DNA of 55,636 nt, from the NCBI RefSeq assembly GCF_000157995.1, contig NZ_GG657557.1:268576-324211 (forward strand), read 5' to 3'. The notes beneath the pieces were generated by a model. That model was not told the DNA's origin. It did no database searches and was given only the letters and a program-made list of their open reading frames with translations. Shown piece by piece: positions 1 to 55,636 of this stretch; the stretch's first letter is position 1, and each line of letters starts with the position of its first letter. The translations under genes were made by a program, and so were the position numbers. This stretch comes from Holdemania filiformis DSM 12042 (GTDB taxonomy: Bacteria > Bacillota_I > Bacilli_A > Erysipelotrichales > Erysipelotrichaceae).

Positions 1-329
1 CCAGTCAGCCTTTCTTGCTGGGGCTAACGGCTGGGGATGAAAATTCTGTGTCAGCGGAATGTGCCGCATGTGCCAGGCTGAATGCTTAAAAAGCAGTCTC
101 GGACTAAGCCGGCTGAAAGGAGGGAGAGCAGTGCCTTCGGACATCAGACTTTACCTGATATCATACCACAGGATCTACCTATATTGAAATGTAACTTATC
201 AACTGTATAGATGGGAATTGGGATGAGGGGAATTCCTCTTAGATGTCCTTACCATTTATACACAAAAAAGAATAAGTCTGTAAGCTGTTTTTTCTTGCTT
301 ACAAACTTATTATACGAGGAGGGTTCTGT
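1..329. other. Left-edge non-coding stretch upstream of the transfer operon
   Basis: No convincing reading frame is seen here. The stretch is rich in short complementary segments, and bases 274-285 and 297-308 form a 12-bp stem with one G-T pair just before the ribosome binding site of the first gene (gaggagg, around 315-321). In related elements this position follows the Maff2/TrbL-type genes, and group II introns often insert nearby. A truncated intron or other structured RNA reaching in from the left is possible, but I could not recognise a domain V or a canonical intron boundary. Confidence 0.3.
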
Positions 330-875
330 ATGAAAAAATATCAAATCATTTACGCAGACCCGCCATGGAACTACAAAGTATATTCCAAGAAAGGATTGGG
401 ACGCAGTGCAGAAAGTCACTATCCGACCATGAGTATCGAGGATATTTGTGCGCTGCCAGTAGGCAACTTGGCGGATAAAGACTGTGCCTTGTTTTTATGG
501 GTCACGATTCCATGTTTACTGGAAGGTCTCTCAGTTCTGAAGGCATGGGGATTTACCTATAAAACCGTCGGCTTTGTTTGGGTAAAGCAAAATCGAAAGG
601 CAGATAGCTTGTTCTGGGGAATGGGATATTGGACGCGCTCCAATGTGGAACTTTGTATCCTCGCAACGAAAGGACATCCCAAGCGTATAAACGCAGCTGT
701 TCATCAGGTCATTGTCTCTCACATTGAAGAACATTCAAAAAAACCGCAGGAAGCCAGAGAACGCATTGTCTCATTGATGGGTGATCTCCCGCGCATAGAA
801 CTGTTTGCTCGTCAATCCACACCCGGTTGGGATGTGTGGGGAAATGAAGTGGACAGCTCTATTTCATTCCCATAA
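330..875 (+). CDS. MT-A70 family adenine methyltransferase
   Basis: Predicted S-adenosylmethionine-dependent N6-adenine methyltransferase of 181 residues. The catalytic DPPW motif is at residues 10-13 (context YADPPWNY) and the MT-A70 signature continues through the hydrophobic strand around LFLWV and the RSNVELCILATKGHP block, so it looks full length for the small bacterial/phage branch. The start follows a strong gaggagg site. It lies 14 bases before the prgI start and reads into the transfer operon. Family knowledge: bacterial MT-A70 proteins mostly methylate DNA. No restriction endonuclease is nearby, so an orphan role, such as marking element DNA against host restriction, is inferred. 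The target sequence is unknown. Confidence 0.85.
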   Translation: MKKYQIIYADPPWNYKVYSKKGLGRSAESHYPTMSIEDICALPVGNLADKDCALFLWVTIPCLLEGLSVLKAWGFTYKTVGFVWVKQNRKADSLFWGMGYWTRSNVELCILATKGHPKRINAAVHQVIVSHIEEHSKKPQEARERIVSLMGDLPRIELFARQSTPGWDVWGNEVDSSISFP

Positions 876-889
876 AGGAGGTGGATAAT

Positions 890-1345
890 ATGGCTTATGT
901 ACCCGTACCCAAAGATTTAACCAAAGTCAAAACCAAGGTCATGTTCAATCTGACACGAAGGCAGCTGGTCTGCTTTACCGCCGGGGCGCTTGTAGGTGTA
1001 CCGCTGTTCTTGTGGCTCCGTGAGCCTGCGGGAAACAGCATGGCTGCCATGTGTATGATGCTGGTCATGATGCCCTTCTTCCTGCTGGCAATGTATGAAA
1101 AGCATGGACAGCCCCTGGAAAAGATCGTCGGCAACATCCTCAAAGTAGCTGTGATCCGTCCCAAGCAGCGTCCCTACCAGACCAATAACTTTTATGCCGT
1201 ATTAAAGCGGCAGGAAATGCTCGATAAGGAGGTGTATGACATTGTTCACCGCAATGAAAAGCTGGCTGCGCCGTCTGCTGGGAAAACCGGAAGAAAAGAC
1301 CGTGCATCCGGTAAAGACAAAGAAAAAGCTGTCCCGCGCCGATAA
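890..1345 (+). CDS. PrgI family conjugation membrane protein
   Basis: Small inner-membrane component of the Gram-positive type IV secretion channel, 151 residues. It starts MAYVPVPKDLTKVKTK, followed by two hydrophobic segments (about residues 26-43 and 50-69) and a basic cytoplasmic tail, the PrgI arrangement (VirB3-like position next to VirB4). I chose ATG 890 because aaaggagg at 874-881 sits at the right distance; the in-frame GTG at 881 overlaps that site. The 3' end overlaps the start of virB4 by 110 bases in another frame, so the last 36 residues are encoded by doubly used DNA. The tail is Lys/Arg-rich and low in complexity, as expected for such an overlap. Confidence 0.85.
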   Translation: MAYVPVPKDLTKVKTKVMFNLTRRQLVCFTAGALVGVPLFLWLREPAGNSMAAMCMMLVMMPFFLLAMYEKHGQPLEKIVGNILKVAVIRPKQRPYQTNNFYAVLKRQEMLDKEVYDIVHRNEKLAAPSAGKTGRKDRASGKDKEKAVPRR

Positions 1346-3701
1346 GAAGCAGATCGAAGCGGCCATTGCCCGCGCCAACCGCACGGACAAAAAAGGAAAA
1401 TCGGCACAGGACAGTATCCCCTATGAACGAATGTGGCCGGACGGGATCTGCCGCGTATCGGACAGCCACTACACAAAGACCATTCAGTTTCAGGACATCA
1501 ACTATCAGCTCTCCCAAAATGAAGATAAGACCGCGATCTTTGAGGGCTGGTGTGATTTCCTCAATTATTTCGACAGCTCGATTCACTTCCAGCTGTCTTT
1601 TTTGAACCTTGCGGCATCGGAGGAGACCTTTGCCAACTCCATTTCCATTCCGCCCCAGGGGGATGCCTTTGACAGTATCCGTGAGGAATATACCACGATG
1701 CTGCAAAATCAGCTGGTCAGAGGCAACAACGGTCTCATCAAGACCAAATACCTGACCTTTGGTATCAACGCTGACAGCATCAAAGCCGCCAAGCCCCGTC
1801 TGGAGCGTATTGAGACCGATATACTCAATAACTTCAAGCGTCTTGGTGTAGCCGCCAGAACATTGGACGGTAAGGAAAGGCTTTCCCAGCTTCATGCGGT
1901 ATTCCACATGGATGAACAGCTCCCGTTTCAGTTTGAATGGGACTGGCTGGCTCCTTCCGGCCTGTCCACGAAAGATTTTATTGCACCAAGCTCCTTTGAG
2001 TTCCGCACCGGCAAGCAGTTCCGTATGGGCAAGAAATACGGGGCTGTTTCTTTTTTGCAGATTTTAGCCCCAGAGCTGAATGACCGTCTGCTGGCTGATT
2101 TTCTGGATATGGAAAGCTCGCTCATTGTGAGTATGCACATTCAGTCGGTGGATCAGGTGAAAGCCATCAAAACGGTAAAGCGTAAGATTACCGATCTGGA
2201 CCGCAGTAAGATTGAGGAACAGAAAAAAGCAGTCCGCGCCGGATACGACATGGACATCATTCCTTCTGACCTTGCCACCTACGGCAGCGAAGCGAAAAAG
2301 CTGTTGCAGGATTTGCAGAGCCGAAACGAGAGAATGTTCCTGGTCTCCTTTTTGGTGCTGAACACAGCGGACACCCCCCGTCAGCTTGGCAACAACATCT
2401 TTCAGGCAGGCTCTATTGCCCAGAAGTATAACTGCCAGCTGACCAGACTGGACTTCCAGCAGGAAGAAGGGCTGATGAGCTGTCTGCCCCTGGGACTCAA
2501 TCAGATCGAGATTCAGCGAGGGCTGACCACCAGTTCTACGGCTATCTTTGTACCATTCACCACACAGGAATTATTCCAGAACGGCAAGGAAGCCCTGTAC
2601 TACGGCATCAATGCCCTGTCCAACAACCTCATCATGGTGGATAGAAAGCTGCTGAAAAACCCCAACGGCTTGATTTTGGGTACGCCGGGTTCCGGTAAGT
2701 CTTTCAGCGCCAAGCGTGAGATTGCCAACTGCTTTTTGCTTACCAATGATGATGTCATCATCTGTGACCCGGAAGCGGAGTACGCACCTCTGGTGGATCG
2801 TCTGCATGGGCAGGTCATCAAGATCTCGCCTACCTCAACCAACTACATCAATCCGATGGATCTGAACCTGGACTATTCGGATGATGAAAGCCCGCTGTCC
2901 CTCAAGTCTGACTTTATCCTCAGCTTGTGTGAGCTGATCGTGGGCGGTAAGGACGGATTGCAGCCGGTGCAGAAAACCATCATCGACCGTTGTGTGCGTC
3001 TGGTCTATCAGACCTACCTCAATGACCCGCGCCCGGAGAATATGCCCATACTGGAGGACCTATATAACCTGCTCCGTTCACAGGAGGAAAAGGAAGCCCA
3101 GTATATCGCCACGGCCCTTGAAATCTATGTAACCGGCTCCCTCAATGTGTTCAATCACCAGAGCAATGTGGACATCAATAACCGCATTGTCTGCTATGAC
3201 ATTAAGGAGCTGGGCAAGCAACTCAAGAAAATCGGTATGTTGGTGGTCCAGGATCAGGTGTGGAACCGCGTTACCATTAACCGCGCTGCCCACAAGTCCA
3301 CCCGTTATTACATCGACGAGATGCACCTGCTTTTGAAGGAGGAGCAGACCGCCGCTTATACGGTGGAAATCTGGAAGCGATTCCGCAAATGGGGCGGTAT
3401 TCCGACAGGTATCACCCAGAATGTCAAAGACCTTTTGAGCAGCCGCGAGGTGGAGAACATCTTTGAAAACTCCGACTTCGTGTATATGCTCAACCAGGCA
3501 GGCGGAGACCGTCAGATTCTCGCCAAGCAGCTGGGCATTTCCACGCACCAGCTTAGCTATGTGACCCACTCCGGTGAGGGCGAGGGCCTGCTGTTCTATG
3601 GCTCCACCATCCTGCCCTTCGTTGACCACTTCCCGAAGAATACTGAGCTTTACCGCATTATGACCACCAAACCCCAGGAACTGAAAAAGGAGGATGAATA
3701 A
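1236..3701 (+). CDS. virB4: VirB4-type conjugation ATPase
   Basis: Motor ATPase of the mating-pair channel (VirB4/TraE/CagE family), 821 residues, the usual length. The Walker A motif GTPGSGKS is near residues 482-489 and the Walker B segment YYIDEMHLLL near 690-699. An N-terminal partner-binding domain precedes them, and QAGGDRQILAKQLGIS belongs to the conserved C-terminal part. The first start is only three bases from aaggagg (1226-1232) and the next ATG, 1254, is 21 bases away, so 1236 is kept with some doubt. It is expected to work at the cytoplasmic membrane with PrgI and the coupling protein encoded left of the window. Confidence 0.95.
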   Translation: MTLFTAMKSWLRRLLGKPEEKTVHPVKTKKKLSRADKKQIEAAIARANRTDKKGKSAQDSIPYERMWPDGICRVSDSHYTKTIQFQDINYQLSQNEDKTAIFEGWCDFLNYFDSSIHFQLSFLNLAASEETFANSISIPPQGDAFDSIREEYTTMLQNQLVRGNNGLIKTKYLTFGINADSIKAAKPRLERIETDILNNFKRLGVAARTLDGKERLSQLHAVFHMDEQLPFQFEWDWLAPSGLSTKDFIAPSSFEFRTGKQFRMGKKYGAVSFLQILAPELNDRLLADFLDMESSLIVSMHIQSVDQVKAIKTVKRKITDLDRSKIEEQKKAVRAGYDMDIIPSDLATYGSEAKKLLQDLQSRNERMFLVSFLVLNTADTPRQLGNNIFQAGSIAQKYNCQLTRLDFQQEEGLMSCLPLGLNQIEIQRGLTTSSTAIFVPFTTQELFQNGKEALYYGINALSNNLIMVDRKLLKNPNGLILGTPGSGKSFSAKREIANCFLLTNDDVIICDPEAEYAPLVDRLHGQVIKISPTSTNYINPMDLNLDYSDDESPLSLKSDFILSLCELIVGGKDGLQPVQKTIIDRCVRLVYQTYLNDPRPENMPILEDLYNLLRSQEEKEAQYIATALEIYVTGSLNVFNHQSNVDINNRIVCYDIKELGKQLKKIGMLVVQDQVWNRVTINRAAHKSTRYYIDEMHLLLKEEQTAAYTVEIWKRFRKWGGIPTGITQNVKDLLSSREVENIFENSDFVYMLNQAGGDRQILAKQLGISTHQLSYVTHSGEGEGLLFYGSTILPFVDHFPKNTELYRIMTTKPQELKKEDE

Positions 3702-3703
3702 CT

Positions 3704-4078
3704 ATGAAACAGAATATTTGCGAACTTGATACCATGATTTTTTTCCGTGAGGCATTGGAGGCTCACGAATTCATGTTGCTTCCGGTAATGGCCTCCGCTG
3801 TTGTTGAGTGTCGTACCGCTGACAAAGAACTCAAAACCTTGAATGAGGATGGCGAAATTGGTCTTGCCCGTCTCTTTTCGATTTGGGCGAATATGATGTG
3901 TGCCCCTGGTGCAGCAACCATTGTAGGGTGCAGACCTATCACAATGCTCTCTGAGATTCTGGCGCAAGTCCATGCGTATCTCACCGTGCATCCGCTATAT
4001 GATCCGGAAGGTTTGGCCCTCTATGTGGAGCTGCACCACATGATGGATGCTATCCTAATGGGTGATTGGTTTGAATAA
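3704..4078 (+). CDS. Small hypothetical protein between virB4 and the CHAP hydrolase
   Basis: A 124-residue protein I do not recognise. It begins two bases after the virB4 stop behind an aaggagg site and overlaps the next gene's GTG start by 17 bases, so it is in the operon. It appears soluble, largely helical, with several Cys and Met residues and no membrane segment. Its base composition is lower in GC than virB4, and it is not one of the standard genes between virB4 and the NlpC/CHAP gene in this ICE family, so it may be a later insertion. Confidence 0.7.
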   Translation: MKQNICELDTMIFFREALEAHEFMLLPVMASAVVECRTADKELKTLNEDGEIGLARLFSIWANMMCAPGAATIVGCRPITMLSEILAQVHAYLTVHPLYDPEGLALYVELHHMMDAILMGDWFE

Positions 4079-5780
4079 AGAGCCGCGCCTGCGCTTTACT
4101 GATGAGGAACGGGCTGACCCTGCACTGGAAAAGCCGATCCGCAAAACGGAGAAAGCTACGGCCAGAGCAGATAAGGCGCAGGCCAATATTCCAAAGAAAA
4201 AAGTCAGACAGACGGTCATTGACCCGGACACCGGGAAAAAGACCTCGAAGCTGACCTTTGAGGACAAGAAAAAACCACCTTCCAAACTTTCTCAAGGGGT
4301 TAAGGAAGCTCCCGTCCATCTGGTCGCGGGCAAGTTTCACAAAGAGATCCGGGAAACAGAACAGGACAATGTGGGCGTGGAAAGCGCCCACAAGTCCGAG
4401 GAGGCGGTGGAGACCAGCGCTTATCTGGTGCGGGAGGGCTATCGCAGCCACAAGCTGAAGCCGTACCGCAAAGCAGCCCAGGCCGAGCAGAAGCTGGAAA
4501 AGGCAAATGTAAATGCCCTGTACCAGAAGTCCCTACGGGAAAATCCTCAGTTTACCAGCAACCCTCTCTCCCGCTGGCAGCAAAAACAGAGTATCAAAAA
4601 GCAGTATGCCGTCGCCAAGCGCACCGGTCAGACTGCCGGAAATACCGCCCAGGCTGCGTCCAAAACCGGAAAAGCCGCAAGGACGGTAAAAGAAAAGGCA
4701 CAGCAGGCAGGGGCATTCGTCATGCGCCACAAGAAGGGCTTCCTGATGGCAGGGGTTTTTTTCCTCATCGCCTGTATGCTGATGAATACCATGTCCTCCT
4801 GCTCTATGATGGCACAGAGTATTGGTTCTGTAATTTCCGGCACTACCTATCCATCGGATGACCCGGAAATGCTGGCGGTGGAGGCAGATTATGCAGACAG
4901 AGAAGCTCGGTTGCAGGAGAAAATCGACAACATCGAAAGCAGCCACCCAGGGTATGACGAGTATCGCTATAACCTTGGCATGATCGGCCATGACCCCCAT
5001 GAGCTTGCGGCGTTTCTCTCTGCTGTCTTGCAGGGCTATACACGCCACAGCGCACAGGCAGAGCTGGAGCGTGTGTTTGATGCACAGTATCAGCTCACGC
5101 TGAGAGAAGAAATTCAGATTCGCACTTACACTGACGAAGATGGGGATGAGCATGAATATGAATATCGTATTCTCCATGTAACTTTAACAAGCCGTTCCAT
5201 TGCCTCTCTTGCGCCAGAACTACTGACTCCGGAGCAGATGGAGATGTACCAGGTCTACCGACAGACTATGGGCAATAAGCCGCTGTTGTTTGGTGGCGGT
5301 TCTCCCGATACAGGTGTTTCTGAAGATTTGACTGGTGTTGAATTTATCAATGGCACCCGCCCCGGCAATCCGCAGCTGGTGGAACTGGCGAAAAGTCAGG
5401 TGGGCAATGTGGGAGGACAACCTTATTGGAGCTGGTACGGCTTTGACTCCCGTGTGGAATGGTGTGCCTGCTTTGTATCATGGTGCTATGGTCAATCCGG
5501 TCGAACGGAACCACGCTTTGCTGGTTGTCAGTCTCAGGGTGTTCCGTGGTTCCAGTCTCATGGACAGTGGGGCGCACGAGGATATGAAAACATCGCCCCC
5601 GGTGATGCCATTTTCTTCGATTGGGATCTGGATGGTTCCGCAGACCATGTGGGAATTGTTATCGGCACCGATGGCAGCCGTGTTTATACCGTGGAGGGAA
5701 ATTCCGGCGATGCCTGCAAGATCAAAAGTTATGACCTGAATTATCAGAGTATCAAGGGCTACGGCCTGATGAACTGGTAA
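4062..5780 (+). CDS. CHAP-domain cell-wall hydrolase (CD1108-type)
   Basis: Membrane-anchored peptidoglycan hydrolase that opens the wall for the mating channel, equivalent to VirB1. Of 572 residues, the first 220 are highly charged and cytoplasmic. One membrane segment lies at about 226-246 (GFLMAGVFFLIACML), then an extracytoplasmic stalk rich in Glu/Asp. The C-terminal CHAP domain (about 435-572) has the catalytic cysteine in WCACFVSW near 468 and the histidine in ADHVGIV near 528. GTG 4062 overlaps the previous stop and the binding site is weak, suggesting translational coupling; TTG 4071 is an alternative. This is the CD1108 family position in Tn1549-like elements. Confidence 0.88.
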   Translation: MIGLNKEPRLRFTDEERADPALEKPIRKTEKATARADKAQANIPKKKVRQTVIDPDTGKKTSKLTFEDKKKPPSKLSQGVKEAPVHLVAGKFHKEIRETEQDNVGVESAHKSEEAVETSAYLVREGYRSHKLKPYRKAAQAEQKLEKANVNALYQKSLRENPQFTSNPLSRWQQKQSIKKQYAVAKRTGQTAGNTAQAASKTGKAARTVKEKAQQAGAFVMRHKKGFLMAGVFFLIACMLMNTMSSCSMMAQSIGSVISGTTYPSDDPEMLAVEADYADREARLQEKIDNIESSHPGYDEYRYNLGMIGHDPHELAAFLSAVLQGYTRHSAQAELERVFDAQYQLTLREEIQIRTYTDEDGDEHEYEYRILHVTLTSRSIASLAPELLTPEQMEMYQVYRQTMGNKPLLFGGGSPDTGVSEDLTGVEFINGTRPGNPQLVELAKSQVGNVGGQPYWSWYGFDSRVEWCACFVSWCYGQSGRTEPRFAGCQSQGVPWFQSHGQWGARGYENIAPGDAIFFDWDLDGSADHVGIVIGTDGSRVYTVEGNSGDACKIKSYDLNYQSIKGYGLMNW

Positions 5781-5809
5781 CAGAGATTTTTTAGAAGGAG
5801 TGATAGACG

Positions 5810-6061
5810 ATGGCAAAGAACAAAATTGAACGCATTGACCAGGAGATTACTAAGGTCCGCGAGAAGATCGCAGAGTATCAGGAAAAGCTCAAGGCGCTGG
5901 AGACACAGAAAACCGAGGCAGAAAATCTGGAGATCGTCCAGATGGTGCGCGCACTGCGTATGACCCCGGCTCAGCTGAGCGCCATGCTGTCCGGAGGCAC
6001 AGTTCCCGGCAGTTTGGCTGATGACAACAACGAACAGGAGGAAAACAGCTATGAGGAATAA
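5810..6061 (+). CDS. DUF4315 family protein
   Basis: An 83-residue protein typical of this ICE family. Residues 1-45 are a heptad-patterned, Lys/Glu-rich coiled coil ([19 protein letters not shown]); the rest is short and polar. It starts after a gaaggagtg binding site and its stop overlaps the DUF4366 gene start by 11 bases. No biochemical function is known for the family. The constant place between the wall hydrolase and the DUF4366 surface protein suggests a structural or regulatory part in the transfer apparatus, which is inference. Confidence 0.85.
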
Positions 6062-6803
6062 ACGATTGCTCCGAACACTTTCCGCCATTTGCCTGACGCT
6101 GGTTCTGGCATTGGGCTTTACCGTTCCCGCTTTTGCCCAGGGCGCAGCTCCGCCCCCGGCAGAGGATACCACCAATGACAGCAATGTGGTGGTGGAAGAA
6201 ACGGAAAAAGCACCTCCGCTGACCCCGGATGGCAACGCCGCTCTGGTGGATGATTTTGGTGGCAACAAGCAGCTCATTACCGTTACCACCAAGGCAGGCA
6301 ACTATTTTTATATCCTGATCGACAGGGCCAACGAGGATAAAAAGACTGCTGTTCACTTTCTGAACCAGGTGGATGAAGCGGACCTGATGGCACTGATGGA
6401 AGATGGAAATGCCAAAGAGGAGCCGCCAGCTGTGTGCAGCTGCACGAAGAAATGTGAAGCAGGGGCAGTTAATACGGCCTGCCCGGTCTGTGTAACTGAT
6501 AAGAGTAAATGTACGGGAAAAGCACCGGAACCTCCGGCAGAAACACCGGAGCCGGAAAAAGAGAAGTCTGCCGGACTGAACCCGGCTGCCCTGATCCTTC
6601 TGCTGGCTCTGCTGGGCGGCGGTGGCGTATTTGCCTACTTGAAACTCGTTAAAAATAAGCCTAAGACCAAGGGCAATGACAGTCTGGACGATTATGATTA
6701 TGGCGAGGAAGATTCCGAGGAATGGGAAACTGAGGATGAGGAAGTCCTTGAGGATGGTTTTGAGGGTTCTGACCCTAATGAGGAAAGTGATAGAACAGAT
6801 TGA
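6051..6803 (+). CDS. DUF4366 family secreted membrane protein
   Basis: A 250-residue exported protein. ATG 6051 is preferred because aggagga (6036-6042) precedes it and translation then opens directly with a signal peptide (basic MRNKR, hydrophobic core, cleavage after VPAFA). A conserved folded part follows, including FYILIDRA and LMALMEDG, then a cysteine-rich stretch with about seven Cys (near 130-160), a Pro/Glu linker, a membrane helix at about 175-198 and a very acidic cytoplasmic tail. That layout matches DUF4366 proteins of conjugative transposons. The topology suits a wall-spanning surface component of the mating channel; no enzyme motif is visible. Confidence 0.85.
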
Positions 6804-6847
6804 ACCGTTTGAGCGTAGCATATTTCAAATCATTGCGGGATAAGGGA

Positions 6848-6877
6848 CAGAGGACAGGGAGAAATTCCTGTCCTCTG
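6848..6877. other. Strong intergenic hairpin
   Basis: Perfect 11-bp inverted repeat (CAGAGGACAGG at 6848-6858 with CCTGTCCTCTG at 6867-6877) separated by eight bases, between the DUF4366 gene and the next gene. The sequence after it is not a run of T, so it is not a typical intrinsic terminator. It may be an mRNA stabiliser or processing site separating the channel genes from downstream genes. Confidence 0.6.
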
Positions 6878-6950
6878 CTGCTCTACTCACTCTCTTACTG
6901 CAAATCTACACCCAAAATCAGCACATGGTCAAAGAAAGGAGGACCTCACA

Positions 6951-7658
6951 ATGAACACCTGGAACTTGTTATTACACTTTCTGATTATTTTTGATCTGGT
7001 CGCCTTCGGAATTTACTTTGGAGGAGACATTCTTTTCACTGCTATAAGCAAAGTTCAAAAAAAATCAAAGAAGGACGATGACTTGGATCTTTATGATTTT
7101 GAAATTGAGACCGCACCCCAAAAACGCTCTTTATGTGTGGACTCAATCCGAATGCTTTATTCTGGTGAGATAGATGAATTTGTGGAAAAGGAACTGTTGC
7201 CTGATGCAGCGGAGACCATGAACGCTTTATCTGAAGCTGAAAAAACAGCAGTTAGCCTGTTACTAAAAGCTTATATCGGTTTTTTGAGCGAAGAAGCAAC
7301 GGTAGATGAACAAAGTTTTCCCATGGTTAAGGAACTGTTGTCTTATACACAGGGCAGCAAAGAAGATGGTGAAAAAGATGCCATAGATTGTCTGATGGAA
7401 GATACGGTCAGCAGAACCCACAGACATCGAGAATATTACAACAATTATCAACGCTATCAACTGATGCAGGTGGATAAAGAGCGTGTGATTATGGCCTGCA
7501 ATATCATAATCAATGATTTGATTGGCAGGTTGTACCGATATGATTATCGCTTTGGCTATGACATTACACTTGCCTCAGAACACAGCATTGCAAAAAAACT
7601 GTCTGATAATTGGCAGAATGAATGGGAGGTTGAAGATTATGAAGCTGGTGATTGCTGA
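6951..7658 (+). CDS. Hypothetical membrane-anchored protein
   Basis: A 235-residue protein with a good aaaggagg binding site. An N-terminal hydrophobic segment (about 5-30, LLLHFLIIFDLVAFGIYFGG) may be a membrane anchor; the rest is a soluble, mainly helical domain with many charged residues. I see no known motif. Its 3' end overlaps the topoisomerase gene by 20 bases, so it is co-transcribed. Its AT-rich composition contrasts with the flanking transfer genes and suggests that it is an accessory gene inserted in the operon. Confidence 0.7.
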   Translation: MNTWNLLLHFLIIFDLVAFGIYFGGDILFTAISKVQKKSKKDDDLDLYDFEIETAPQKRSLCVDSIRMLYSGEIDEFVEKELLPDAAETMNALSEAEKTAVSLLLKAYIGFLSEEATVDEQSFPMVKELLSYTQGSKEDGEKDAIDCLMEDTVSRTHRHREYYNNYQRYQLMQVDKERVIMACNIIINDLIGRLYRYDYRFGYDITLASEHSIAKKLSDNWQNEWEVEDYEAGDC

Positions 7659-9738
7659 AAAACCATCGGTTGCACAAAGTCTGTCGGCGGTGATTGGTGC
7701 AACCGCCCGTAAGGACGGGTATCTGGAGGGAAACGGCTGGCGTGTCAGCTGGTGCGTGGGCCATCTGGCCGGGCTTGCAGATGCAGACAGCTATGACCCC
7801 AAGTATGCCAAGTGGCGATATGATGACCTGCCTATTCTGCCGGAGCATTGGCAGATGGTGGTGGGAAAGGATAAGAAAAAGCAGTTTGATATTCTCAAAA
7901 AGCTGATGAATGCCCCGGATGTGACGGAGGTGGTAAACGCTTGCGATGCCGGACGCGAGGGCGAGCTGATCTTCCGCAGTGTCTATGAGCTGGCAGGCTG
8001 CCAAAAGCCGATGAAAAGGCTTTGGATTTCTTCGATGGAGGACTCCGCCATCAGGGAGGGCTTTGCAAACCTCCGCCCCGGTGCGGACTATGACGGACTT
8101 CGGGATGCTGCTCTCTGTCGTGCCAAGGCCGACTGGCTGGTGGGGATCAATGCCACAAGGCTTTTTTCCGTGCTGTACCACCGCACCCTCAACATCGGGC
8201 GCGTGATGTCCCCTACGCTGGCACTCATTGTCCAGCGAGAAGCTGAGATCGACACCTTTAAGCCGGTTCCCTTTTATACCGTGGCACTGGAGCTACCCGG
8301 TCTTACCGTATCCGGGGAGCGCATGGCGGATAAGGCCGCTGCCGAGCAGCTGAAAGAAGTCTGCCAGGGTGCAGCCGTCACGATCAAAAAGGTGGAGTGC
8401 AAGGAAAAGTCCGAAAAGCCGCCCGCCCTCTATGACCTGACTACTCTGCAAAGAGATGCCAACCGCTTGCTTGGATTTACAGCCCAGCAGACCCTGGACT
8501 ATCTGCAAAGCCTGTATGAAAAGAAGCTCTGCACCTATCCCCGTACTGACAGCCGCTATCTGACCGGTGATATGGCAGACAGCCTGCCGGTGCTGGTCAA
8601 TCTGGTTGCCAATGCTATGCCGTTTCGCAAAGGGATCGCCATTACCTGTGATCCGCAGCCAGTCATCAACGATAAGAAAGTAACCGACCACCACGCAGTA
8701 ATCCCTACCAGAAATCTCAAGGATGCAGACCTTTCTGCCCTTCCTGCGGGAGAAAAAGCGGTGCTGGAGCTGGTGGCCCTGCGTCTGCTGTGTGCCGTAG
8801 CCCAGCCCCATATCTATTCGGAAACCGTTGTGATTGCCGACTGTGCCGGTGGGGAGTTTACCGCCAAAGGAAAAACAGTGAAGCACCCCGGATGGAAAGC
8901 ACTGGAGGACGCTTACCGTGCCAAAATGAAGGATGCGGAGCCAAAAAAAGAGGGCGCAGAGAAAGCCCTGCCGGAGCTGACCGAAGGACAGACCCTTTCG
9001 GTTTCTGCGGCAATCGTCAAAGAAGGCAAAAGCAGTCCGCCCCAGCACTTTACGGAGGACACCCTATTGTCCACGATGGAGACTGCCGGAAAAGAAGATA
9101 TGCCGGAGGATGCCGAACGAAAAGGTCTGGGGACACCGGCCACCCGTGCCGGTATTTTGGAAAAGCTGGTATCTGCCGGTTTTCTGGAACGAAAAAAGAG
9201 CAGGAAAACGGTGCAGCTTCTCCCTTCCCACGATGCAGTTTCCCTTATCACCGTTCTGCCGGAACAGCTGCAATCGCCGCTTTTGACTGCCGAGTGGGAG
9301 TACCGCCTGGGCGAGATCGAGCGCGGGCAGCTTGCCCCGGAGGAGTTTTTGGACGGGATCAGCACCATGTTGGGAGACCTGGTGGGGACTTATCAGGTCA
9401 TCAAGGGAACCGAGTACCTGTTCTCCCCGCCCCGTGAGGTGGTAGGCAAATGCCCCCGCTGCGGCGGTGAAGTTGCAGAACTGCAAAAAGGCTTCTTCTG
9501 TCAGAATGATTCTTGCAAATTTGCAATCTGGAAAAATAACAAATGGTGGGCTGCCAAGAAAAAACAGCCGACCAAGGCTGTGGTGTCTGCACTGCTGAAA
9601 GATGGCCGTGTCCGTGTAACGGGCCTATATTCGGAGAAAACCGGCAAGACCTACGATGCCACTGTGGTTTTGGAGGACGATGGACAGTACGCCAACTTCA
9701 AGCTGGAATTTGACCAGCGGAAAGGAGGCAGCCGATGA
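7639..9738 (+). CDS. topB: DNA topoisomerase III, type IA
   Basis: Type IA topoisomerase of 699 residues that decatenates and relaxes DNA through a tyrosine-linked single-strand break. The Toprim domain opens at residue 1 (LVIAEKPSVAQSLSAVIG) and carries the acidic cluster NACDAGREGELIFR near 100. The active-site tyrosine lies in TYPRTDSRYL near 300. A C-terminal zinc ribbon has CPRC near 604 and CQNDSC near 620. ATG 7639 is taken because gggaggt (7624-7630) is well spaced and the protein then starts with the Toprim strand. Such topB copies are regular in Tn1549-like ICEs and probably act during replication or transfer of element DNA. Confidence 0.95.
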   Translation: MKLVIAEKPSVAQSLSAVIGATARKDGYLEGNGWRVSWCVGHLAGLADADSYDPKYAKWRYDDLPILPEHWQMVVGKDKKKQFDILKKLMNAPDVTEVVNACDAGREGELIFRSVYELAGCQKPMKRLWISSMEDSAIREGFANLRPGADYDGLRDAALCRAKADWLVGINATRLFSVLYHRTLNIGRVMSPTLALIVQREAEIDTFKPVPFYTVALELPGLTVSGERMADKAAAEQLKEVCQGAAVTIKKVECKEKSEKPPALYDLTTLQRDANRLLGFTAQQTLDYLQSLYEKKLCTYPRTDSRYLTGDMADSLPVLVNLVANAMPFRKGIAITCDPQPVINDKKVTDHHAVIPTRNLKDADLSALPAGEKAVLELVALRLLCAVAQPHIYSETVVIADCAGGEFTAKGKTVKHPGWKALEDAYRAKMKDAEPKKEGAEKALPELTEGQTLSVSAAIVKEGKSSPPQHFTEDTLLSTMETAGKEDMPEDAERKGLGTPATRAGILEKLVSAGFLERKKSRKTVQLLPSHDAVSLITVLPEQLQSPLLTAEWEYRLGEIERGQLAPEEFLDGISTMLGDLVGTYQVIKGTEYLFSPPREVVGKCPRCGGEVAELQKGFFCQNDSCKFAIWKNNKWWAAKKKQPTKAVVSALLKDGRVRVTGLYSEKTGKTYDATVVLEDDGQYANFKLEFDQRKGGSR

Positions 9739-10013
9739 AGCTCTCTTTAGCGGAACGGGAAACCATTCTCCTCTATAACCAGGCAGAACCAATGGCTGAG
9801 GTCTACACCCACGATCCCCGTTTGATGGAGAAGCTGGAACTGCTGGCAAAAAAGCACCCCGACCAGATCACCCGAAAGGACGCCCATAACTTTACCGTCC
9901 CCAAGCGGTGTGTATCAGTCAGGGAGCCATACAGCGCCGAGCGTCGCAAAGCTGCCAGTGAGCGTGCGAAAGCTGCCGGATACCAGCCCCCTGTGAGAAA
10001 GTCCAGCAGTTAA
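9735..10013 (+). CDS. Small conserved ICE protein downstream of topB
   Basis: A 92-residue basic protein starting within the topB stop codon (ATGA overlap), so translation is coupled. The N-terminal half is acidic and helical (LSLAERETILLYNQAEP); the C-terminal part is Arg/Lys/Ala-rich (SAERRKAASERAKAAGY), suggesting nucleic-acid contact. The motif of two adjacent helices ending in a basic tail recurs in this position in related elements, but I know no function. Confidence 0.75.
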   Translation: MKLSLAERETILLYNQAEPMAEVYTHDPRLMEKLELLAKKHPDQITRKDAHNFTVPKRCVSVREPYSAERRKAASERAKAAGYQPPVRKSSS

Positions 10014-10019
10014 AGGCAC

Positions 10020-13000
10020 ATGGCAGAGAATGTATTTGAAGCAGTCAAGCAGTCGGTCAGCACCAGAGAAGCGGCAGCGTTTTATGGGATCGAGGTCAAA
10101 CGAAATGGTATGGCCTGCTGTCCCTTTCACGATGATAAGAACCCCAGCATGAAGGTAGATCAGCGGTTCCACTGCTTTGGCTGCGGTGCAGATGGGGATG
10201 TGATCGACTTTACCGCAAAGCTCTTTGACCTCTCCCCAAAAGAAGCGGCGGAGAAACTGGCACAGGACTTTGGCCTGATCTATGACAGTCAGGCCCCTCC
10301 CCGCAGGAGGTATGTCCGGCAGAAAACCGAGGCACAAAAGTTTCGGGAGGACCGGCAGCAGTGTTATCGCGTACTGTCCGATTACTACTATCTGCTGAAA
10401 AAATGGGAGGCCGACCATTCTCCCCGGACACCGGAGGAGAAACCGCACCCCCGCTTTGTGGAAGCAATCCATAAGAAAATCTATGTGGAGTACCTGCTGG
10501 ATCTTTTTCTTTATGAAAGTGAAGAAGAACAAAAGGCATGGATTGCAGAACACACAGCAGAAATCACACACTTGGAAAGGAGATTGAAAATCATGGCTGA
10601 GAACAAACCCACCAACCGAGAGCGGCTAAGGGAAATCACAGACGGCATCGAGCAGGGCATCAAGGAACTGTTTGAGAGTGAAAAGTATATGCGCTATCTG
10701 TCCGTTATGTCCCGCTTCCACCGCTATTCGGTAAACAACACCATGCTCATCTATATGCAGAAGCCGGACGCCACTTTGGTAGCCGGATACAATAAGTGGA
10801 AAGACCAGTTTGAGCGTCATGTTAAAAAGGGAGAACATGGCATTACCATCATCGCCCCCACACCGTACAAGAAGAAAATCGAGGAGCAGAAACTGGACCC
10901 GGATACCAAGGCTCCGATTTTGGATAAAGACGGAAAGATCATCACAGAGGAAAAAGAAATCGAGATCCCCATGTTTCGCCCGGTCAAGGTCTTTGATGTG
11001 AGCCAGACCGATGGGAAACCTTTGCCGGAGCTTGCCTCCTCCCTTTCCGGCAATGTGCCCAATTATGAGGCATTCATGGAGGCCCTGCGCCGCAGTGCGC
11101 CGATGCCGATCACTTTTGAAGCAATGGCCGCCGATACGGACGGCTATTTTTCTGCCGATCATCAGAAAATCGCCATTCGTCAGGGCATGAGCGAGGTGCA
11201 GACGGTTTCGGCCACGGTTCACGAGATTGCCCACAGCAAGCTCCACAATCAGAAAAAGATTCAGATTGCCAATGACGAGCAATATCAGGAGATCGAGCTG
11301 TTTGATAAACCCGGTCTGTTCTCCAATGGGCGGATTGTCCGTGATAATCTGCCGGAGGGCGTTTATTGCTATGACCTGCGCGGTTCTGACTACGACCCCG
11401 GAGAGCCGGTCTGTGTAGAAGAACGAGTGGTTGTAAACCATGCAGGTTCCGTTCTGCTGACAGATCCGCTGGAGCTGGCGGAAAATGGACGCCTGATGCT
11501 GACCGAGGAAGAAGGACTGAATTTTGTTGGCGGCTTTTCTACTCTCGCCCAGTTTTTGCAGGAACAGAAGAAAGACCGTCACACGGAAGAAGTAGAGGCT
11601 GAAAGCATCTCCTATGCAGTCTGCAAATATTTTGGCATTGAAACCGGAGAAAACAGCTTCGGCTATATTGCCAGCTGGAGTCAGGGCAAGGAACTGAAAG
11701 AGCTGAGAGCCAGTTTGGAGACCATCAATAAGACCTCCGGCACTTTGATCTCTGACATTGAGCGCCACTATAAGGAAATCTGCAAAGAGCGTGGAATTGA
11801 CCCCAATGCAAAAAAAGAGCCGGAAATGGCGGTTCTTGATGCGGAGGCAAACCAGCAGGAGGCTTTGTTTCTAATTGACGATGCCACCTATCTTCATATT
11901 CAGCCCTGTGACAGCGGCTGGGACTACACCCTTTACGATGCCGCGTCCATGAAAGAGCTGGATGGCGGTCAGCTGGATATGCCGGAGCTTTCCCGCATGA
12001 AGGCAGTTCTCCAGATTTGTGATGACAACGATCTGGACAGCACTTCACTTAGACACGCTCCCCTGTCTATGATCGAGACCTTGCAGGAAGCTGCCTATCA
12101 GCAGATGCAGGCAGAGGTCGGTCAGATGGCCGCTTCTTCCCAGCTGCCGGAGGCACAGGAGCAGGCGCTGGATGAATACCCAACGCCCGATGAGCAGGTC
12201 TCCACACCGGATATGCAGAAATACGGTTACTCTTATGACGGGATGCTCCCTGTTACAAGAGAACGGGCGCTGGAACTGGATGCTGCCGGTTTGACCGTCT
12301 ATGTGCTGCATGAGGACAATACGGAGAGCATGGTGTTTGACCCGCAGGAAATCATGGAGCATGGCGGTCTTTTCGGTGTGGACCGCGAGGAATGGGAGAA
12401 AAGCCCTCAGTTCCACGAAAAGGTCATGGAGCGTCAGGAACATCAGCAGGAACGAGAACAGGCATTTCTCTCCCAGAACAGAAACTGCTTTGCCATCTAC
12501 CAGGTGAGCCGTAACGATCCGCAAAATGTGCGCTTTATGAATCTGGACTGGTTAGAGTCCCATGATGTTTCCGTAGACCGCAGCAATTATGACCTCATTT
12601 ACACCGCTCCGCTGAGTGAGTCTGGCACTGTGCCGGAGCAGCTGGAAAAACTCTATCAGCAATTCAATCTGGAAAAACCCGTAGACTTTCACAGTCCCTC
12701 CATGAGCGTCAGCGACATCGTTGCGATCAAACAGGACGGTAAGGTATCCTGTCATTACTGCGACAGCGTTGGTTTTACCCAGATCCCCGGATTCCTGCCG
12801 GAAAATCCGCTGAAAAATGCGGAAATGGCCCTGGAGGACGATTATGGCATGATCGACGGTATCATCAACAATGGCGCAAAAGAACCCACGGTGGCAGAGC
12901 TGGAACAGCAGGCCCGAAGCGGTCAGCCCATTTCCCTGATGGAGTTGGCAGCCGCCACCCATCGGGAGGAACGGGAAAAGAAAAAGTCCGTCATGGAGCA

Positions 13001-13070
13001 GCTGAAAGGCCAGCCCAAGACAGAACACAAAAAGACAGCACCAAAAAAGAGTGCGGAAAGGGAGATTTGA
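10020..13070 (+). CDS. CHC2 zinc-finger / ArdC-like / YodL-DUF4316 fusion protein
   Basis: A 1016-residue multidomain protein. Residues 34-55 form a DnaG-type CHC2 zinc finger (Cys34, His37, Cys52, Cys55). From residue 192 follows an ArdC-like ssDNA-binding region (SRFHRYSVNNTMLIYMQKPDA) and a zinc-protease-like HEIAH motif at 401-405. A YodL-type domain starts near 820 (FAIYQVSRND) and a DUF4316 tail near 930. An internal ATG at 10593 has its own AAAGGAG site (10576-10582), so a shorter protein without the zinc finger may also be made. Known relatives are primase-like and antirestriction proteins; a role on incoming single-stranded DNA is inferred. Confidence 0.82.
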   Translation: MAENVFEAVKQSVSTREAAAFYGIEVKRNGMACCPFHDDKNPSMKVDQRFHCFGCGADGDVIDFTAKLFDLSPKEAAEKLAQDFGLIYDSQAPPRRRYVRQKTEAQKFREDRQQCYRVLSDYYYLLKKWEADHSPRTPEEKPHPRFVEAIHKKIYVEYLLDLFLYESEEEQKAWIAEHTAEITHLERRLKIMAENKPTNRERLREITDGIEQGIKELFESEKYMRYLSVMSRFHRYSVNNTMLIYMQKPDATLVAGYNKWKDQFERHVKKGEHGITIIAPTPYKKKIEEQKLDPDTKAPILDKDGKIITEEKEIEIPMFRPVKVFDVSQTDGKPLPELASSLSGNVPNYEAFMEALRRSAPMPITFEAMAADTDGYFSADHQKIAIRQGMSEVQTVSATVHEIAHSKLHNQKKIQIANDEQYQEIELFDKPGLFSNGRIVRDNLPEGVYCYDLRGSDYDPGEPVCVEERVVVNHAGSVLLTDPLELAENGRLMLTEEEGLNFVGGFSTLAQFLQEQKKDRHTEEVEAESISYAVCKYFGIETGENSFGYIASWSQGKELKELRASLETINKTSGTLISDIERHYKEICKERGIDPNAKKEPEMAVLDAEANQQEALFLIDDATYLHIQPCDSGWDYTLYDAASMKELDGGQLDMPELSRMKAVLQICDDNDLDSTSLRHAPLSMIETLQEAAYQQMQAEVGQMAASSQLPEAQEQALDEYPTPDEQVSTPDMQKYGYSYDGMLPVTRERALELDAAGLTVYVLHEDNTESMVFDPQEIMEHGGLFGVDREEWEKSPQFHEKVMERQEHQQEREQAFLSQNRNCFAIYQVSRNDPQNVRFMNLDWLESHDVSVDRSNYDLIYTAPLSESGTVPEQLEKLYQQFNLEKPVDFHSPSMSVSDIVAIKQDGKVSCHYCDSVGFTQIPGFLPENPLKNAEMALEDDYGMIDGIINNGAKEPTVAELEQQARSGQPISLMELAAATHREEREKKKSVMEQLKGQPKTEHKKTAPKKSAEREI

Positions 13071-13071
13071 T

Positions 13072-13287
13072 ATGGGAAACTTTACTTTTGAGGAAATGAA
13101 CCTGATGTGCATTTACAATACCGGCAGCCGCACCGGGCTGATTGACAGTTTGCGTGAGATGCGCGGCGAGCTGGCCCCGGAGGAAACCGAGCTGCGGGAG
13201 TTGACAGACAGCGCACTGGGCAAGCTCCAAGCCATGAGTGATGCCGAGTTTGCCGAGCTGGAATTGTACCCGGATTTTGACCAGTAA
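13072..13287 (+). CDS. Transposon-transfer assisting (TTRAP) family protein
   Basis: A 71-residue acidic helical protein, MGNFTFEEMNLMCIYNTG followed by a Leu/Glu-rich helix pair, matching the TTRAP family of conjugative transposons. ATG 13072 follows ggaaagggag and lies one base after the upstream stop. Members are named for their place in transfer regions; the molecular function is not known. It precedes the giant methylase-helicase gene by 78 bases containing a hairpin. Confidence 0.8.
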   Translation: MGNFTFEEMNLMCIYNTGSRTGLIDSLREMRGELAPEETELRELTDSALGKLQAMSDAEFAELELYPDFDQ

Positions 13288-13306
13288 ACACCATAATCGC
13301 AGGGAT

Positions 13307-13327
13307 GGGGTGGCAATATGCCACCCC
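13307..13327. promoter_or_regulatory. Perfect GC-rich hairpin upstream of the giant helicase gene
   Basis: Nine-base perfect inverted repeat (GGGGTGGCA, loop ata, TGCCACCCC) between the TTRAP gene and the binding site (aaaggagg, near 13350) of the 2929-residue helicase gene. There is no T run after it. It could stabilise the downstream message or moderate translation. Function is inferred. Confidence 0.5.
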
Positions 13328-13365
13328 ACCTCTTTACCCCAAAACTGAAAGGAGGACAGAACACT

Positions 13366-16300
13366 ATGCCAACCAAAGCTGAACTATATGCACAGATGGC
13401 GGACAAGGTGGCAACGCAACTCACTGGAAGCTGGCAGGAATGGGCAGGGTTCCTTACTACGGCAGCCCGACTTTACAAGTACCCGTTCCATGAGCAGCTG
13501 ATGATCTACGCCCAGCGACCGGACGCCACCGCCTGTGCGGAGTACGATTTGTGGAATGAAAAGATGGGCCGGTATGTAAGGCGCGGTTCCAAAGGGATCG
13601 CTCTGGTGGACGATTCCGGGGACAGACCTCGCCTGCGTTATGTCTTTGACATTTCCGATACCGGAACCCGTGAACATTCCCGAACTCCCTGGCTGTGGCA
13701 GCTGGAGGAGCGCCATCTGGATTCCGTGCAGGCCATGCTGGAGCGCACCTATGATGTTTCCGGTGAGAACCTTGCCGGACAGCTCACCGAAGTAGCCGGA
13801 AAACTGGCCGAGGAATACTGGGCAGAGCATCAGCAGGACTTCTTCTATATCGTTGACGGTTCCTTTTTGGAGGAATATGATGAGTTTAACATCGGAGTGC
13901 AGTTTAAGGCAGCCGCCACCGTCAGCATCACTTACGCTTTGATGTCCCGCTGCGGACTGGAGCCGGAACACTACTTCGACCACGAAGATTTCATGGCGAT
14001 CTTTGATTTCAACACCCCGTCCACCATCGGGGCGCTGGGAACAGCGGTCAGCCAGATCAATCAGCAGGTGCTGCGGCAGATCGGCGTTACCGTCCGAAAT
14101 GCAGAGCGCGAAGCCAACCAAGAAAGGAGCAAACAAGATGAACAATCCCATGACCTATATCCAGAACGGAGACTATCTGATTCCCGACCTGAAGCTGAGC
14201 CAGCAGCCGGAGAAACCCCTGGGCAAGTACGGCAGGATGAGGAAAACCTACCTGAAGGAACATCGTCCCATCCTCTACAACCAGATGTTGCTGAGCGAGA
14301 AGCTGTACCCGCACCTTCTGGAGATCGACGAGATCGCCCAGAGCAGACTGGAGCAGATGATGCCCCAGCTGGCGAAGGAAGCGGGAGCCACCGAGGAACT
14401 GAAAGCCAGCGATCCCATGAAGTGGGTGGGGCTGATGAACACCTGCAAAGCTCAGGCCGAAGAAATCCTGATGGCGGAGCTTATCAACAGCTGACCCTAA
14501 ACCTGTTCCTCTCCGAAGCGGAACAGATCCAATCCATAGATGAAGCAGAGAATGTAGCGCATACATCCTCTGCTTTTTCTTTTGCCCAAAATGACATCGA
14601 CCATGTGCTGCGTTTGGGCGGCAATACAGACCGTCAAAGGGAGCGTGTGGTTGCAGCCTTTGAAAAGCAGAAAACCACCGCTGAGATTGCCGAGATACTG
14701 AAAACGCTGTACCACGGCGGCAATGGTCTTGGCAGTGTGAGCGCATGGTATGCCGAGGATGGTATCCATCTTTCACATGGGAAGTCTGTCCGTTATGACA
14801 GGTCTGCCCAGGTCATTTCCTGGGAGAGCGCCGCAGAGCGTATCGGGGAGCTTTTGGAGAGCGGCCAGTTTGCCTCCAATGTGGAGCTTGCAGAAGCGGC
14901 AGGCTATGAACGATCCCTCCTTGCAGAAAAGCTCTGGTATCTGTATCACGATCTCAGTGAGGGTGCCAGAGAAGCCGGATATTTGTCCTGCCTGTCAGAG
15001 ATCAAAGGCAATGGTTTCCCGGAGGAGACCCGCCGCCTGACGGAGCAGCTGAGTGACCCGGCTTTCCGCCAGACACTCAAGGAAGAATACGCCGCCTTCT
15101 GGACTGCCTATCAGCAGGACCGTGACCTGTTGCGTTTTCACTATCACAGACCGAGGGAGATCTGGGAGAACTTGAAGGACCTTGACCTGCCGCGCAGGAC
15201 CTTTTCTTCAGACCTTTCCCAAGTGCCAACCGTTCAGCACTTCATTACCGAGGATGAGATCGACGCCGCCATGACCGGCGGAAGCAGTTTCGCCGGTGGA
15301 AAAGGCCGTATCTATGCGTTTTTCATGGCAAACCATACGGATAAGGGGAAAGTGAGATTCCTCAAAGACGAGTATGGCATTGGCGGACGCTCTCATGCCT
15401 TGTCCGGTGCAACACACAGCGGCGAAGATCACGATGGGAAAGGACTGCACTATAAAAAGCAGGACTGCCCGGATGTTCACTTGAACTGGGAAAAGGTTGC
15501 CAAGCGCATTACCTCACTTGTCCAGAAAGACCGCTATCTTACCGAACAGGAACAGGCGCAGTATGACAAAATCCAGTCTGAAAAGGAACTGGCCGAAGAA
15601 GATGCCATTCAAACACAGCAGCCGGAGGTGGAGAAAGAAACGCCAAAGCCTATCCTTCGGGAGCAGTTTGAGCAGTATAAGCCTGTGGTGACTGCCGCTA
15701 TTTCCGAGGATGCCGCATACCGCAATGCCTGCGGGCATTCTGACCGTGAAAATGCTGTCATCGAGGGCAATGCCGCTGTGCGCCGTGCGGTTCTTGGTTC
15801 TAAGGATATGGAGCTGATCCGACTCTATTCGGATGTGCCGGAGTTCCGTCAGCGTCTGCACCGGGAAGTGATCGACGAGACCTATCCAAAGCTCCATGAG
15901 CTTCTGCGCCCTCTTTCTCAGGAAGATATTGATACTGTCCTTTGTGCATGGAACGGCAATATCGAGAGTAAACACGCTGTTGTCCGCTATATGAAAGACC
16001 ATGCAAGAGAAAAAGATACCGCCGCATGGCTGGCTCAGGAATACGGCGGCAGTAACAGCAACAGCCTGTTCGTTGTCCGTGCCGGCAGCCCGGAGGAAAC
16101 GCAGCTGCCCTGGCCGAAGGTACAGCGCAGGCTTGCCCAGCTCATTCAGGAGGAACGGTTCTATACCGAAGAAGAACAGGATCGTTTTGACAACATCGAC
16201 CCAATCGCCATCCGGGAAGCTCTGGAGGAAAGAGGGATTGTCAACGGCCAGGTGGCAGACCCGGAAAAACTGGACAATGATCCGTTTATCCAACAGGTGA

Positions 16301-19300
16301 GGTCAGATGCAGAGCAGATTGCAGATGCCGAGACAGAGCAGACTTCCGAAGTTTCCATTTCCGATGAGGAATATGATGCAGTTCGCCGCCCAACTCCGCA
16401 AAGAACATCCTATGACCCAGCTGCCCCGGTCTATGCCGTGGGCGATACCGTGTATATCGAGGATGACGCCTATCAGATCACCGAGCTGCGGGAGGACACC
16501 GTACAGCTTCTGCCCACCGGGATGGTATATCCCATCTACCGGGCAGAGCGCAAAGAACAGTTCGAGCAGCTGCTTCGGGCAGACCGCCGCAATGCTTACT
16601 ATACCGAGTTTCTTCCTACTGACCCGGACAAGGCAGATCAGGACTTGCGGGATGTATTGGCTCATGGACTGATGGATGAAGCGGATAAAAAGCAGATTTC
16701 CACGCTGCTGCAATCCGGCAGGAGCAACAGCGAGATCGCCTACTGGCTGAGCAGAGCCTATTCCGGTGAGATCGAGACACTGAATCTGGAGACCGGCGAT
16801 ATTGCCGATTACCGTACCACGGCACAGGGCATAGAACTGGAAGTCATGGATGCAGAGGAAAAGCGTCTGGCTATGCTGTATTTCCGCTGGGATGAGGTTG
16901 CGCCTTTGCTGCGCGGGATGTATGCCCGTCAGCAGGACGGTTTTGGACAGGAACAGCCCCAACCGGCTGCCGAATCCCCGGCCTTCCATTCCGAGACTGT
17001 GGCCGTCTATCCGGGCGATAAGAACAATCTGCCTTATGATGTGGTGGTGGAACGACTGCATATCGAGGAGCCGGAGCCACCAGCCCCTGTGACTGAACCG
17101 GAGAAAACCTTTGAGGAAGTGTTGGATGAACACCCGGTTTCCATTCAGGTCAATGGCCAGTGGCAGACCTTTCCCAATGCCAAAGCTGCCGAGGAAGCAT
17201 CTTATGAGGAATACAAGGCTAACCTGCGCCGCAATGCAAAAAACTTCCGCATTACCGATGAGCATTTGGGCGAAGGCGGTCCGAAAGCCAAGTTCCAGGC
17301 AAATGTCAATGCGATTCGTTTGCTGAAAGAGCTGGAAGCTGCCGGACAGCAGGCAAGCCCCGAACAGCAGGAGGTTCTTTCTCGATACGTGGGCTGGGGC
17401 GGTCTCTCTGATGCGTTTGACCCGGAGAAACCGGCATGGGCTTTAGAGTATGCCCAGCTGAAAGAGTTGCTGACCCCGGAGGAATATGCCGCCGCCAGAA
17501 GCTCTACCCTCAATGCCCATTACACCAGCCCTACGGTTATCCAGGCAATCTATGAAGCGGTGGACCGTATGGGATTTGAGACCGGAAATATTCTGGAGCC
17601 GTCTATGGGTGTGGGCAATTTCTTTGGTATGCTGCCGGAGAAAATGCGAAACAGCCGTCTGTACGGCGTGGAGCTGGACCCGGTTTCCGGGCGCATCGCA
17701 AAGCAGCTCTATCCCAAGGCGGACATCACAGTAGGCGGCTTTGAGACCACTGACAGGCGGGACTTCTTTGACCTTGCCATCGGCAATGTGCCTTTTGGTC
17801 AGTATCAGGTCAATGACAAAGCCTACAACAAGCTGAATTTCAACATTCATAATTACTTTTTCGCCAAAGCATTGAATCAGGTGCGTCCCGGCGGTGTGGT
17901 AGCTTTTGTGACCTCCCGCTATACCATGGATGCCAAGGATTCCACCGTGCGCCGCTATCTTGCCCAGCGTGCTGAACTGCTGGGAGCTATCCGTCTGCCC
18001 AATGATGCGTTCAAAAAGAATGCCGGTGCCGAGGTGGTGTCAGACATCATCTTTCTCCAAAAGCGGGACCGTCCGCTGGACATCGTGCCGGAATGGACTC
18101 AGACCGGACAAACGGAGGATGGGTTTGCCATCAACCGGTATTTTATCGACCACCCGGAAATGGTGCTGGGCAGACAGGAGCCGGTAAGCACTGCTCATGG
18201 TATGGATTACACCGTGAACCCTATCGAGGGACTGGAGCTTTCCGACCAGCTGCATGATGCTGTGAAGTACATTCATGGCACTTATCAGGAGGCAGAGCTG
18301 CCGGAGCTGGGCGAAGGCGAAGCCATTGACACCTCCATTCCTGCCGACCCCAATGTGAAGAACTATTCCTATGCCATTGTAGACGGACAGGTGTACTACC
18401 GGGAAAACAGCCGCATGGTGCGCCCTGACCTCAACGCCACCGCCGAAGCCCGCGTGAAAGGTCTTGTGGGACTGCGTGATTGTGTGCAGGAACTGATCGA
18501 CCTTCAGATGGATGCAGCGGTTCCAGACAGCACCATTACCCAAAAACAGGCGGAACTGAACCGGCTCTATGACAGCTTTTCTGCCAAATACGGTCTCATC
18601 AATGACCGTGCAAACCGCCTGGCCTATGCAGACGATTCTTCCTATTACCTGCTCTGTGCGCTGGAAGTTATTGACGAGGACGGAAAGCTGGAGCGCAAGG
18701 CGGATATGTTCACCAAACGGACCATCAAGCCCCATCAGGCAGTGGCTGCTGTGGATACGGCAAGCGAAGCACTGGCGGTGTCCATCTCGGAAAAAGCCTG
18801 CGTAGATATGGGCTATATGAGCCAGCTTAGCGGAAAAACAAAAGAAGAACTGGAGGGAGAACTGCAAGGTGTGATCTTCCGTGTACCGGGACAGCTGGAA
18901 CAGGACGGATCGCCCCATTATGTGACTGCTGATGAATACCTTTCCGGCAATGTACGCCGCAAACTGCGTCAGGCACAGAGGGCGGCACAGCAGGACCCGG
19001 TTTATGCAGTCAATGTGGAAGCCCTTACCGCCGCCCAGCCCAAAGACCTGAATGCGTCGGAGATCGAGGTGCGTCTGGGCGCTACCTGGATTGACAAGGA
19101 GTACATCCAGCAGTTTATGTACGAGACCTTCAACACCCCGGTTTATCTCCAGCGCAGCATTGAGGTCAACTATTCCTCCTTTACTGCTGAATGGCAGATC
19201 AAGGGGAAATCTTCTGTATCCTACAACGATGTGGCAGCCTACACCACCTACGGAACCAGCCGTGCCAATGCCTACAAGATTTTGGAGGATAGCCTGAACC

Positions 19301-22155
19301 TGCGGGATGTCCGTATCTATGACACCATAGAGGACGCAGACGGAAAAGAGCGCCGCGTGCTGAATGCCAAGGAGACCACTCTGGCTGCCCAAAAACAGCA
19401 GGCTATCCGGGAAGCCTTTAGGGACTGGATCTGGAGAGACCCGGAGCGCCGCCAGACTTTGGTGCGCCAGTATAACGAAGAAATGAACTCTACCCGTCCC
19501 CGCGAGTATGATGGCAGCCATATCACTTTTGGCGGCATGAACCCGGCCATTACCCTGCGGGAACACCAAAAAAGCGCTATCGCCCATGTGCTGTATGGCG
19601 GAAATACCCTGCTGGCACACGAAGTAGGCGCGGGCAAAACCTTTGAGATGGTGGCCGCTGCGATGGAAGCCAAACGCCTGGGCTTGTGCCAGAAATCTCT
19701 CTTTGTGGTTCCCAACCACCTGACTGAGCAGTGGGCATCGGAGTTTCTGCGCCTCTATCCTTCTGCCAACATCTTAGTCACAACCAAAAAGGACTTTGAG
19801 ACCCATAACCGCAAGAAGTTCTGCGCCCGTATTGCGACCGGTGACTACGACGCCATCATCATGGGACACAGTCAGTTTGAGCGTATCCCCATCAGCCGGG
19901 AGCGTCAGGAAAGGCTTCTCTATGAGCAGATCGACGAGATCACCGAGGGTATCGCAGAGGTGCAGGCCAGCGGCGGTGAGCGTTTTACCGTCAAGCAGCT
20001 GGAGCGTACCAGAAAGTCGCTGGAAGCCAGACTGGAAAAGCTGCAAGCCGAGGGGCGAAAAGACGATGTGGTAACTTTTGAGCAGCTGGGTGTAGACCGG
20101 TTGTTCGTAGACGAGGCCCACAACTACAAGAACCTGTTTTTATACACAAAAATGCGGAATGTGGCTGGTCTTTCCACATCGGACGCGCAGAAATCCTCCG
20201 ATATGTTTGCCAAGTGCCGCTATATGGATGAGATCACTGGAAACCGTGGCGTGATCTTTGCCACCGGCACACCGGTCAGCAACTCCATGACCGAGCTTTA
20301 CACCATGCAGCGTTATCTTCAATATGAACGCCTGCAAGAGCTGAACATGACCCACTTCGACTGCTGGGCTTCCCGATTTGGGGAGACCGTCACAGCATTG
20401 GAGCTGGCACCGGAGGGAACCGGCTACCGGGCAAGAACAAGATTCAGCAAGTTCTTTAACTTGCCTGAGCTGATGAACCTGTTCAAAGAAGTGGCGGACA
20501 TCAAGACCGCCGACCAACTGAATCTGCCTACCCCGGAGGTGGAATACCACAATGTTGTGGCGCAGCCCACCGAACATCAGCAGGAAATGGTCAAGGCCCT
20601 TTCGGAGCGCGCATCGCTGGTACACAGCGGAACCGTTGATCCGTCCCAGGACAATATGCTCAAAATTACCTCGGATGGCCGCAAGCTGGGGCTGGACCAG
20701 AGGATCGTCAACCAGATGCTGCCGGATGAACCTGGCACAAAGGTCAATCAGTGTGTGGAGAACATCATGCAGATCTGGCGGGATGGCGAAGCTGACAAGC
20801 TGACCCAGCTGGTGTTCTGTGATATTTCTACCCCGCAGGCAAAAGCTCCTGCAAGCAAGGCGGCGAAAACGCTGGATAATCCACTGCTTCACGCACTGGA
20901 AGGCGCTGTACCTCTGCCGGAGCAGGAACCGGCCTTTACGGTGTATGACGATATTCGTCAGAAGCTCATTGCCCAGGGGATGCCTGCCGACCAGATCGCT
21001 TTTATCCATGAAGCTAACACCGAAGTGCGGAAAAAGGAGCTGTTCTCTAAAGTCCGTACCGGTCAGGTGCGTGTGCTTATGGGCAGCACCGCCAAGATGG
21101 GCGCAGGCACCAATGTGCAGGACCGTCTGGTGGCACTTCATGACCTGGACTGTCCGTGGAGACCGGGAGACCTTGCCCAGAGAAAGGGCCGTATCGAGCG
21201 CCAAGGCAACCAGAATCCCCTTGTCCATGTGTACCGCTATGTGACCGAAGGAACCTTTGACGCATATCTCTGGCAGACGGTCGAGAATAAGCAGAAATTC
21301 ATCAGCCAGATCATGACTTCTAAATCGCCGGTGCGCTCCTGCGATGATGTGGATGAAACCGCCCTCAGTTTTGCCGAGATCAAGGCTCTGTGCGCCGGAG
21401 ACCCCCGTATCAAAGAGCGTATGGATTTGGATGTGGAAGTATCCCGCCTGAAGCTGATGAAAGCCGACCACCAGAGCAAGCAGTATCGTCTGGAGGACCA
21501 GCTGCTCAAATACTTCCCGGAGGAGATTGAAAAGCACAAGGGCTTTATCAAGGGCTTTGAATCTGATCTGGAGGTTTTGGCAGCGCACCCGCACCCGGAG
21601 GACGGCTTTGCCGGTATGGAGATCCGTGGAGATCTGCTGACCGATAAGGAGAACGCCGGTGCTGCCCTTTTGGATGCCTGCAAGGAGGTCAAAACCTCCG
21701 ATCCGGTACAGATCGGCAGCTACCGGGGCTATGCCATGTCTGTGGAATTTTCCGCTTGGAAACAGGAATATACGCTCCTGTTGAAAGGCCAGATGACCCA
21801 CAGGGCAACCCTTGGTACAGACCCTCGCGGAAATCTTACCCGTATCGACAATGCCCTCGCCCAGATGCCCCAGCGTCTGGAGGCGGCAAAGGCCCAGCTG
21901 GATAACCTCTATCAGCAGCAGGCTGCCGCAAAGGAGGAAGTTGGAAAGCCATTCCTTTATGAAGAAGAACTGAGAGGCAAAAACGCCCGTCTGGTGGAGC
22001 TGGATACCCTGCTCAACATCGACGGAAAGGGACCGGCACACACCGAATCCGCTGTTGCCAAAAGTACACGGCCTTCGGTGCTGGATCATCTGAAACGCCC
22101 GGTGCCACCCCGCAGTACTGACAAGAAACCAAAACAACATGAGGAGGTGCGATAA
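13366..22155 (+). CDS. Giant N6-methylase-like / SNF2-type helicase protein
   Basis: A 2929-residue DarB-like protein typical of this ICE family. The N-terminus resembles ArdC (SWQEWAGFLTTAARLYKYPF). Residues 258-376 are a Pro/Glu/Arg/Gly-rich linker whose DNA also encodes TnpV in another frame. A methyltransferase fold follows: motif I ILEPSMGVGNFFG near 1409 and motif IV as GNVPF near 1472, where NPPF/Y is usual. The helicase has Walker A HEVGAGKTFEM near 2084, VDEAHNYKN near 2248 and QRKGRIERQGN near 2606, then a coiled-coil tail. ATG 13366 follows gaaaggagg. Relatives such as phage P1 DarB protect incoming DNA from restriction; that role here is inferred, and the altered motif IV leaves catalysis uncertain. 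Confidence 0.88.
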   Translation: MPTKAELYAQMADKVATQLTGSWQEWAGFLTTAARLYKYPFHEQLMIYAQRPDATACAEYDLWNEKMGRYVRRGSKGIALVDDSGDRPRLRYVFDISDTGTREHSRTPWLWQLEERHLDSVQAMLERTYDVSGENLAGQLTEVAGKLAEEYWAEHQQDFFYIVDGSFLEEYDEFNIGVQFKAAATVSITYALMSRCGLEPEHYFDHEDFMAIFDFNTPSTIGALGTAVSQINQQVLRQIGVTVRNAEREANQERSKQDEQSHDLYPERRLSDSRPEAEPAAGETPGQVRQDEENLPEGTSSHPLQPDVAEREAVPAPSGDRRDRPEQTGADDAPAGEGSGSHRGTESQRSHEVGGADEHLQSSGRRNPDGGAYQQLTLNLFLSEAEQIQSIDEAENVAHTSSAFSFAQNDIDHVLRLGGNTDRQRERVVAAFEKQKTTAEIAEILKTLYHGGNGLGSVSAWYAEDGIHLSHGKSVRYDRSAQVISWESAAERIGELLESGQFASNVELAEAAGYERSLLAEKLWYLYHDLSEGAREAGYLSCLSEIKGNGFPEETRRLTEQLSDPAFRQTLKEEYAAFWTAYQQDRDLLRFHYHRPREIWENLKDLDLPRRTFSSDLSQVPTVQHFITEDEIDAAMTGGSSFAGGKGRIYAFFMANHTDKGKVRFLKDEYGIGGRSHALSGATHSGEDHDGKGLHYKKQDCPDVHLNWEKVAKRITSLVQKDRYLTEQEQAQYDKIQSEKELAEEDAIQTQQPEVEKETPKPILREQFEQYKPVVTAAISEDAAYRNACGHSDRENAVIEGNAAVRRAVLGSKDMELIRLYSDVPEFRQRLHREVIDETYPKLHELLRPLSQEDIDTVLCAWNGNIESKHAVVRYMKDHAREKDTAAWLAQEYGGSNSNSLFVVRAGSPEETQLPWPKVQRRLAQLIQEERFYTEEEQDRFDNIDPIAIREALEERGIVNGQVADPEKLDNDPFIQQVRSDAEQIADAETEQTSEVSISDEEYDAVRRPTPQRTSYDPAAPVYAVGDTVYIEDDAYQITELREDTVQLLPTGMVYPIYRAERKEQFEQLLRADRRNAYYTEFLPTDPDKADQDLRDVLAHGLMDEADKKQISTLLQSGRSNSEIAYWLSRAYSGEIETLNLETGDIADYRTTAQGIELEVMDAEEKRLAMLYFRWDEVAPLLRGMYARQQDGFGQEQPQPAAESPAFHSETVAVYPGDKNNLPYDVVVERLHIEEPEPPAPVTEPEKTFEEVLDEHPVSIQVNGQWQTFPNAKAAEEASYEEYKANLRRNAKNFRITDEHLGEGGPKAKFQANVNAIRLLKELEAAGQQASPEQQEVLSRYVGWGGLSDAFDPEKPAWALEYAQLKELLTPEEYAAARSSTLNAHYTSPTVIQAIYEAVDRMGFETGNILEPSMGVGNFFGMLPEKMRNSRLYGVELDPVSGRIAKQLYPKADITVGGFETTDRRDFFDLAIGNVPFGQYQVNDKAYNKLNFNIHNYFFAKALNQVRPGGVVAFVTSRYTMDAKDSTVRRYLAQRAELLGAIRLPNDAFKKNAGAEVVSDIIFLQKRDRPLDIVPEWTQTGQTEDGFAINRYFIDHPEMVLGRQEPVSTAHGMDYTVNPIEGLELSDQLHDAVKYIHGTYQEAELPELGEGEAIDTSIPADPNVKNYSYAIVDGQVYYRENSRMVRPDLNATAEARVKGLVGLRDCVQELIDLQMDAAVPDSTITQKQAELNRLYDSFSAKYGLINDRANRLAYADDSSYYLLCALEVIDEDGKLERKADMFTKRTIKPHQAVAAVDTASEALAVSISEKACVDMGYMSQLSGKTKEELEGELQGVIFRVPGQLEQDGSPHYVTADEYLSGNVRRKLRQAQRAAQQDPVYAVNVEALTAAQPKDLNASEIEVRLGATWIDKEYIQQFMYETFNTPVYLQRSIEVNYSSFTAEWQIKGKSSVSYNDVAAYTTYGTSRANAYKILEDSLNLRDVRIYDTIEDADGKERRVLNAKETTLAAQKQQAIREAFRDWIWRDPERRQTLVRQYNEEMNSTRPREYDGSHITFGGMNPAITLREHQKSAIAHVLYGGNTLLAHEVGAGKTFEMVAAAMEAKRLGLCQKSLFVVPNHLTEQWASEFLRLYPSANILVTTKKDFETHNRKKFCARIATGDYDAIIMGHSQFERIPISRERQERLLYEQIDEITEGIAEVQASGGERFTVKQLERTRKSLEARLEKLQAEGRKDDVVTFEQLGVDRLFVDEAHNYKNLFLYTKMRNVAGLSTSDAQKSSDMFAKCRYMDEITGNRGVIFATGTPVSNSMTELYTMQRYLQYERLQELNMTHFDCWASRFGETVTALELAPEGTGYRARTRFSKFFNLPELMNLFKEVADIKTADQLNLPTPEVEYHNVVAQPTEHQQEMVKALSERASLVHSGTVDPSQDNMLKITSDGRKLGLDQRIVNQMLPDEPGTKVNQCVENIMQIWRDGEADKLTQLVFCDISTPQAKAPASKAAKTLDNPLLHALEGAVPLPEQEPAFTVYDDIRQKLIAQGMPADQIAFIHEANTEVRKKELFSKVRTGQVRVLMGSTAKMGAGTNVQDRLVALHDLDCPWRPGDLAQRKGRIERQGNQNPLVHVYRYVTEGTFDAYLWQTVENKQKFISQIMTSKSPVRSCDDVDETALSFAEIKALCAGDPRIKERMDLDVEVSRLKLMKADHQSKQYRLEDQLLKYFPEEIEKHKGFIKGFESDLEVLAAHPHPEDGFAGMEIRGDLLTDKENAGAALLDACKEVKTSDPVQIGSYRGYAMSVEFSAWKQEYTLLLKGQMTHRATLGTDPRGNLTRIDNALAQMPQRLEAAKAQLDNLYQQQAAAKEEVGKPFLYEEELRGKNARLVELDTLLNIDGKGPAHTESAVAKSTRPSVLDHLKRPVPPRSTDKKPKQHEEVR
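14138..14494 (+). CDS. tnpV: TnpV family protein nested in the helicase gene (different frame)
   Basis: A 118-residue reading frame entirely inside the giant helicase gene, shifted by one base relative to it. It has its own agaaaggagc site (14121-14130) seven bases before the ATG. The protein is a recognisable TnpV: MTYIQNGDYLIPDL, GKYGRMRKTYLKEHRP, a Leu-rich middle and a terminal MKWVGLMNTCKAQAEEILMAEL helix. TnpV proteins are known from mobile elements and lack a defined activity. Because this frame gives an ordinary folded protein while the helicase frame here gives only low-complexity sequence, TnpV is probably the older coding content and the helicase linker was overprinted on it. Confidence 0.75.
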   Translation: MNNPMTYIQNGDYLIPDLKLSQQPEKPLGKYGRMRKTYLKEHRPILYNQMLLSEKLYPHLLEIDEIAQSRLEQMMPQLAKEAGATEELKASDPMKWVGLMNTCKAQAEEILMAELINS

Positions 22156-22156
22156 C

Positions 22157-22975
22157 ATGAATACCAACGATCTGAATACAGCTCTTTATGAAAAGATGGC
22201 CGCTGAGCAGGACAAATACAGGGACTGGCTGAAAAGCCAGCCCCCGGAAGAAATCCTGCACCACACTTATGAGTACACCATCCGTGAGGACATCGTGATG
22301 GCGATGGAGGAACTGGAGCTGACCGACGCCCAGGCCAAGGCGCTTTTGGAATCTCCTTCGCCGCTGGAAGATGTGTACCGTTATTTTGAAAAGCTGGAGA
22401 CCGGCTATATGGATGTGATCCGGGACAGTATTGAGAACCGTGCCGACGATGTGTGCAGAGCTAAAGAGGAACTGCGAACAACACCGGTCTATCCCCACTC
22501 TGCCGCCTATGCGAGAGAACATGGGGAGCTGGAGCAGTACCGGGCTTCCAACAATGCAAATCTCCAATGCAAGGAGTCCATTGAAGCGGCGGTGCGGGAA
22601 CACTTCGACGGAATGTATCTCAGTCACGATGCGGCAAAGGGTGTGATCGAGACCTATGGCATGGAGCGTGTGGCTATGGTTCTGGCTAACACCGTTCAGC
22701 TTCAGGACTGGGATGGGCGCTACTCCCGACGCAATAAGGAATGGGCTAAGACCATTCCCAACGAGAACCCCGAAACCGTCCGTTGTGGTTATGTCCTGAA
22801 CAGCCACCCTGCTGTGCTGGATGGCTTTATTGATCTGGTGCGAGAAGAACAGCAGCGTAGCCGTACTCAGGGAGAAAAACTGCAACCGTCCCGCCCCTCA
22901 GTACGGGATAAGCTCAAACAGGAGCTGCCTGCCCATAAGCCTGCCGCCCCGAAGAAACGGGAGCCGGAGCGATAA
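22157..22975 (+). CDS. DUF3848/DUF3849 family ICE protein
   Basis: A 272-residue protein with a DUF3848-like N-terminal half (NDLNTALYEKMAAEQDKYRDWL, IREDIVMAMEELELT) and a DUF3849-like second half beginning at VYPHSAAYAREHGELEQYRAS. It ends in a basic Pro/Lys-rich tail. ATG 22157 follows aggaggtgcg one base after the helicase stop, so both are co-translated. These paired domains are hallmarks of Tn1549-like transfer regions; function is unknown. A DNA-associated role is suggested by the basic tail and by adjacency to mobC. Confidence 0.82.
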   Translation: MNTNDLNTALYEKMAAEQDKYRDWLKSQPPEEILHHTYEYTIREDIVMAMEELELTDAQAKALLESPSPLEDVYRYFEKLETGYMDVIRDSIENRADDVCRAKEELRTTPVYPHSAAYAREHGELEQYRASNNANLQCKESIEAAVREHFDGMYLSHDAAKGVIETYGMERVAMVLANTVQLQDWDGRYSRRNKEWAKTIPNENPETVRCGYVLNSHPAVLDGFIDLVREEQQRSRTQGEKLQPSRPSVRDKLKQELPAHKPAAPKKREPER

Positions 22976-22977
22976 CT

Positions 22978-23316
22978 ATGGCAAAGCGTAAGCGGGATAT
23001 GCAATTAAACTTTAGAGTTTCAGCGGAGGAGCTTGCTGTGATTGAGCAAAAAATGTCTCAGTTTGGAACCTCCAACCGTGAAGCCTATCTAAGAAAAATG
23101 GCGCTGGATGGGTATGTAGTCAAGCTGGAGCTGCCGGAGCTGAAGGAGCTTGTTTCCCTGATGCGCCGAAGCAGCAACAACTTAAACCAGCTGACCCGTA
23201 AAGTGCATGAGACTGGGCGGGTTTATGATGCTGACTTGGAGGATATATCCCAGCGGCAGGAACAGTTATGGGAGGGCGTAGAGGAAATCCTTACCCAGCT
23301 TTCCGAACTTTTATAA
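22978..23316 (+). CDS. mobC: Relaxosome accessory protein MobC
   Basis: A 112-residue MobC family protein that helps the relaxase open DNA at oriT. The N-terminus is a basic ribbon-helix-helix-like segment (RDMQLNFRVSAEELAVIEQKM), followed by the family signature LMRRSSNNLNQLTRKVHETG. It begins two bases after the previous stop. The relaxase gene is 2.4 kb downstream, the two being separated by the CD1845 gene and the AbiE operon, which looks like a cargo insertion within the mobilisation module. Confidence 0.9.
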   Translation: MAKRKRDMQLNFRVSAEELAVIEQKMSQFGTSNREAYLRKMALDGYVVKLELPELKELVSLMRRSSNNLNQLTRKVHETGRVYDADLEDISQRQEQLWEGVEEILTQLSELL

Positions 23317-23336
23317 CAGGGATAGATACTCCATTT

Positions 23337-23384
23337 GCGGAGGGAGGAACGGCATTACTTCGCTGCTCCTCTCTCCGCTTTTTC
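23337..23384 (+). terminator. Intrinsic terminator after mobC
   Basis: Stem of 12 pairs (23337-23348 with 23367-23378, one G-T pair) followed by a T-rich run. It lies 20 bases after the mobC stop and would end the long transfer transcript. Confidence 0.75.
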
Positions 23385-23471
23385 TTTTTATCGGTATCCT
23401 TGTCTTTTGCCTGCCCATGCCGGATAATATGATTAGAAAAGATACCAAGAACGCTGCAAGGAGGAAATGAC

Positions 23472-23771
23472 ATGAAGATTTTGAAAGGGCTTTTGATGAT
23501 TATAACTGCACCGGTCATTTTGGTTCTGACACTTTTTGTCTGGCTCTGCACGGGGCTGATCTACATATCCGGTCTGGTGCTCGGCCTGTTCAGTACCGTG
23601 ATTGCTCTGCTTGGTGTGGCTGTGCTGCTTACCTATTCCCCGCAGAATGGTGTGATTCTGCTGGTCATGGCATTTTTGATTAGCCCGATGGGGCTGCCAC
23701 TGGCTGCAATCTGGCTGATGGGTAAGGTGCAGAGTTTGAAATTTGCAATTCAGGAGTTGGTTTATGGATAA
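23472..23771 (+). CDS. CD1845 family membrane protein
   Basis: A 99-residue, very hydrophobic protein with about three membrane helices (IITAPVILVLTLFVWLCTG; the GLFSTVIALLGVAVLL stretch; VILLVMAFLISPMGLPLAAI). It follows an aaggagg site. The pattern matches the CD1845 family, a small membrane protein found beside mobC and the relaxase in related elements. No function is established. Confidence 0.8.
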   Translation: MKILKGLLMIITAPVILVLTLFVWLCTGLIYISGLVLGLFSTVIALLGVAVLLTYSPQNGVILLVMAFLISPMGLPLAAIWLMGKVQSLKFAIQELVYG

Positions 23772-23841
23772 AAATACGCAAAACCATAAAATGCCAGACA
23801 CCGTCTGTTAAATTTGGGAAAAGGAATTTTATATCCACGAC

Positions 23842-23875
23842 TTTACTTTTGAACTAATATTGAATATAATATTAG
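23842..23875 (+). promoter_or_regulatory. abiE promoter with palindromic operator
   Basis: A sigma-A-like promoter, TTTACT (23842-23847), 17-base spacer, TATAAT (23865-23870), overlaps an inverted repeat CTAATATT (23854-23861) and AATATTAG (23868-23875). AbiEi antitoxins are known to repress their own promoters by binding inverted repeats, so this is the expected autoregulatory operator. The gene starts at 23892. Confidence 0.65.
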
Positions 23876-23891
23876 TACGAAAGGAAGTGAC

Positions 23892-24488
23892 ATGATGGGA
23901 CAATTTGAACAGCTGGATCAGATGCTAACAGAACAAGAAGGAATGCTGCGAACATCACAGGTCGTATCTTCTGGAATTTCAAAGCCGGTATTTTATGATT
24001 ATGTGCGTTCACGAGATTTGTATAGAGTCGCACATGGGATTTATCTGTCCAAAGATTCCTGGGTGGATGCCATGTATCTGCTTCATTTGCGATTTGAACA
24101 AGCAGTATTTTCACATGAAACAGCTTTATTTTTTCACGATCTGACAGACCGTGAACCAATAGAATATACAGTTACGGTCAAAACTGGATGCAATCCAAGC
24201 AAAATGAAAGCAGAAGGCATTCAAGTTTTTACGATTAAAGCAGACTTACATGATGTAGGACTTACAACAGCGAAAACTCCGTTCGGGCATACTGTGCCGG
24301 TTTATGATATGGAGCGAACGATCTGTGATTTGCTCAGAAGCCGTAGCAGAATTGAAATTCAGACCTTTCAGGGAGCACTGAAAGCATATGCCCGTAGAAA
24401 AGATAAGAACCTGCGAGCTTTAATGCAATATGCTGGGATGTTCAAGGTGGAAAAAATTTTACGACAGTATTTGGAGGTACTTTTATGA
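23892..24488 (+). CDS. abiEi: AbiEi family antitoxin, transcriptional regulator
   Basis: Antitoxin of a type IV AbiE toxin-antitoxin system, 198 residues. The N-terminal winged helix (MLRTSQVVSSGISKPVFYDYVRSRDLYRVAHGIYLS) is the promoter-binding part. The C-terminal part (AVFSHETALFFHDLTDREP, PVYDMERTICDLLRSRS) is the antitoxic domain. It overlaps the toxin gene by four bases. The region is much richer in AT than the transfer genes, indicating separate acquisition. AbiE systems are known for abortive phage resistance and maintenance of mobile elements. Confidence 0.88.
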   Translation: MMGQFEQLDQMLTEQEGMLRTSQVVSSGISKPVFYDYVRSRDLYRVAHGIYLSKDSWVDAMYLLHLRFEQAVFSHETALFFHDLTDREPIEYTVTVKTGCNPSKMKAEGIQVFTIKADLHDVGLTTAKTPFGHTVPVYDMERTICDLLRSRSRIEIQTFQGALKAYARRKDKNLRALMQYAGMFKVEKILRQYLEVLL

Positions 24489-25339
24489 TAAAAACAGCAA
24501 GGCAGCTTAAAGATTTAATACGAAACCTTTCCAGAGAAAAATCCGCAGATGCTCAGATTTTAATGAGGAACTACATGATGGAGCGTTTTTTGGAGCGTAT
24601 TTCTCTTTCTGAGTATCGTGATAAGTTTATCTTGAAGGGTGGTATGTTGGTAGCGGCTATGGTTGGATTGGATGCCCGCTCTACGATGGATTTGGATGCA
24701 ACCATAAAAGGAGCTAATGTTAATGTGGAGGATATTGAGAATCTAATTTCATCAATCGTAACTGTTCCGATTGATGATGGTGTTAAATTTCAGCTGAAAA
24801 GTATTTCGGAGATTATGGATGAAGCAGAGTATCCGGGGATTCGTGTCAGCATGAGTACAACATTCGATGGTGTAGTGACCCCTTTGAAAATTGATATTTC
24901 TACGGGAGATGCAATCACTCCAAGAGAGGTTCGGTATTCATTCAAACTTATGCTGGAAGATCGCTCCATTGATATTTGGGCTTATAATTTAGAAACTGTG
25001 CTGGCAGAAAAACTGGAAACCATTATTACCAGAACCACAACCAATACCCGCATGAGAGATTTCTACGATATTTACATTTTAGAACAGCTGCATGGAACCA
25101 CGCTGAACCCGAAAATTTTACATGATGCGCTTCTGGCAACTGCTCATAAACGGGGATCGGAGAAGTATCTTAACCAGGCTGAAGAAGTTTTTGACGAAGT
25201 GGAAAATGATTCGGTTATGCAAAAACTTTGGGAGGCATACCGTAAAAAGTTTTCTTATGCTTCTGATTTGGAATGGGATGTGATTATGAAAGTAATTCGC
25301 AGGTTATATGTTCTTTGCGAGAAGGGCATCAGCTTATGA
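24485..25339 (+). CDS. abiEii: AbiEii nucleotidyltransferase toxin
   Basis: A 284-residue nucleotidyltransferase toxin of the AbiEii/DUF1814 family. The conserved start FILKGGMLVAAM (Gly52-Gly53) and the metal-binding motif STMDLD (Ser66, Asp69, Asp71) are intact. A later block LETVLAEKLETIITR carries the second conserved Glu/Lys region. Family members transfer nucleotides, in studied cases to tRNA, and block growth. It is translationally coupled to its antitoxin by ATGA overlap and in turn overlaps a small third gene. Confidence 0.88.
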   Translation: MIKTARQLKDLIRNLSREKSADAQILMRNYMMERFLERISLSEYRDKFILKGGMLVAAMVGLDARSTMDLDATIKGANVNVEDIENLISSIVTVPIDDGVKFQLKSISEIMDEAEYPGIRVSMSTTFDGVVTPLKIDISTGDAITPREVRYSFKLMLEDRSIDIWAYNLETVLAEKLETIITRTTTNTRMRDFYDIYILEQLHGTTLNPKILHDALLATAHKRGSEKYLNQAEEVFDEVENDSVMQKLWEAYRKKFSYASDLEWDVIMKVIRRLYVLCEKGISL

Positions 25340-25662
25340 AAAAGCATGGACACTATTGTAAAGTTTGTGGTGAATACAAAGCCAACGAAAAATTTTCAGG
25401 CAAAGGTCATGCATCCCACATTTGTAAATCCTGTGCTTCGCTACCAGCAGAAACGCAGGCTGAACTGATGACACTGAATCGTCTTTTGAATCTTCCATGG
25501 AGGCTATCGAAAGAGCAGTTGTCCTGGCTGAAAAATCGACTAAAGGATAGGCGGCCTGATGTCCGTGCATTGGCGCAAGAGCAATATGAAATGAGATTTC
25601 CACCAAGACACTTAGAAGATGATGAGTTCAATTTTTTCGATGAAGAAAGTTTTATAGAATAG
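25336..25662 (+). CDS. Small zinc-finger protein, third gene of the AbiE operon
   Basis: A 108-residue protein starting inside the stop codon of abiEii (ATGA overlap). The N-terminus holds two pairs, CKVC at 8-11 and CKSC near 35-38, likely binding one zinc ion. The rest is helical and charged with an acidic C-terminus. I do not recognise a named family. Strict coupling to the toxin suggests that it modifies, activates or localises AbiEii, but it might be a passenger gene. Confidence 0.65.
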   Translation: MKKHGHYCKVCGEYKANEKFSGKGHASHICKSCASLPAETQAELMTLNRLLNLPWRLSKEQLSWLKNRLKDRRPDVRALAQEQYEMRFPPRHLEDDEFNFFDEESFIE

Positions 25663-25716
25663 TGAAAGCGGTCTGCTATGGCAGGCCGTTTTCTTTTCGG
25701 GAAGGAGGTCTGACCT

Positions 25717-27129
25717 ATGGCAACCACAAGAATCATGCCGCTTCATGTCGGCAAGGGCCGCACAGAAAGTCGGGCGATCAGTGACATCATCGACTATGTG
25801 GCCAACCCAAAGAAAACAGATGACGGCAGACTCATTACCGGCTATGCGTGTGACAGCCGGACTGTGGATGCGGAGTTCCTTCTGGCAAAGCGGCAGTACA
25901 TTGCCGCTACCGGACGAGTGCGAGGTGCGGATGATGTGATTGCCTATCATGTGCGCCAGTCGTTCCGCCCCGGTGAGATCACTCCGGAAGAAGCGAACCG
26001 GCTGGGTGTGGAATTTGCCAAGCGATTCACCAAGGGCAATCATGCCTTTGTGGTCTGCACCCACATAGACAAGTCGCACATTCACAATCACATTATCTGG
26101 TCATCGGTCAGCTTAGAATATGACCGGAAATTCCGAAACTTTTGGGGCAGCACCAAGGCAGTCCGACAGTTAAGTGACACCATCTGCGTCGAAAACGGAC
26201 TGTCCATTGTGGAGAATCCGAAACCTCACGGAAAGAGCTATAACAAGTGGCTGGGCGATCAGGCAAAGCCCTCTCACCGAGAGCTGCTGCGTGTAGCGAT
26301 TGACAACGCATTATCACAAAGTCCTGCTAATTTTGAGGAACTGCTGAAGCTGCTGCAAGAGTCCGGCTGTGAAGTATCAAAGCGCGGAAAATCGTATCGT
26401 TTGAAACTCCCCGGCTGGGAGAAAGCCGCCCGAATGGACAGCCTGGGCGAAGGATATGGATTAGATGATTTGCAGGCGGTTCTCTCCGGGAAGAAAACGC
26501 ATACCCCACGAAAGAAAATAGTTACACAGGCAGAGACGCAGAAGGTCAATCTGCTGGTGGACATTCAGGCAAAATTGCAGGCAGGAAAAGGTGCTGGCTA
26601 TGCGCGATGGGCTAAAGTTTTCAATCTGAAGCAAATGGCGCAGACCATGAACTACCTATCAGAGCATAACCTGCTGGAGTATGCGGTTTTGGAAGAAAAG
26701 GCTGCGGCCGCCACGGCACATCACAATGAGCTTTCGGCGCAAATTAAGGAGGCTGAAAAGCGTATGGCAGAGATCGCTGTTTTGCGTACTCACATCGTAA
26801 ATTATGCCAAGACCCGTGAGGTCTATGTGGACTACCGCAAGGCCGGCTACTCTAAGAAATTCCGGGAGGAACATGAGGAAGAAATTCTGCTCCACCAGGC
26901 TGCTAAGAATGCCTTTGATGAGATGGGCGTCAAGAAGCTGCCCAAGGTCAAAGAGTTGCAGACGGAGTACGCGAAATTGCTGGAAGAAAAGAAAAAGACC
27001 TATGCCGAGTACCGGCGTTCCCGTGAAGAAATGCGGGAGCTTTTAACGGCAAAGGCTAATGTAGACCGAGTGCTGAAAATGGAGGTAGAACAGGATGTTG
27101 AAAAAGAAAAAGACCACGGCCAGCGGTAA
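25717..27129 (+). CDS. MobA/VirD2-type relaxase
   Basis: DNA-nicking relaxase of the MobP kind, 470 residues. The metal-binding histidine triad SHIHNH is at 121-125, preceded by VVCTHIDK. Motif I is represented by the N-terminal IIDYVANPKKT region with its tyrosine near 31. After residue 270 it becomes a long charged coiled coil, as usual for mobilisation nucleases. Translation begins after a strong gaaggagg. Together with MobC it forms the relaxosome, cuts one strand at oriT and pilots it to the VirB4 channel. The inverted repeats immediately downstream are the best oriT candidate in the window. Confidence 0.92.
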   Translation: MATTRIMPLHVGKGRTESRAISDIIDYVANPKKTDDGRLITGYACDSRTVDAEFLLAKRQYIAATGRVRGADDVIAYHVRQSFRPGEITPEEANRLGVEFAKRFTKGNHAFVVCTHIDKSHIHNHIIWSSVSLEYDRKFRNFWGSTKAVRQLSDTICVENGLSIVENPKPHGKSYNKWLGDQAKPSHRELLRVAIDNALSQSPANFEELLKLLQESGCEVSKRGKSYRLKLPGWEKAARMDSLGEGYGLDDLQAVLSGKKTHTPRKKIVTQAETQKVNLLVDIQAKLQAGKGAGYARWAKVFNLKQMAQTMNYLSEHNLLEYAVLEEKAAAATAHHNELSAQIKEAEKRMAEIAVLRTHIVNYAKTREVYVDYRKAGYSKKFREEHEEEILLHQAAKNAFDEMGVKKLPKVKELQTEYAKLLEEKKKTYAEYRRSREEMRELLTAKANVDRVLKMEVEQDVEKEKDHGQR

Positions 27130-27146
27130 GCTGGTCCTGGTCAAAA

Positions 27147-27249
27147 GCGTTCGCAGAACGCGCAGCCACAGAATGAAATTCTGTGTTCAAAGGGGCTTGG
27201 GGGCGCTGCCCTCAACAAGCAGCTTGTGGCGAAATGGATAGCCACAAGC
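27147..27249. other. Cluster of perfect inverted repeats, candidate oriT
   Basis: Between the relaxase stop and the next terminator lie four short perfect inverted repeats: GCGTTC/GAACGC (27147-27161), CACAGAAT/ATTCTGTG (27167-27185), GGGC/GCCC (27201-27211) and GCTTGTGGC/GCCACAAGC (27222-27249). The G-rich segment around 27192-27213 lies between the second and fourth. Origins of transfer of MobP systems usually consist of such repeats beside a nick site near the relaxase gene. A structured RNA is the alternative. Confidence 0.45.
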
Positions 27250-27282
27250 ATTGCTTGCCACAATATGCTGCGCATAAAATGA

Positions 27283-27325
27283 AAAACTAACGACGGGACG
27301 CTTACTGCCTCCTATCGTTAGTTTT
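27283..27325. terminator. Shared terminator between the relaxase and XRE genes
   Basis: Perfect 11-bp stem AAAACTAACGA (27283-27293) with TCGTTAGTTTT (27315-27325), A-rich on the left and T-rich on the right, so it can act on both strands. It overlaps the stop codon of the minus-strand XRE gene. Confidence 0.7.
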
Positions 27326-27632
27326 CTGTGTTTAAGCGACTTATAAAACCAATCAGCATAATCAAATCGTCATCTGACATCTTTCTCATTCCGTCCAAAG
27401 CCTTCTTGATAAGCTGAGGGTTATTTTCCTGTGCATCAAAAAATTGAAGCGGTGTGATTTCAAAATACTCACAGATGTTGAGGAACTGCTTCATAGACGG
27501 CATAGAACGCCCAGAGGAAATCGCCTGAATATAGCTTCTGTTCTGCCCTAACTCCATGCTCATCTGATATTCTGAAACACCTTTTTTCAATCGCAATTCT
27601 GTGATCCGATTGCGGATAAATTCTTCGTCCAT
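27318..27632 (-). CDS. XRE-family transcriptional regulator
   Basis: A 104-residue Cro/C1-type helix-turn-helix protein, the only clear minus-strand gene of the element. The HTH is residues 10-62 (RITELRLKKGVSEYQMSMELGQNRSYIQAISSG). The C-terminal 40 residues are helical and may dimerise. ATG 27632 is chosen because agaggtgag lies just upstream on that strand. It is divergent from the SLOG gene across an AT-rich 157-base interval and probably controls that interval. Confidence 0.82.
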   Translation of the reverse strand: MDEEFIRNRITELRLKKGVSEYQMSMELGQNRSYIQAISSGRSMPSMKQFLNICEYFEITPLQFFDAQENNPQLIKKALDGMRKMSDDDLIMLIGFISRLNTEN

Positions 27633-27789
27633 ACGCTCACCTCTCTGCACTTTTAGCATAGCAGAAAGCAATTCTTGATACTTCGTATGTATTGTGTTAT
27701 AATTTTATAATACAACCTTTATACGCATTATTATTTGCGTTATTTTTGCTTTATATGCGTAATCAAGGCAGTTATCAAGGGTGATTTAT

Positions 27790-28332
27790 ATGAATCAGTA
27801 TGCCTGCGCCATTACCGGCCACCGACCAACAAGATTTTGCTTTGGATATAATGAGGAAGATCCCCTATGCCAAAAATTAAAAGAATGTCTCCTGGAGCAG
27901 TTTCGGATACTTCATGACGAGAAATTTGTCCGTACTTTTTTTGTCGGCGGTGCTCTTGGTGTGGATATGTGGGCTGGAGAACAGCTGCTGACATTGAGGG
28001 CACAAACGGGATACGAAGATATTAAAATTGTCGTTGTAGTTCCCTTCATCGGTTATGACTCTAAATGGCCGGATCAGAGTAGACATAGATTGAAAAAGCT
28101 GATCCAAAACGCAAACGATTCCATTGTTATTTCACATTCTGCGGATGTTTCCAGTTATAAAAAAAGGAATTACTATATGGTCGATCATGCAGAGTACCTT
28201 ATCGGTGTGTTTGATAATCAGAAAAAGCTGCGCTCAGGTACAGCACAGACAGTCAACTATGCCTTGCATCAGGGAAAAGTAATCACTCTGATCCATCCAG
28301 ACACTATGGAGATAACAGCCCCTGCGCCTTAA
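27790..28332 (+). CDS. SLOG family (YpsA/DUF1273-like) protein
   Basis: A 180-residue Rossmann-like protein of the SLOG superfamily. It shows the ITGHRP start, the glycine-rich GGALGVDMWAGE segment and the strands VVVVPFIGYDSKWP and AEYLIGVFDN. SLOG domains bind nucleotide-derived ligands and occur in several conflict systems. It stands alone here, divergent from an XRE regulator, so a sensor or DNA-uptake role like DprA relatives is possible but not shown. ATG 27790 follows an aaggg site; GTG 27781 is an alternative. Confidence 0.78.
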   Translation: MNQYACAITGHRPTRFCFGYNEEDPLCQKLKECLLEQFRILHDEKFVRTFFVGGALGVDMWAGEQLLTLRAQTGYEDIKIVVVVPFIGYDSKWPDQSRHRLKKLIQNANDSIVISHSADVSSYKKRNYYMVDHAEYLIGVFDNQKKLRSGTAQTVNYALHQGKVITLIHPDTMEITAPAP

Positions 28333-28373
28333 CAAATTCACAAAAATTTTTCATTAGCATTTCCAACAAAATA

Positions 28374-28610
28374 TTTTCATTGAAGGGGTGCTGTGATATA
28401 ATAAGATATAAAACTACGCTCAGAACAAATGGTGCCGCTATGAACAAATATATTGGACAGCAATTTGCTGCTTTAAGATACGAAAAAAATATTTTGGTTG
28501 TTGAAGAAACTACATCTGCTGGTGGATGCGGCTCCTTCAACGCGGCTTCTTCATGTCCTGCGTCAGCCTGTCTTTATGACAGTGCGGCGTGGGGCTTTTT
28601 TATTGTTTGA
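28374..28610 (+). promoter_or_regulatory. Promoter and attenuator-like leader of the immunity island
   Basis: An extended -10 element TGATATAAT (28394-28402) with a weak upstream -35 (TTTTCA near 28374) opens a 260-base leader with no confident gene. The leader holds complementary GTTGAAG and CTTCAAC segments, a CTGTC/GACAG hairpin and a terminal T run after GGGGC (around 28588-28600), an arrangement resembling an intrinsic terminator. A possible 56-codon frame (ATG 28440) runs through it without a clear ribosome site. Transcription into the Imm17 gene would have to pass this site. Confidence 0.45.
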
Positions 28611-28663
28611 AAAGAGTATGAAAAGAGAAATACCAGCAGGTATTTGCGTGAGGAGGAAGTAGA

Positions 28664-28897
28664 ATGAACAGTGAACAGATCACAGCATTTTTGCAAGAGC
28701 ATTGGTACATTGCCTCGGTGCTCATCGGGGCCGTGATTTTAATTGGGGCGATCCGCAACTGGAACTGGCTCTGCGACCCCACTGGTACGCGGGATGCCCA
28801 CCGCCACAGCAGAGGATACCGGCGGGTGGTGTTCTTCCTGCTGGGCGTCCTTTTGATCGTGGTGAGCATCTGGGGATTTGTGCTGAAATTGAAATAA
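28664..28897 (+). CDS. Imm17-like small membrane immunity protein
   Basis: A 77-residue protein with two membrane helices (about 17-33 and 55-74) separated by a conserved polar loop NWNWLCDPTGTRDAHRHSRGYRR. The arrangement and the loop resemble the Imm17 family, predicted immunity proteins for polymorphic toxins. It has a strong gaggagg binding site and opens the cargo island. A membrane immunity protein would fit a pore-forming or membrane-targeting toxin, by inference. Confidence 0.65.
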   Translation: MNSEQITAFLQEHWYIASVLIGAVILIGAIRNWNWLCDPTGTRDAHRHSRGYRRVVFFLLGVLLIVVSIWGFVLKLK

Positions 28898-28908
28898 GAG
28901 GTATATCT

Positions 28909-29412
28909 ATGAAACTGAATTGTAAACGCATTGATTTTACATATACACCCGGTGAGGAAATCTTCAACTTTCCCGAGGAATCGGGACTACCCTTTATCTT
29001 CGATGTAGAGGAAGAACTGACCGGCGATCCTGCTGTCATGGATGCGGTGGGAGAAATGCTGGATGAGGCGGAGGAATTGGCGGAGAAGGCCAAAGCCGCC
29101 ATCAAAGCGGCGCTGGCAGACGAGGACAGCCGCTACCATAGCGTTGTGACATTTTTCATGGAGTTCCATCGGGACGATGTAGGCCCGGATATTGTGGCGG
29201 AACTTTTTCCGGGAACCGACCCAGCCAAACTGTCCTTTGCTGAGATGGTTGACTTTTTGAAGCTCAAGCGGTTCGGCAGTCTGGTGGATAGCGAGATGAA
29301 CCAGCAAGTTTTCATTCTGGATCTGTCCTTTAACCCGGAGATTACCGACGAACTGATGGTAATCTACTTTGATTTGAACAAGGAGATTTTCTGTATCACA
29401 CATGAGAGCTGA
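28909..29412 (+). CDS. DUF2004 domain protein (putative immunity protein)
   Basis: A 167-residue acidic protein with features of DUF2004: an N-terminal beta segment, a Glu-rich helical centre (AMLDEAEELAEKAKAAIKAAL-like pattern) and a C-terminal strand set with NPEITDELMVIYFD. ATG 28909 follows an aagaggt site, 11 bases after the previous stop. DUF2004 is often found in immunity-gene arrays. There is no secretion signal, so it acts in the cytoplasm. Confidence 0.7.
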   Translation: MKLNCKRIDFTYTPGEEIFNFPEESGLPFIFDVEEELTGDPAVMDAVGEMLDEAEELAEKAKAAIKAALADEDSRYHSVVTFFMEFHRDDVGPDIVAELFPGTDPAKLSFAEMVDFLKLKRFGSLVDSEMNQQVFILDLSFNPEITDELMVIYFDLNKEIFCITHES

Positions 29413-29448
29413 GCGTGACTGACATACACGAGGAAAGGAGCAATCCCT

Positions 29449-29775
29449 ATGAAAGCATTTGACCCCAATTACAAGCTGCTGGACGAGATGTATCAGGACG
29501 ATTACTATCCTGCTTTTCTGGTGGACAAGGTAAAGGACGAGCTTCAGAAGGTCATCGCCCTGCTGGAGAGTGGCGAAACCGACACCGAAGTGGTGCAGGA
29601 AACGCTGGACGAGGCGGTCTGCGGCATCAATGATCTCCAGGAGGAGTTTGATGAGAACGACAGCGAGATCGAAACGGTGGCGCGGGAATGTATTGCGGCA
29701 ACCGTGGCCTACATTCTGGAGTGGTTTGGCATCCCCATTGACACCGAGGAGGCCATCCGGGAACGGGACTGGTGA
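29449..29775 (+). CDS. DUF5713 family protein
   Basis: A 108-residue acidic helical protein resembling DUF5713: the N-terminal LLDEMYQDDYYPAFLVDKVKDEL, the central INDLQEEFDENDSEIETVARE and the terminal ERDW are characteristic. It follows a gaaaggagc site. The family has no assigned activity but regularly accompanies immunity genes. It ends five bases before the next start. Confidence 0.7.
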   Translation: MKAFDPNYKLLDEMYQDDYYPAFLVDKVKDELQKVIALLESGETDTEVVQETLDEAVCGINDLQEEFDENDSEIETVARECIAATVAYILEWFGIPIDTEEAIRERDW

Positions 29776-29780
29776 ACCCT

Positions 29781-29995
29781 ATGGCAGAAAAAGAACTGGC
29801 CCTTTGTGATGAGTGCGGAAGCCTGTTTTTCAAAGGCTCCTCACAGATGATGGGGCTGTGCCAGAATGTGCCCATGTTCTCTATGGCTACCCGAATTGTG
29901 ACCATCATTTTCAGGATGGCCGGTGTGTGAACTGCTATTGGGACGGCTCAAAGAGTGTGTACATCAAGAAGCAGAATCAACAGGAGGAAACTGAT
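29781..29995 (+). pseudogene. Frameshifted zinc-ribbon gene
   Basis: The frame from ATG 29781 gives CDECGSLFFKGSSQMMGLC and then runs to an early stop. Adding one C in the run near 29861 restores CPECAHVLYGYPNCDHHFQDGRCVNCYWDGS, which completes a set of zinc-binding pairs (CDEC, CPEC, CVNC). The restored frame reads on without a stop into the DUF4241 gene. Either a small zinc-ribbon protein was broken or the sequence has a homopolymer error. It begins five bases after the DUF5713 stop, in step with the tight operon. Confidence 0.6.
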
Positions 29996-30727
29996 ATGCC
30001 TACAACTGAATGGCTGAACAAATACGAAGCAATCAAGGATAAATTGACCTGTAAAGATGACTTGGAGGCCCATTTCACAGAGAAAGTGATTGGGAACATG
30101 GCGGTGGATGTGCTGGACATCGGCACCGTCCATTTCCCCACCGGGCAGATTTTCGCCTGTGATCCGCTGGTGGAACTGGAGGACACTCTGCCGTTCCTTC
30201 AAACGATCCCCGCCGGAACTTATCCCGTAAAAATCTGCGTGGTGCCCAGCGAACAATACGGCGACCGCTATGCCTGCGTCAAGGTGGAGGTTTCTCAGGA
30301 AAAGCCTGTCCGCTATGAGCTGGGCATGGTGGGCAACGAGGATCTGGACGAGGAACTGGGAGAGGACGAGTATTTTGGCTTTGGCGTAGACGCCGGGATG
30401 GGCTGTGTCGCGGACATCCAGACCCAGGCGGCCTTCAAGGCATACTGGGCCAAGCGTTTAGAAGAAGACCCGGACATCGACCCCTACAACGACCTGTTCT
30501 GCGATCTTCTGGAAGAAAACGCCAAAGCCTACCCCAAATATCAGGGGGACTGCGGCGACTGGCTCAACTGGACAGTGCCGGGCACGGACTGCAACCTGCC
30601 CATCTTTGCCTCCGGCTGGGGGGATGGTTACTATCCTGTCTACTTCGGGTATGACGCCAAGGGCAAAATCTGCGCCGTGTATGTGCGGTTCATTGACATT
30701 GAAGCCAGTTATCGAGAGCAGGATTAA
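29996..30727 (+). CDS. DUF4241 family protein (putative immunity protein)
   Basis: A 243-residue protein with the DUF4241 pattern: VHFPTGQIFACDPLV, the AGTYPVKICV strand, FGVDAGMGCVADIQT and the C-terminal FASGWGDGYYPVYFGYDAKGKI. ATG 29996 has a caggagg site. The upstream zinc ribbon would be fused in frame if its frameshift were repaired, so a longer ancestral protein cannot be excluded. DUF4241 members occur in polymorphic-toxin immunity loci. Confidence 0.72.
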   Translation: MPTTEWLNKYEAIKDKLTCKDDLEAHFTEKVIGNMAVDVLDIGTVHFPTGQIFACDPLVELEDTLPFLQTIPAGTYPVKICVVPSEQYGDRYACVKVEVSQEKPVRYELGMVGNEDLDEELGEDEYFGFGVDAGMGCVADIQTQAAFKAYWAKRLEEDPDIDPYNDLFCDLLEENAKAYPKYQGDCGDWLNWTVPGTDCNLPIFASGWGDGYYPVYFGYDAKGKICAVYVRFIDIEASYREQD

Positions 30728-30754
30728 AAATGTGACAGAACAAAGGAGAACACT

Positions 30755-31195
30755 ATGAAAGACCTTTGCCAATACGGAAACCGGCCGGAGGACGAATGGG
30801 AAATCTTGCCCTGGATACCTGATCCGCGCCCGCCCTTCAAAATCTGGGTGAAGCCGGAGCAGATCGCGCCATTCTTTCTCATTCCCCACCACCCCTATGC
30901 CATCTCCCTTCTGCTGAAGATCAGTGACGGGTTCCGGACAGAAGAATTCTGCCGGCTGGGACTGACCGGCAGCAGCGGAGACTGGGAACGGCTGGTCCGG
31001 GGCGTGATCCGGGAGTTTGAGGAAAGCAATAGTGGTGAGGATCTGTTTCACTTTGACTCTGACGAGGATGTGTTCTGCGTGTACTCCCAATACATCGACG
31101 ATTTGATGCTGCTGTCAAAAATGATCCGGGCGGCCTGTGCCGATGAAAAAACGATGGGGATGTATCTGAACATGAGCGAGGCAGCGGAAGCATGA
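30755..31195 (+). CDS. Imm51-like immunity protein
   Basis: A 146-residue soluble protein whose second half, GSSGDWERLVRGVIREF followed by FDSDEDVFCVYSQYIDDLMLL, follows the Imm51 pattern (a G-x-DW start and an F/D-rich MFCAYS-like strand). It has an aaaggag site. Immunity proteins of this type bind and block a nuclease or deaminase toxin in known systems; the partner here is unknown. Its stop overlaps the next start (ATGA). Confidence 0.55.
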   Translation: MKDLCQYGNRPEDEWEILPWIPDPRPPFKIWVKPEQIAPFFLIPHHPYAISLLLKISDGFRTEEFCRLGLTGSSGDWERLVRGVIREFEESNSGEDLFHFDSDEDVFCVYSQYIDDLMLLSKMIRAACADEKTMGMYLNMSEAAEA

Positions 31196-31455
31196 GAGAG
31201 TTAACTACTCAAACAGGGATAGTAGTAAAATGCAGTAAAACGGCCATTGAATTTTTCCAAAATGCTCAGTCAGTGGATTTCTTTTCTGTGCTGGAGATCC
31301 CAGAGGAATTCCAAGGTATAGCGGTTGAGTTTTATGATTTGATTATGGAAAATGATCATCTTGCGGCCTTGCTGGGCTGTCGCGGCAATTATGATATTGC
31401 AATACAGATAGATGAGGTAACCGGCACCATGACGGGGTGGCATTGGTTCAAATGA
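31192..31455 (+). CDS. Hypothetical small protein
   Basis: An 87-residue protein starting in the stop codon of the preceding gene. It is AT-richer than its neighbours. It has no recognised motif; the C-terminal IAIQIDEVTGTMTGWHWFK suggests a small alpha/beta fold. The coupled position makes it probably real and part of the immunity array. Confidence 0.6.
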   Translation: MRELTTQTGIVVKCSKTAIEFFQNAQSVDFFSVLEIPEEFQGIAVEFYDLIMENDHLAALLGCRGNYDIAIQIDEVTGTMTGWHWFK

Positions 31456-31465
31456 GGGAAATGGA

Positions 31466-31765
31466 ATGATCGAGTATATCAAGCTCTTTTGGGAGGGCGC
31501 ACCGGAGGGTGAACCATCGGTCATCCTCTATGAAGTGGATACCGAAAATGAGCGGTTGGCCCTCCGCTCCATTGACATCTTTGCGGATGGCCGCACCCGC
31601 AACATCCCTGCCCTTTACGACGGCGCCATCGAGATCACACCAATCCTCACCGTGGAGGAATTGAACGCCCATGTCTGGGGCGAGGAGTTCCACGCCTGCA
31701 TCATAGAGAAGGCGGAATTTGAGGCCATCTGGGAAACTCACACCTATGATGGAGCGTTAAAGTAG
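31466..31765 (+). CDS. DUF6881-like protein
   Basis: A 99-residue protein resembling DUF6881: MIEYIKLFWEGAPEGEPSVIL at the start, then the strand LALRSIDIFADGR and a C-terminal AEFEAIWETH. Such proteins are short antiparallel beta folds common in immunity gene clusters. The binding site is gaggga, ten bases after the previous gene. Confidence 0.55.
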   Translation: MIEYIKLFWEGAPEGEPSVILYEVDTENERLALRSIDIFADGRTRNIPALYDGAIEITPILTVEELNAHVWGEEFHACIIEKAEFEAIWETHTYDGALK

Positions 31766-31780
31766 CCAGGAGGAGACACT

Positions 31781-32731
31781 ATGAACAAACCTATAAAAGC
31801 CAAAAATCTGCCGTTGTTCTCCATCATTGACCTGAACCAACTGCGCCGGGAAAACCATCTGGAGGGCACAGAAGTGACAGACTTTTTCACGGCAAGGGAT
31901 GGAAAAGTCTATCTTCTCATGGAACAGCCGTCCGAAACACAGGGTAAGGACTGGCTCAGCACTCCTTCCACCTATACCGCAGTGGAAATCCAGCTGGATT
32001 GGGCGGAACAGCGGGTGCTGGAAACGACGCTGTTTCCTCTTGGCCTCTTGAAGTTCCAGTTCCATTATTTGCGGCCCGCAGGTGACCACTTCCTCCTGCT
32101 GGGGGCAAGATGCGCCTATCGGGAAAACGGCCCCGACCAGAACGCTTGGATCGTCAGCCGGGACGGAGCTGTGCTGTCCCGTTTCTGCCTGGGGGATGGC
32201 ATTCAAGACTGTGTGGTAAAAAAAGATGGCACCATCATTACCAGCTACTTTGACGAAGGTGTATTTGGTAATTACGGTTGGGATGAACCTCTGGGTGCTT
32301 GCGGCCTGATTGCATGGACATCGGAGGGAACTCCTCTCTGGAAGAATGAGAACTATTCCATCTATGACTGCTACGCCATCAGCCTGGACGAAGAAGAAGA
32401 CCTGTGGTTTTATTATTACGATGAATTCCGGCTGGTGCGGACGAACTTCAAAGAGGACTTTGTAGTTGAACTGCCAATCGAAGGAAGCGGAGCTTTTTCT
32501 GTTGCCCCGTCCGGCAATACCTTCCTGTTTCAAGGCGGATACCAGCAACGGGATAAATTCTACTTCCTTACCGCTCATGGTGATCACCTTGGGAAAAAAC
32601 AGGAGGCTATTCCCACCTGTGACGGAAACAAGGTCGCTGTGGAGCAGTGCAGCCTGCTTCGCAGCCGGATGTTGTTCCTTGGAAAAGATGGTGTGCTCTA
32701 TGGAGGTATTTGGGGGAGCGATGGCCAATGA
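31781..32731 (+). CDS. Hypothetical protein with beta-propeller-like repeats
   Basis: A 316-residue protein with repeated strand units ending in aromatic-aspartate turns (KDGTIITSYFDEGVFGNYG, GLIAWTSEGTPLWKN, SGAFSVAPSGNTFLF), suggesting a cytoplasmic beta-propeller. I do not assign a family. A strong aggagg site precedes it, and its stop overlaps the next start. The context suggests another immunity protein. Confidence 0.65.
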   Translation: MNKPIKAKNLPLFSIIDLNQLRRENHLEGTEVTDFFTARDGKVYLLMEQPSETQGKDWLSTPSTYTAVEIQLDWAEQRVLETTLFPLGLLKFQFHYLRPAGDHFLLLGARCAYRENGPDQNAWIVSRDGAVLSRFCLGDGIQDCVVKKDGTIITSYFDEGVFGNYGWDEPLGACGLIAWTSEGTPLWKNENYSIYDCYAISLDEEEDLWFYYYDEFRLVRTNFKEDFVVELPIEGSGAFSVAPSGNTFLFQGGYQQRDKFYFLTAHGDHLGKKQEAIPTCDGNKVAVEQCSLLRSRMLFLGKDGVLYGGIWGSDGQ

Positions 32732-33138
32732 AACAGTCTGATATTTATACCGAGGCTCTGACCTGTCTGCGCTCCATCCTTCTGGCAGACCATCCAGAGT
32801 TCCAAAACTGGATCGACTGGTTGGAGCGGGACATTCAGGACTGGAACCAGCGGCGGGAGGTTGCCCACCATCTTCGGGCATACGGAGGTATGGGCTCGTT
32901 CAACGACCTGCCCAGTATGCGTGGAAATCACGACTATATTTTCGACTTTCTCAAGTCCGTGTGCTATGCCTTCGGCCATCTTTATGGCAAACGGGAAGGC
33001 ATTTCTCCGGAGGCATTGATGGAGGAGTGCCTGCACGATGTAGAGCAGGCAGCCTATCACCCCCATAAGGCACTGAACCAAGCCATTGCCCAGCACTTGA
33101 TGCAGGGCGATTTACAGGAAAACCTGGATAGGCTGTAG
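32728..33138 (+). CDS. Small protein with GGMGSFNDL motif (DUF6966-like)
   Basis: A 136-residue helical protein overlapping the upstream stop (ATGA). The segment HHLRAYGGMGSFNDLPS is a recognisable signature seen in small immunity-array proteins, and I tentatively relate it to DUF6966. The C-terminal half is helical without motif. Other domain names are possible. Confidence 0.55.
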   Translation: MKQSDIYTEALTCLRSILLADHPEFQNWIDWLERDIQDWNQRREVAHHLRAYGGMGSFNDLPSMRGNHDYIFDFLKSVCYAFGHLYGKREGISPEALMEECLHDVEQAAYHPHKALNQAIAQHLMQGDLQENLDRL

Positions 33139-33149
33139 GAGGACTTGTT

Positions 33150-34127
33150 ATGAACAAAAGACTATTCCGCACCCAATTCAATCAAATGGAAAACATCGAG
33201 AAGCAGGTGCTGATGGAGAGCCTGGCTACCCGTTATGATATGACCTTTCTCGGTCTACATACTTTTGACCGCTGGGGCCAGAGCTGCACCACCGGCATCT
33301 TCAAGAAAGATGGTCGGGAGTTCGTCTTTGTCCCCGGCGATACCGTCACCCTGGGCTGGGAGCAGTTTGCCGTGGGATTGAATCAGGAGAGCCGGGAGGA
33401 ATTGGAGTATCTGTTCCGAGAATGGGAAATGGAACCGCAGAACCCGGAGGAGATGATCCGGGAAAGCATGGCTCCCGTCCGGCAGGCGGCCATTGGCCCC
33501 ATGCTGGTGGGCCGGGAGCTGGAGGAACTCTGCTGGGAGCCAGTCAAGATGGACGATCCCAGGCTGACCGCCCACCCTGACTGGCTGAAGGAATTTCGTG
33601 ATTTTGCCTGGAGTGACAGCAGCAGTCTTACCTTGCATCAGTCGGCCCGCATTGAGCGGACGGAAAAGGGCTTTCAGATCTGCATCTATAACCGCACAGA
33701 CTACGATGCGCTTCTTGCCGGGCTGGAAAAGCAGGGGCTTTCGCTGCCTACGGCGGACGAGTGGTCCTACCTGTGTGGCGACGGGTGTCGGACCCTGTTC
33801 CCGTGGGGAGATGGGTTAGACTACTCCATGCGTCTGCGCTGGTTTGAGGACATGGATGAGGATGAGAACCGGCCCTATGACATGGAGGAACCCAACTTCT
33901 TCGGCCTGTCCATCGCCTACGATCCCTATATGCGGGAAGTGGTGCAGGCTGATAGACTTACCACCTGTGGCGGCGATGGCGGATGCAATATCTGCGGTGG
34001 GCTGGGCCCATTTCTCGGTTTCCTACCCTGTTCGCCCCACTGTAAGCCGGAAGTGCAGGAGGACAATGAACTAAACGGAGATTATGACTTTTATCGGCCT
34101 ATCATTCGGCTGGAGAACCATGATTGA
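33150..34127 (+). CDS. FGE/SUMF1-like domain protein
   Basis: A 325-residue protein. The second half resembles the formylglycine-generating enzyme fold: LPTADEWSYLCGDGCRTLFPWGDG, NFFGLSIAYDPYMREVVQ and a late GGDGGCNICGGLGPFLGFLPCS segment. The last part of the fold is Cys-rich, but I cannot show that the copper-binding cysteine pair of true FGEs is conserved. The first half is an unassigned domain. In this cluster it may be a catalytically dead FGE fold used as an immunity protein; this is inference. Confidence 0.6.
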   Translation: MNKRLFRTQFNQMENIEKQVLMESLATRYDMTFLGLHTFDRWGQSCTTGIFKKDGREFVFVPGDTVTLGWEQFAVGLNQESREELEYLFREWEMEPQNPEEMIRESMAPVRQAAIGPMLVGRELEELCWEPVKMDDPRLTAHPDWLKEFRDFAWSDSSSLTLHQSARIERTEKGFQICIYNRTDYDALLAGLEKQGLSLPTADEWSYLCGDGCRTLFPWGDGLDYSMRLRWFEDMDEDENRPYDMEEPNFFGLSIAYDPYMREVVQADRLTTCGGDGGCNICGGLGPFLGFLPCSPHCKPEVQEDNELNGDYDFYRPIIRLENHD

Positions 34128-34169
34128 CAATAGAAGCTTGATACAAAATAAAGAAAGAGAGGTGCCGAC

Positions 34170-34640
34170 ATGGGAGCATGGGGCATAAAAGCATTAGAGC
34201 GTGACGAAGGGCTGGATGTACTGGACATCCTCAAAAATGAATATGTACCGGAGCATCCGGTAATGGATCTGGGCGAGATGATCGAACTGATGAAAGAGGA
34301 AGTCATGCTGGGAGCTGACTTCTCACAAATCGACTTCCTCTTTGACAATACTGCGATGGCTCTGGCGGAGCTGTATTTCCAATGGAAGGATAATGGCAAG
34401 CTGGACTACGATTATGAAGAAGCTATATGGGATAAAGTCACCGGTTTCACAGCATCCAAAGAAGCCCTTGCTTTCCTGCTGCGGCAGCTCACCGACATCA
34501 AAAACGAGGTGCCGGACGAGGACGGCATCCGTGAGATTGTGGATCTTTGGAAGAACGAGGACAGCGGTGAGATCGCTCCTGTGTGGTCAGAGCATTTGGA
34601 CTGGCTCATCAAGCGGCTGATCTCGGAACAGGAGGCATGA
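34170..34640 (+). CDS. DUF4259 family protein
   Basis: A 156-residue protein beginning with the DUF4259 signature MGAWGIKALERDEGLDVLD. The remainder is helical with a central FDNTAMALAELYFQWKDNG and a C-terminal LDWLIKRLISEQ. It has a gagaggt binding site. DUF4259 proteins recur in contact-toxin immunity clusters. It lies three bases before the giant polyimmunity gene, so both are probably translated together. Confidence 0.75.
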   Translation: MGAWGIKALERDEGLDVLDILKNEYVPEHPVMDLGEMIELMKEEVMLGADFSQIDFLFDNTAMALAELYFQWKDNGKLDYDYEEAIWDKVTGFTASKEALAFLLRQLTDIKNEVPDEDGIREIVDLWKNEDSGEIAPVWSEHLDWLIKRLISEQEA

Positions 34641-34643
34641 CGC

Positions 34644-37600
34644 ATGTATATCAAAAAATACTGGGGCAACTTTATTGGCGGTTCCGATGACAGTCTGAAC
34701 CTTGTGGCATTTTTAGAGGATCAGAAAAAGGAGGAGATCCCCCTCAGCGAGATTTTCGCCAAGATTGGTCTGGACAAGCAGAACTGGGACTTCCGCCAGA
34801 CCGTGGAGTATCTGGAGTTCACCCATTCGGACGGCGTGGAGATGGACTTCCACTTCGCCATTGATGTGGTCACCGACCTGGCCGCCATCCTGCTGGAGTG
34901 CAGCGTCAGTGGCAGTGTAAACCTTCAGGATCTGGACGAGTACAACACCCCCGCCCGCCGTATCCGCATCACTGCTACGCCGGAGGAGCACGAGGCCATG
35001 GACAAGGCCCTGGCGGACTTTGTCCATGCCCCGCTGGAATACGACATCAGCGAGATGATGGGCGAGGATGAGATCACGGATATGGCTTCTCAGGTGGAGA
35101 TGCTGCGGAAGGAGCTGTACGAAGCCTCTGGCCGCAACCGGAACTACCATGTAAAGGCGGAAGATGTAAAAGATCTGCTCCCTGACTGGGAGGGTGCCGA
35201 TGGCTGTATCGCCACCAACCGCATCACAGTGGAGGGCTGCAAGGTTGGCTACTGCTACAGGGAGAAGCCGGACGGCGGCTGGGACAGTGGCTGGCGCTTC
35301 ACCGCTGGTGACGAGAGCGAGGCGTACATGGACGACCCTAACAACGCCGGGATTTACAAGCTGAACACAATTTGCAACGACGATCCCGACATCATTCCTC
35401 TGCTGAACACCCCCGCCCCCTGCGCCTTTGAGCGGGATGAGAACGGCGTGTTCCAGCAGATCAAAGACTGGAAACCAGATGAGGACGAGGAGGACCCTGA
35501 TATGGATATTTTGAAGCAGTGCCAGAAGTGGCATGAGGAGGACAAACACCAGAAAATCGTTGACGCACTGGAGGCAATCTCTGCCGAGGAGCGTACCCCG
35601 GAAATGGATATGGAGCTGGCCCGCGCCTACAACAATCCGGCGGACTCCAGCGAGCCGGAGGGAAGGAAGCTGCTTCACCAGGCACTGGAACTGATGCAGT
35701 CCCATGAGGAGGAACTGGGAGATACTTATTCCTGGAATTTCCGTATGGGGTATGCCTATTATTATCTGGATCAGGAGGGCCGCGCTCTGCGGCATTTTGA
35801 AAAAGCTCTGGAACTGCATCCCGGTGATGATCCTAAGCTCAACACCCGACAGGACATGGAGGAACTAATTGACTCGTGCAAAAAGGGTATTTCTCTGCCG
35901 CAGTTCTGGGAGTGCTTCCGGGAACGGACAGAGAACTGGTGGGAAACCTTTGCCGAGATGGAAGCAGAGCTGCGCCAGATGATGGACGAGGACAAAGATC
36001 ACACCCGCGGTGCGGAGATCGTGGCCCAAATGGAGGAAACCCTGAATTTGGTTTTTGACGAGATTTCCTTCGAGATGGGCTTCAACGGCGAAAAGCATGA
36101 GCTGATCCTCACCCCGGAGGGGGATAAGGTCAAGCTGTTTGAGCTGGTCTACTTCCAGAAGCACGCCCCCAAGGAGGTGCTGGAGCACTGGAATATCCTT
36201 GTGGGCCGTCAGCCTCTCCAGAACATCGGCCTGCGTACTGAGGATGGCTTGGACATCTCCGGGGAGGATGTGCAGATCTGGCTGGAGGAGCAGGGTGAAA
36301 ACAGCTTCGCCATCTCCGCCTACTGCGAAAAGCTGCTGCCTATGCTCCGGGAGGAAGAAGGCCGGGCCTGGTGGATGCTCACTACCTTCACCGACCAAGT
36401 GCTGGGCGAGATCTCCCACATGAGATACATAGACAGCTTTGATGTGCTGGAGGAACCCAAGGCAGAGCCGTCCTTCCTCCTGTCCCAGCTGCCCGACAAA
36501 CTGCGGGAGCAGGGCCTGGAGCTCTCCACCGACCCGGAAGCCTATCTGGAGAGCTACCTTGGTTACAAAATGGAACCCAAACAGGACCCGGACGCCGATT
36601 GGCGGCTGGATGTAATGGCCGGTTCCACCTGCTGTGTGCCGCTCATCAACGGCTATCTGAATGCCGACAATGATTTTATGGACGATCTCCATGCCGACGG
36701 CGCGGTGGCGGGCTTCTTCTGCTATCCCCTGGATACCCTGCGGGAGGAGGGAGGCAGTCAGAAAATTTTCGACTTCCGGGACAAACTGGAGGAAGTGCTC
36801 ACCGGCGGGGATGGATCGGAAGTGCTCACTCTCACCGGCGGGGCTACCGGCCTCTACTGTGGCTATGTGGACTTCATCGCCTGGGACATCCAAGAGGCGC
36901 TGAACATGGCGAAAGAGTTCTTTGAAGGCACGGACATCCCATGGGCCATCTTCCACACCTTCCGCCGTGAAGCCGGTTCTGTATCCCTAAAGCAACAAGA
37001 TGATGGGACAGAAACTGAGAATCAGGATGACGAGTTGGACGAAACGCTGACGGGCATGGACTATATTCCTTACACCCAACAGAACGCCGAAGCATTCTTC
37101 GCTCAGCTGGAGCAGTGGAACGACGAAGACGAGTACACCCGCTGTATCCAGGCACTGAATGCCATCCCGGAGAACTGGAGGAACTACCGCACCGCCTACG
37201 CCCTGGCCCGTGCACTGGAGAACTACGCCATCATCGGGGACCATGACGAAGGTACTTTGAAATCCAAGGGAGACAAAGCCCTTCTGAGGGCCATTGAGGT
37301 GCTGGAGTCCGTCCGGGAGGAAGGCCAGGACAAGGCGGAGTGGAATATGCGGATGGCCTATGGCTATCAGTATCTCTATGGTCAGGAGGAAAAGGCCATC
37401 CCCTACGCCGAGCGGTGGGCGGAGCTGGACCCCGAGGACGAAAATGCCCCGGCAGTAATTCGGGAGTGTAAGGCGGAGATCCGGAAACGCCAGCGCAGCC
37501 GGAAGAAGAAGGCCAAATTCGTGCCCGGTGATACTCCATTTGAGGGCTTCGACCTCACCAACTTCTGGGATGATAATTGGTATGCACTGAAAGAATATGT

Positions 37601-40600
37601 CAGTGATCCGCCTTCCGATGAGCTGATCGCCAGCGTGGAGGAGGAACTGGGCTATAAGCTGCCCGCCGCCTACATCTGGCTGATGAAGCAGCACAACGGC
37701 GGCATTCCGGTGAATACCTGCTATCCCTGCGATGAGCCGACCTGTTGGGCAGAAGACCATGTGGCCATCACCGGCATTTTCGGCATCGGACGAGAAAAGA
37801 GCTGCTCCCTCTGCGGAGAGCTGGGCAGCCAGTTTATGATCGATGAGTGGGAGTATCCTGCCATCGGTGTGGCCATCTGTGACTGTCCAAGCGCCGGACA
37901 CGATATGATTTTCCTGGACTACCGAGCTTGCGGCCCCCAGGGAGAGCCTGCGGTAGTCCATGTGGATCAGGAAAACGACTACAAGATTACCCATCTGGCA
38001 GACAGCTTTGAGGAATTTGTCCGCGGACTGGAGCATGAATCCCTCTATGATCCGGATGAAGATGTAGAGGATCTTGAGGATGACGCCGACGAGGAGAAAA
38101 CTGACCGTAAGGGCTCCTTTGCCGGGTCTGTGCTCCTCTCCAAAGCGGAATGGGACAAGGAGCAGTTGATCCGGAATCTACGGGAAGAATGGGGCATCGT
38201 AGATGAGGAGCCGGATGAGGGCGACGAAGATGATGAGAACAGCGATGACGCTGTGGTAATGCGGGTCGGCGGCATGATGCTGATCGTGACACTCTTCCAC
38301 GGTCACATCCCGGACAATGAAGCGGAGATCAACGCCGAAAACAACTATATGTGGCCAGAGGCCGTAGAGGTGGCCAAAGCGCACAAGGCCCATATCGTGG
38401 TGGCTGTATTGGGCGAGGAGGAAAAACTGCTGGAACGGGGTAAGCTGTTCACTAAGGCGATGGCAGTGTGCTGCAAGCAGAAATATGCCACCGGTGTCTA
38501 CACCAGCGGCGTGGTATTTGAGCCTCGTTTCTATGAGGGCCTTGCCGATATGCTCAAAGAGGACGAACTGCCCATCTTCAACTGGGTTTGGTTCGGCCTG
38601 TACCGGAGCGAGGGGGGCCTAAACGGCTACACCTACGGCATGGATGTGTTTGGCAAGGAGGAAATGGAGGTGTTGAACACCGACGCTGAGCCGGAGGAAC
38701 TGCGGGACTTTTTGGCCAGCCTTGCCTCCTATGTGCTGGCGTGTGATGTGACACTGCAAGACGGCGAGACCATCGGTTTTTCTGCGGACGATAAGCACAC
38801 CATCACCCGCAGCCCCGGCGTCTCCCTGCCGGAGGAACAGATGACCCTGAAGATCGGTTACGAGCCTATAAAGGGAGATCCGGAGGATGACAGCTGCGAC
38901 CACTCAGACAATGATGACACGCAGGATGAGGAAGAATTCAGTAATCCCGAAGTCTACACCGAGGAGGAGATGGAAGCCGTCGAGGGGCACATTGAGCAGT
39001 ATTTCGGCAAGTTCGAGAATGTGTTCCATGAGCTGGTTTCTCCCGATATCCATGTGGACATCTGCGTGGTGCCGCCCTCTGAGGAGCGGGACTACTGCAC
39101 CCTGGTCACCATGGGCATGGGCGCTCACCGGATGAATGTGCCGGAGGAACTGGCGGAATATAAGCTGGAGCGGGCGGAGCTGGCCATTGCCCTGCCTGCG
39201 GACTGGAAGCTGGATCAGGAGTCCATGAAAGACGAAAAGTGGTACTGGCCCATCCGCCTGCTGAAATCCTTGGCCCGCCTTCCCATTGCCAGCGATACCT
39301 GGCTGGGCTTCGGCCATACCATGGACAATGAGGAGGATTTTGCAAAGGACACAAAGCTGTGCGCCGCCATTCTGACTGGTCCCCAGGATACCGAAGATGG
39401 CAGCGAGGTCTGCATCCTGCCGAGTGGCGAGGAGGTCAACTTCTATCAGGTGATTCCTCTCTACCGGGATGAATTGGAATATAAGCTGGCCCATGACGCG
39501 GACGCCCTGCTGGGCAAAATGAACGGCATCAGCTTTGTGGTGGAGCCTGATCGTCAGGATGCTATCACCCGTGGCACCCTTTCCAATGATGATTTTGACG
39601 GTGAGATGGACGATGCCTCCTATCATATCGAGAGCATTGAGGAGAAGGGACTGCCAATTGACCCCATCAACGCTTATAACCACATGGCCATCTACCTGCG
39701 CTGGTGCATGGAGCACGACCTGATGGGTGAGGACTTCCTGAAAGAATACAGCGAAGTGGCCAAACAGGTCAAAGCTGATCCTGCCAGCGTGGATCTGCGG
39801 GAGTTTATCCGGGATGAGCTGGACGGCTGTCTGTTCTCTGTGCTATTCAATCAGCAAGGCCGTGCCTTTGCAGGCTATTACTACGGAGAGGGCGACAGCC
39901 CCTACTATTCTGCCGATGTTGACGACAACGCCCTCCGCTTCTTCGGCCCGGAGCGGTATCACTCTGATGAGTTCCAGGATGAAGCCTACCTGTTCATCCC
40001 CTTTGACGAGGACTACTATCAGGCTATGGCAGAGGTGATCGGGGAACGGTTTGAAAACTGGCAGGGACAGGACTTCGACGAGGACACGCTGGAGCCTTCC
40101 GAGGTTGCTCAGGCCATCATGGAGTATCTGGACTGCGAGTGTACCTATTTCCCATCCATGGCAGATGATGACCCCATCATGTCGGCATACAGCTACGCCC
40201 AGCGGCTGGGGGTACGGGAGGGCTTTGTTCCCGTACTTATCCAGGCGGATGATGAAACGCTGTTGGAATGTCTGGTAATGAACGCCGACCCGGAGCATGA
40301 TGCGGACTGCTATGAATTTGACCTCAAAACGGTAGAGGAGTACCGGAAGAAGATGCTCTCCGCTCCCATCAAGGACGGAAAGGCGGTTCTGGAGGAATTG
40401 ACCGGCCAGCGCAAGGAAGAAGCCGAGGACGATGACATGGACTGGGAGGCGGAAGTCCTGGGCGAGATGGAGGGCGGCTATGACAATGACCGCTTCTCCT
40501 GCTATTGGGATTCGGATAGCCACATGACCTATCCGCTCATTCTGGCCAAAATTCCGGTCAAGAACCCCTGGGAGATCTTCGCCTATCTGCCCTTTGGAAA

Positions 40601-40862
40601 TTGGAATGAGTGCCCCGACACGCCGGACCTGATGGCAGTGGCGAAATACTGGTTCGAGCAGCATGGTGCCATCCCTGCCGCCATGAGCCACGATGAATTG
40701 GAGTTTGAACTTCCGACTCCGATCTCCAAGGAAAGAGCTATGGAAGTGGCTGTGGAGCAATATGGCTTCTGCCCAGATCTGGATCAGAATGAGGATGGAA
40801 GCATTGGCTCCTTGGCAGATGTCCTGTGGCAGTCCACTGTCTGGTATTTCTGGTGGGATTGA
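34644..40862 (+). CDS. Giant polyimmunity protein (2072 aa)
   Basis: Cytoplasmic protein combining many immunity-type domains. Visible order: unassigned immunity-like domain (1-135); DUF2185 (about 188-276, VGYCYREKPDGGWDSGWRF); TPR-like module (286-415); one or two unassigned domains (417-790); second TPR-like module (813-960) similar to the first; SMI1/KNR4 SUKH domain (970-1135); DUF4261 (1203-1410); SUFU-like domain (1440-1627); DUF7832-like (1650-1811); DUF4253 (about 1820-2072) ending WYFWWD. Acidic linkers separate the units. SUKH and SUFU domains are established immunity folds in polymorphic-toxin systems, and polyimmunity fusions are known, but this is unusually long. The binding site is caggagg. 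There is no signal peptide, membrane segment or toxin domain. Confidence 0.82.
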   Translation: MYIKKYWGNFIGGSDDSLNLVAFLEDQKKEEIPLSEIFAKIGLDKQNWDFRQTVEYLEFTHSDGVEMDFHFAIDVVTDLAAILLECSVSGSVNLQDLDEYNTPARRIRITATPEEHEAMDKALADFVHAPLEYDISEMMGEDEITDMASQVEMLRKELYEASGRNRNYHVKAEDVKDLLPDWEGADGCIATNRITVEGCKVGYCYREKPDGGWDSGWRFTAGDESEAYMDDPNNAGIYKLNTICNDDPDIIPLLNTPAPCAFERDENGVFQQIKDWKPDEDEEDPDMDILKQCQKWHEEDKHQKIVDALEAISAEERTPEMDMELARAYNNPADSSEPEGRKLLHQALELMQSHEEELGDTYSWNFRMGYAYYYLDQEGRALRHFEKALELHPGDDPKLNTRQDMEELIDSCKKGISLPQFWECFRERTENWWETFAEMEAELRQMMDEDKDHTRGAEIVAQMEETLNLVFDEISFEMGFNGEKHELILTPEGDKVKLFELVYFQKHAPKEVLEHWNILVGRQPLQNIGLRTEDGLDISGEDVQIWLEEQGENSFAISAYCEKLLPMLREEEGRAWWMLTTFTDQVLGEISHMRYIDSFDVLEEPKAEPSFLLSQLPDKLREQGLELSTDPEAYLESYLGYKMEPKQDPDADWRLDVMAGSTCCVPLINGYLNADNDFMDDLHADGAVAGFFCYPLDTLREEGGSQKIFDFRDKLEEVLTGGDGSEVLTLTGGATGLYCGYVDFIAWDIQEALNMAKEFFEGTDIPWAIFHTFRREAGSVSLKQQDDGTETENQDDELDETLTGMDYIPYTQQNAEAFFAQLEQWNDEDEYTRCIQALNAIPENWRNYRTAYALARALENYAIIGDHDEGTLKSKGDKALLRAIEVLESVREEGQDKAEWNMRMAYGYQYLYGQEEKAIPYAERWAELDPEDENAPAVIRECKAEIRKRQRSRKKKAKFVPGDTPFEGFDLTNFWDDNWYALKEYVSDPPSDELIASVEEELGYKLPAAYIWLMKQHNGGIPVNTCYPCDEPTCWAEDHVAITGIFGIGREKSCSLCGELGSQFMIDEWEYPAIGVAICDCPSAGHDMIFLDYRACGPQGEPAVVHVDQENDYKITHLADSFEEFVRGLEHESLYDPDEDVEDLEDDADEEKTDRKGSFAGSVLLSKAEWDKEQLIRNLREEWGIVDEEPDEGDEDDENSDDAVVMRVGGMMLIVTLFHGHIPDNEAEINAENNYMWPEAVEVAKAHKAHIVVAVLGEEEKLLERGKLFTKAMAVCCKQKYATGVYTSGVVFEPRFYEGLADMLKEDELPIFNWVWFGLYRSEGGLNGYTYGMDVFGKEEMEVLNTDAEPEELRDFLASLASYVLACDVTLQDGETIGFSADDKHTITRSPGVSLPEEQMTLKIGYEPIKGDPEDDSCDHSDNDDTQDEEEFSNPEVYTEEEMEAVEGHIEQYFGKFENVFHELVSPDIHVDICVVPPSEERDYCTLVTMGMGAHRMNVPEELAEYKLERAELAIALPADWKLDQESMKDEKWYWPIRLLKSLARLPIASDTWLGFGHTMDNEEDFAKDTKLCAAILTGPQDTEDGSEVCILPSGEEVNFYQVIPLYRDELEYKLAHDADALLGKMNGISFVVEPDRQDAITRGTLSNDDFDGEMDDASYHIESIEEKGLPIDPINAYNHMAIYLRWCMEHDLMGEDFLKEYSEVAKQVKADPASVDLREFIRDELDGCLFSVLFNQQGRAFAGYYYGEGDSPYYSADVDDNALRFFGPERYHSDEFQDEAYLFIPFDEDYYQAMAEVIGERFENWQGQDFDEDTLEPSEVAQAIMEYLDCECTYFPSMADDDPIMSAYSYAQRLGVREGFVPVLIQADDETLLECLVMNADPEHDADCYEFDLKTVEEYRKKMLSAPIKDGKAVLEELTGQRKEEAEDDDMDWEAEVLGEMEGGYDNDRFSCYWDSDSHMTYPLILAKIPVKNPWEIFAYLPFGNWNECPDTPDLMAVAKYWFEQHGAIPAAMSHDELEFELPTPISKERAMEVAVEQYGFCPDLDQNEDGSIGSLADVLWQSTVWYFWWD

Positions 40863-40877
40863 TGGGAGGTGCGACCA

Positions 40878-41741
40878 ATGACAGAATATCAGAAAACCTA
40901 TATCGAACTAAAAAAACAGTTTGTTGCGACCAATGAAGGTCCGGACAGTGTCCGCGCTCTATATACCTTCAAGGAAGAACTTGAGCAGAGTGAGGATCAG
41001 CAGGCCAAGGAAGTGCTGGTGGATATGTATGATCTACTGGACTTCAAGAAGGATGCCTATGAACTGCTCTGCCAAATCGGAAATCGTTCCGATAAAAAGA
41101 CCCTCAAGCGGCTGGGCACGCTGAAGGACTATGCGGAAAACTGGGGCAATCATTATGCTCTCCCCAAGCCCAAAACGCCGGAGGAAAAGCAGAAAGAAAA
41201 GGAACGGCAGGCCCAGCTGGGCCTGCCCGCCTTCCGGTATCACCCAAACCCTCTGGAAACTGGGGCTTTTGAGGAATCCGCAGACGGCGTTGTCTGCGAC
41301 TGCTGCGGCAAGACGACCCATATTTTCTATACAGGCCCCTTTTACGCTGTGGAGGATATTGAGTATCTGTGCCCGGAGTGTATCTCCAGTGGCGAAGCAG
41401 CCCGGAAATATGACGGCTGCTTCCAGGACGATTGCTCTCTGGATAATGGTGTAGACGATCCAGAGAAGCTGGACGAGCTCATCCACCGAACTCCCGGCTA
41501 CTCCGGTTGGCAGCAGGAATACTGGCGCGCCCACTGTGGCGACTACTGCGCCTACCTGGGCCATGTGGGTGCCAGAGAACTGCGGGCGCTGGGTGTGCTC
41601 GAGGAAGTGTTGGACGATCCCATGTGGGATGACGAACAGAAGAAAATGATTCAGGAATCCGTCAATGGCGGGCATCTGCAATGCTATCTGTTCCAGTGCC
41701 TCCACTGCGGAAAACACCTGGTCTGGATGGATTTTGATTGA
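40878..41741 (+). CDS. CbrC/UPF0167 family protein with N-terminal extension
   Basis: A 287-residue protein. Residues from about 115 match the CbrC family: LPAFRYHPNPLETGAF, CDCCGK, IFYTGPFYAVEDIEYLCPECISSG, and a closing CLHCGKHL. The cysteine pairs suggest one or two zinc sites. The first 100 residues are an extra helical domain followed by a Lys/Glu linker. ATG 40878 follows ggaggtg. In E. coli, CbrC is linked to colicin E2 tolerance, which fits an immunity island; the mechanism is unknown. Confidence 0.72.
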   Translation: MTEYQKTYIELKKQFVATNEGPDSVRALYTFKEELEQSEDQQAKEVLVDMYDLLDFKKDAYELLCQIGNRSDKKTLKRLGTLKDYAENWGNHYALPKPKTPEEKQKEKERQAQLGLPAFRYHPNPLETGAFEESADGVVCDCCGKTTHIFYTGPFYAVEDIEYLCPECISSGEAARKYDGCFQDDCSLDNGVDDPEKLDELIHRTPGYSGWQQEYWRAHCGDYCAYLGHVGARELRALGVLEEVLDDPMWDDEQKKMIQESVNGGHLQCYLFQCLHCGKHLVWMDFD

Positions 41742-41750
41742 GGTGGCAAC

Positions 41751-42302
41751 ATGGAGAAGAAGGATTTTCCCAAGGGAACCAAGCCCCGTGAGATCTTCGT
41801 CTATACCTGTGAGCGGATCGCGGAGCCTTTGAACCCGCTGGGCTACAAATACCGCAAGAGCAAAAATGACATCTACAAAAAAGACGGCATCTTTGTGTTC
41901 TCCTTTTACTTTTCCCCCTCCATCCGCTTTGGCTCCACCACTTTTACTGCCTTCTTCGATGTGAGTTCCCCGGTGATTGCCCAGTGGCGCAGTGAGCAGG
42001 AAGGGACGGAGGAAACCTATGATGGTATCGTGGGTACCTCCATCGCCCGGCTGACCCACCGGTATGATGACTTCCCCCGCTATGAGGTATCTACTCTGCT
42101 GGAGCGGGAACGCTCTATCCAGGAAATTTCCGGGCAGATCCAGGACTATGCACTACCATTCTTTGCCCGGTTTTCCAATCTGCCCAAGCTGCTGGACGAT
42201 GTGGAACAGGAGGGGTTCTTCCCCCATCGGAAGGGGTTCGATGTCCCTAAGCGGAATCGGGAGTTCATCGAATGCTTCCGGGAGTATCTCCAAAAGCAGT
42301 AG
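41751..42302 (+). CDS. Hypothetical protein (DUF4304-like)
   Basis: A 183-residue protein starting KGTKPREIFVYTCERIAEPLNPLGYKYRKSKNDIYKKDG and then a beta-rich core (FVFSFYFSPSIRFG). The pattern of an N-terminal helix followed by GYKYRKSKN resembles DUF4304-type immunity proteins, but weakly. It has gaggtgg upstream, ten bases after the CbrC-like gene. Confidence 0.6.
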   Translation: MEKKDFPKGTKPREIFVYTCERIAEPLNPLGYKYRKSKNDIYKKDGIFVFSFYFSPSIRFGSTTFTAFFDVSSPVIAQWRSEQEGTEETYDGIVGTSIARLTHRYDDFPRYEVSTLLERERSIQEISGQIQDYALPFFARFSNLPKLLDDVEQEGFFPHRKGFDVPKRNREFIECFREYLQKQ

Positions 42303-42328
42303 GAATCAGCAGAAAGGAAACAACACCT

Positions 42329-42865
42329 ATGTCAAACAGTAGAGTATCCACTTGGAGTGGAATCCGGAACAAATTGGAGAATGACTACCTGTGCCCGGCA
42401 CTCCGGGGCCACATCCAGTATTTTGCCACCAGTTACAGCAAAAGCGCCGACCATGAGGGCCGGGCCGCCATTCGTGTGGACGGCGTGGAAGTGCTGCGGA
42501 GCAACTACTACACCTATTTTGAAAATGTGTGGACGAAATTTCATCACTTGCGCTCCACCACGCTGAAAGATCACGACTCCGCAAAAGAGGCCATCAATCA
42601 GGCTCATGCCTATGCGCTGGAGCAGGGCACCTTTGACCAAAAGGTGTTCTATGAGGCGTTTGGAATCTTTGACAACCAGAGCATCGAGAAAAGCCTTGTC
42701 AGCGAGAATCCCCTTGTCCGTATCTTTGCCCTTCTGGATCGCAGGCTTGGCAAGCGCCGCCTGCTGGCTTTGGAGGACTCCATGGAGCAGGAACTGGACT
42801 GGGTGCGGGCTTTCTATGTGATCCGGTTGCAGGCCGAAGGGCTGATGGAAGCGAATAACATTTAG
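42329..42865 (+). CDS. SF0329 family protein
   Basis: A 178-residue protein matching the SF0329 family in its opening: WSGIRNKLENDYLCPALRGHIQYFATSYSKSADHEGRAAIRVDG. The remainder is helical. ATG 42329 follows gaaagg. The family is unstudied but is distributed in toxin-immunity neighbourhoods. The DNA reads cleanly without internal disruption. Confidence 0.65.
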   Translation: MSNSRVSTWSGIRNKLENDYLCPALRGHIQYFATSYSKSADHEGRAAIRVDGVEVLRSNYYTYFENVWTKFHHLRSTTLKDHDSAKEAINQAHAYALEQGTFDQKVFYEAFGIFDNQSIEKSLVSENPLVRIFALLDRRLGKRRLLALEDSMEQELDWVRAFYVIRLQAEGLMEANNI

Positions 42866-42876
42866 GAGGAACCACC

Positions 42877-43236
42877 ATGTCACAGATCGCGTCCTTTTAT
42901 CTGATAAAAAATAACCAGCGGCAGGAGTTGTCCGACGGTGACTGCTCCGGCGCGGTCTATATGGCCATCTGGGACTGGTGTGAGAGCGAACTGGATCTGG
43001 ATGTCCGTTTTCCTGCTCCCCAGACGGAAGACACCCTGGACTGCGCTCTGCTGGAGGGAGAGCTGGCGTCTCAACTGCTGGCAGCTCTGCGGGAGCAGGA
43101 TCTCCCGGAGCTGGCCGCTGAAATTGCCCCGGACTGGGATCTGCCCACCGAGGCGGTGCAAAGCGGGCTTAATACGCTGCGCTCCCATCTGGAACTGGTG
43201 CAGGGCGATGCTGCTCTGCTGTATGAAATGACATGA
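42877..43236 (+). CDS. Hypothetical small acidic protein
   Basis: A 119-residue acidic protein, Leu/Glu/Asp-rich with an N-terminal strand (IASFYLIKNNQRQEL) and a helical remainder. No family is recognised. It has a strong taggagg site and sits 11 bases after the preceding stop, so I take it as part of the same array. Confidence 0.6.
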   Translation: MSQIASFYLIKNNQRQELSDGDCSGAVYMAIWDWCESELDLDVRFPAPQTEDTLDCALLEGELASQLLAALREQDLPELAAEIAPDWDLPTEAVQSGLNTLRSHLELVQGDAALLYEMT

Positions 43237-43251
43237 GAACGGAGGGATACC

Positions 43252-43896
43252 ATGCTGGCAAAGCGGTTTGAACACATTTTACATGATCTGGGCATGGCTG
43301 GGCTGGAACACCCTCTGTTCTACCATGCACCGGTGGGCATTCGTTTTAAGATCGGCGGGGAGGAACCAATCTATCTGGATAGGCGTGCGGCGAAGCTGAA
43401 AACCAACCCCGCTTATGTTCAGGGGGCGCTGGACCGAGCCGCCGCGATCTATCGGGCACTTCCGGCGGTGCCGGACCTTCTGCGGATCGACGGGTATCCC
43501 GATGAAGAACCCGCCGAGTCCCTGCTGACCGTTATCCGGCAGCGAGTGGGCCTCCCAGTTCCCGATGAACAACTTTCGGCCACAGAGCAGGATGAAGATG
43601 GGGATACCCATGCACAAGTGCAGTTTTACTGGGATCTCAGCAAGATCAGCTTTCAACCAGAGCTGCTTCTTCGGGAAATCATTCTGGGGGACATCGGCGG
43701 CTGGAACGGCTTTGTGTCCAGCGTCTATCTGGCTGGGCCGGGGCCGTTCCTCTACCATTTGTACGATGACCGTGGGCTGGATGTGCTGGGCGGCTCACAG
43801 AAGCTGCTATTGCCTCTCTATCATCAATTTCATGACTGGATTTTGGAATACGATCTGGAGAAGATTGACCAGATGTTCGCTCTAGCAAAAGAATGA
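43252..43896 (+). CDS. DUF3885 domain protein
   Basis: A 214-residue protein with the DUF3885 C-terminal signature: FLYHLYDDRGLDVLGGSQKLLLPLYHQFHDWILEYDLEKIDQMF. The N-terminal portion (HPLFYHAPVGIRFKIGG) also fits. The binding site is cggaggg. DUF3885 proteins are common immunity-array members in Bacillota. It is cytoplasmic. Confidence 0.72.
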   Translation: MLAKRFEHILHDLGMAGLEHPLFYHAPVGIRFKIGGEEPIYLDRRAAKLKTNPAYVQGALDRAAAIYRALPAVPDLLRIDGYPDEEPAESLLTVIRQRVGLPVPDEQLSATEQDEDGDTHAQVQFYWDLSKISFQPELLLREIILGDIGGWNGFVSSVYLAGPGPFLYHLYDDRGLDVLGGSQKLLLPLYHQFHDWILEYDLEKIDQMFALAKE

Positions 43897-43923
43897 CTGC
43901 ATAACAGAAAAGGAGACATTGCT

Positions 43924-44703
43924 ATGGGACTTGATATTTACGCCGGGCCGCTGACCCGGTACTATTCTCACAACTGGAAAACTGTTGTTCAGCAGTGGGC
44001 GGAGGAAAACGGATACACCTTTAACCGGATCACCCCGGATGGAGAACCCGCCGACAACGAGGAGGAGCTGTCCCCGGCTGAGATCCAGGCGGCAGTGGAG
44101 GACTGGCGGGATCAGATCTTAGCCGCCATTTCCCAGCCGAACCAGCCGCACTACACTCCATGGCCGGAGGACAACGAGCGGCCCTATTACACCGATAAGC
44201 CGGATTGGGATGCCTTTGGCGCTATGCTGCTGGTGGCTGCCTGTCATACATACGAGGAACCGGTGCCTCTCACCGTGGAGAAGGACTGGGACTTCGGGGA
44301 GCATCCCCTGATTGCCCGCCTTGCATCGGACGAGGAGCGGGTGTGGTCCCTGCTTCGGGGCGCGACTTGGTGGCTTCCCCTCACCGACAGCTTTCTATTC
44401 CAAGGCCCTCTGCCCACCGATGATCAGACGATGATCGCCACCTTGGGCGGACTGCGGAAGGAGCTGGAAAAGCTGAACCAGCTGGCATGGCAGGCCGATG
44501 AGGACACTATCCTTGGTTGGGCAGACACGGAGGGATACCCGGTAGACGGAACCGTAGACTCAGATGGACAGTACAGCAAGGCAGACATCCCGGAACACAC
44601 CCAGTATGACACCCAATCCTTGGCCAAGTTTGCCTTCTCCGTGTTCTGGCGGGCCATGCGGTTTGCCGAGGAGCAGCAGGTGCCTATCCTGCTTGACTAT
44701 TAA
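43924..44703 (+). CDS. Hypothetical protein starting MGLDIYAGPLTRYY
   Basis: A 259-residue protein with a conserved-looking start MGLDIYAGPLTRYYSHNWKT, aromatic-rich and acidic, with a closing FAFSVFWRAMRFAEEQ helix. It broadly resembles proteins with MG-(L/M)-x-Y starts seen in DUF1877-type families, but I do not assign it. A good aaaggag site precedes it. Likely another member of the immunity array. Confidence 0.62.
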   Translation: MGLDIYAGPLTRYYSHNWKTVVQQWAEENGYTFNRITPDGEPADNEEELSPAEIQAAVEDWRDQILAAISQPNQPHYTPWPEDNERPYYTDKPDWDAFGAMLLVAACHTYEEPVPLTVEKDWDFGEHPLIARLASDEERVWSLLRGATWWLPLTDSFLFQGPLPTDDQTMIATLGGLRKELEKLNQLAWQADEDTILGWADTEGYPVDGTVDSDGQYSKADIPEHTQYDTQSLAKFAFSVFWRAMRFAEEQQVPILLDY

Positions 44704-44729
44704 AGAGAATTCGTCAGGGGGTGGAGACC

Positions 44730-45604
44730 GTGGAACAAAAACGGCCGGCAGATATATTTCAGGAGCTTCTGGACTACCTATGGAACGGCCTGGGCCTGGA
44801 GGAAAAGGGCTGGAAGCGGCTGAAAAAGGGCGACTTCAAAAAGAGAACAAAAAACGGCCTGACCTACCTGATCTGGTTTGATCGGAGGCGCTACAACTAC
44901 ATAGACTACGAAATCGGCCATGGAAATGTTGAGGTGGGCTTCACCTGTATCATAAAGCAGGGAGATGATTGTCTCTACTCTTTCAAAATAGAACCGACAA
45001 CAGGCGGTTCGTTCTTTCGGATGCTGACAGAGGATCTGCGGTTGGACACCGGGCTGCTGGACACCTTCCTGCCCCTGATCCAAGCCCACTACCTTGACTT
45101 TATCTCTCACTTTGAGGTGGACCCAGCAGAGGCGCTCCAGCCGGTCTGCGCCCCCTTTATCCAGCCGGAGGATTACAGCTGGTGCATTCATGTGGATGAG
45201 CAGATGGTGGAACGGTACGGAACATCGGAGCAGCTGGCGGAGTACCGCCATCAGGCGGAATTGCGCGGAACGCCTGAACACAAGGCAAAGAACTGGATGG
45301 GTTCGATGTTGTTCCACCTCTCCCACGCCAATGATGTGGATCAAGCCTGGGCCTCAAGCCGCACCAGAGAGGAACTGGACCAGGTGGTGGAACCCTTGTG
45401 CAGGCCAAGCGGCAGACAGGACAGTGGACACAGGAGGATGAGGCGGGCTATCAGCTCTACCGGCAGGAAACAGATCCGAAGAAGCGCACCTTTCGGGTAT
45501 GGTATCTCATCGCCAACCCCCGCGGCCTGCCGAAAGAGTTTGTCCAGAAAGAGCTGGAGTTTCGGTGGAAACTGTTCCCAGAAAAGAAGGAGGAAACCAA
45601 ATGA
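44730..45604 (+). pseudogene. Frameshifted hypothetical gene (DUF4304-like start)
   Basis: From GTG 44730 (ggggg site just upstream; GTG 44721 also possible) the frame codes PADIFQELLDYLWNGLGLEEKG and a coherent protein up to VVEPL near 45398. Beyond that the same frame gives Arg/Ser-rich nonsense. The -1 frame gives VQAKRQTGQWTQEDEAGYQ and a good C-terminus ending at 45604, where the stop overlaps the next ATG as in the rest of the operon. Restoring one C in the run at 45393-45395 joins both parts. Either a recent frameshift mutation or a sequencing error. Confidence 0.65.
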
Positions 45605-46479
45605 GCAATAAAGCTTTCCAGCAAAATCTGGACGACAAAAAAGGCCCCCAGCCCGGTGGCCCCTATCTCATTCAGATGCTGTTCAAAGAGCCGGTAGAAA
45701 TGCCGGATAAAGAAAAAATGACTGCTGTAATGGAGAAGCACATCGGATCAACAGAGTGCTTCTGTTATGATAAGAAAATGGCTGGCTTTGCCGCACAGGA
45801 GCATATTGCAGAGTTCAAGGACGGAAAATGCCCGGTGCAGCTGATGGTGATGAAATGCGACAAGTTCAAGGGCAAAGGCTTTGATGCCTTCCTGATGAGC
45901 CAGATGTGGGACTGCCAGGAGGACCGGGAGCGGATCTTCCGGGAGTGCAAATATCAGGTGGTAGCCACCGATATGCTGGCTGCGACACTTCCGGCGCTGG
46001 AGCGTGCCAACCTGGATGCCGACTTTTTGGAGGCTCTTGCGGAGCTGTACCCCACCTGTGAGGCATTCTATTTCCAGAACTGCGGCAAGCTGTTTCTGGC
46101 AGAGGATGTACGCTCCCACCAGATTGAGGGTCCGGATCGGTTCATCCGCTTTGGGGTCAATGTCCGCTTCTTTAACATTGAGGGCACTGAGGATATGCTC
46201 ATCGACACGGTGGGCATGAGTACCCTGTTTCTGCCCGACCTCCAGTACCACTTCCACGACATGGACCCAAACTGGGTGGTAAACCACGCCTATAATGTTG
46301 CGTCCTATATTCTGGAGCATGATAATCCCATTGGGGATGGTGAAACCATAGACGGCGTGGCGGATGGCCAGATGTGTCGGGAGATCCAGTGGAAGTGCCA
46401 GTATGAGGACGCCCTGATCCAGCCGCCCAGAGGGGTGCTGGACATCAACATGGGAAACTATGCTTCGGGAGGACGCTGA
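45601..46479 (+). CDS. DUF4261 domain protein
   Basis: A 292-residue protein with the DUF4261 core: a strand-helix opening FKEPVEMPDKEKMTAVMEKHIG, VMKCDKFKGKGFD, the DMLAATLPALERANLDADFLEAL block, RFGVNVRFFNIEGTEDMLIDTVGMSTLFLPDLQYHF-like pattern and CREIQWKC. It is a second DUF4261 copy; the other is inside the polyimmunity protein (residues 1203-1410). Start ATG overlaps the upstream stop. Confidence 0.75.
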   Translation: MSNKAFQQNLDDKKGPQPGGPYLIQMLFKEPVEMPDKEKMTAVMEKHIGSTECFCYDKKMAGFAAQEHIAEFKDGKCPVQLMVMKCDKFKGKGFDAFLMSQMWDCQEDRERIFRECKYQVVATDMLAATLPALERANLDADFLEALAELYPTCEAFYFQNCGKLFLAEDVRSHQIEGPDRFIRFGVNVRFFNIEGTEDMLIDTVGMSTLFLPDLQYHFHDMDPNWVVNHAYNVASYILEHDNPIGDGETIDGVADGQMCREIQWKCQYEDALIQPPRGVLDINMGNYASGGR

Positions 46480-46620
46480 ATGAATGGCGTTGTGCTCCTG
46501 GTAGGCGGACTTCTGCTTGTGGCGGTGATCAAGCTGATTATAGATCGAAATTGGATCGGCCTGCTTCTCTGTGCTGTCGCCCTGCTTCTGGTCTTTGGGG
46601 CTGGACACCATACAAAATAG
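46480..46620 (+). CDS. Very small two-helix membrane protein
   Basis: A 46-residue protein, MNGVVLLVGGLLLVAVIKLI then IDRNWIGLLLCAVALLLVFG, with two hydrophobic helices around a short polar turn. It begins directly after the DUF4261 stop. The turn motif (K-x-x-x-D-R-N-W) recalls the Imm17-like protein at the other end of the island, so a miniature membrane immunity protein is possible. Confidence 0.6.
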   Translation: MNGVVLLVGGLLLVAVIKLIIDRNWIGLLLCAVALLLVFGAGHHTK

Positions 46621-46648
46621 GCCATTTTAAGAATCGAGGAGGTGAAGT

Positions 46649-47611
46649 ATGCAGAATTCAACAAATATGCGGATACTGGAATTACTCCGGTTTCTCTATG
46701 AGCGGACCGATGAAAACCATCCCGCCACAGTATCTGACATCATTGCCCATCTGAATGGAAAAGGAATTCAGGCAGTGCGGCAGACTGTTTACGCAGATAC
46801 CAATGCGCTGATCGATGCGGGGATTGATATTGTGGTGGTTAAGAGTACCCAAAACCAATATTTTATGGGAAACCGCCTGTTTGAGCATCCAGAACTGAAA
46901 ATGCTGACAGACGCAGTAGCATCCTCGAAGATCATTTCTGCCAAGAAGTCTGAGGAGCTGGTGCAGAAATTATGCCGTCTGACCAGTCTACATCAGGCAA
47001 AGCAGCTTCAAAAATTTGCTGCTTTATCCAGCCGTGTCAAACCGCATAATGAAAAGGTTTACTACATCATTGACAATATCCAAACAGCGATTGGAAACCA
47101 TCAGCAAATTCGGTTCCAATACTATGAATATACTCAAGAAAAAAAGAAAATCTTAAAGCATGATGGATATTATTATGTCGTAAATCCTTATGCGCTTGAA
47201 TGGAAAAATGACCATTACTATTTGATTGGATTTTCTCTGAAGCATCAGAAAATTGCTCACTTCCGTGTAGATCGGCTAACAAGTGTAGAAAATCTGGAAA
47301 CTTACTTTATGCCGATAGAGGGATTTGATGTAGCCTCCTATACAAATAAAATGGTTGATATGTTTACATCGGAGTCATCGAAGGAAGTAACCCTTCTATG
47401 TGAAAACGAATTGATGAGAGTAATCATAGATCATTATGGAGAAGATGCTGCTGTTGATAGGTATGATGATACACACTTCACAGCCAAAATTGAAGTGAAC
47501 CCCAGTGGAACTTTTTATGGCTGGATATTCAAATTCAAAGGGAAAATAAAAATTCTCTCTCCCAAAGAGTGCATTACGGAAATGCAGCAAATCGCTCAGG
47601 AATTTATATAG
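46649..47611 (+). CDS. WYL-domain transcriptional regulator
   Basis: A 320-residue regulator. Residues 1-65 are a winged helix (TNMRILELLRFLYERTDENHPATVSDIIAHL). The WYL domain, about 140-230, carries the usual IRFQYYEYTQEKKKIL start and VVNPYALEWKNDHYYLIGFS signature, followed by HFRVDRLT. WYL regulators sense nucleic acids or nucleotides and control phage-defence and mobile-element genes. It is codirectional with the island and has its own gaggaggtg site. Its composition changes to AT-rich after residue 130. It ends at a strong terminator. Confidence 0.88.
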   Translation: MQNSTNMRILELLRFLYERTDENHPATVSDIIAHLNGKGIQAVRQTVYADTNALIDAGIDIVVVKSTQNQYFMGNRLFEHPELKMLTDAVASSKIISAKKSEELVQKLCRLTSLHQAKQLQKFAALSSRVKPHNEKVYYIIDNIQTAIGNHQQIRFQYYEYTQEKKKILKHDGYYYVVNPYALEWKNDHYYLIGFSLKHQKIAHFRVDRLTSVENLETYFMPIEGFDVASYTNKMVDMFTSESSKEVTLLCENELMRVIIDHYGEDAAVDRYDDTHFTAKIEVNPSGTFYGWIFKFKGKIKILSPKECITEMQQIAQEFI

Positions 47612-47614
47612 CGC

Positions 47615-47648
47615 AAAAGAGGTGTTATTGATTTTTAACACCTCTTTT
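47615..47648 (+). terminator. Intrinsic terminator after the WYL gene
   Basis: Perfect 13-bp stem (47615-47627 with 47636-47648), A-rich before and T-rich after, loop of eight bases. It starts four bases after the WYL stop and isolates the cargo island from the regulatory unit downstream. Confidence 0.85.
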
Positions 47649-47666
47649 CAAATGAAATTTTTATCC

Positions 47667-47725
47667 TTGAAGTGAACAGATGTTCGATATACAATATAAG
47701 CAAGATGTTCGCAGTTCGTCGAACA
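47667..47725 (+). promoter_or_regulatory. SOS-box-like promoter and operator for the XRE/ImmA operon
   Basis: A promoter TTGAAG (47667-47672), 17-base spacer, TACAAT (47690-47695). Within the spacer lies GAACAGATGTTCG (47674-47686), which fits the Bacillota LexA consensus CGAAC-N4-GTTCG except at the first base. A second site, TGTTCG(8 bases)CGAACA at 47706-47725, lies downstream and resembles the perfect palindrome at 48808. These suggest control by LexA, by the adjacent XRE protein, or both. Confidence 0.6.
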
Positions 47726-47742
47726 AATGAGAGGTGAATGCT

Positions 47743-48111
47743 GTGGGCAATATAACTTTTGGATCATTTATAGCCGAGAAACGCAAGGCGCACAAATTCA
47801 ATTTACGCGATACAGCCAAGCATTTGAATATTGCTTACGGTTATCTGTGTGATATTGAGCAAAGCCGCCGTCCTGCACCCAATGGAGATTTTGTGGAACG
47901 CATCTCTGCCTTTCTGAATTTGGATAAATCAGAACATGAGTTGCTTTTGGATCTGGCTGCAAAATCACGCAATACAGTATCTGCTGATTTGCCAGACTAT
48001 ATCATGGAAAAAGATATTGTTCGGGCAGCCTTGCGTGTGGCAAAAGAAGTAGATGCTACCGATGAAGAATGGCAGACATTTATGAAAATGCTAAAGGAGC
48101 GTAAACGATAG
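47743..48111 (+). CDS. XRE-family regulator of the ImmA pair (ImmR-like)
   Basis: A 122-residue Cro/C1-type repressor candidate. HTH residues about 5-60 (FGSFIAEKRKAHKFNLRDTAKHLNIAYGYLCDIEQSRR); the C-terminal half is helical. GTG 47743 is chosen because gagaggtga lies at good distance; GTG 47734 is an alternative. It is followed 11 bases later by an ImmA-type protease gene. In ICEBs1 the similar ImmR/ImmA pair holds the element silent until DNA damage, when ImmA cleaves ImmR. The same logic is inferred here. Confidence 0.82.
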   Translation: MGNITFGSFIAEKRKAHKFNLRDTAKHLNIAYGYLCDIEQSRRPAPNGDFVERISAFLNLDKSEHELLLDLAAKSRNTVSADLPDYIMEKDIVRAALRVAKEVDATDEEWQTFMKMLKERKR

Positions 48112-48122
48112 GGGGGAGAGCT

Positions 48123-48737
48123 TTGTCAATTCCACAAATCCGTACAGAAGCAATCGAGGCAGTAGGGCGAAAAATCCTGATGGAATATGATCCCTCTCTG
48201 CTATCCGGGCAACCATGTCCTGTGCCAATCGAAACCATTATCGAGACAAAGTTTGATCTAATCCTGGAGTTTCATACACTAAGAAAAAACCCCAAGATAT
48301 TAGGGGAAACAATTTTCGATGACGGTGCTGTTGTCTTATATGACCAGATACAGAGACAGTATCGAATGATTGCAGTAAGAGCCGGTACAATCTTAATTGA
48401 TGAACGGCTTTGTGATCCGTCAAAATTAGGGCGGCTCCGTTTTACCTGTGCCCATGAGCTGGCTCATTGGGTACTACATAAGAAGTTGTACTCTGGTACT
48501 GGAGATGTTGCTGCTTATAACGGAAATGTTTCTTCCGACGAAAGTCATGGCATAATTGAGCGTCAGGCGGATACTCTGGCTTCTGCTCTGCTGATGCCTT
48601 TACCGCAGATCAAAAAATGTTTTTACCGGCTTAAAATAGGCCGGACAGATGAACAGCTCATTGCTGAAATGGCAAATATTTTTGAGGTTTCCAAGCAAGC
48701 AATGCAGATTCGTCTAAAATCCAGAAACCTGATATAA
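48123..48737 (+). CDS. ImmA/IrrE family metallo-endopeptidase
   Basis: A 204-residue zinc protease. The catalytic HELAH is at residues 111-115 (CAHELAHWVLHKK) and the downstream ERQADTLASALLMP block supplies the third ligand (Glu). Translation starts at TTG 48123 behind gggggag. Paired with the preceding XRE gene as in ICEBs1 and many temperate phages, where such a protease cleaves the repressor. A C-terminal helix segment (EVSKQAMQIRLKS) is HTH-like, so it may contact DNA. Confidence 0.87.
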   Translation: MSIPQIRTEAIEAVGRKILMEYDPSLLSGQPCPVPIETIIETKFDLILEFHTLRKNPKILGETIFDDGAVVLYDQIQRQYRMIAVRAGTILIDERLCDPSKLGRLRFTCAHELAHWVLHKKLYSGTGDVAAYNGNVSSDESHGIIERQADTLASALLMPLPQIKKCFYRLKIGRTDEQLIAEMANIFEVSKQAMQIRLKSRNLI

Positions 48738-48807
48738 CCAAATGGGGGAATAGAGAGAGGCACTGCCCTCTCTCACGCTCCTCTGCTATGCTATTTTGTA
48801 CCTAATA

Positions 48808-48827
48808 TGTTCGCAATATTGCGAACA
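48808..48827. promoter_or_regulatory. Perfect 20-bp palindromic operator
   Basis: TGTTCGCAATATTGCGAACA is a perfect palindrome located just before the aaggagg site of the gene at 48842. It is related to the imperfect site at 47706-47725. A bound repressor would block transcription or translation start of the downstream sigma-like gene. Confidence 0.7.
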
Positions 48828-48841
48828 AGGAGGGATGTTCT

Positions 48842-49378
48842 ATGAGAAAAGAAAGCACAACAATCCAAAAATGTAACAGCAGGCTAACAGCTTTGGGGCT
48901 TAACAGCGACGCTGCGTTTCATAGAAGTAAGCTGATTCTAAAGATTTACCGTGATGTAGTCTGGGTTCTGAGTGAACGGGCAGAAGAATTACAAGAAACT
49001 GCTTGGATTATGGGAGAACAAGATATAGAGTCTGGCCTCTGCTATCTTGAAAATTTTGCACCAGATATTGAACTGCAAGCCTTTGAAGAAAAAGTTTGCT
49101 GCCTTGTTCAAAATCAAATGCTAGTCAATATTATTGACCGTGCACTCCTTCGTCTGAAACGGTATCCGGATCGAGGAGAACTTTACTATGAAATTTTGAC
49201 TAAGCAATTTATCTATCGGTTCAACAGTACAGAGAAAGAATTGCTGGAAGAACTAAATATAGAGCGCAGTGTCTTTTATGACCGAAAACGAGAAGCCATC
49301 TATTTATTTTCTGTTTGCTTGTTTGGATATTCTATTCCAGAAGTCCTGGAGGAGCTGCCCCGACTAAATCCCGACTAA
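48842..49378 (+). CDS. Hypothetical regulator (ArpU/sigma-like)
   Basis: A 178-residue protein, all-helical. The C-terminal third, YEILTKQFIYRFNSTEKELLEELNIERSVFYDRKREAIYLF, resembles the helix-turn-helix of ArpU/RinA-type activators and sigma region 4. The N-terminal part is unassigned. It lies downstream of the palindrome and its last codons are built from 11-bp tandem repeats. A role as activator of transfer genes is possible. Confidence 0.6.
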   Translation: MRKESTTIQKCNSRLTALGLNSDAAFHRSKLILKIYRDVVWVLSERAEELQETAWIMGEQDIESGLCYLENFAPDIELQAFEEKVCCLVQNQMLVNIIDRALLRLKRYPDRGELYYEILTKQFIYRFNSTEKELLEELNIERSVFYDRKREAIYLFSVCLFGYSIPEVLEELPRLNPD

Positions 49379-49402
49379 ATCCCGACAAATCCCCGACCTA
49401 AT
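49359..49402 (+). repeat. Four tandem 11-bp repeats (iteron-like)
   Basis: Units cccgactaaat (49359-49369), cccgactaaat (49370-49380), cccgacaaatc (49381-49391) and cccgacctaat (49392-49402), with a decayed continuation and two cttccgac copies to about 49427. They overlap the end of the preceding gene. Such one-turn phased repeats can be activator or replication-initiator sites. Confidence 0.7.
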
Positions 49403-49483
49403 CCCTACTCCCTTCCGACTTCCGACCTGCTATACTTGTTATAGTGGCAGGAATGCGCTAAATTGAATACTTTTCTACATAAG

Positions 49484-49507
49484 GCCCGGCATTAACCGGG
49501 CTTTTTT
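49484..49507 (+). terminator. Intrinsic terminator in the 49379-49678 intergenic region
   Basis: Stem gcccgg/ccgggc (49484-49489 and 49496-49501) with a six-T run. The surrounding 300-base interval has no gene. It holds the 11-bp repeats at its left, a TATACT -10-like element near 49431 flanked by an imperfect inverted repeat, this terminator, and a ccggcc-rich leader ahead of the sigma-like gene. Confidence 0.7.
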
Positions 49508-49678
49508 CATTCCTGCTGCAATATGGCGGCAGGAACATGGCTGGAGGTGAAAACACTTCCGGCCTTTTTCTTTGCCCGGTATTAGGAGGCCGGTATGCGC
49601 TGGGAGGCGTACATAGCAAAATATCCATGACACCGTTCAAATTCGCTGACTACCAAGAATTTGAACGGAGGAAAGGAT

Positions 49679-50227
49679 ATGACGAGAGTATTCATTTGGA
49701 AAAATAACAGCCCACAGGAATGGGAGGAAATCAGTTTTTCAGCGTTCAGTAAGGCACGCCGCAATGGTTGCTTTACTGGGCGCTTTTTTGTTGAAACAGT
49801 CAAAATGTTCCGTGATGAAGATGACCGCATTATCATGGAATGTTCTCGCAAAGATTTTGAAAAATACCAACAGGAGGACCGCCACAGCCGCTATCTCCAG
49901 GAACATGAGAAAAGTCGCTCTATATTCCCGGCTTCTCATGTGGGAGATCGTGACGGCACAGAGGAAGGTTATCAGGATACAGATTTGTTTGTGGATGAAT
50001 CTGTTGATACTGCGGAACAAGCTATTCAGAATTTACTTCTTGAGGATTTACACCAAGCTCTATTGAAACTGAGTCCAGCAGAACGAGATTTTATATTGTC
50101 CTATTATGAAATGAAAATACCAAATGCAACTTGTTTAGCCCAACGATATGGTATTACTCGGCAAGCCGCAGATAAGCGATTGAAAAAAATTGAAGAAAAA
50201 ATAAAAAAGTTGGTTGCGATTTTCTAA
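49679..50227 (+). CDS. Sigma-70 region-4-like regulator
   Basis: A 182-residue protein with the sigma region 4 pattern at the C-terminus: LHQALLKLSPAERDFILSYYEMKIPNATCLAQRYGITRQAADKRLKKIEEKIKKL. The first part (WEEISFSAFSKARRNGCFTGRFFVET) is a small domain seen in ICE-encoded sigma-like proteins. ATG 49679 follows cggaggaaagg. As in Tn916-like elements, it probably turns on excision or transfer genes. Confidence 0.75.
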   Translation: MTRVFIWKNNSPQEWEEISFSAFSKARRNGCFTGRFFVETVKMFRDEDDRIIMECSRKDFEKYQQEDRHSRYLQEHEKSRSIFPASHVGDRDGTEEGYQDTDLFVDESVDTAEQAIQNLLLEDLHQALLKLSPAERDFILSYYEMKIPNATCLAQRYGITRQAADKRLKKIEEKIKKLVAIF

Positions 50228-50714
50228 AAAAGTGGCAGTAGCAAGTGAGAGGGAAATCCTTTCACTTGCACCTTGACAACCTCATATACGAATCATTAAG
50301 TTTGATCCTCTTTGGGCGTAATAGCCGCTACATCAGCGGTATATTTTCTGAGAGCTGCCACTCGCATAACAGGCCAACCCATTTTTGCTGTATAGATGAG
50401 TTTTCGGTTTATCAGAAATATATCAGGCTGGAATACATCGGATGGCATCCGGTCATGGCATAACAAGGAGGAAAGCTCTCTTACAGCCATAGTCCGAGCG
50501 TGATAATAACCGTCGCAGGCCATGGGTAAGACCAAACGAAGTGGAGGTGAAACTCCTGAGAAGCAGGCCAGCCACCTGCGGCTTAATGATTACCCAAATC
50601 CCTGGGGTGTCGTGGACAAGTAAGGGATAAAACAGGCGCTAAATTGAAGGAGACTCTGTAATTTGCAGAGCCTCCTTCTTACATAATCAAATCTCAAAAC
50701 ATAGGAGGATGAAC
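50228..50714 (+). ncRNA. Candidate structured RNA or control region upstream of mazF
   Basis: Nearly 490 bases without a confident gene but with dense pairing. A hairpin GCAAGTGA/TCACTTGC (50241-50269), a hairpin CCGCT/AGCGG (50325-50339), and a three-way junction: closing stem GGGTAA/TTACCC (50524-50529, 50590-50595) around GGAG/CTCC (50543-50556) and GCAGG/CCTGC (50563-50579). The unpaired segments are purine-rich. I do not recognise a known RNA family; an integrase or excisionase DNA control region is an alternative. Confidence 0.45.
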
Positions 50715-51095
50715 ATGAAAGAAGATTGGATTTATAAGCGTGGGGATTTATATTATGCCAATTTGAACCCTTATTTTGGATCAGAGCAAGGCGGCACCCG
50801 TCCTGTCCTGGTTCTTCAAAACAATGTGGGGAATTTTTTCTGCCCCACTTTGATCGTAGCTCCACTCACCAGTAAATGGATTAAGAAAAAGGAGCTGCCC
50901 ACACACTATGCACTGGAGAGCGTTCCAGAGCTTGGACTGAAATCTGTTGTTCTGCTGGAGCAAATTAAAACGATTGATAAAAGGCGTGTTTTATCGTACA
51001 TTGGGCGCGTATCTCGCGAAGAAATGAGAGCGATTGATGATGCTCTGCAAGTTAGTTTAGATATTCATATTCCGGAGGAAATGGAGGCTCCGTAA
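50715..51095 (+). CDS. MazF/PemK family endoribonuclease-like protein
   Basis: A 126-residue MazF-like toxin. The family core is intact: KRGDLYYANLNPYFGSEQGGTRPVLVLQN, the TLIVAPLTSKW strand and LLEQIKTIDKRR. ATG 50715 is used because the taggagg site overlaps the earlier ATG 50709. No MazE-like antitoxin gene is visible on either side. In several ICEs an orphan MazF-like protein sits beside the excisionase genes, where it may be regulatory. Confidence 0.88.
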   Translation: MKEDWIYKRGDLYYANLNPYFGSEQGGTRPVLVLQNNVGNFFCPTLIVAPLTSKWIKKKELPTHYALESVPELGLKSVVLLEQIKTIDKRRVLSYIGRVSREEMRAIDDALQVSLDIHIPEEMEAP

Positions 51096-51125
51096 GGCCA
51101 CTTACCGGATAAAGGAGGCGTTTTT

Positions 51126-51353
51126 ATGTTTGAAGCAAGAATTGCGGAATTGAACCGCTTTAATGAACAAAATCCTGTCAGCTATGACAAAAGAACCTAT
51201 ACGGTCGATGAGATTCAGGACATTCTGGGTATCAGTCGTCCCACAGCATATAATCTGGTAAAACAGGGTGTATTCCACAGCGTCAGAGTCGGCGGTCATA
51301 TCCGCATTTCCAAAAAGAGCTTTGATGACTGGCTGGATCACGCAGATGAATGA
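51126..51353 (+). CDS. Excisionase-like helix-turn-helix protein
   Basis: A 75-residue DNA-binding protein. The C-terminal MerR/excisionase-type winged HTH (RTYTVDEIQDILGISRPTAYNLVKQGVFHSVRVGGHIRISKKSFDDWL) is complete. Such proteins bend DNA at attachment sites and direct the integrase to excise. It has an aaaggagg site and is followed by a terminator, so it is co-transcribed with the MazF-like gene. Confidence 0.82.
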   Translation: MFEARIAELNRFNEQNPVSYDKRTYTVDEIQDILGISRPTAYNLVKQGVFHSVRVGGHIRISKKSFDDWLDHADE

Positions 51354-51359
51354 TTTGTC

Positions 51360-51399
51360 AAGGATGCCGATCTCCAAATCGACATCCTTAACTTTTTTT
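51360..51399 (+). terminator. Intrinsic terminator after the first excisionase-like gene
   Basis: Stem AAGGATGCCGAT (51360-51371) with ATCGACATCCTT (51378-51389), one mismatch, then a T run at 51393-51399. Confidence 0.8.
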
Positions 51400-51457
51400 C
51401 TGCTTTCTCTTACAATGAGGCCATAGCAAGAAAAACTTTATAGAGGAGGCAAAAGCC

Positions 51458-51895
51458 ATGCAAAAACAAAGAGTAAAGACCAGTATGTCTGTACCAGAGA
51501 TGGGCAAAATGCTTGGGCTTGGTAAAGTAGAATCCTACTGGTTGGTTAAAAAGAACTATTTCAAAACAATTCAAGTGGCCGGACGAATGAGAGTTATGCT
51601 GGATAGCTTTGAAGATTGGTATGCCGGCCAGTTCCACTATAAAAAAGTGGATGGTACACCGCCCGGAGAGAAATGGAGGCATACTACGATGTCAGTTCCG
51701 GAAATGGCGGATCTTTTGGGGCTGAAATCTGGCACAGCTTATGACCTTGTTAAAAGGGGCTATTTTGAGACGACCTTGATTGATCGAAGAATTCGTATCA
51801 TTACCAGCAGTTTTGAAGCCTGGTATCAAAAGCAAACTCATTATGTGAAAATCTCAGAAAGGAGCAATGAAAATGGCATCTATCGTGAAGCGTAA
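51458..51895 (+). CDS. Tandem excisionase-like HTH protein
   Basis: A 145-residue protein with two successive excisionase-type HTH units: MSVPEMGKMLGLGKVESYWLVKKNYFKTIQVAGRMRVML (about 10-48) and MSVPEMADLLGLKSGTAYDLVKRGYFETTLIDRRIRII (about 75-112), each followed by an SFE-x-WY segment. The duplication suggests cooperative binding of two adjacent sites. Binding site gaggagg. Its 3' end overlaps the integrase start by 23 bases. Confidence 0.82.
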   Translation: MQKQRVKTSMSVPEMGKMLGLGKVESYWLVKKNYFKTIQVAGRMRVMLDSFEDWYAGQFHYKKVDGTPPGEKWRHTTMSVPEMADLLGLKSGTAYDLVKRGYFETTLIDRRIRIITSSFEAWYQKQTHYVKISERSNENGIYREA

Positions 51896-53264
51896 AAGCA
51901 AATATTCTGTGGTGTATGATTACACAGATGAAAACGGAAAACGCAGACAGCGTTGGGAAACCTTCAGCACAAATGCAGAAGCAAAAAAACGAAAAAAGCA
52001 AATTGAGTATGAGCAGGACTCTGGAACCTTCTTTATTCCTACGGCAAAGACCCTGAACGATCTGCTCGATGAATATATGTCCATCTATGGTGTAAATACC
52101 TGGGCAATGTCAACATATGAAAGCCGCCGTGGTCTGGCGAGAAACTACATAACTCCTATTATCGGAGATATGTTACTATCCGACATCACTCCAAGGATGA
52201 TGGATAAGTATTACCGTGATCTGCTCTCTGTGAAAACGGTAAGCGTCAACAACCGCAAACCCACAAGCGAATATCTGACCCCGCATACAGTAAGAGAAAT
52301 TCACAAGCTACTTCGCAGTGCCTTTAATCAGGCGGTGCGTTGGGAACTAATCAGCCGTAACCCTGTCCTGAATGCGACACTTCCCAAAGAAGAACATAAA
52401 GAACGGGATATATGGACTGCCGAAACGCTGAGCAAGGCTATGGAAGTCTGTGATGATCCTATCCTCTCCCTTGCCTTAAATCTGGCGTTCTCCTGCTCTT
52501 TACGCATTGGTGAAATGCTGGGCCTTACCTGGGACTGCATTGATATTGCACCACAGAGCATAGAAAATGGTTCAGCTTATATATTCGTCAACAAAGAGCT
52601 GCAACGGGTTACACGAGGTGCATTGGACGATTTGAGCGACAAAGGTGTTATTAAGAAGTTTCCACCTTGCATAGCCAGTACCCATACTGCTCTGGTCCTG
52701 AAAGAGCCTAAAACCAAAACCAGTATTCGCCGCGTGTACCTGCCGAAAACAGTTGCCTATATGCTGGTAGAGAGAAAAAAAGAAATTGATGAGCTGATGG
52801 ATCTGTTTGGAGATGAATACATCGACAATAACCTGGTCTTTTGCTCCAGCAATGGCCGTCCGATGGAAAGCCAGGTGATTAACCGTGCTTTCAATAAACT
52901 TATCAAAGAAAACGGACTGCCTCATGTTGTATTCCATTCTCTCCGTCACTCCAGTATCACCTACAAGCTGAAACTCAATGGTGGCGATATGAAATCCGTC
53001 CAGGGCGACTCTGGTCATGCTCAGGTAAAAATGGTTGCAGATGTCTACTCTCACATCATCGACGAGGATCGCTGCATAAACGCTCAGCGATTGGAGGAAG
53101 CATTTTACTCATCCAAGACTCCTGACCCTGTTGAAGATACAGAGCCTAAAACTGCGGATACTGCCGTCACTGAAAGTGATGAAAGTGATGCAGCGAAGAT
53201 ACTGGAACTGCTTAAAAATCCCGAAACTGCCGCACTGCTCAAGCAGCTGGCAAAAGCTTTATAA
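51873..53264 (+). CDS. int: Tyrosine-type integrase
   Basis: Site-specific recombinase, 463 residues. The N-terminal arm-type DNA-binding segment (VVYDYTDENGKRRQRWETFSTNAEAKKR) precedes a SAM-like core-binding domain (about 55-165). The catalytic residues are Arg211 (LRIGEMLGL), His355-x-x-Arg358 (HSLRHSS), His382 (SGHAQVKM) and nucleophile Tyr392 (VYSHI). It ends 348 bases from the 3' end of tRNA-Arg, the expected position of an integrase beside its attachment site. ATG 51873 gives the best spacing from aaaggag. Confidence 0.95.
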   Translation: MASIVKRKSKYSVVYDYTDENGKRRQRWETFSTNAEAKKRKKQIEYEQDSGTFFIPTAKTLNDLLDEYMSIYGVNTWAMSTYESRRGLARNYITPIIGDMLLSDITPRMMDKYYRDLLSVKTVSVNNRKPTSEYLTPHTVREIHKLLRSAFNQAVRWELISRNPVLNATLPKEEHKERDIWTAETLSKAMEVCDDPILSLALNLAFSCSLRIGEMLGLTWDCIDIAPQSIENGSAYIFVNKELQRVTRGALDDLSDKGVIKKFPPCIASTHTALVLKEPKTKTSIRRVYLPKTVAYMLVERKKEIDELMDLFGDEYIDNNLVFCSSNGRPMESQVINRAFNKLIKENGLPHVVFHSLRHSSITYKLKLNGGDMKSVQGDSGHAQVKMVADVYSHIIDEDRCINAQRLEEAFYSSKTPDPVEDTEPKTADTAVTESDESDAAKILELLKNPETAALLKQLAKAL

Positions 53265-53285
53265 AGTCCCTCCCTCAGAAGAACG

Positions 53286-53308
53286 CCTCTCACTTTGTGA
53301 GAGGTTTT
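53286..53308 (+). terminator. Intrinsic terminator after the integrase gene
   Basis: Perfect 8-bp stem CCTCTCAC/GTGAGAGG (53286-53293, 53297-53304) followed by TTTT. It lies 21 bases after the int stop. Confidence 0.75.
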
Positions 53309-53350
53309 CTTCGTTTGAACCACTTTGCACAGTGACCAAACACTTTTTTT

Positions 53351-53523
53351 GTTAGCAAGGTTCTGAAAGCATTTTTGAGCGATGTTAGCAAATTCGCGAT
53401 TTTGTTTGCAACTTCCTCTAATTTCTGCTAACAAATGTTTGCAAGTTCCTTTGGTAAAAATCGAACCTCTGACTTACCGCCTTTCTTAGCAAAAGGCCAA
53501 ATCTCGTTAGCAAATGTTAGCAA
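53351..53523. repeat. Repeated GTTAGCAA motifs, candidate integrase arm sites
   Basis: Exact GTTAGCAA at 53351-53358, 53384-53391, 53506-53513 and 53516-53523; GTTTGCAA at 53404-53411 and 53437-53444; CTTAGCAA at 53485-53492; and the inverted CTGCTAAC at 53425-53432. The 348-base interval between int and the tRNA holds no gene. Repeated short motifs close to the element end are typical arm-type binding sites for the integrase N-terminal domain. Confidence 0.6.
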
Positions 53524-53571
53524 ACCAAGGTTTTTTGCAAAAAAGCCACAAAAGCCGCAGAAATAAGAAAA

Positions 53572-53604
53572 GCCGAAAACCCTGATAAATCAAAGGTTTT
53601 CGGC
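53572..53604 (-). terminator. Terminator for the tRNA-Arg transcript
   Basis: Perfect 10-bp stem GCCGAAAACC/GGTTTTCGGC (53572-53581, 53595-53604). On the minus strand it follows the tRNA 3' end and is succeeded by TTTTCTTA, so it can end tRNA transcription within or at the border of the element. Confidence 0.7.
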
Positions 53605-53612
53605 GTGTTTGC

Positions 53613-53689
53613 TGGCGTCCCTGGCGGGATTCGAACCCACGGCCTTTCGCTTAGGAGGCGAACGCTCTATCCTGCTGAGCTACAGAGAC
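53613..53689 (-). tRNA. tRNA-Arg (anticodon CCT), probable ICE attachment site
   Basis: Complete 77-base tRNA including encoded CCA. The acceptor stem GTCTCTG/CAGGGAC pairs fully (one G-T), the D arm is GCTCAGCAGGATAGAGC, the anticodon loop CTCCTAA has anticodon CCT (53653-53655 on the + strand) and the T arm is GTGGGTTCGAATCCCGC. The 3' end faces the integrase, so the element most likely entered at the tRNA 3' end and left the gene intact. The exact attachment core cannot be set without the left end. Confidence 0.93.
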
Positions 53690-53720
53690 TTATATTAAAT
53701 TGAGACTGGCAACGATCACT

Positions 53721-53790
53721 TTTCCCCGTAAGGCAGCTGGTAGAGCACAACCTTAGGAGGGCGGTGCTCTATCCAGCTGAGCTACGGAAA
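53721..53790. pseudogene. tRNA-derived long inverted repeat (tRNA relic)
   Basis: Two arms, 53721-53748 and 53764-53790, are inverted copies of a tRNA 5' half; the shared part corresponds to a D arm (AGCTGG-TAGAGCAC). The minus strand begins like tRNA-Arg (TTTCCGTAGCTCAGCTGGAT, then an anticodon-like CTCCTAA) but then turns back into the inverted arm instead of a 3' half. No T arm or matching acceptor 3' strand follows, so it is not a functional tRNA. Confidence 0.6.
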
Positions 53791-53914
53791 CAGGACATGG
53801 CATTTGGCGCTAACGACTCCTTATCCTCAGCGCTAATGCATGTCTTATTATAGCGGACTCCCCTCCGCTTTTCCAGTCCTATTTTAAACCTTCACTGCTT
53901 CCTGACCTAAAAAT

Positions 53915-53936
53915 GAAGCAGAGTTTCCCCTGCTTC
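53915..53936 (-). terminator. Terminator of the M3 peptidase gene
   Basis: Stem GAAGCAG/CTGCTTC (53915-53921, 53930-53936). On the minus strand it follows the peptidase stop and is succeeded by ATTTTT. Confidence 0.75.
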
Positions 53937-53949
53937 GCTTGTTTCTATT

Positions 53950-55636
53950 TTACAGACCTTTAACCTTTTCAGCAATCTCACTGACACAATCCGACGTGAA
54001 CGGATCCTTCAATCCGCTGCTGGTCAGAGCATCGCGGTATTTGAAATTCGTTGTGAACTGGGTGATCTGGTTGTAAGTGGATAACGCCTGATTCCGATCA
54101 TCCAGACTCTGCGCCCAGATTTCCAGAGCAGAAATCGCCGAGGTCGCGTAGCTGACATAATAGAACGGCGTTTCAAAATGATGATGAATTTCTACCCATT
54201 CATAATACAGCTCGCTGCCGGTAAACTGGTAGAAAATCTCAGAATGCAGCTCGTTAACTTCTTCCAGCGTCAGATCCGGATTGGCAAATACCGCCTGCTG
54301 GAATTCATCTTCCGCACAGCCCTGCAGAATCGAGCTGATCATGTTGTAAATCGAATAGATCTTCTGGCCTTCCGCCTGATCTGCACCGAAGAACTGATCA
54401 TAATACGGCTGCATCAACAGCTCCAGCGCCTGCGAGTGAATTTCCGCAGCATCCAGATTGTTGTTATCATTCCACTTCAATTCCGGCATCAGATAGAAGT
54501 TGTAGTAATGCCCGAATTCATGGACAACCGTGTCCGGCTGACGATAATCCGAGGAATTGATAAACATGAACGGCGCGGAATATTCATTAAGAATCGTCGT
54601 ATAGCCCGCGTGCATTTTATTCGGTTCCGCACTGAAATCATACAGTTTATTGCTCTGCATATAATCCAGAGCTTCGCTCATCTTGCTTGGAAATTCTTTC
54701 TGCAGCGCCGTTTTCAGGATCGGCAGCGCCGCTTCCAGATCGCCGTCGCCCGCCTGCATGCCGTTGATCGCATTCACCAGTTCATCATAATGATTGTTAA
54801 TCATCTGACCAAACGCCGGCAGCATTTCCGTTCTGATTTTCTCGCTGAAATTGTGCGCGTCTTCCGGCGTATAATCGCGACCTAAGACATCATAAGCATA
54901 ATCCGTATAGTTATCATAACCCAGCTTTTCTGCGATCTGAATGCGCAGGTCGCGCAGCTGCAGATAGATGCCGCCCAGTTCCGCGTTCTTCTTTTCATAA
55001 ATCTCGCTGTACGCCTGAATTCCCTCATCGGTGGTCAGGTCCAGATCGTCGATTGTAACGGTCTGACCATTCAGCTCCGTGGTGTATTCAGAAGCCAGCA
55101 GTTTTGTGTACTGCGTGACCAGATCGTTTTCCTGTTCGCTCAGTTCTTCAATCTCCGGCGAATTCAGCTTGGAATTGATCTCATAGCGTTCGATAAACTC
55201 TTCGCCCCAGGCTGCTTTTGCGGCTTCCTGATAGCTGGATTCCAGAATCGTGCCGGTCAGCTCGTTCATCCTGTTGTCCAGACGCGTATAATAGTTATCC
55301 AGCGTTGTCATTTCTTCTTCATAGAAGGCGTCGGTCGTATCAAGGTTGTAGTGAATCGTAGCCAAGGAATCCATCGTATCTAAATGCCGGATATCCTCCA
55401 GAATCTCATCATACAAGGCCAGCAGTTCGCTCTCCCTGTCCGCTTCCGCGGCCATCGCCTGACAGTCGGCGATCTTCTGATCCAATCCCTCCAGATCCGG
55501 CCGGACATACTCCATGCCGCCAAACGGATGCGGCTGATGCTCGACCGAAACGGCTTCTACCCACGGTGTCGGCGTTGCGGAAGGCGCCGGCGCCGGCGTG
55601 GATCCACAGCCGCTGAGCAGCAGGCTGAAGGCCGCC
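53950..55636 (-). CDS. M3 family oligoendopeptidase lipoprotein (5' end outside window)
   Basis: Chromosomal gene reading leftward, at least 561 residues, with its start beyond the right edge. The visible N-terminus AFSLLLSGC followed by a Pro/Ala/Thr-rich spacer is a lipobox, so the protein is anchored outside the membrane. The zinc site HEFGH lies in TVVHEFGHYYNFY, with the downstream NLDAAEIHSQALELLMQP block carrying the third ligand, as in M3 (PepF/thimet-like) peptidases. It would hydrolyse short peptides at the cell surface. Codon use and function are unrelated to the element, so it marks the host chromosome. Confidence 0.85.
   Translation of the reverse strand, partial: AAFSLLLSGCGSTPAPAPSATPTPWVEAVSVEHQPHPFGGMEYVRPDLEGLDQKIADCQAMAAEADRESELLALYDEILEDIRHLDTMDSLATIHYNLDTTDAFYEEEMTTLDNYYTRLDNRMNELTGTILESSYQEAAKAAWGEEFIERYEINSKLNSPEIEELSEQENDLVTQYTKLLASEYTTELNGQTVTIDDLDLTTDEGIQAYSEIYEKKNAELGGIYLQLRDLRIQIAEKLGYDNYTDYAYDVLGRDYTPEDAHNFSEKIRTEMLPAFGQMINNHYDELVNAINGMQAGDGDLEAALPILKTALQKEFPSKMSEALDYMQSNKLYDFSAEPNKMHAGYTTILNEYSAPFMFINSSDYRQPDTVVHEFGHYYNFYLMPELKWNDNNNLDAAEIHSQALELLMQPYYDQFFGADQAEGQKIYSIYNMISSILQGCAEDEFQQAVFANPDLTLEEVNELHSEIFYQFTGSELYYEWVEIHHHFETPFYYVSYATSAISALEIWAQSLDDRNQALSTYNQITQFTTNFKYRDALTSSGLKDPFTSDCVSEIAEKVKGL

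Follow-up and report, generated by a model that had tools for sequence, protein, structure and literature searches.

The stretch between a σ-like gene and mazF at positions 50228-50714 (+ strand) of the window, i.e. the 55,636-nucleotide stretch of Holdemania filiformis DSM 12042 DNA that was analysed, matches a covariance model of a canT/pemK-type RNA element, and it is likely that this element, a divergent family member without the PA hairpin, acts as a processive antiterminator, a function that we assign to the window copy by analogy with canT of Tn916. The element is homologous to the canT core, its structure covaries, and it shares with canT the polarity and the arrangement of the two ends, the left end of the ICE bearing a strong terminator-like site. 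The joining of canT with pemK RNA, a canT fold backed by covariation and the PA-less variant in the window are new. The original prediction had placed a new non-coding RNA of the recombination module here: a non-coding, structured control element of this module it is, as the covarying pairs of helix P1 described below argue, but not one of a new kind, its relatives being Tn916 canT and the Rfam pemK RNA.

Upstream of the element lies a gene resembling region 4 of σ70 (49661-50227, +; a weak match below the Pfam cut-off), and two terminator-like hairpins with T tracts (49481-49504 and 49539-49564) are found 5' of this gene. Downstream follow a MazF/PemK-like gene (50709-51095, +; PF02452, E 2.9e-32), an excisionase-like HTH_17 gene (51126-51353, +; weak Tn916-Xis match with 15.7 bits against a cut-off of 22.9), a second HTH gene and a tyrosine integrase (51867-53264, +; PF00589, E 5.7e-19). 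The MazF/PemK-like gene has no evident antitoxin gene adjoining it and recurs directly 3' of the RNA in some of the relatives; it may be a regulator instead of one half of a toxin pair. The claim that the stretch itself holds no gene was borne out: a Pfam search of the two ORFs inside 50228-50714, encoding 72 aa (50245-50463, +) and 79 aa (50296-50535, −), returned zero family matches, and a protein-coding reading of either was rejected on this ground.

Relatives of the element are numerous. BLAST with the stretch gave matches in 10 of 97 genomes and, near-identical copies aside, most of them cover query positions 249-301 only, i.e. 50476-50528 of the window. From this shared block an exact pattern was taken (AGTCCGAGCGT, 4-11 bases, GTYGCAGGC), which occurs in at least 115 stretches in genome contigs and in 21 in viral contigs. 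BLAST also identified 27 plasmid and 3 phage records, including pCF10, IPP61 and pMG2200. The copies of pCF10 and IPP61 reside in Tn916-type elements, the IPP61 record carrying Tn916 labels, and that of pMG2200 in a vanB element, which we take to be Tn1549-like; in all three the core is located between σ/HTH genes and xis. Near-identical relatives of the window copy exist in Subdoligranulum (97.1%) and CCNA10 (99.7% over 5.6 kb), which may reflect recent transfers. Three loci (L038, L148, L093) were dropped as pattern matches lacking the surrounding structure, judged by eye to be due to chance, and six (L033, L039, L048, L069, L137, L140) were left out of the alignment only, being too near a contig end. 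Among the remaining 143 loci, all with sufficient flanking sequence, filtering by shared 8-mers left 66 and the removal of L093 then gave 65 non-redundant relatives, which were aligned without structure. A covariance model built with the loop (R1) scores 81.4 bits at 50459-50578 (+), the window sequence itself being among the 65 in the model. R1 matches were obtained in 20 of the 296 genomes sampled from the class and in 24 of the 392 sampled from the phylum; the samples overlap, and the counts are lower bounds as the search scores some candidates only.

The conserved core spans 50479-50557 and has many relatives in ICEs of Bacillota, Tn916 among them. Its basis is helix P1, in which 50479-50484, 50487, 50488 and 50489 pair with 50531-50526, 50525, 50524 and 50523. 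Compensatory changes among homologues, named as the check in the original prediction, are abundant here: across the 65 relatives 98.1% of the cells in P1 are paired and all nine pairs show two-sided changes, so that the check was strongly passed. In the window copy all nine pairs are Watson-Crick, and the U-A pair at column 21 is of a type that no other of the 65 shows there. RNAalifold recovers P1 unaided and, as the search pattern fixed the loop only, pairing of the loop flanks is an unbiased test. The distal loop domain of P1, AGTCCGAGCG(T..C)CGTCGCAGGC at 50491-50520, is almost invariant, in part by construction because AGTCCGAGCGT and GTYGCAGGC were fixed in the search; its pairs (helices 2 and 3) scarcely vary and are hence uninformative on covariation.

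Two smaller hairpins belong to the same fold. PB (50545-50557, consensus register AGG-TGAAACT-CCT, T-loop-like) comprises three pairs, with 95.2% and 89.2% of cells paired, and changes on both sides at columns 96-122, 106-121 and 107-120. PA (five pairs, 81.3% paired) covaries as well, its alignment being gappy and taking in sequences that may lack PA. The window copy contains ACCAAACGAAGT in place of PA, and the conserved AATGATACT block is replaced by GGAAAGC, the block being absent from a few other relatives, too. Overall, 94.0% of cells in the named structure are paired, compared to 75.0% in shuffled alignments (0/500) and at most 43.8% in slid ones, and the covariation amounts to 0.523 versus 0.177 in shuffles and at most 0.124 in slid controls. 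A further hairpin, P4, is located at 50598-50628, its ATCCCT/AGGGAT stem enclosing the conserved loop GGGGTGTCGTGGACAA (50604-50619). P4 with the loop GGGGNGTCGNGGACAA is present 3' of the core in 14 core-bearing loci, i.e. a subset of relatives in which the stems covary, differing yet still pairing (ATCCCT/AGGGAT, AGCATTTC/GAAATGCT, TTACGCAT/ATGCGTAA); one of the ten distinct forms, L021, pairs just 4 bp by automatic count.

All pairings named in the original prediction are present in the sequence, as are two further hairpins near the ends of the stretch. The 5' hairpin GCAAGTGAGAGG/CCTTTCACTTGC (50241-50269, +; 12 bp, 92%) is situated directly 3' of the σ-like gene and is unaligned with the relatives; GGAG (50543-50546) and CTCC (50553-50556) are a shifted register of hairpin PB; GCAGG (50563-50567) and CCTGC (50575-50579) form hairpin PC (50563-50579, +), at a place where many relatives, judged by eye, carry a variable hairpin; and the 16-bp hairpin GAAGGAGACTCTGTAA/TTGCAGAGCCTCCTTC 5' of mazF (50646-50678, +) has a weak T tract and is terminator-like at best. 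From the density of such pairing and the absence of a gene the original prediction had suggested an RNA or a DNA control region. The structured RNA stands on the comparative evidence, but the density argument does not: the full 487 nt fold better than shuffles on the + strand (z −3.41, 0/100) and likewise on the − strand (z −2.97, 1/100), whereas the 182-nt core containing the junction does no better than shuffles (z −0.63, 50/200). As the opposite strand folds alike and the core gives no signal, pairing density by itself is little proof, and thermodynamic folding was discarded as an uninformative test. The flanking hairpins may account for a large part of the signal of the whole stretch.

A three-way junction closed by GGGTAA (50524-50529) and TTACCC (50590-50595) had been proposed as the structure of the stretch. 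By comparison of the relatives it is not the fold of the family, since GGGTAA belongs to the 3' arm of P1, including two bases of its inner part, so that the junction helix (50524-50595, +) competes with P1 for 50524-50529. Moreover, the helix is complete (6/6) in only two of eight relatives tested, namely L002 and L152 from the window lineage; in the other six, which likewise bear P4, a TTACCC-type partner pairs 4-5 of 6 bases at best, at varying positions. In single-sequence folding the probability of P1 is about 0.6-0.9 as long as the transcript stops short of TTACCC, whereas the junction form of the window RNA is favoured by 2.7-3.4 kcal/mol once TTACCC is included, and a similar drop of P1 is predicted for 7 of the 65 relatives, the window included. 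The junction may therefore be either a genuine late state of the window lineage or a prediction error.

The genomic surroundings connect the RNA to the recombination end of mobile elements. Of the 87 loci that have 2.5 kb or more of downstream sequence, 80 carry a same-strand recombinase no further than 3 kb 3' of the RNA, 47 of the tyrosine type (matching Int or Xis) and 33 of the serine type, the serine queries having been taken from 15 of the same loci and assigned by eye; in the other seven none was detected within this distance and on this strand. Where a locus extends far enough upstream, a σ-like gene mostly precedes the RNA (101 of 129), mazF follows in 13 of 103, and the gene next to the RNA varies, being xis-int, a serine recombinase or mazF. 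As near-identical Tn916 copies are among the loci, these counts do not represent independent events. The RNA thus tracks the recombination end of ICEs irrespective of the recombinase type, which would fit a role on the joined circle. Some loci, with gene families assigned by eye, are arranged differently: in L043, L089 and L090 the RNA has a divergent HTH repressor-like gene on one side and an integrase gene on the other, with a MobC-like gene coming next in L043 and L089, in L059 it is found ahead of MobC- and relaxase-like genes, and in L084 it lies 171 bases 5' of parA; in these five it would act as a direct operon leader. A generic xis leader attenuator (a GGGCTG/CAGCCCC-TTTT terminator or pairing with the SD, seen by eye in some relatives) was dropped as a candidate as it is missing from others.

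The ICE extends over contig positions 258063-322334 (~64.3 kb), the window covering its right end. The putative attR core is the 9-bp sequence CCTTAGGAG (53751-53759), with its attL partner at contig position 258063, outside the window, and was accepted because the joined flanks form tRNA-Arg(CCT); a 13-nt direct repeat, the longest in a first scan, was rejected as its match lies inside the window. The ICE carries its own complete tRNA-Arg(CCT) (53613-53689, −; tRNA match), and its insertion site is apparently the anticodon loop of a host tRNA-Arg(CCT), in which case the carried gene would replace the split one. At the left end a terminator-like hairpin with a 20-bp stem (contig 258344-258387) precedes parA (258427), and the parA- and parB-like genes as well as the conjugation genes, identified by eye, share the orientation of the RNA. 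A second terminator-like hairpin (53285-53305, +), which an antiterminated transcript would need to pass, is located 3' of int. The layout as read from the sequence corresponds to that of Tn916, where the promoter and the antiterminator lie at one end and the terminator and the transfer genes at the other.

In Tn916 canT (conjugation-associated antitermination) is the orf8-xis region, and according to Wirachman and Grossman (2024; PMC11658703) a 452-bp canT fragment acts in cis and in an orientation-specific manner, providing processive read-through of Tn916 and foreign terminators. There, canT mutants are described as reduced about 100-fold in conjugation with normal excision, and start-codon and stop-codon mutations in orf5 do not impair conjugation, the antisense orf5 protein thus being dispensable; the inactivating canT(S3) exchange is ATA to TGC on the canT strand, within an orf5 Tyr codon, but a 400-nt fragment bearing the S3 exchange kept its activity, and some shorter fragments were active, too (PMC11658703). 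The authors call the interpretation of the canT structure complicated, took it no further and report canT-like sequences in some Tn916-like elements; their paper mentions neither pemK nor Rfam nor Tn1549 (PMC11658703). In the Tn916-type element of pCF10 the orf8-xis gap corresponds to locus positions 2710-3169, and our core starts at 3017. Both Tyr codons of orf5 (2998-3000 and 2992-2994) fall within GATAATGATACT, so that by deduction S3 is placed in this sequence, a conserved block directly 5' of P1 that falls within positions 1-9 of the pemK model. Annotated antisense 'hypothetical proteins' overlie the core in pCF10 (WP_001845478.1) and in the window (50296-50535, −), and they are probably by-products of the RNA, as for orf5.

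The Rfam pemK RNA (RF02913), reportedly described by Weinberg et al. in 2017, matches the same core in the Tn916-type loci L149 and L151 (55.0 bits) and L150 (57.8 bits) and also in other relatives. The model shares the P1 base, PA and PB with the core, and in it the invariant loop domain counts as an insertion, which many members lack. Members are often located 5' of PemK/MazF genes. When loci with the AGTCCGAGCG loop were scanned, 15 of 28 reached the cut-off and 13 stayed below it, among them L002 and L152 of the window lineage. The window copy is likewise not matched at the gathering cut-off of 34.8 bits, and E-value scans of the window with Rfam gave chance-level matches only. RF02913 does detect two further loci in this genome, at 63.4 and 36.7 bits, and R1, trained with the window copy included, recovers all three, another copy reaching 118.2 bits. 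Several loop-less members (L204, L205, L208, L210 and L211) are situated 5' of serine recombinases, xis-int or pemK (by eye), whereas L196, L199, L206, L207 and L213 are elsewhere or ambiguous, so that the ICE-end picture does not fit every RF02913 member. L196, at the same place as L180, is a short pemK RNA 337 bases 5' of an IS110-like transposase frame (by eye), perhaps by chance. Another Rfam family, SQ2397 (RF03532), which is listed as cis-regulating an HTH factor, has matches close to the HTH regulator gene in the Tn916-type elements L149 (1543-1772), L151 (1543-1772) and L003. Our literature searches found no paper linking pemK RNA with canT.

Based on these findings we propose that a rightward transcript, presumed to run from the σ-like genes towards mazF, xis and int, would include the RNA. 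Excision would join the ends of the ICE and the transcript could then continue over attP, past the left-end terminator and into parA/parB and the conjugation genes, meeting on the circle the terminator-like sites after int and before parA. By analogy with Tn916 canT, the nascent RNA would fold P1 and the invariant loop and stay with RNA polymerase, a contact that we suppose for the window RNA as well, rendering the polymerase resistant to terminators. The conjugation genes would thus be expressed from the circle only. Since canT mutants of Tn916 excise normally, what the RNA most likely affects is not recombination but how the circularised element is transcribed as a whole. We further suggest, tentatively and at somewhat less than an even chance, that the pemK RNA family as a whole consists of RNA-only processive antiterminators of the canT class, which tie transfer-gene expression to excision in many Bacillota ICEs and some mobilisable elements, and that the window variant in addition switches off via the late GGGTAA/TTACCC helix, which would dismantle the antiterminator fold.

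Single-sequence folding counts against antitermination by the window copy, as P1 is disfavoured in the full-length RNA. So do the absence of PA and of the AATGATACT block, the lack of an Rfam match and the seven of 87 loci in which no recombinase was detected downstream, and the activity of the S3-bearing 400-nt fragment and of some shorter ones in Tn916 blurs which part of canT is required. Other readings therefore have to be weighed. The Rfam type Cis-reg and the label pemK, the occurrence of mazF downstream in some loci and the mutual exclusion of junction and P1, with the junction predicted to win once TTACCC is transcribed, which is switch-like, speak for a local cis-regulator, i.e. a riboswitch or attenuator, of the next gene, be it mazF/pemK or xis. 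We regard this as unlikely, for the next gene is not constant among the loci, Tn916 canT is processive, acts over heterologous terminators and leaves excision unchanged, and the switch-like loss of P1 is confined to few relatives. As both PA and the AATGATACT block, the S3 site in Tn916, are missing, the window copy could be weakened or decayed; its R1 score, well below that of another copy in the same genome, and its escape from Rfam would also suit an inactive relic of a canT RNA. This is quite improbable given that the nine P1 pairs are intact with unusual types, the unique U-A pair needing paired changes, that P4 is conserved, and that near-identical copies exist in other species, though by recent transfer perhaps.

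Two readings dispense with the RNA altogether. The original prediction had named a DNA control region as an alternative, and a recombination site with Int/Xis arm sites or DNA hairpins might be expected where the element is found, adjoining xis-int. Its chances are very slight: the covariation includes many G-U wobbles, e.g. 17 U-G pairs at each of columns 23 and 26, the element is also present beside unrelated serine recombinases, and excision is normal in the canT mutants of Tn916. It is just as improbable that the 79-aa ORF on the minus strand (50535-50296) is an antisense protein gene; orf5 of Tn916 does lie antisense over the same core, but the ORF finds no match in Pfam, and the start-codon and stop-codon mutations in orf5 left conjugation normal in the Tn916 study. 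Antitermination on the circularised element remains the reading that we prefer. It joins pemK RNA, so far filed as a cis-regulator, to a characterised antiterminator, which provides a testable function for every pemK RNA, and it gives canT, for which structure prediction had been uninformative to its discoverers, a structure backed by covariation. Moreover, it suggests that antitermination, which has so far been shown to couple conjugation to excision in Tn916, commonly does so in ICEs, among them some that move vancomycin and tetracycline resistance.

Compared to Tn916 canT, the window RNA is located in the same way between σ/HTH genes and the xis/int end with the same gene polarity, P1 and the invariant loop are common to both, and both elements have a terminator-like stem at the left end before the first transfer genes, in the window ICE by pattern match. 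Unlike Tn916 canT, the window copy contains neither the PA hairpin nor the AATGATACT block, but has P4 and the competing GGGTAA/TTACCC helix, and mazF is inserted between the RNA and xis. With RF02913 the window copy shares the P1 base and the PB hairpin, whereas the PA hairpin between them is absent. The proposed working, in which RNA polymerase is made to disregard terminators by the RNA that it is producing, is the same as for HK022 put, B. subtilis EAR and pLS20 conAn2. Of these, pLS20 conAn2 likewise serves conjugation operons, but requires the protein ConAn1, whereas for canT no such protein is known; the likeness concerns the proposed mode of working.
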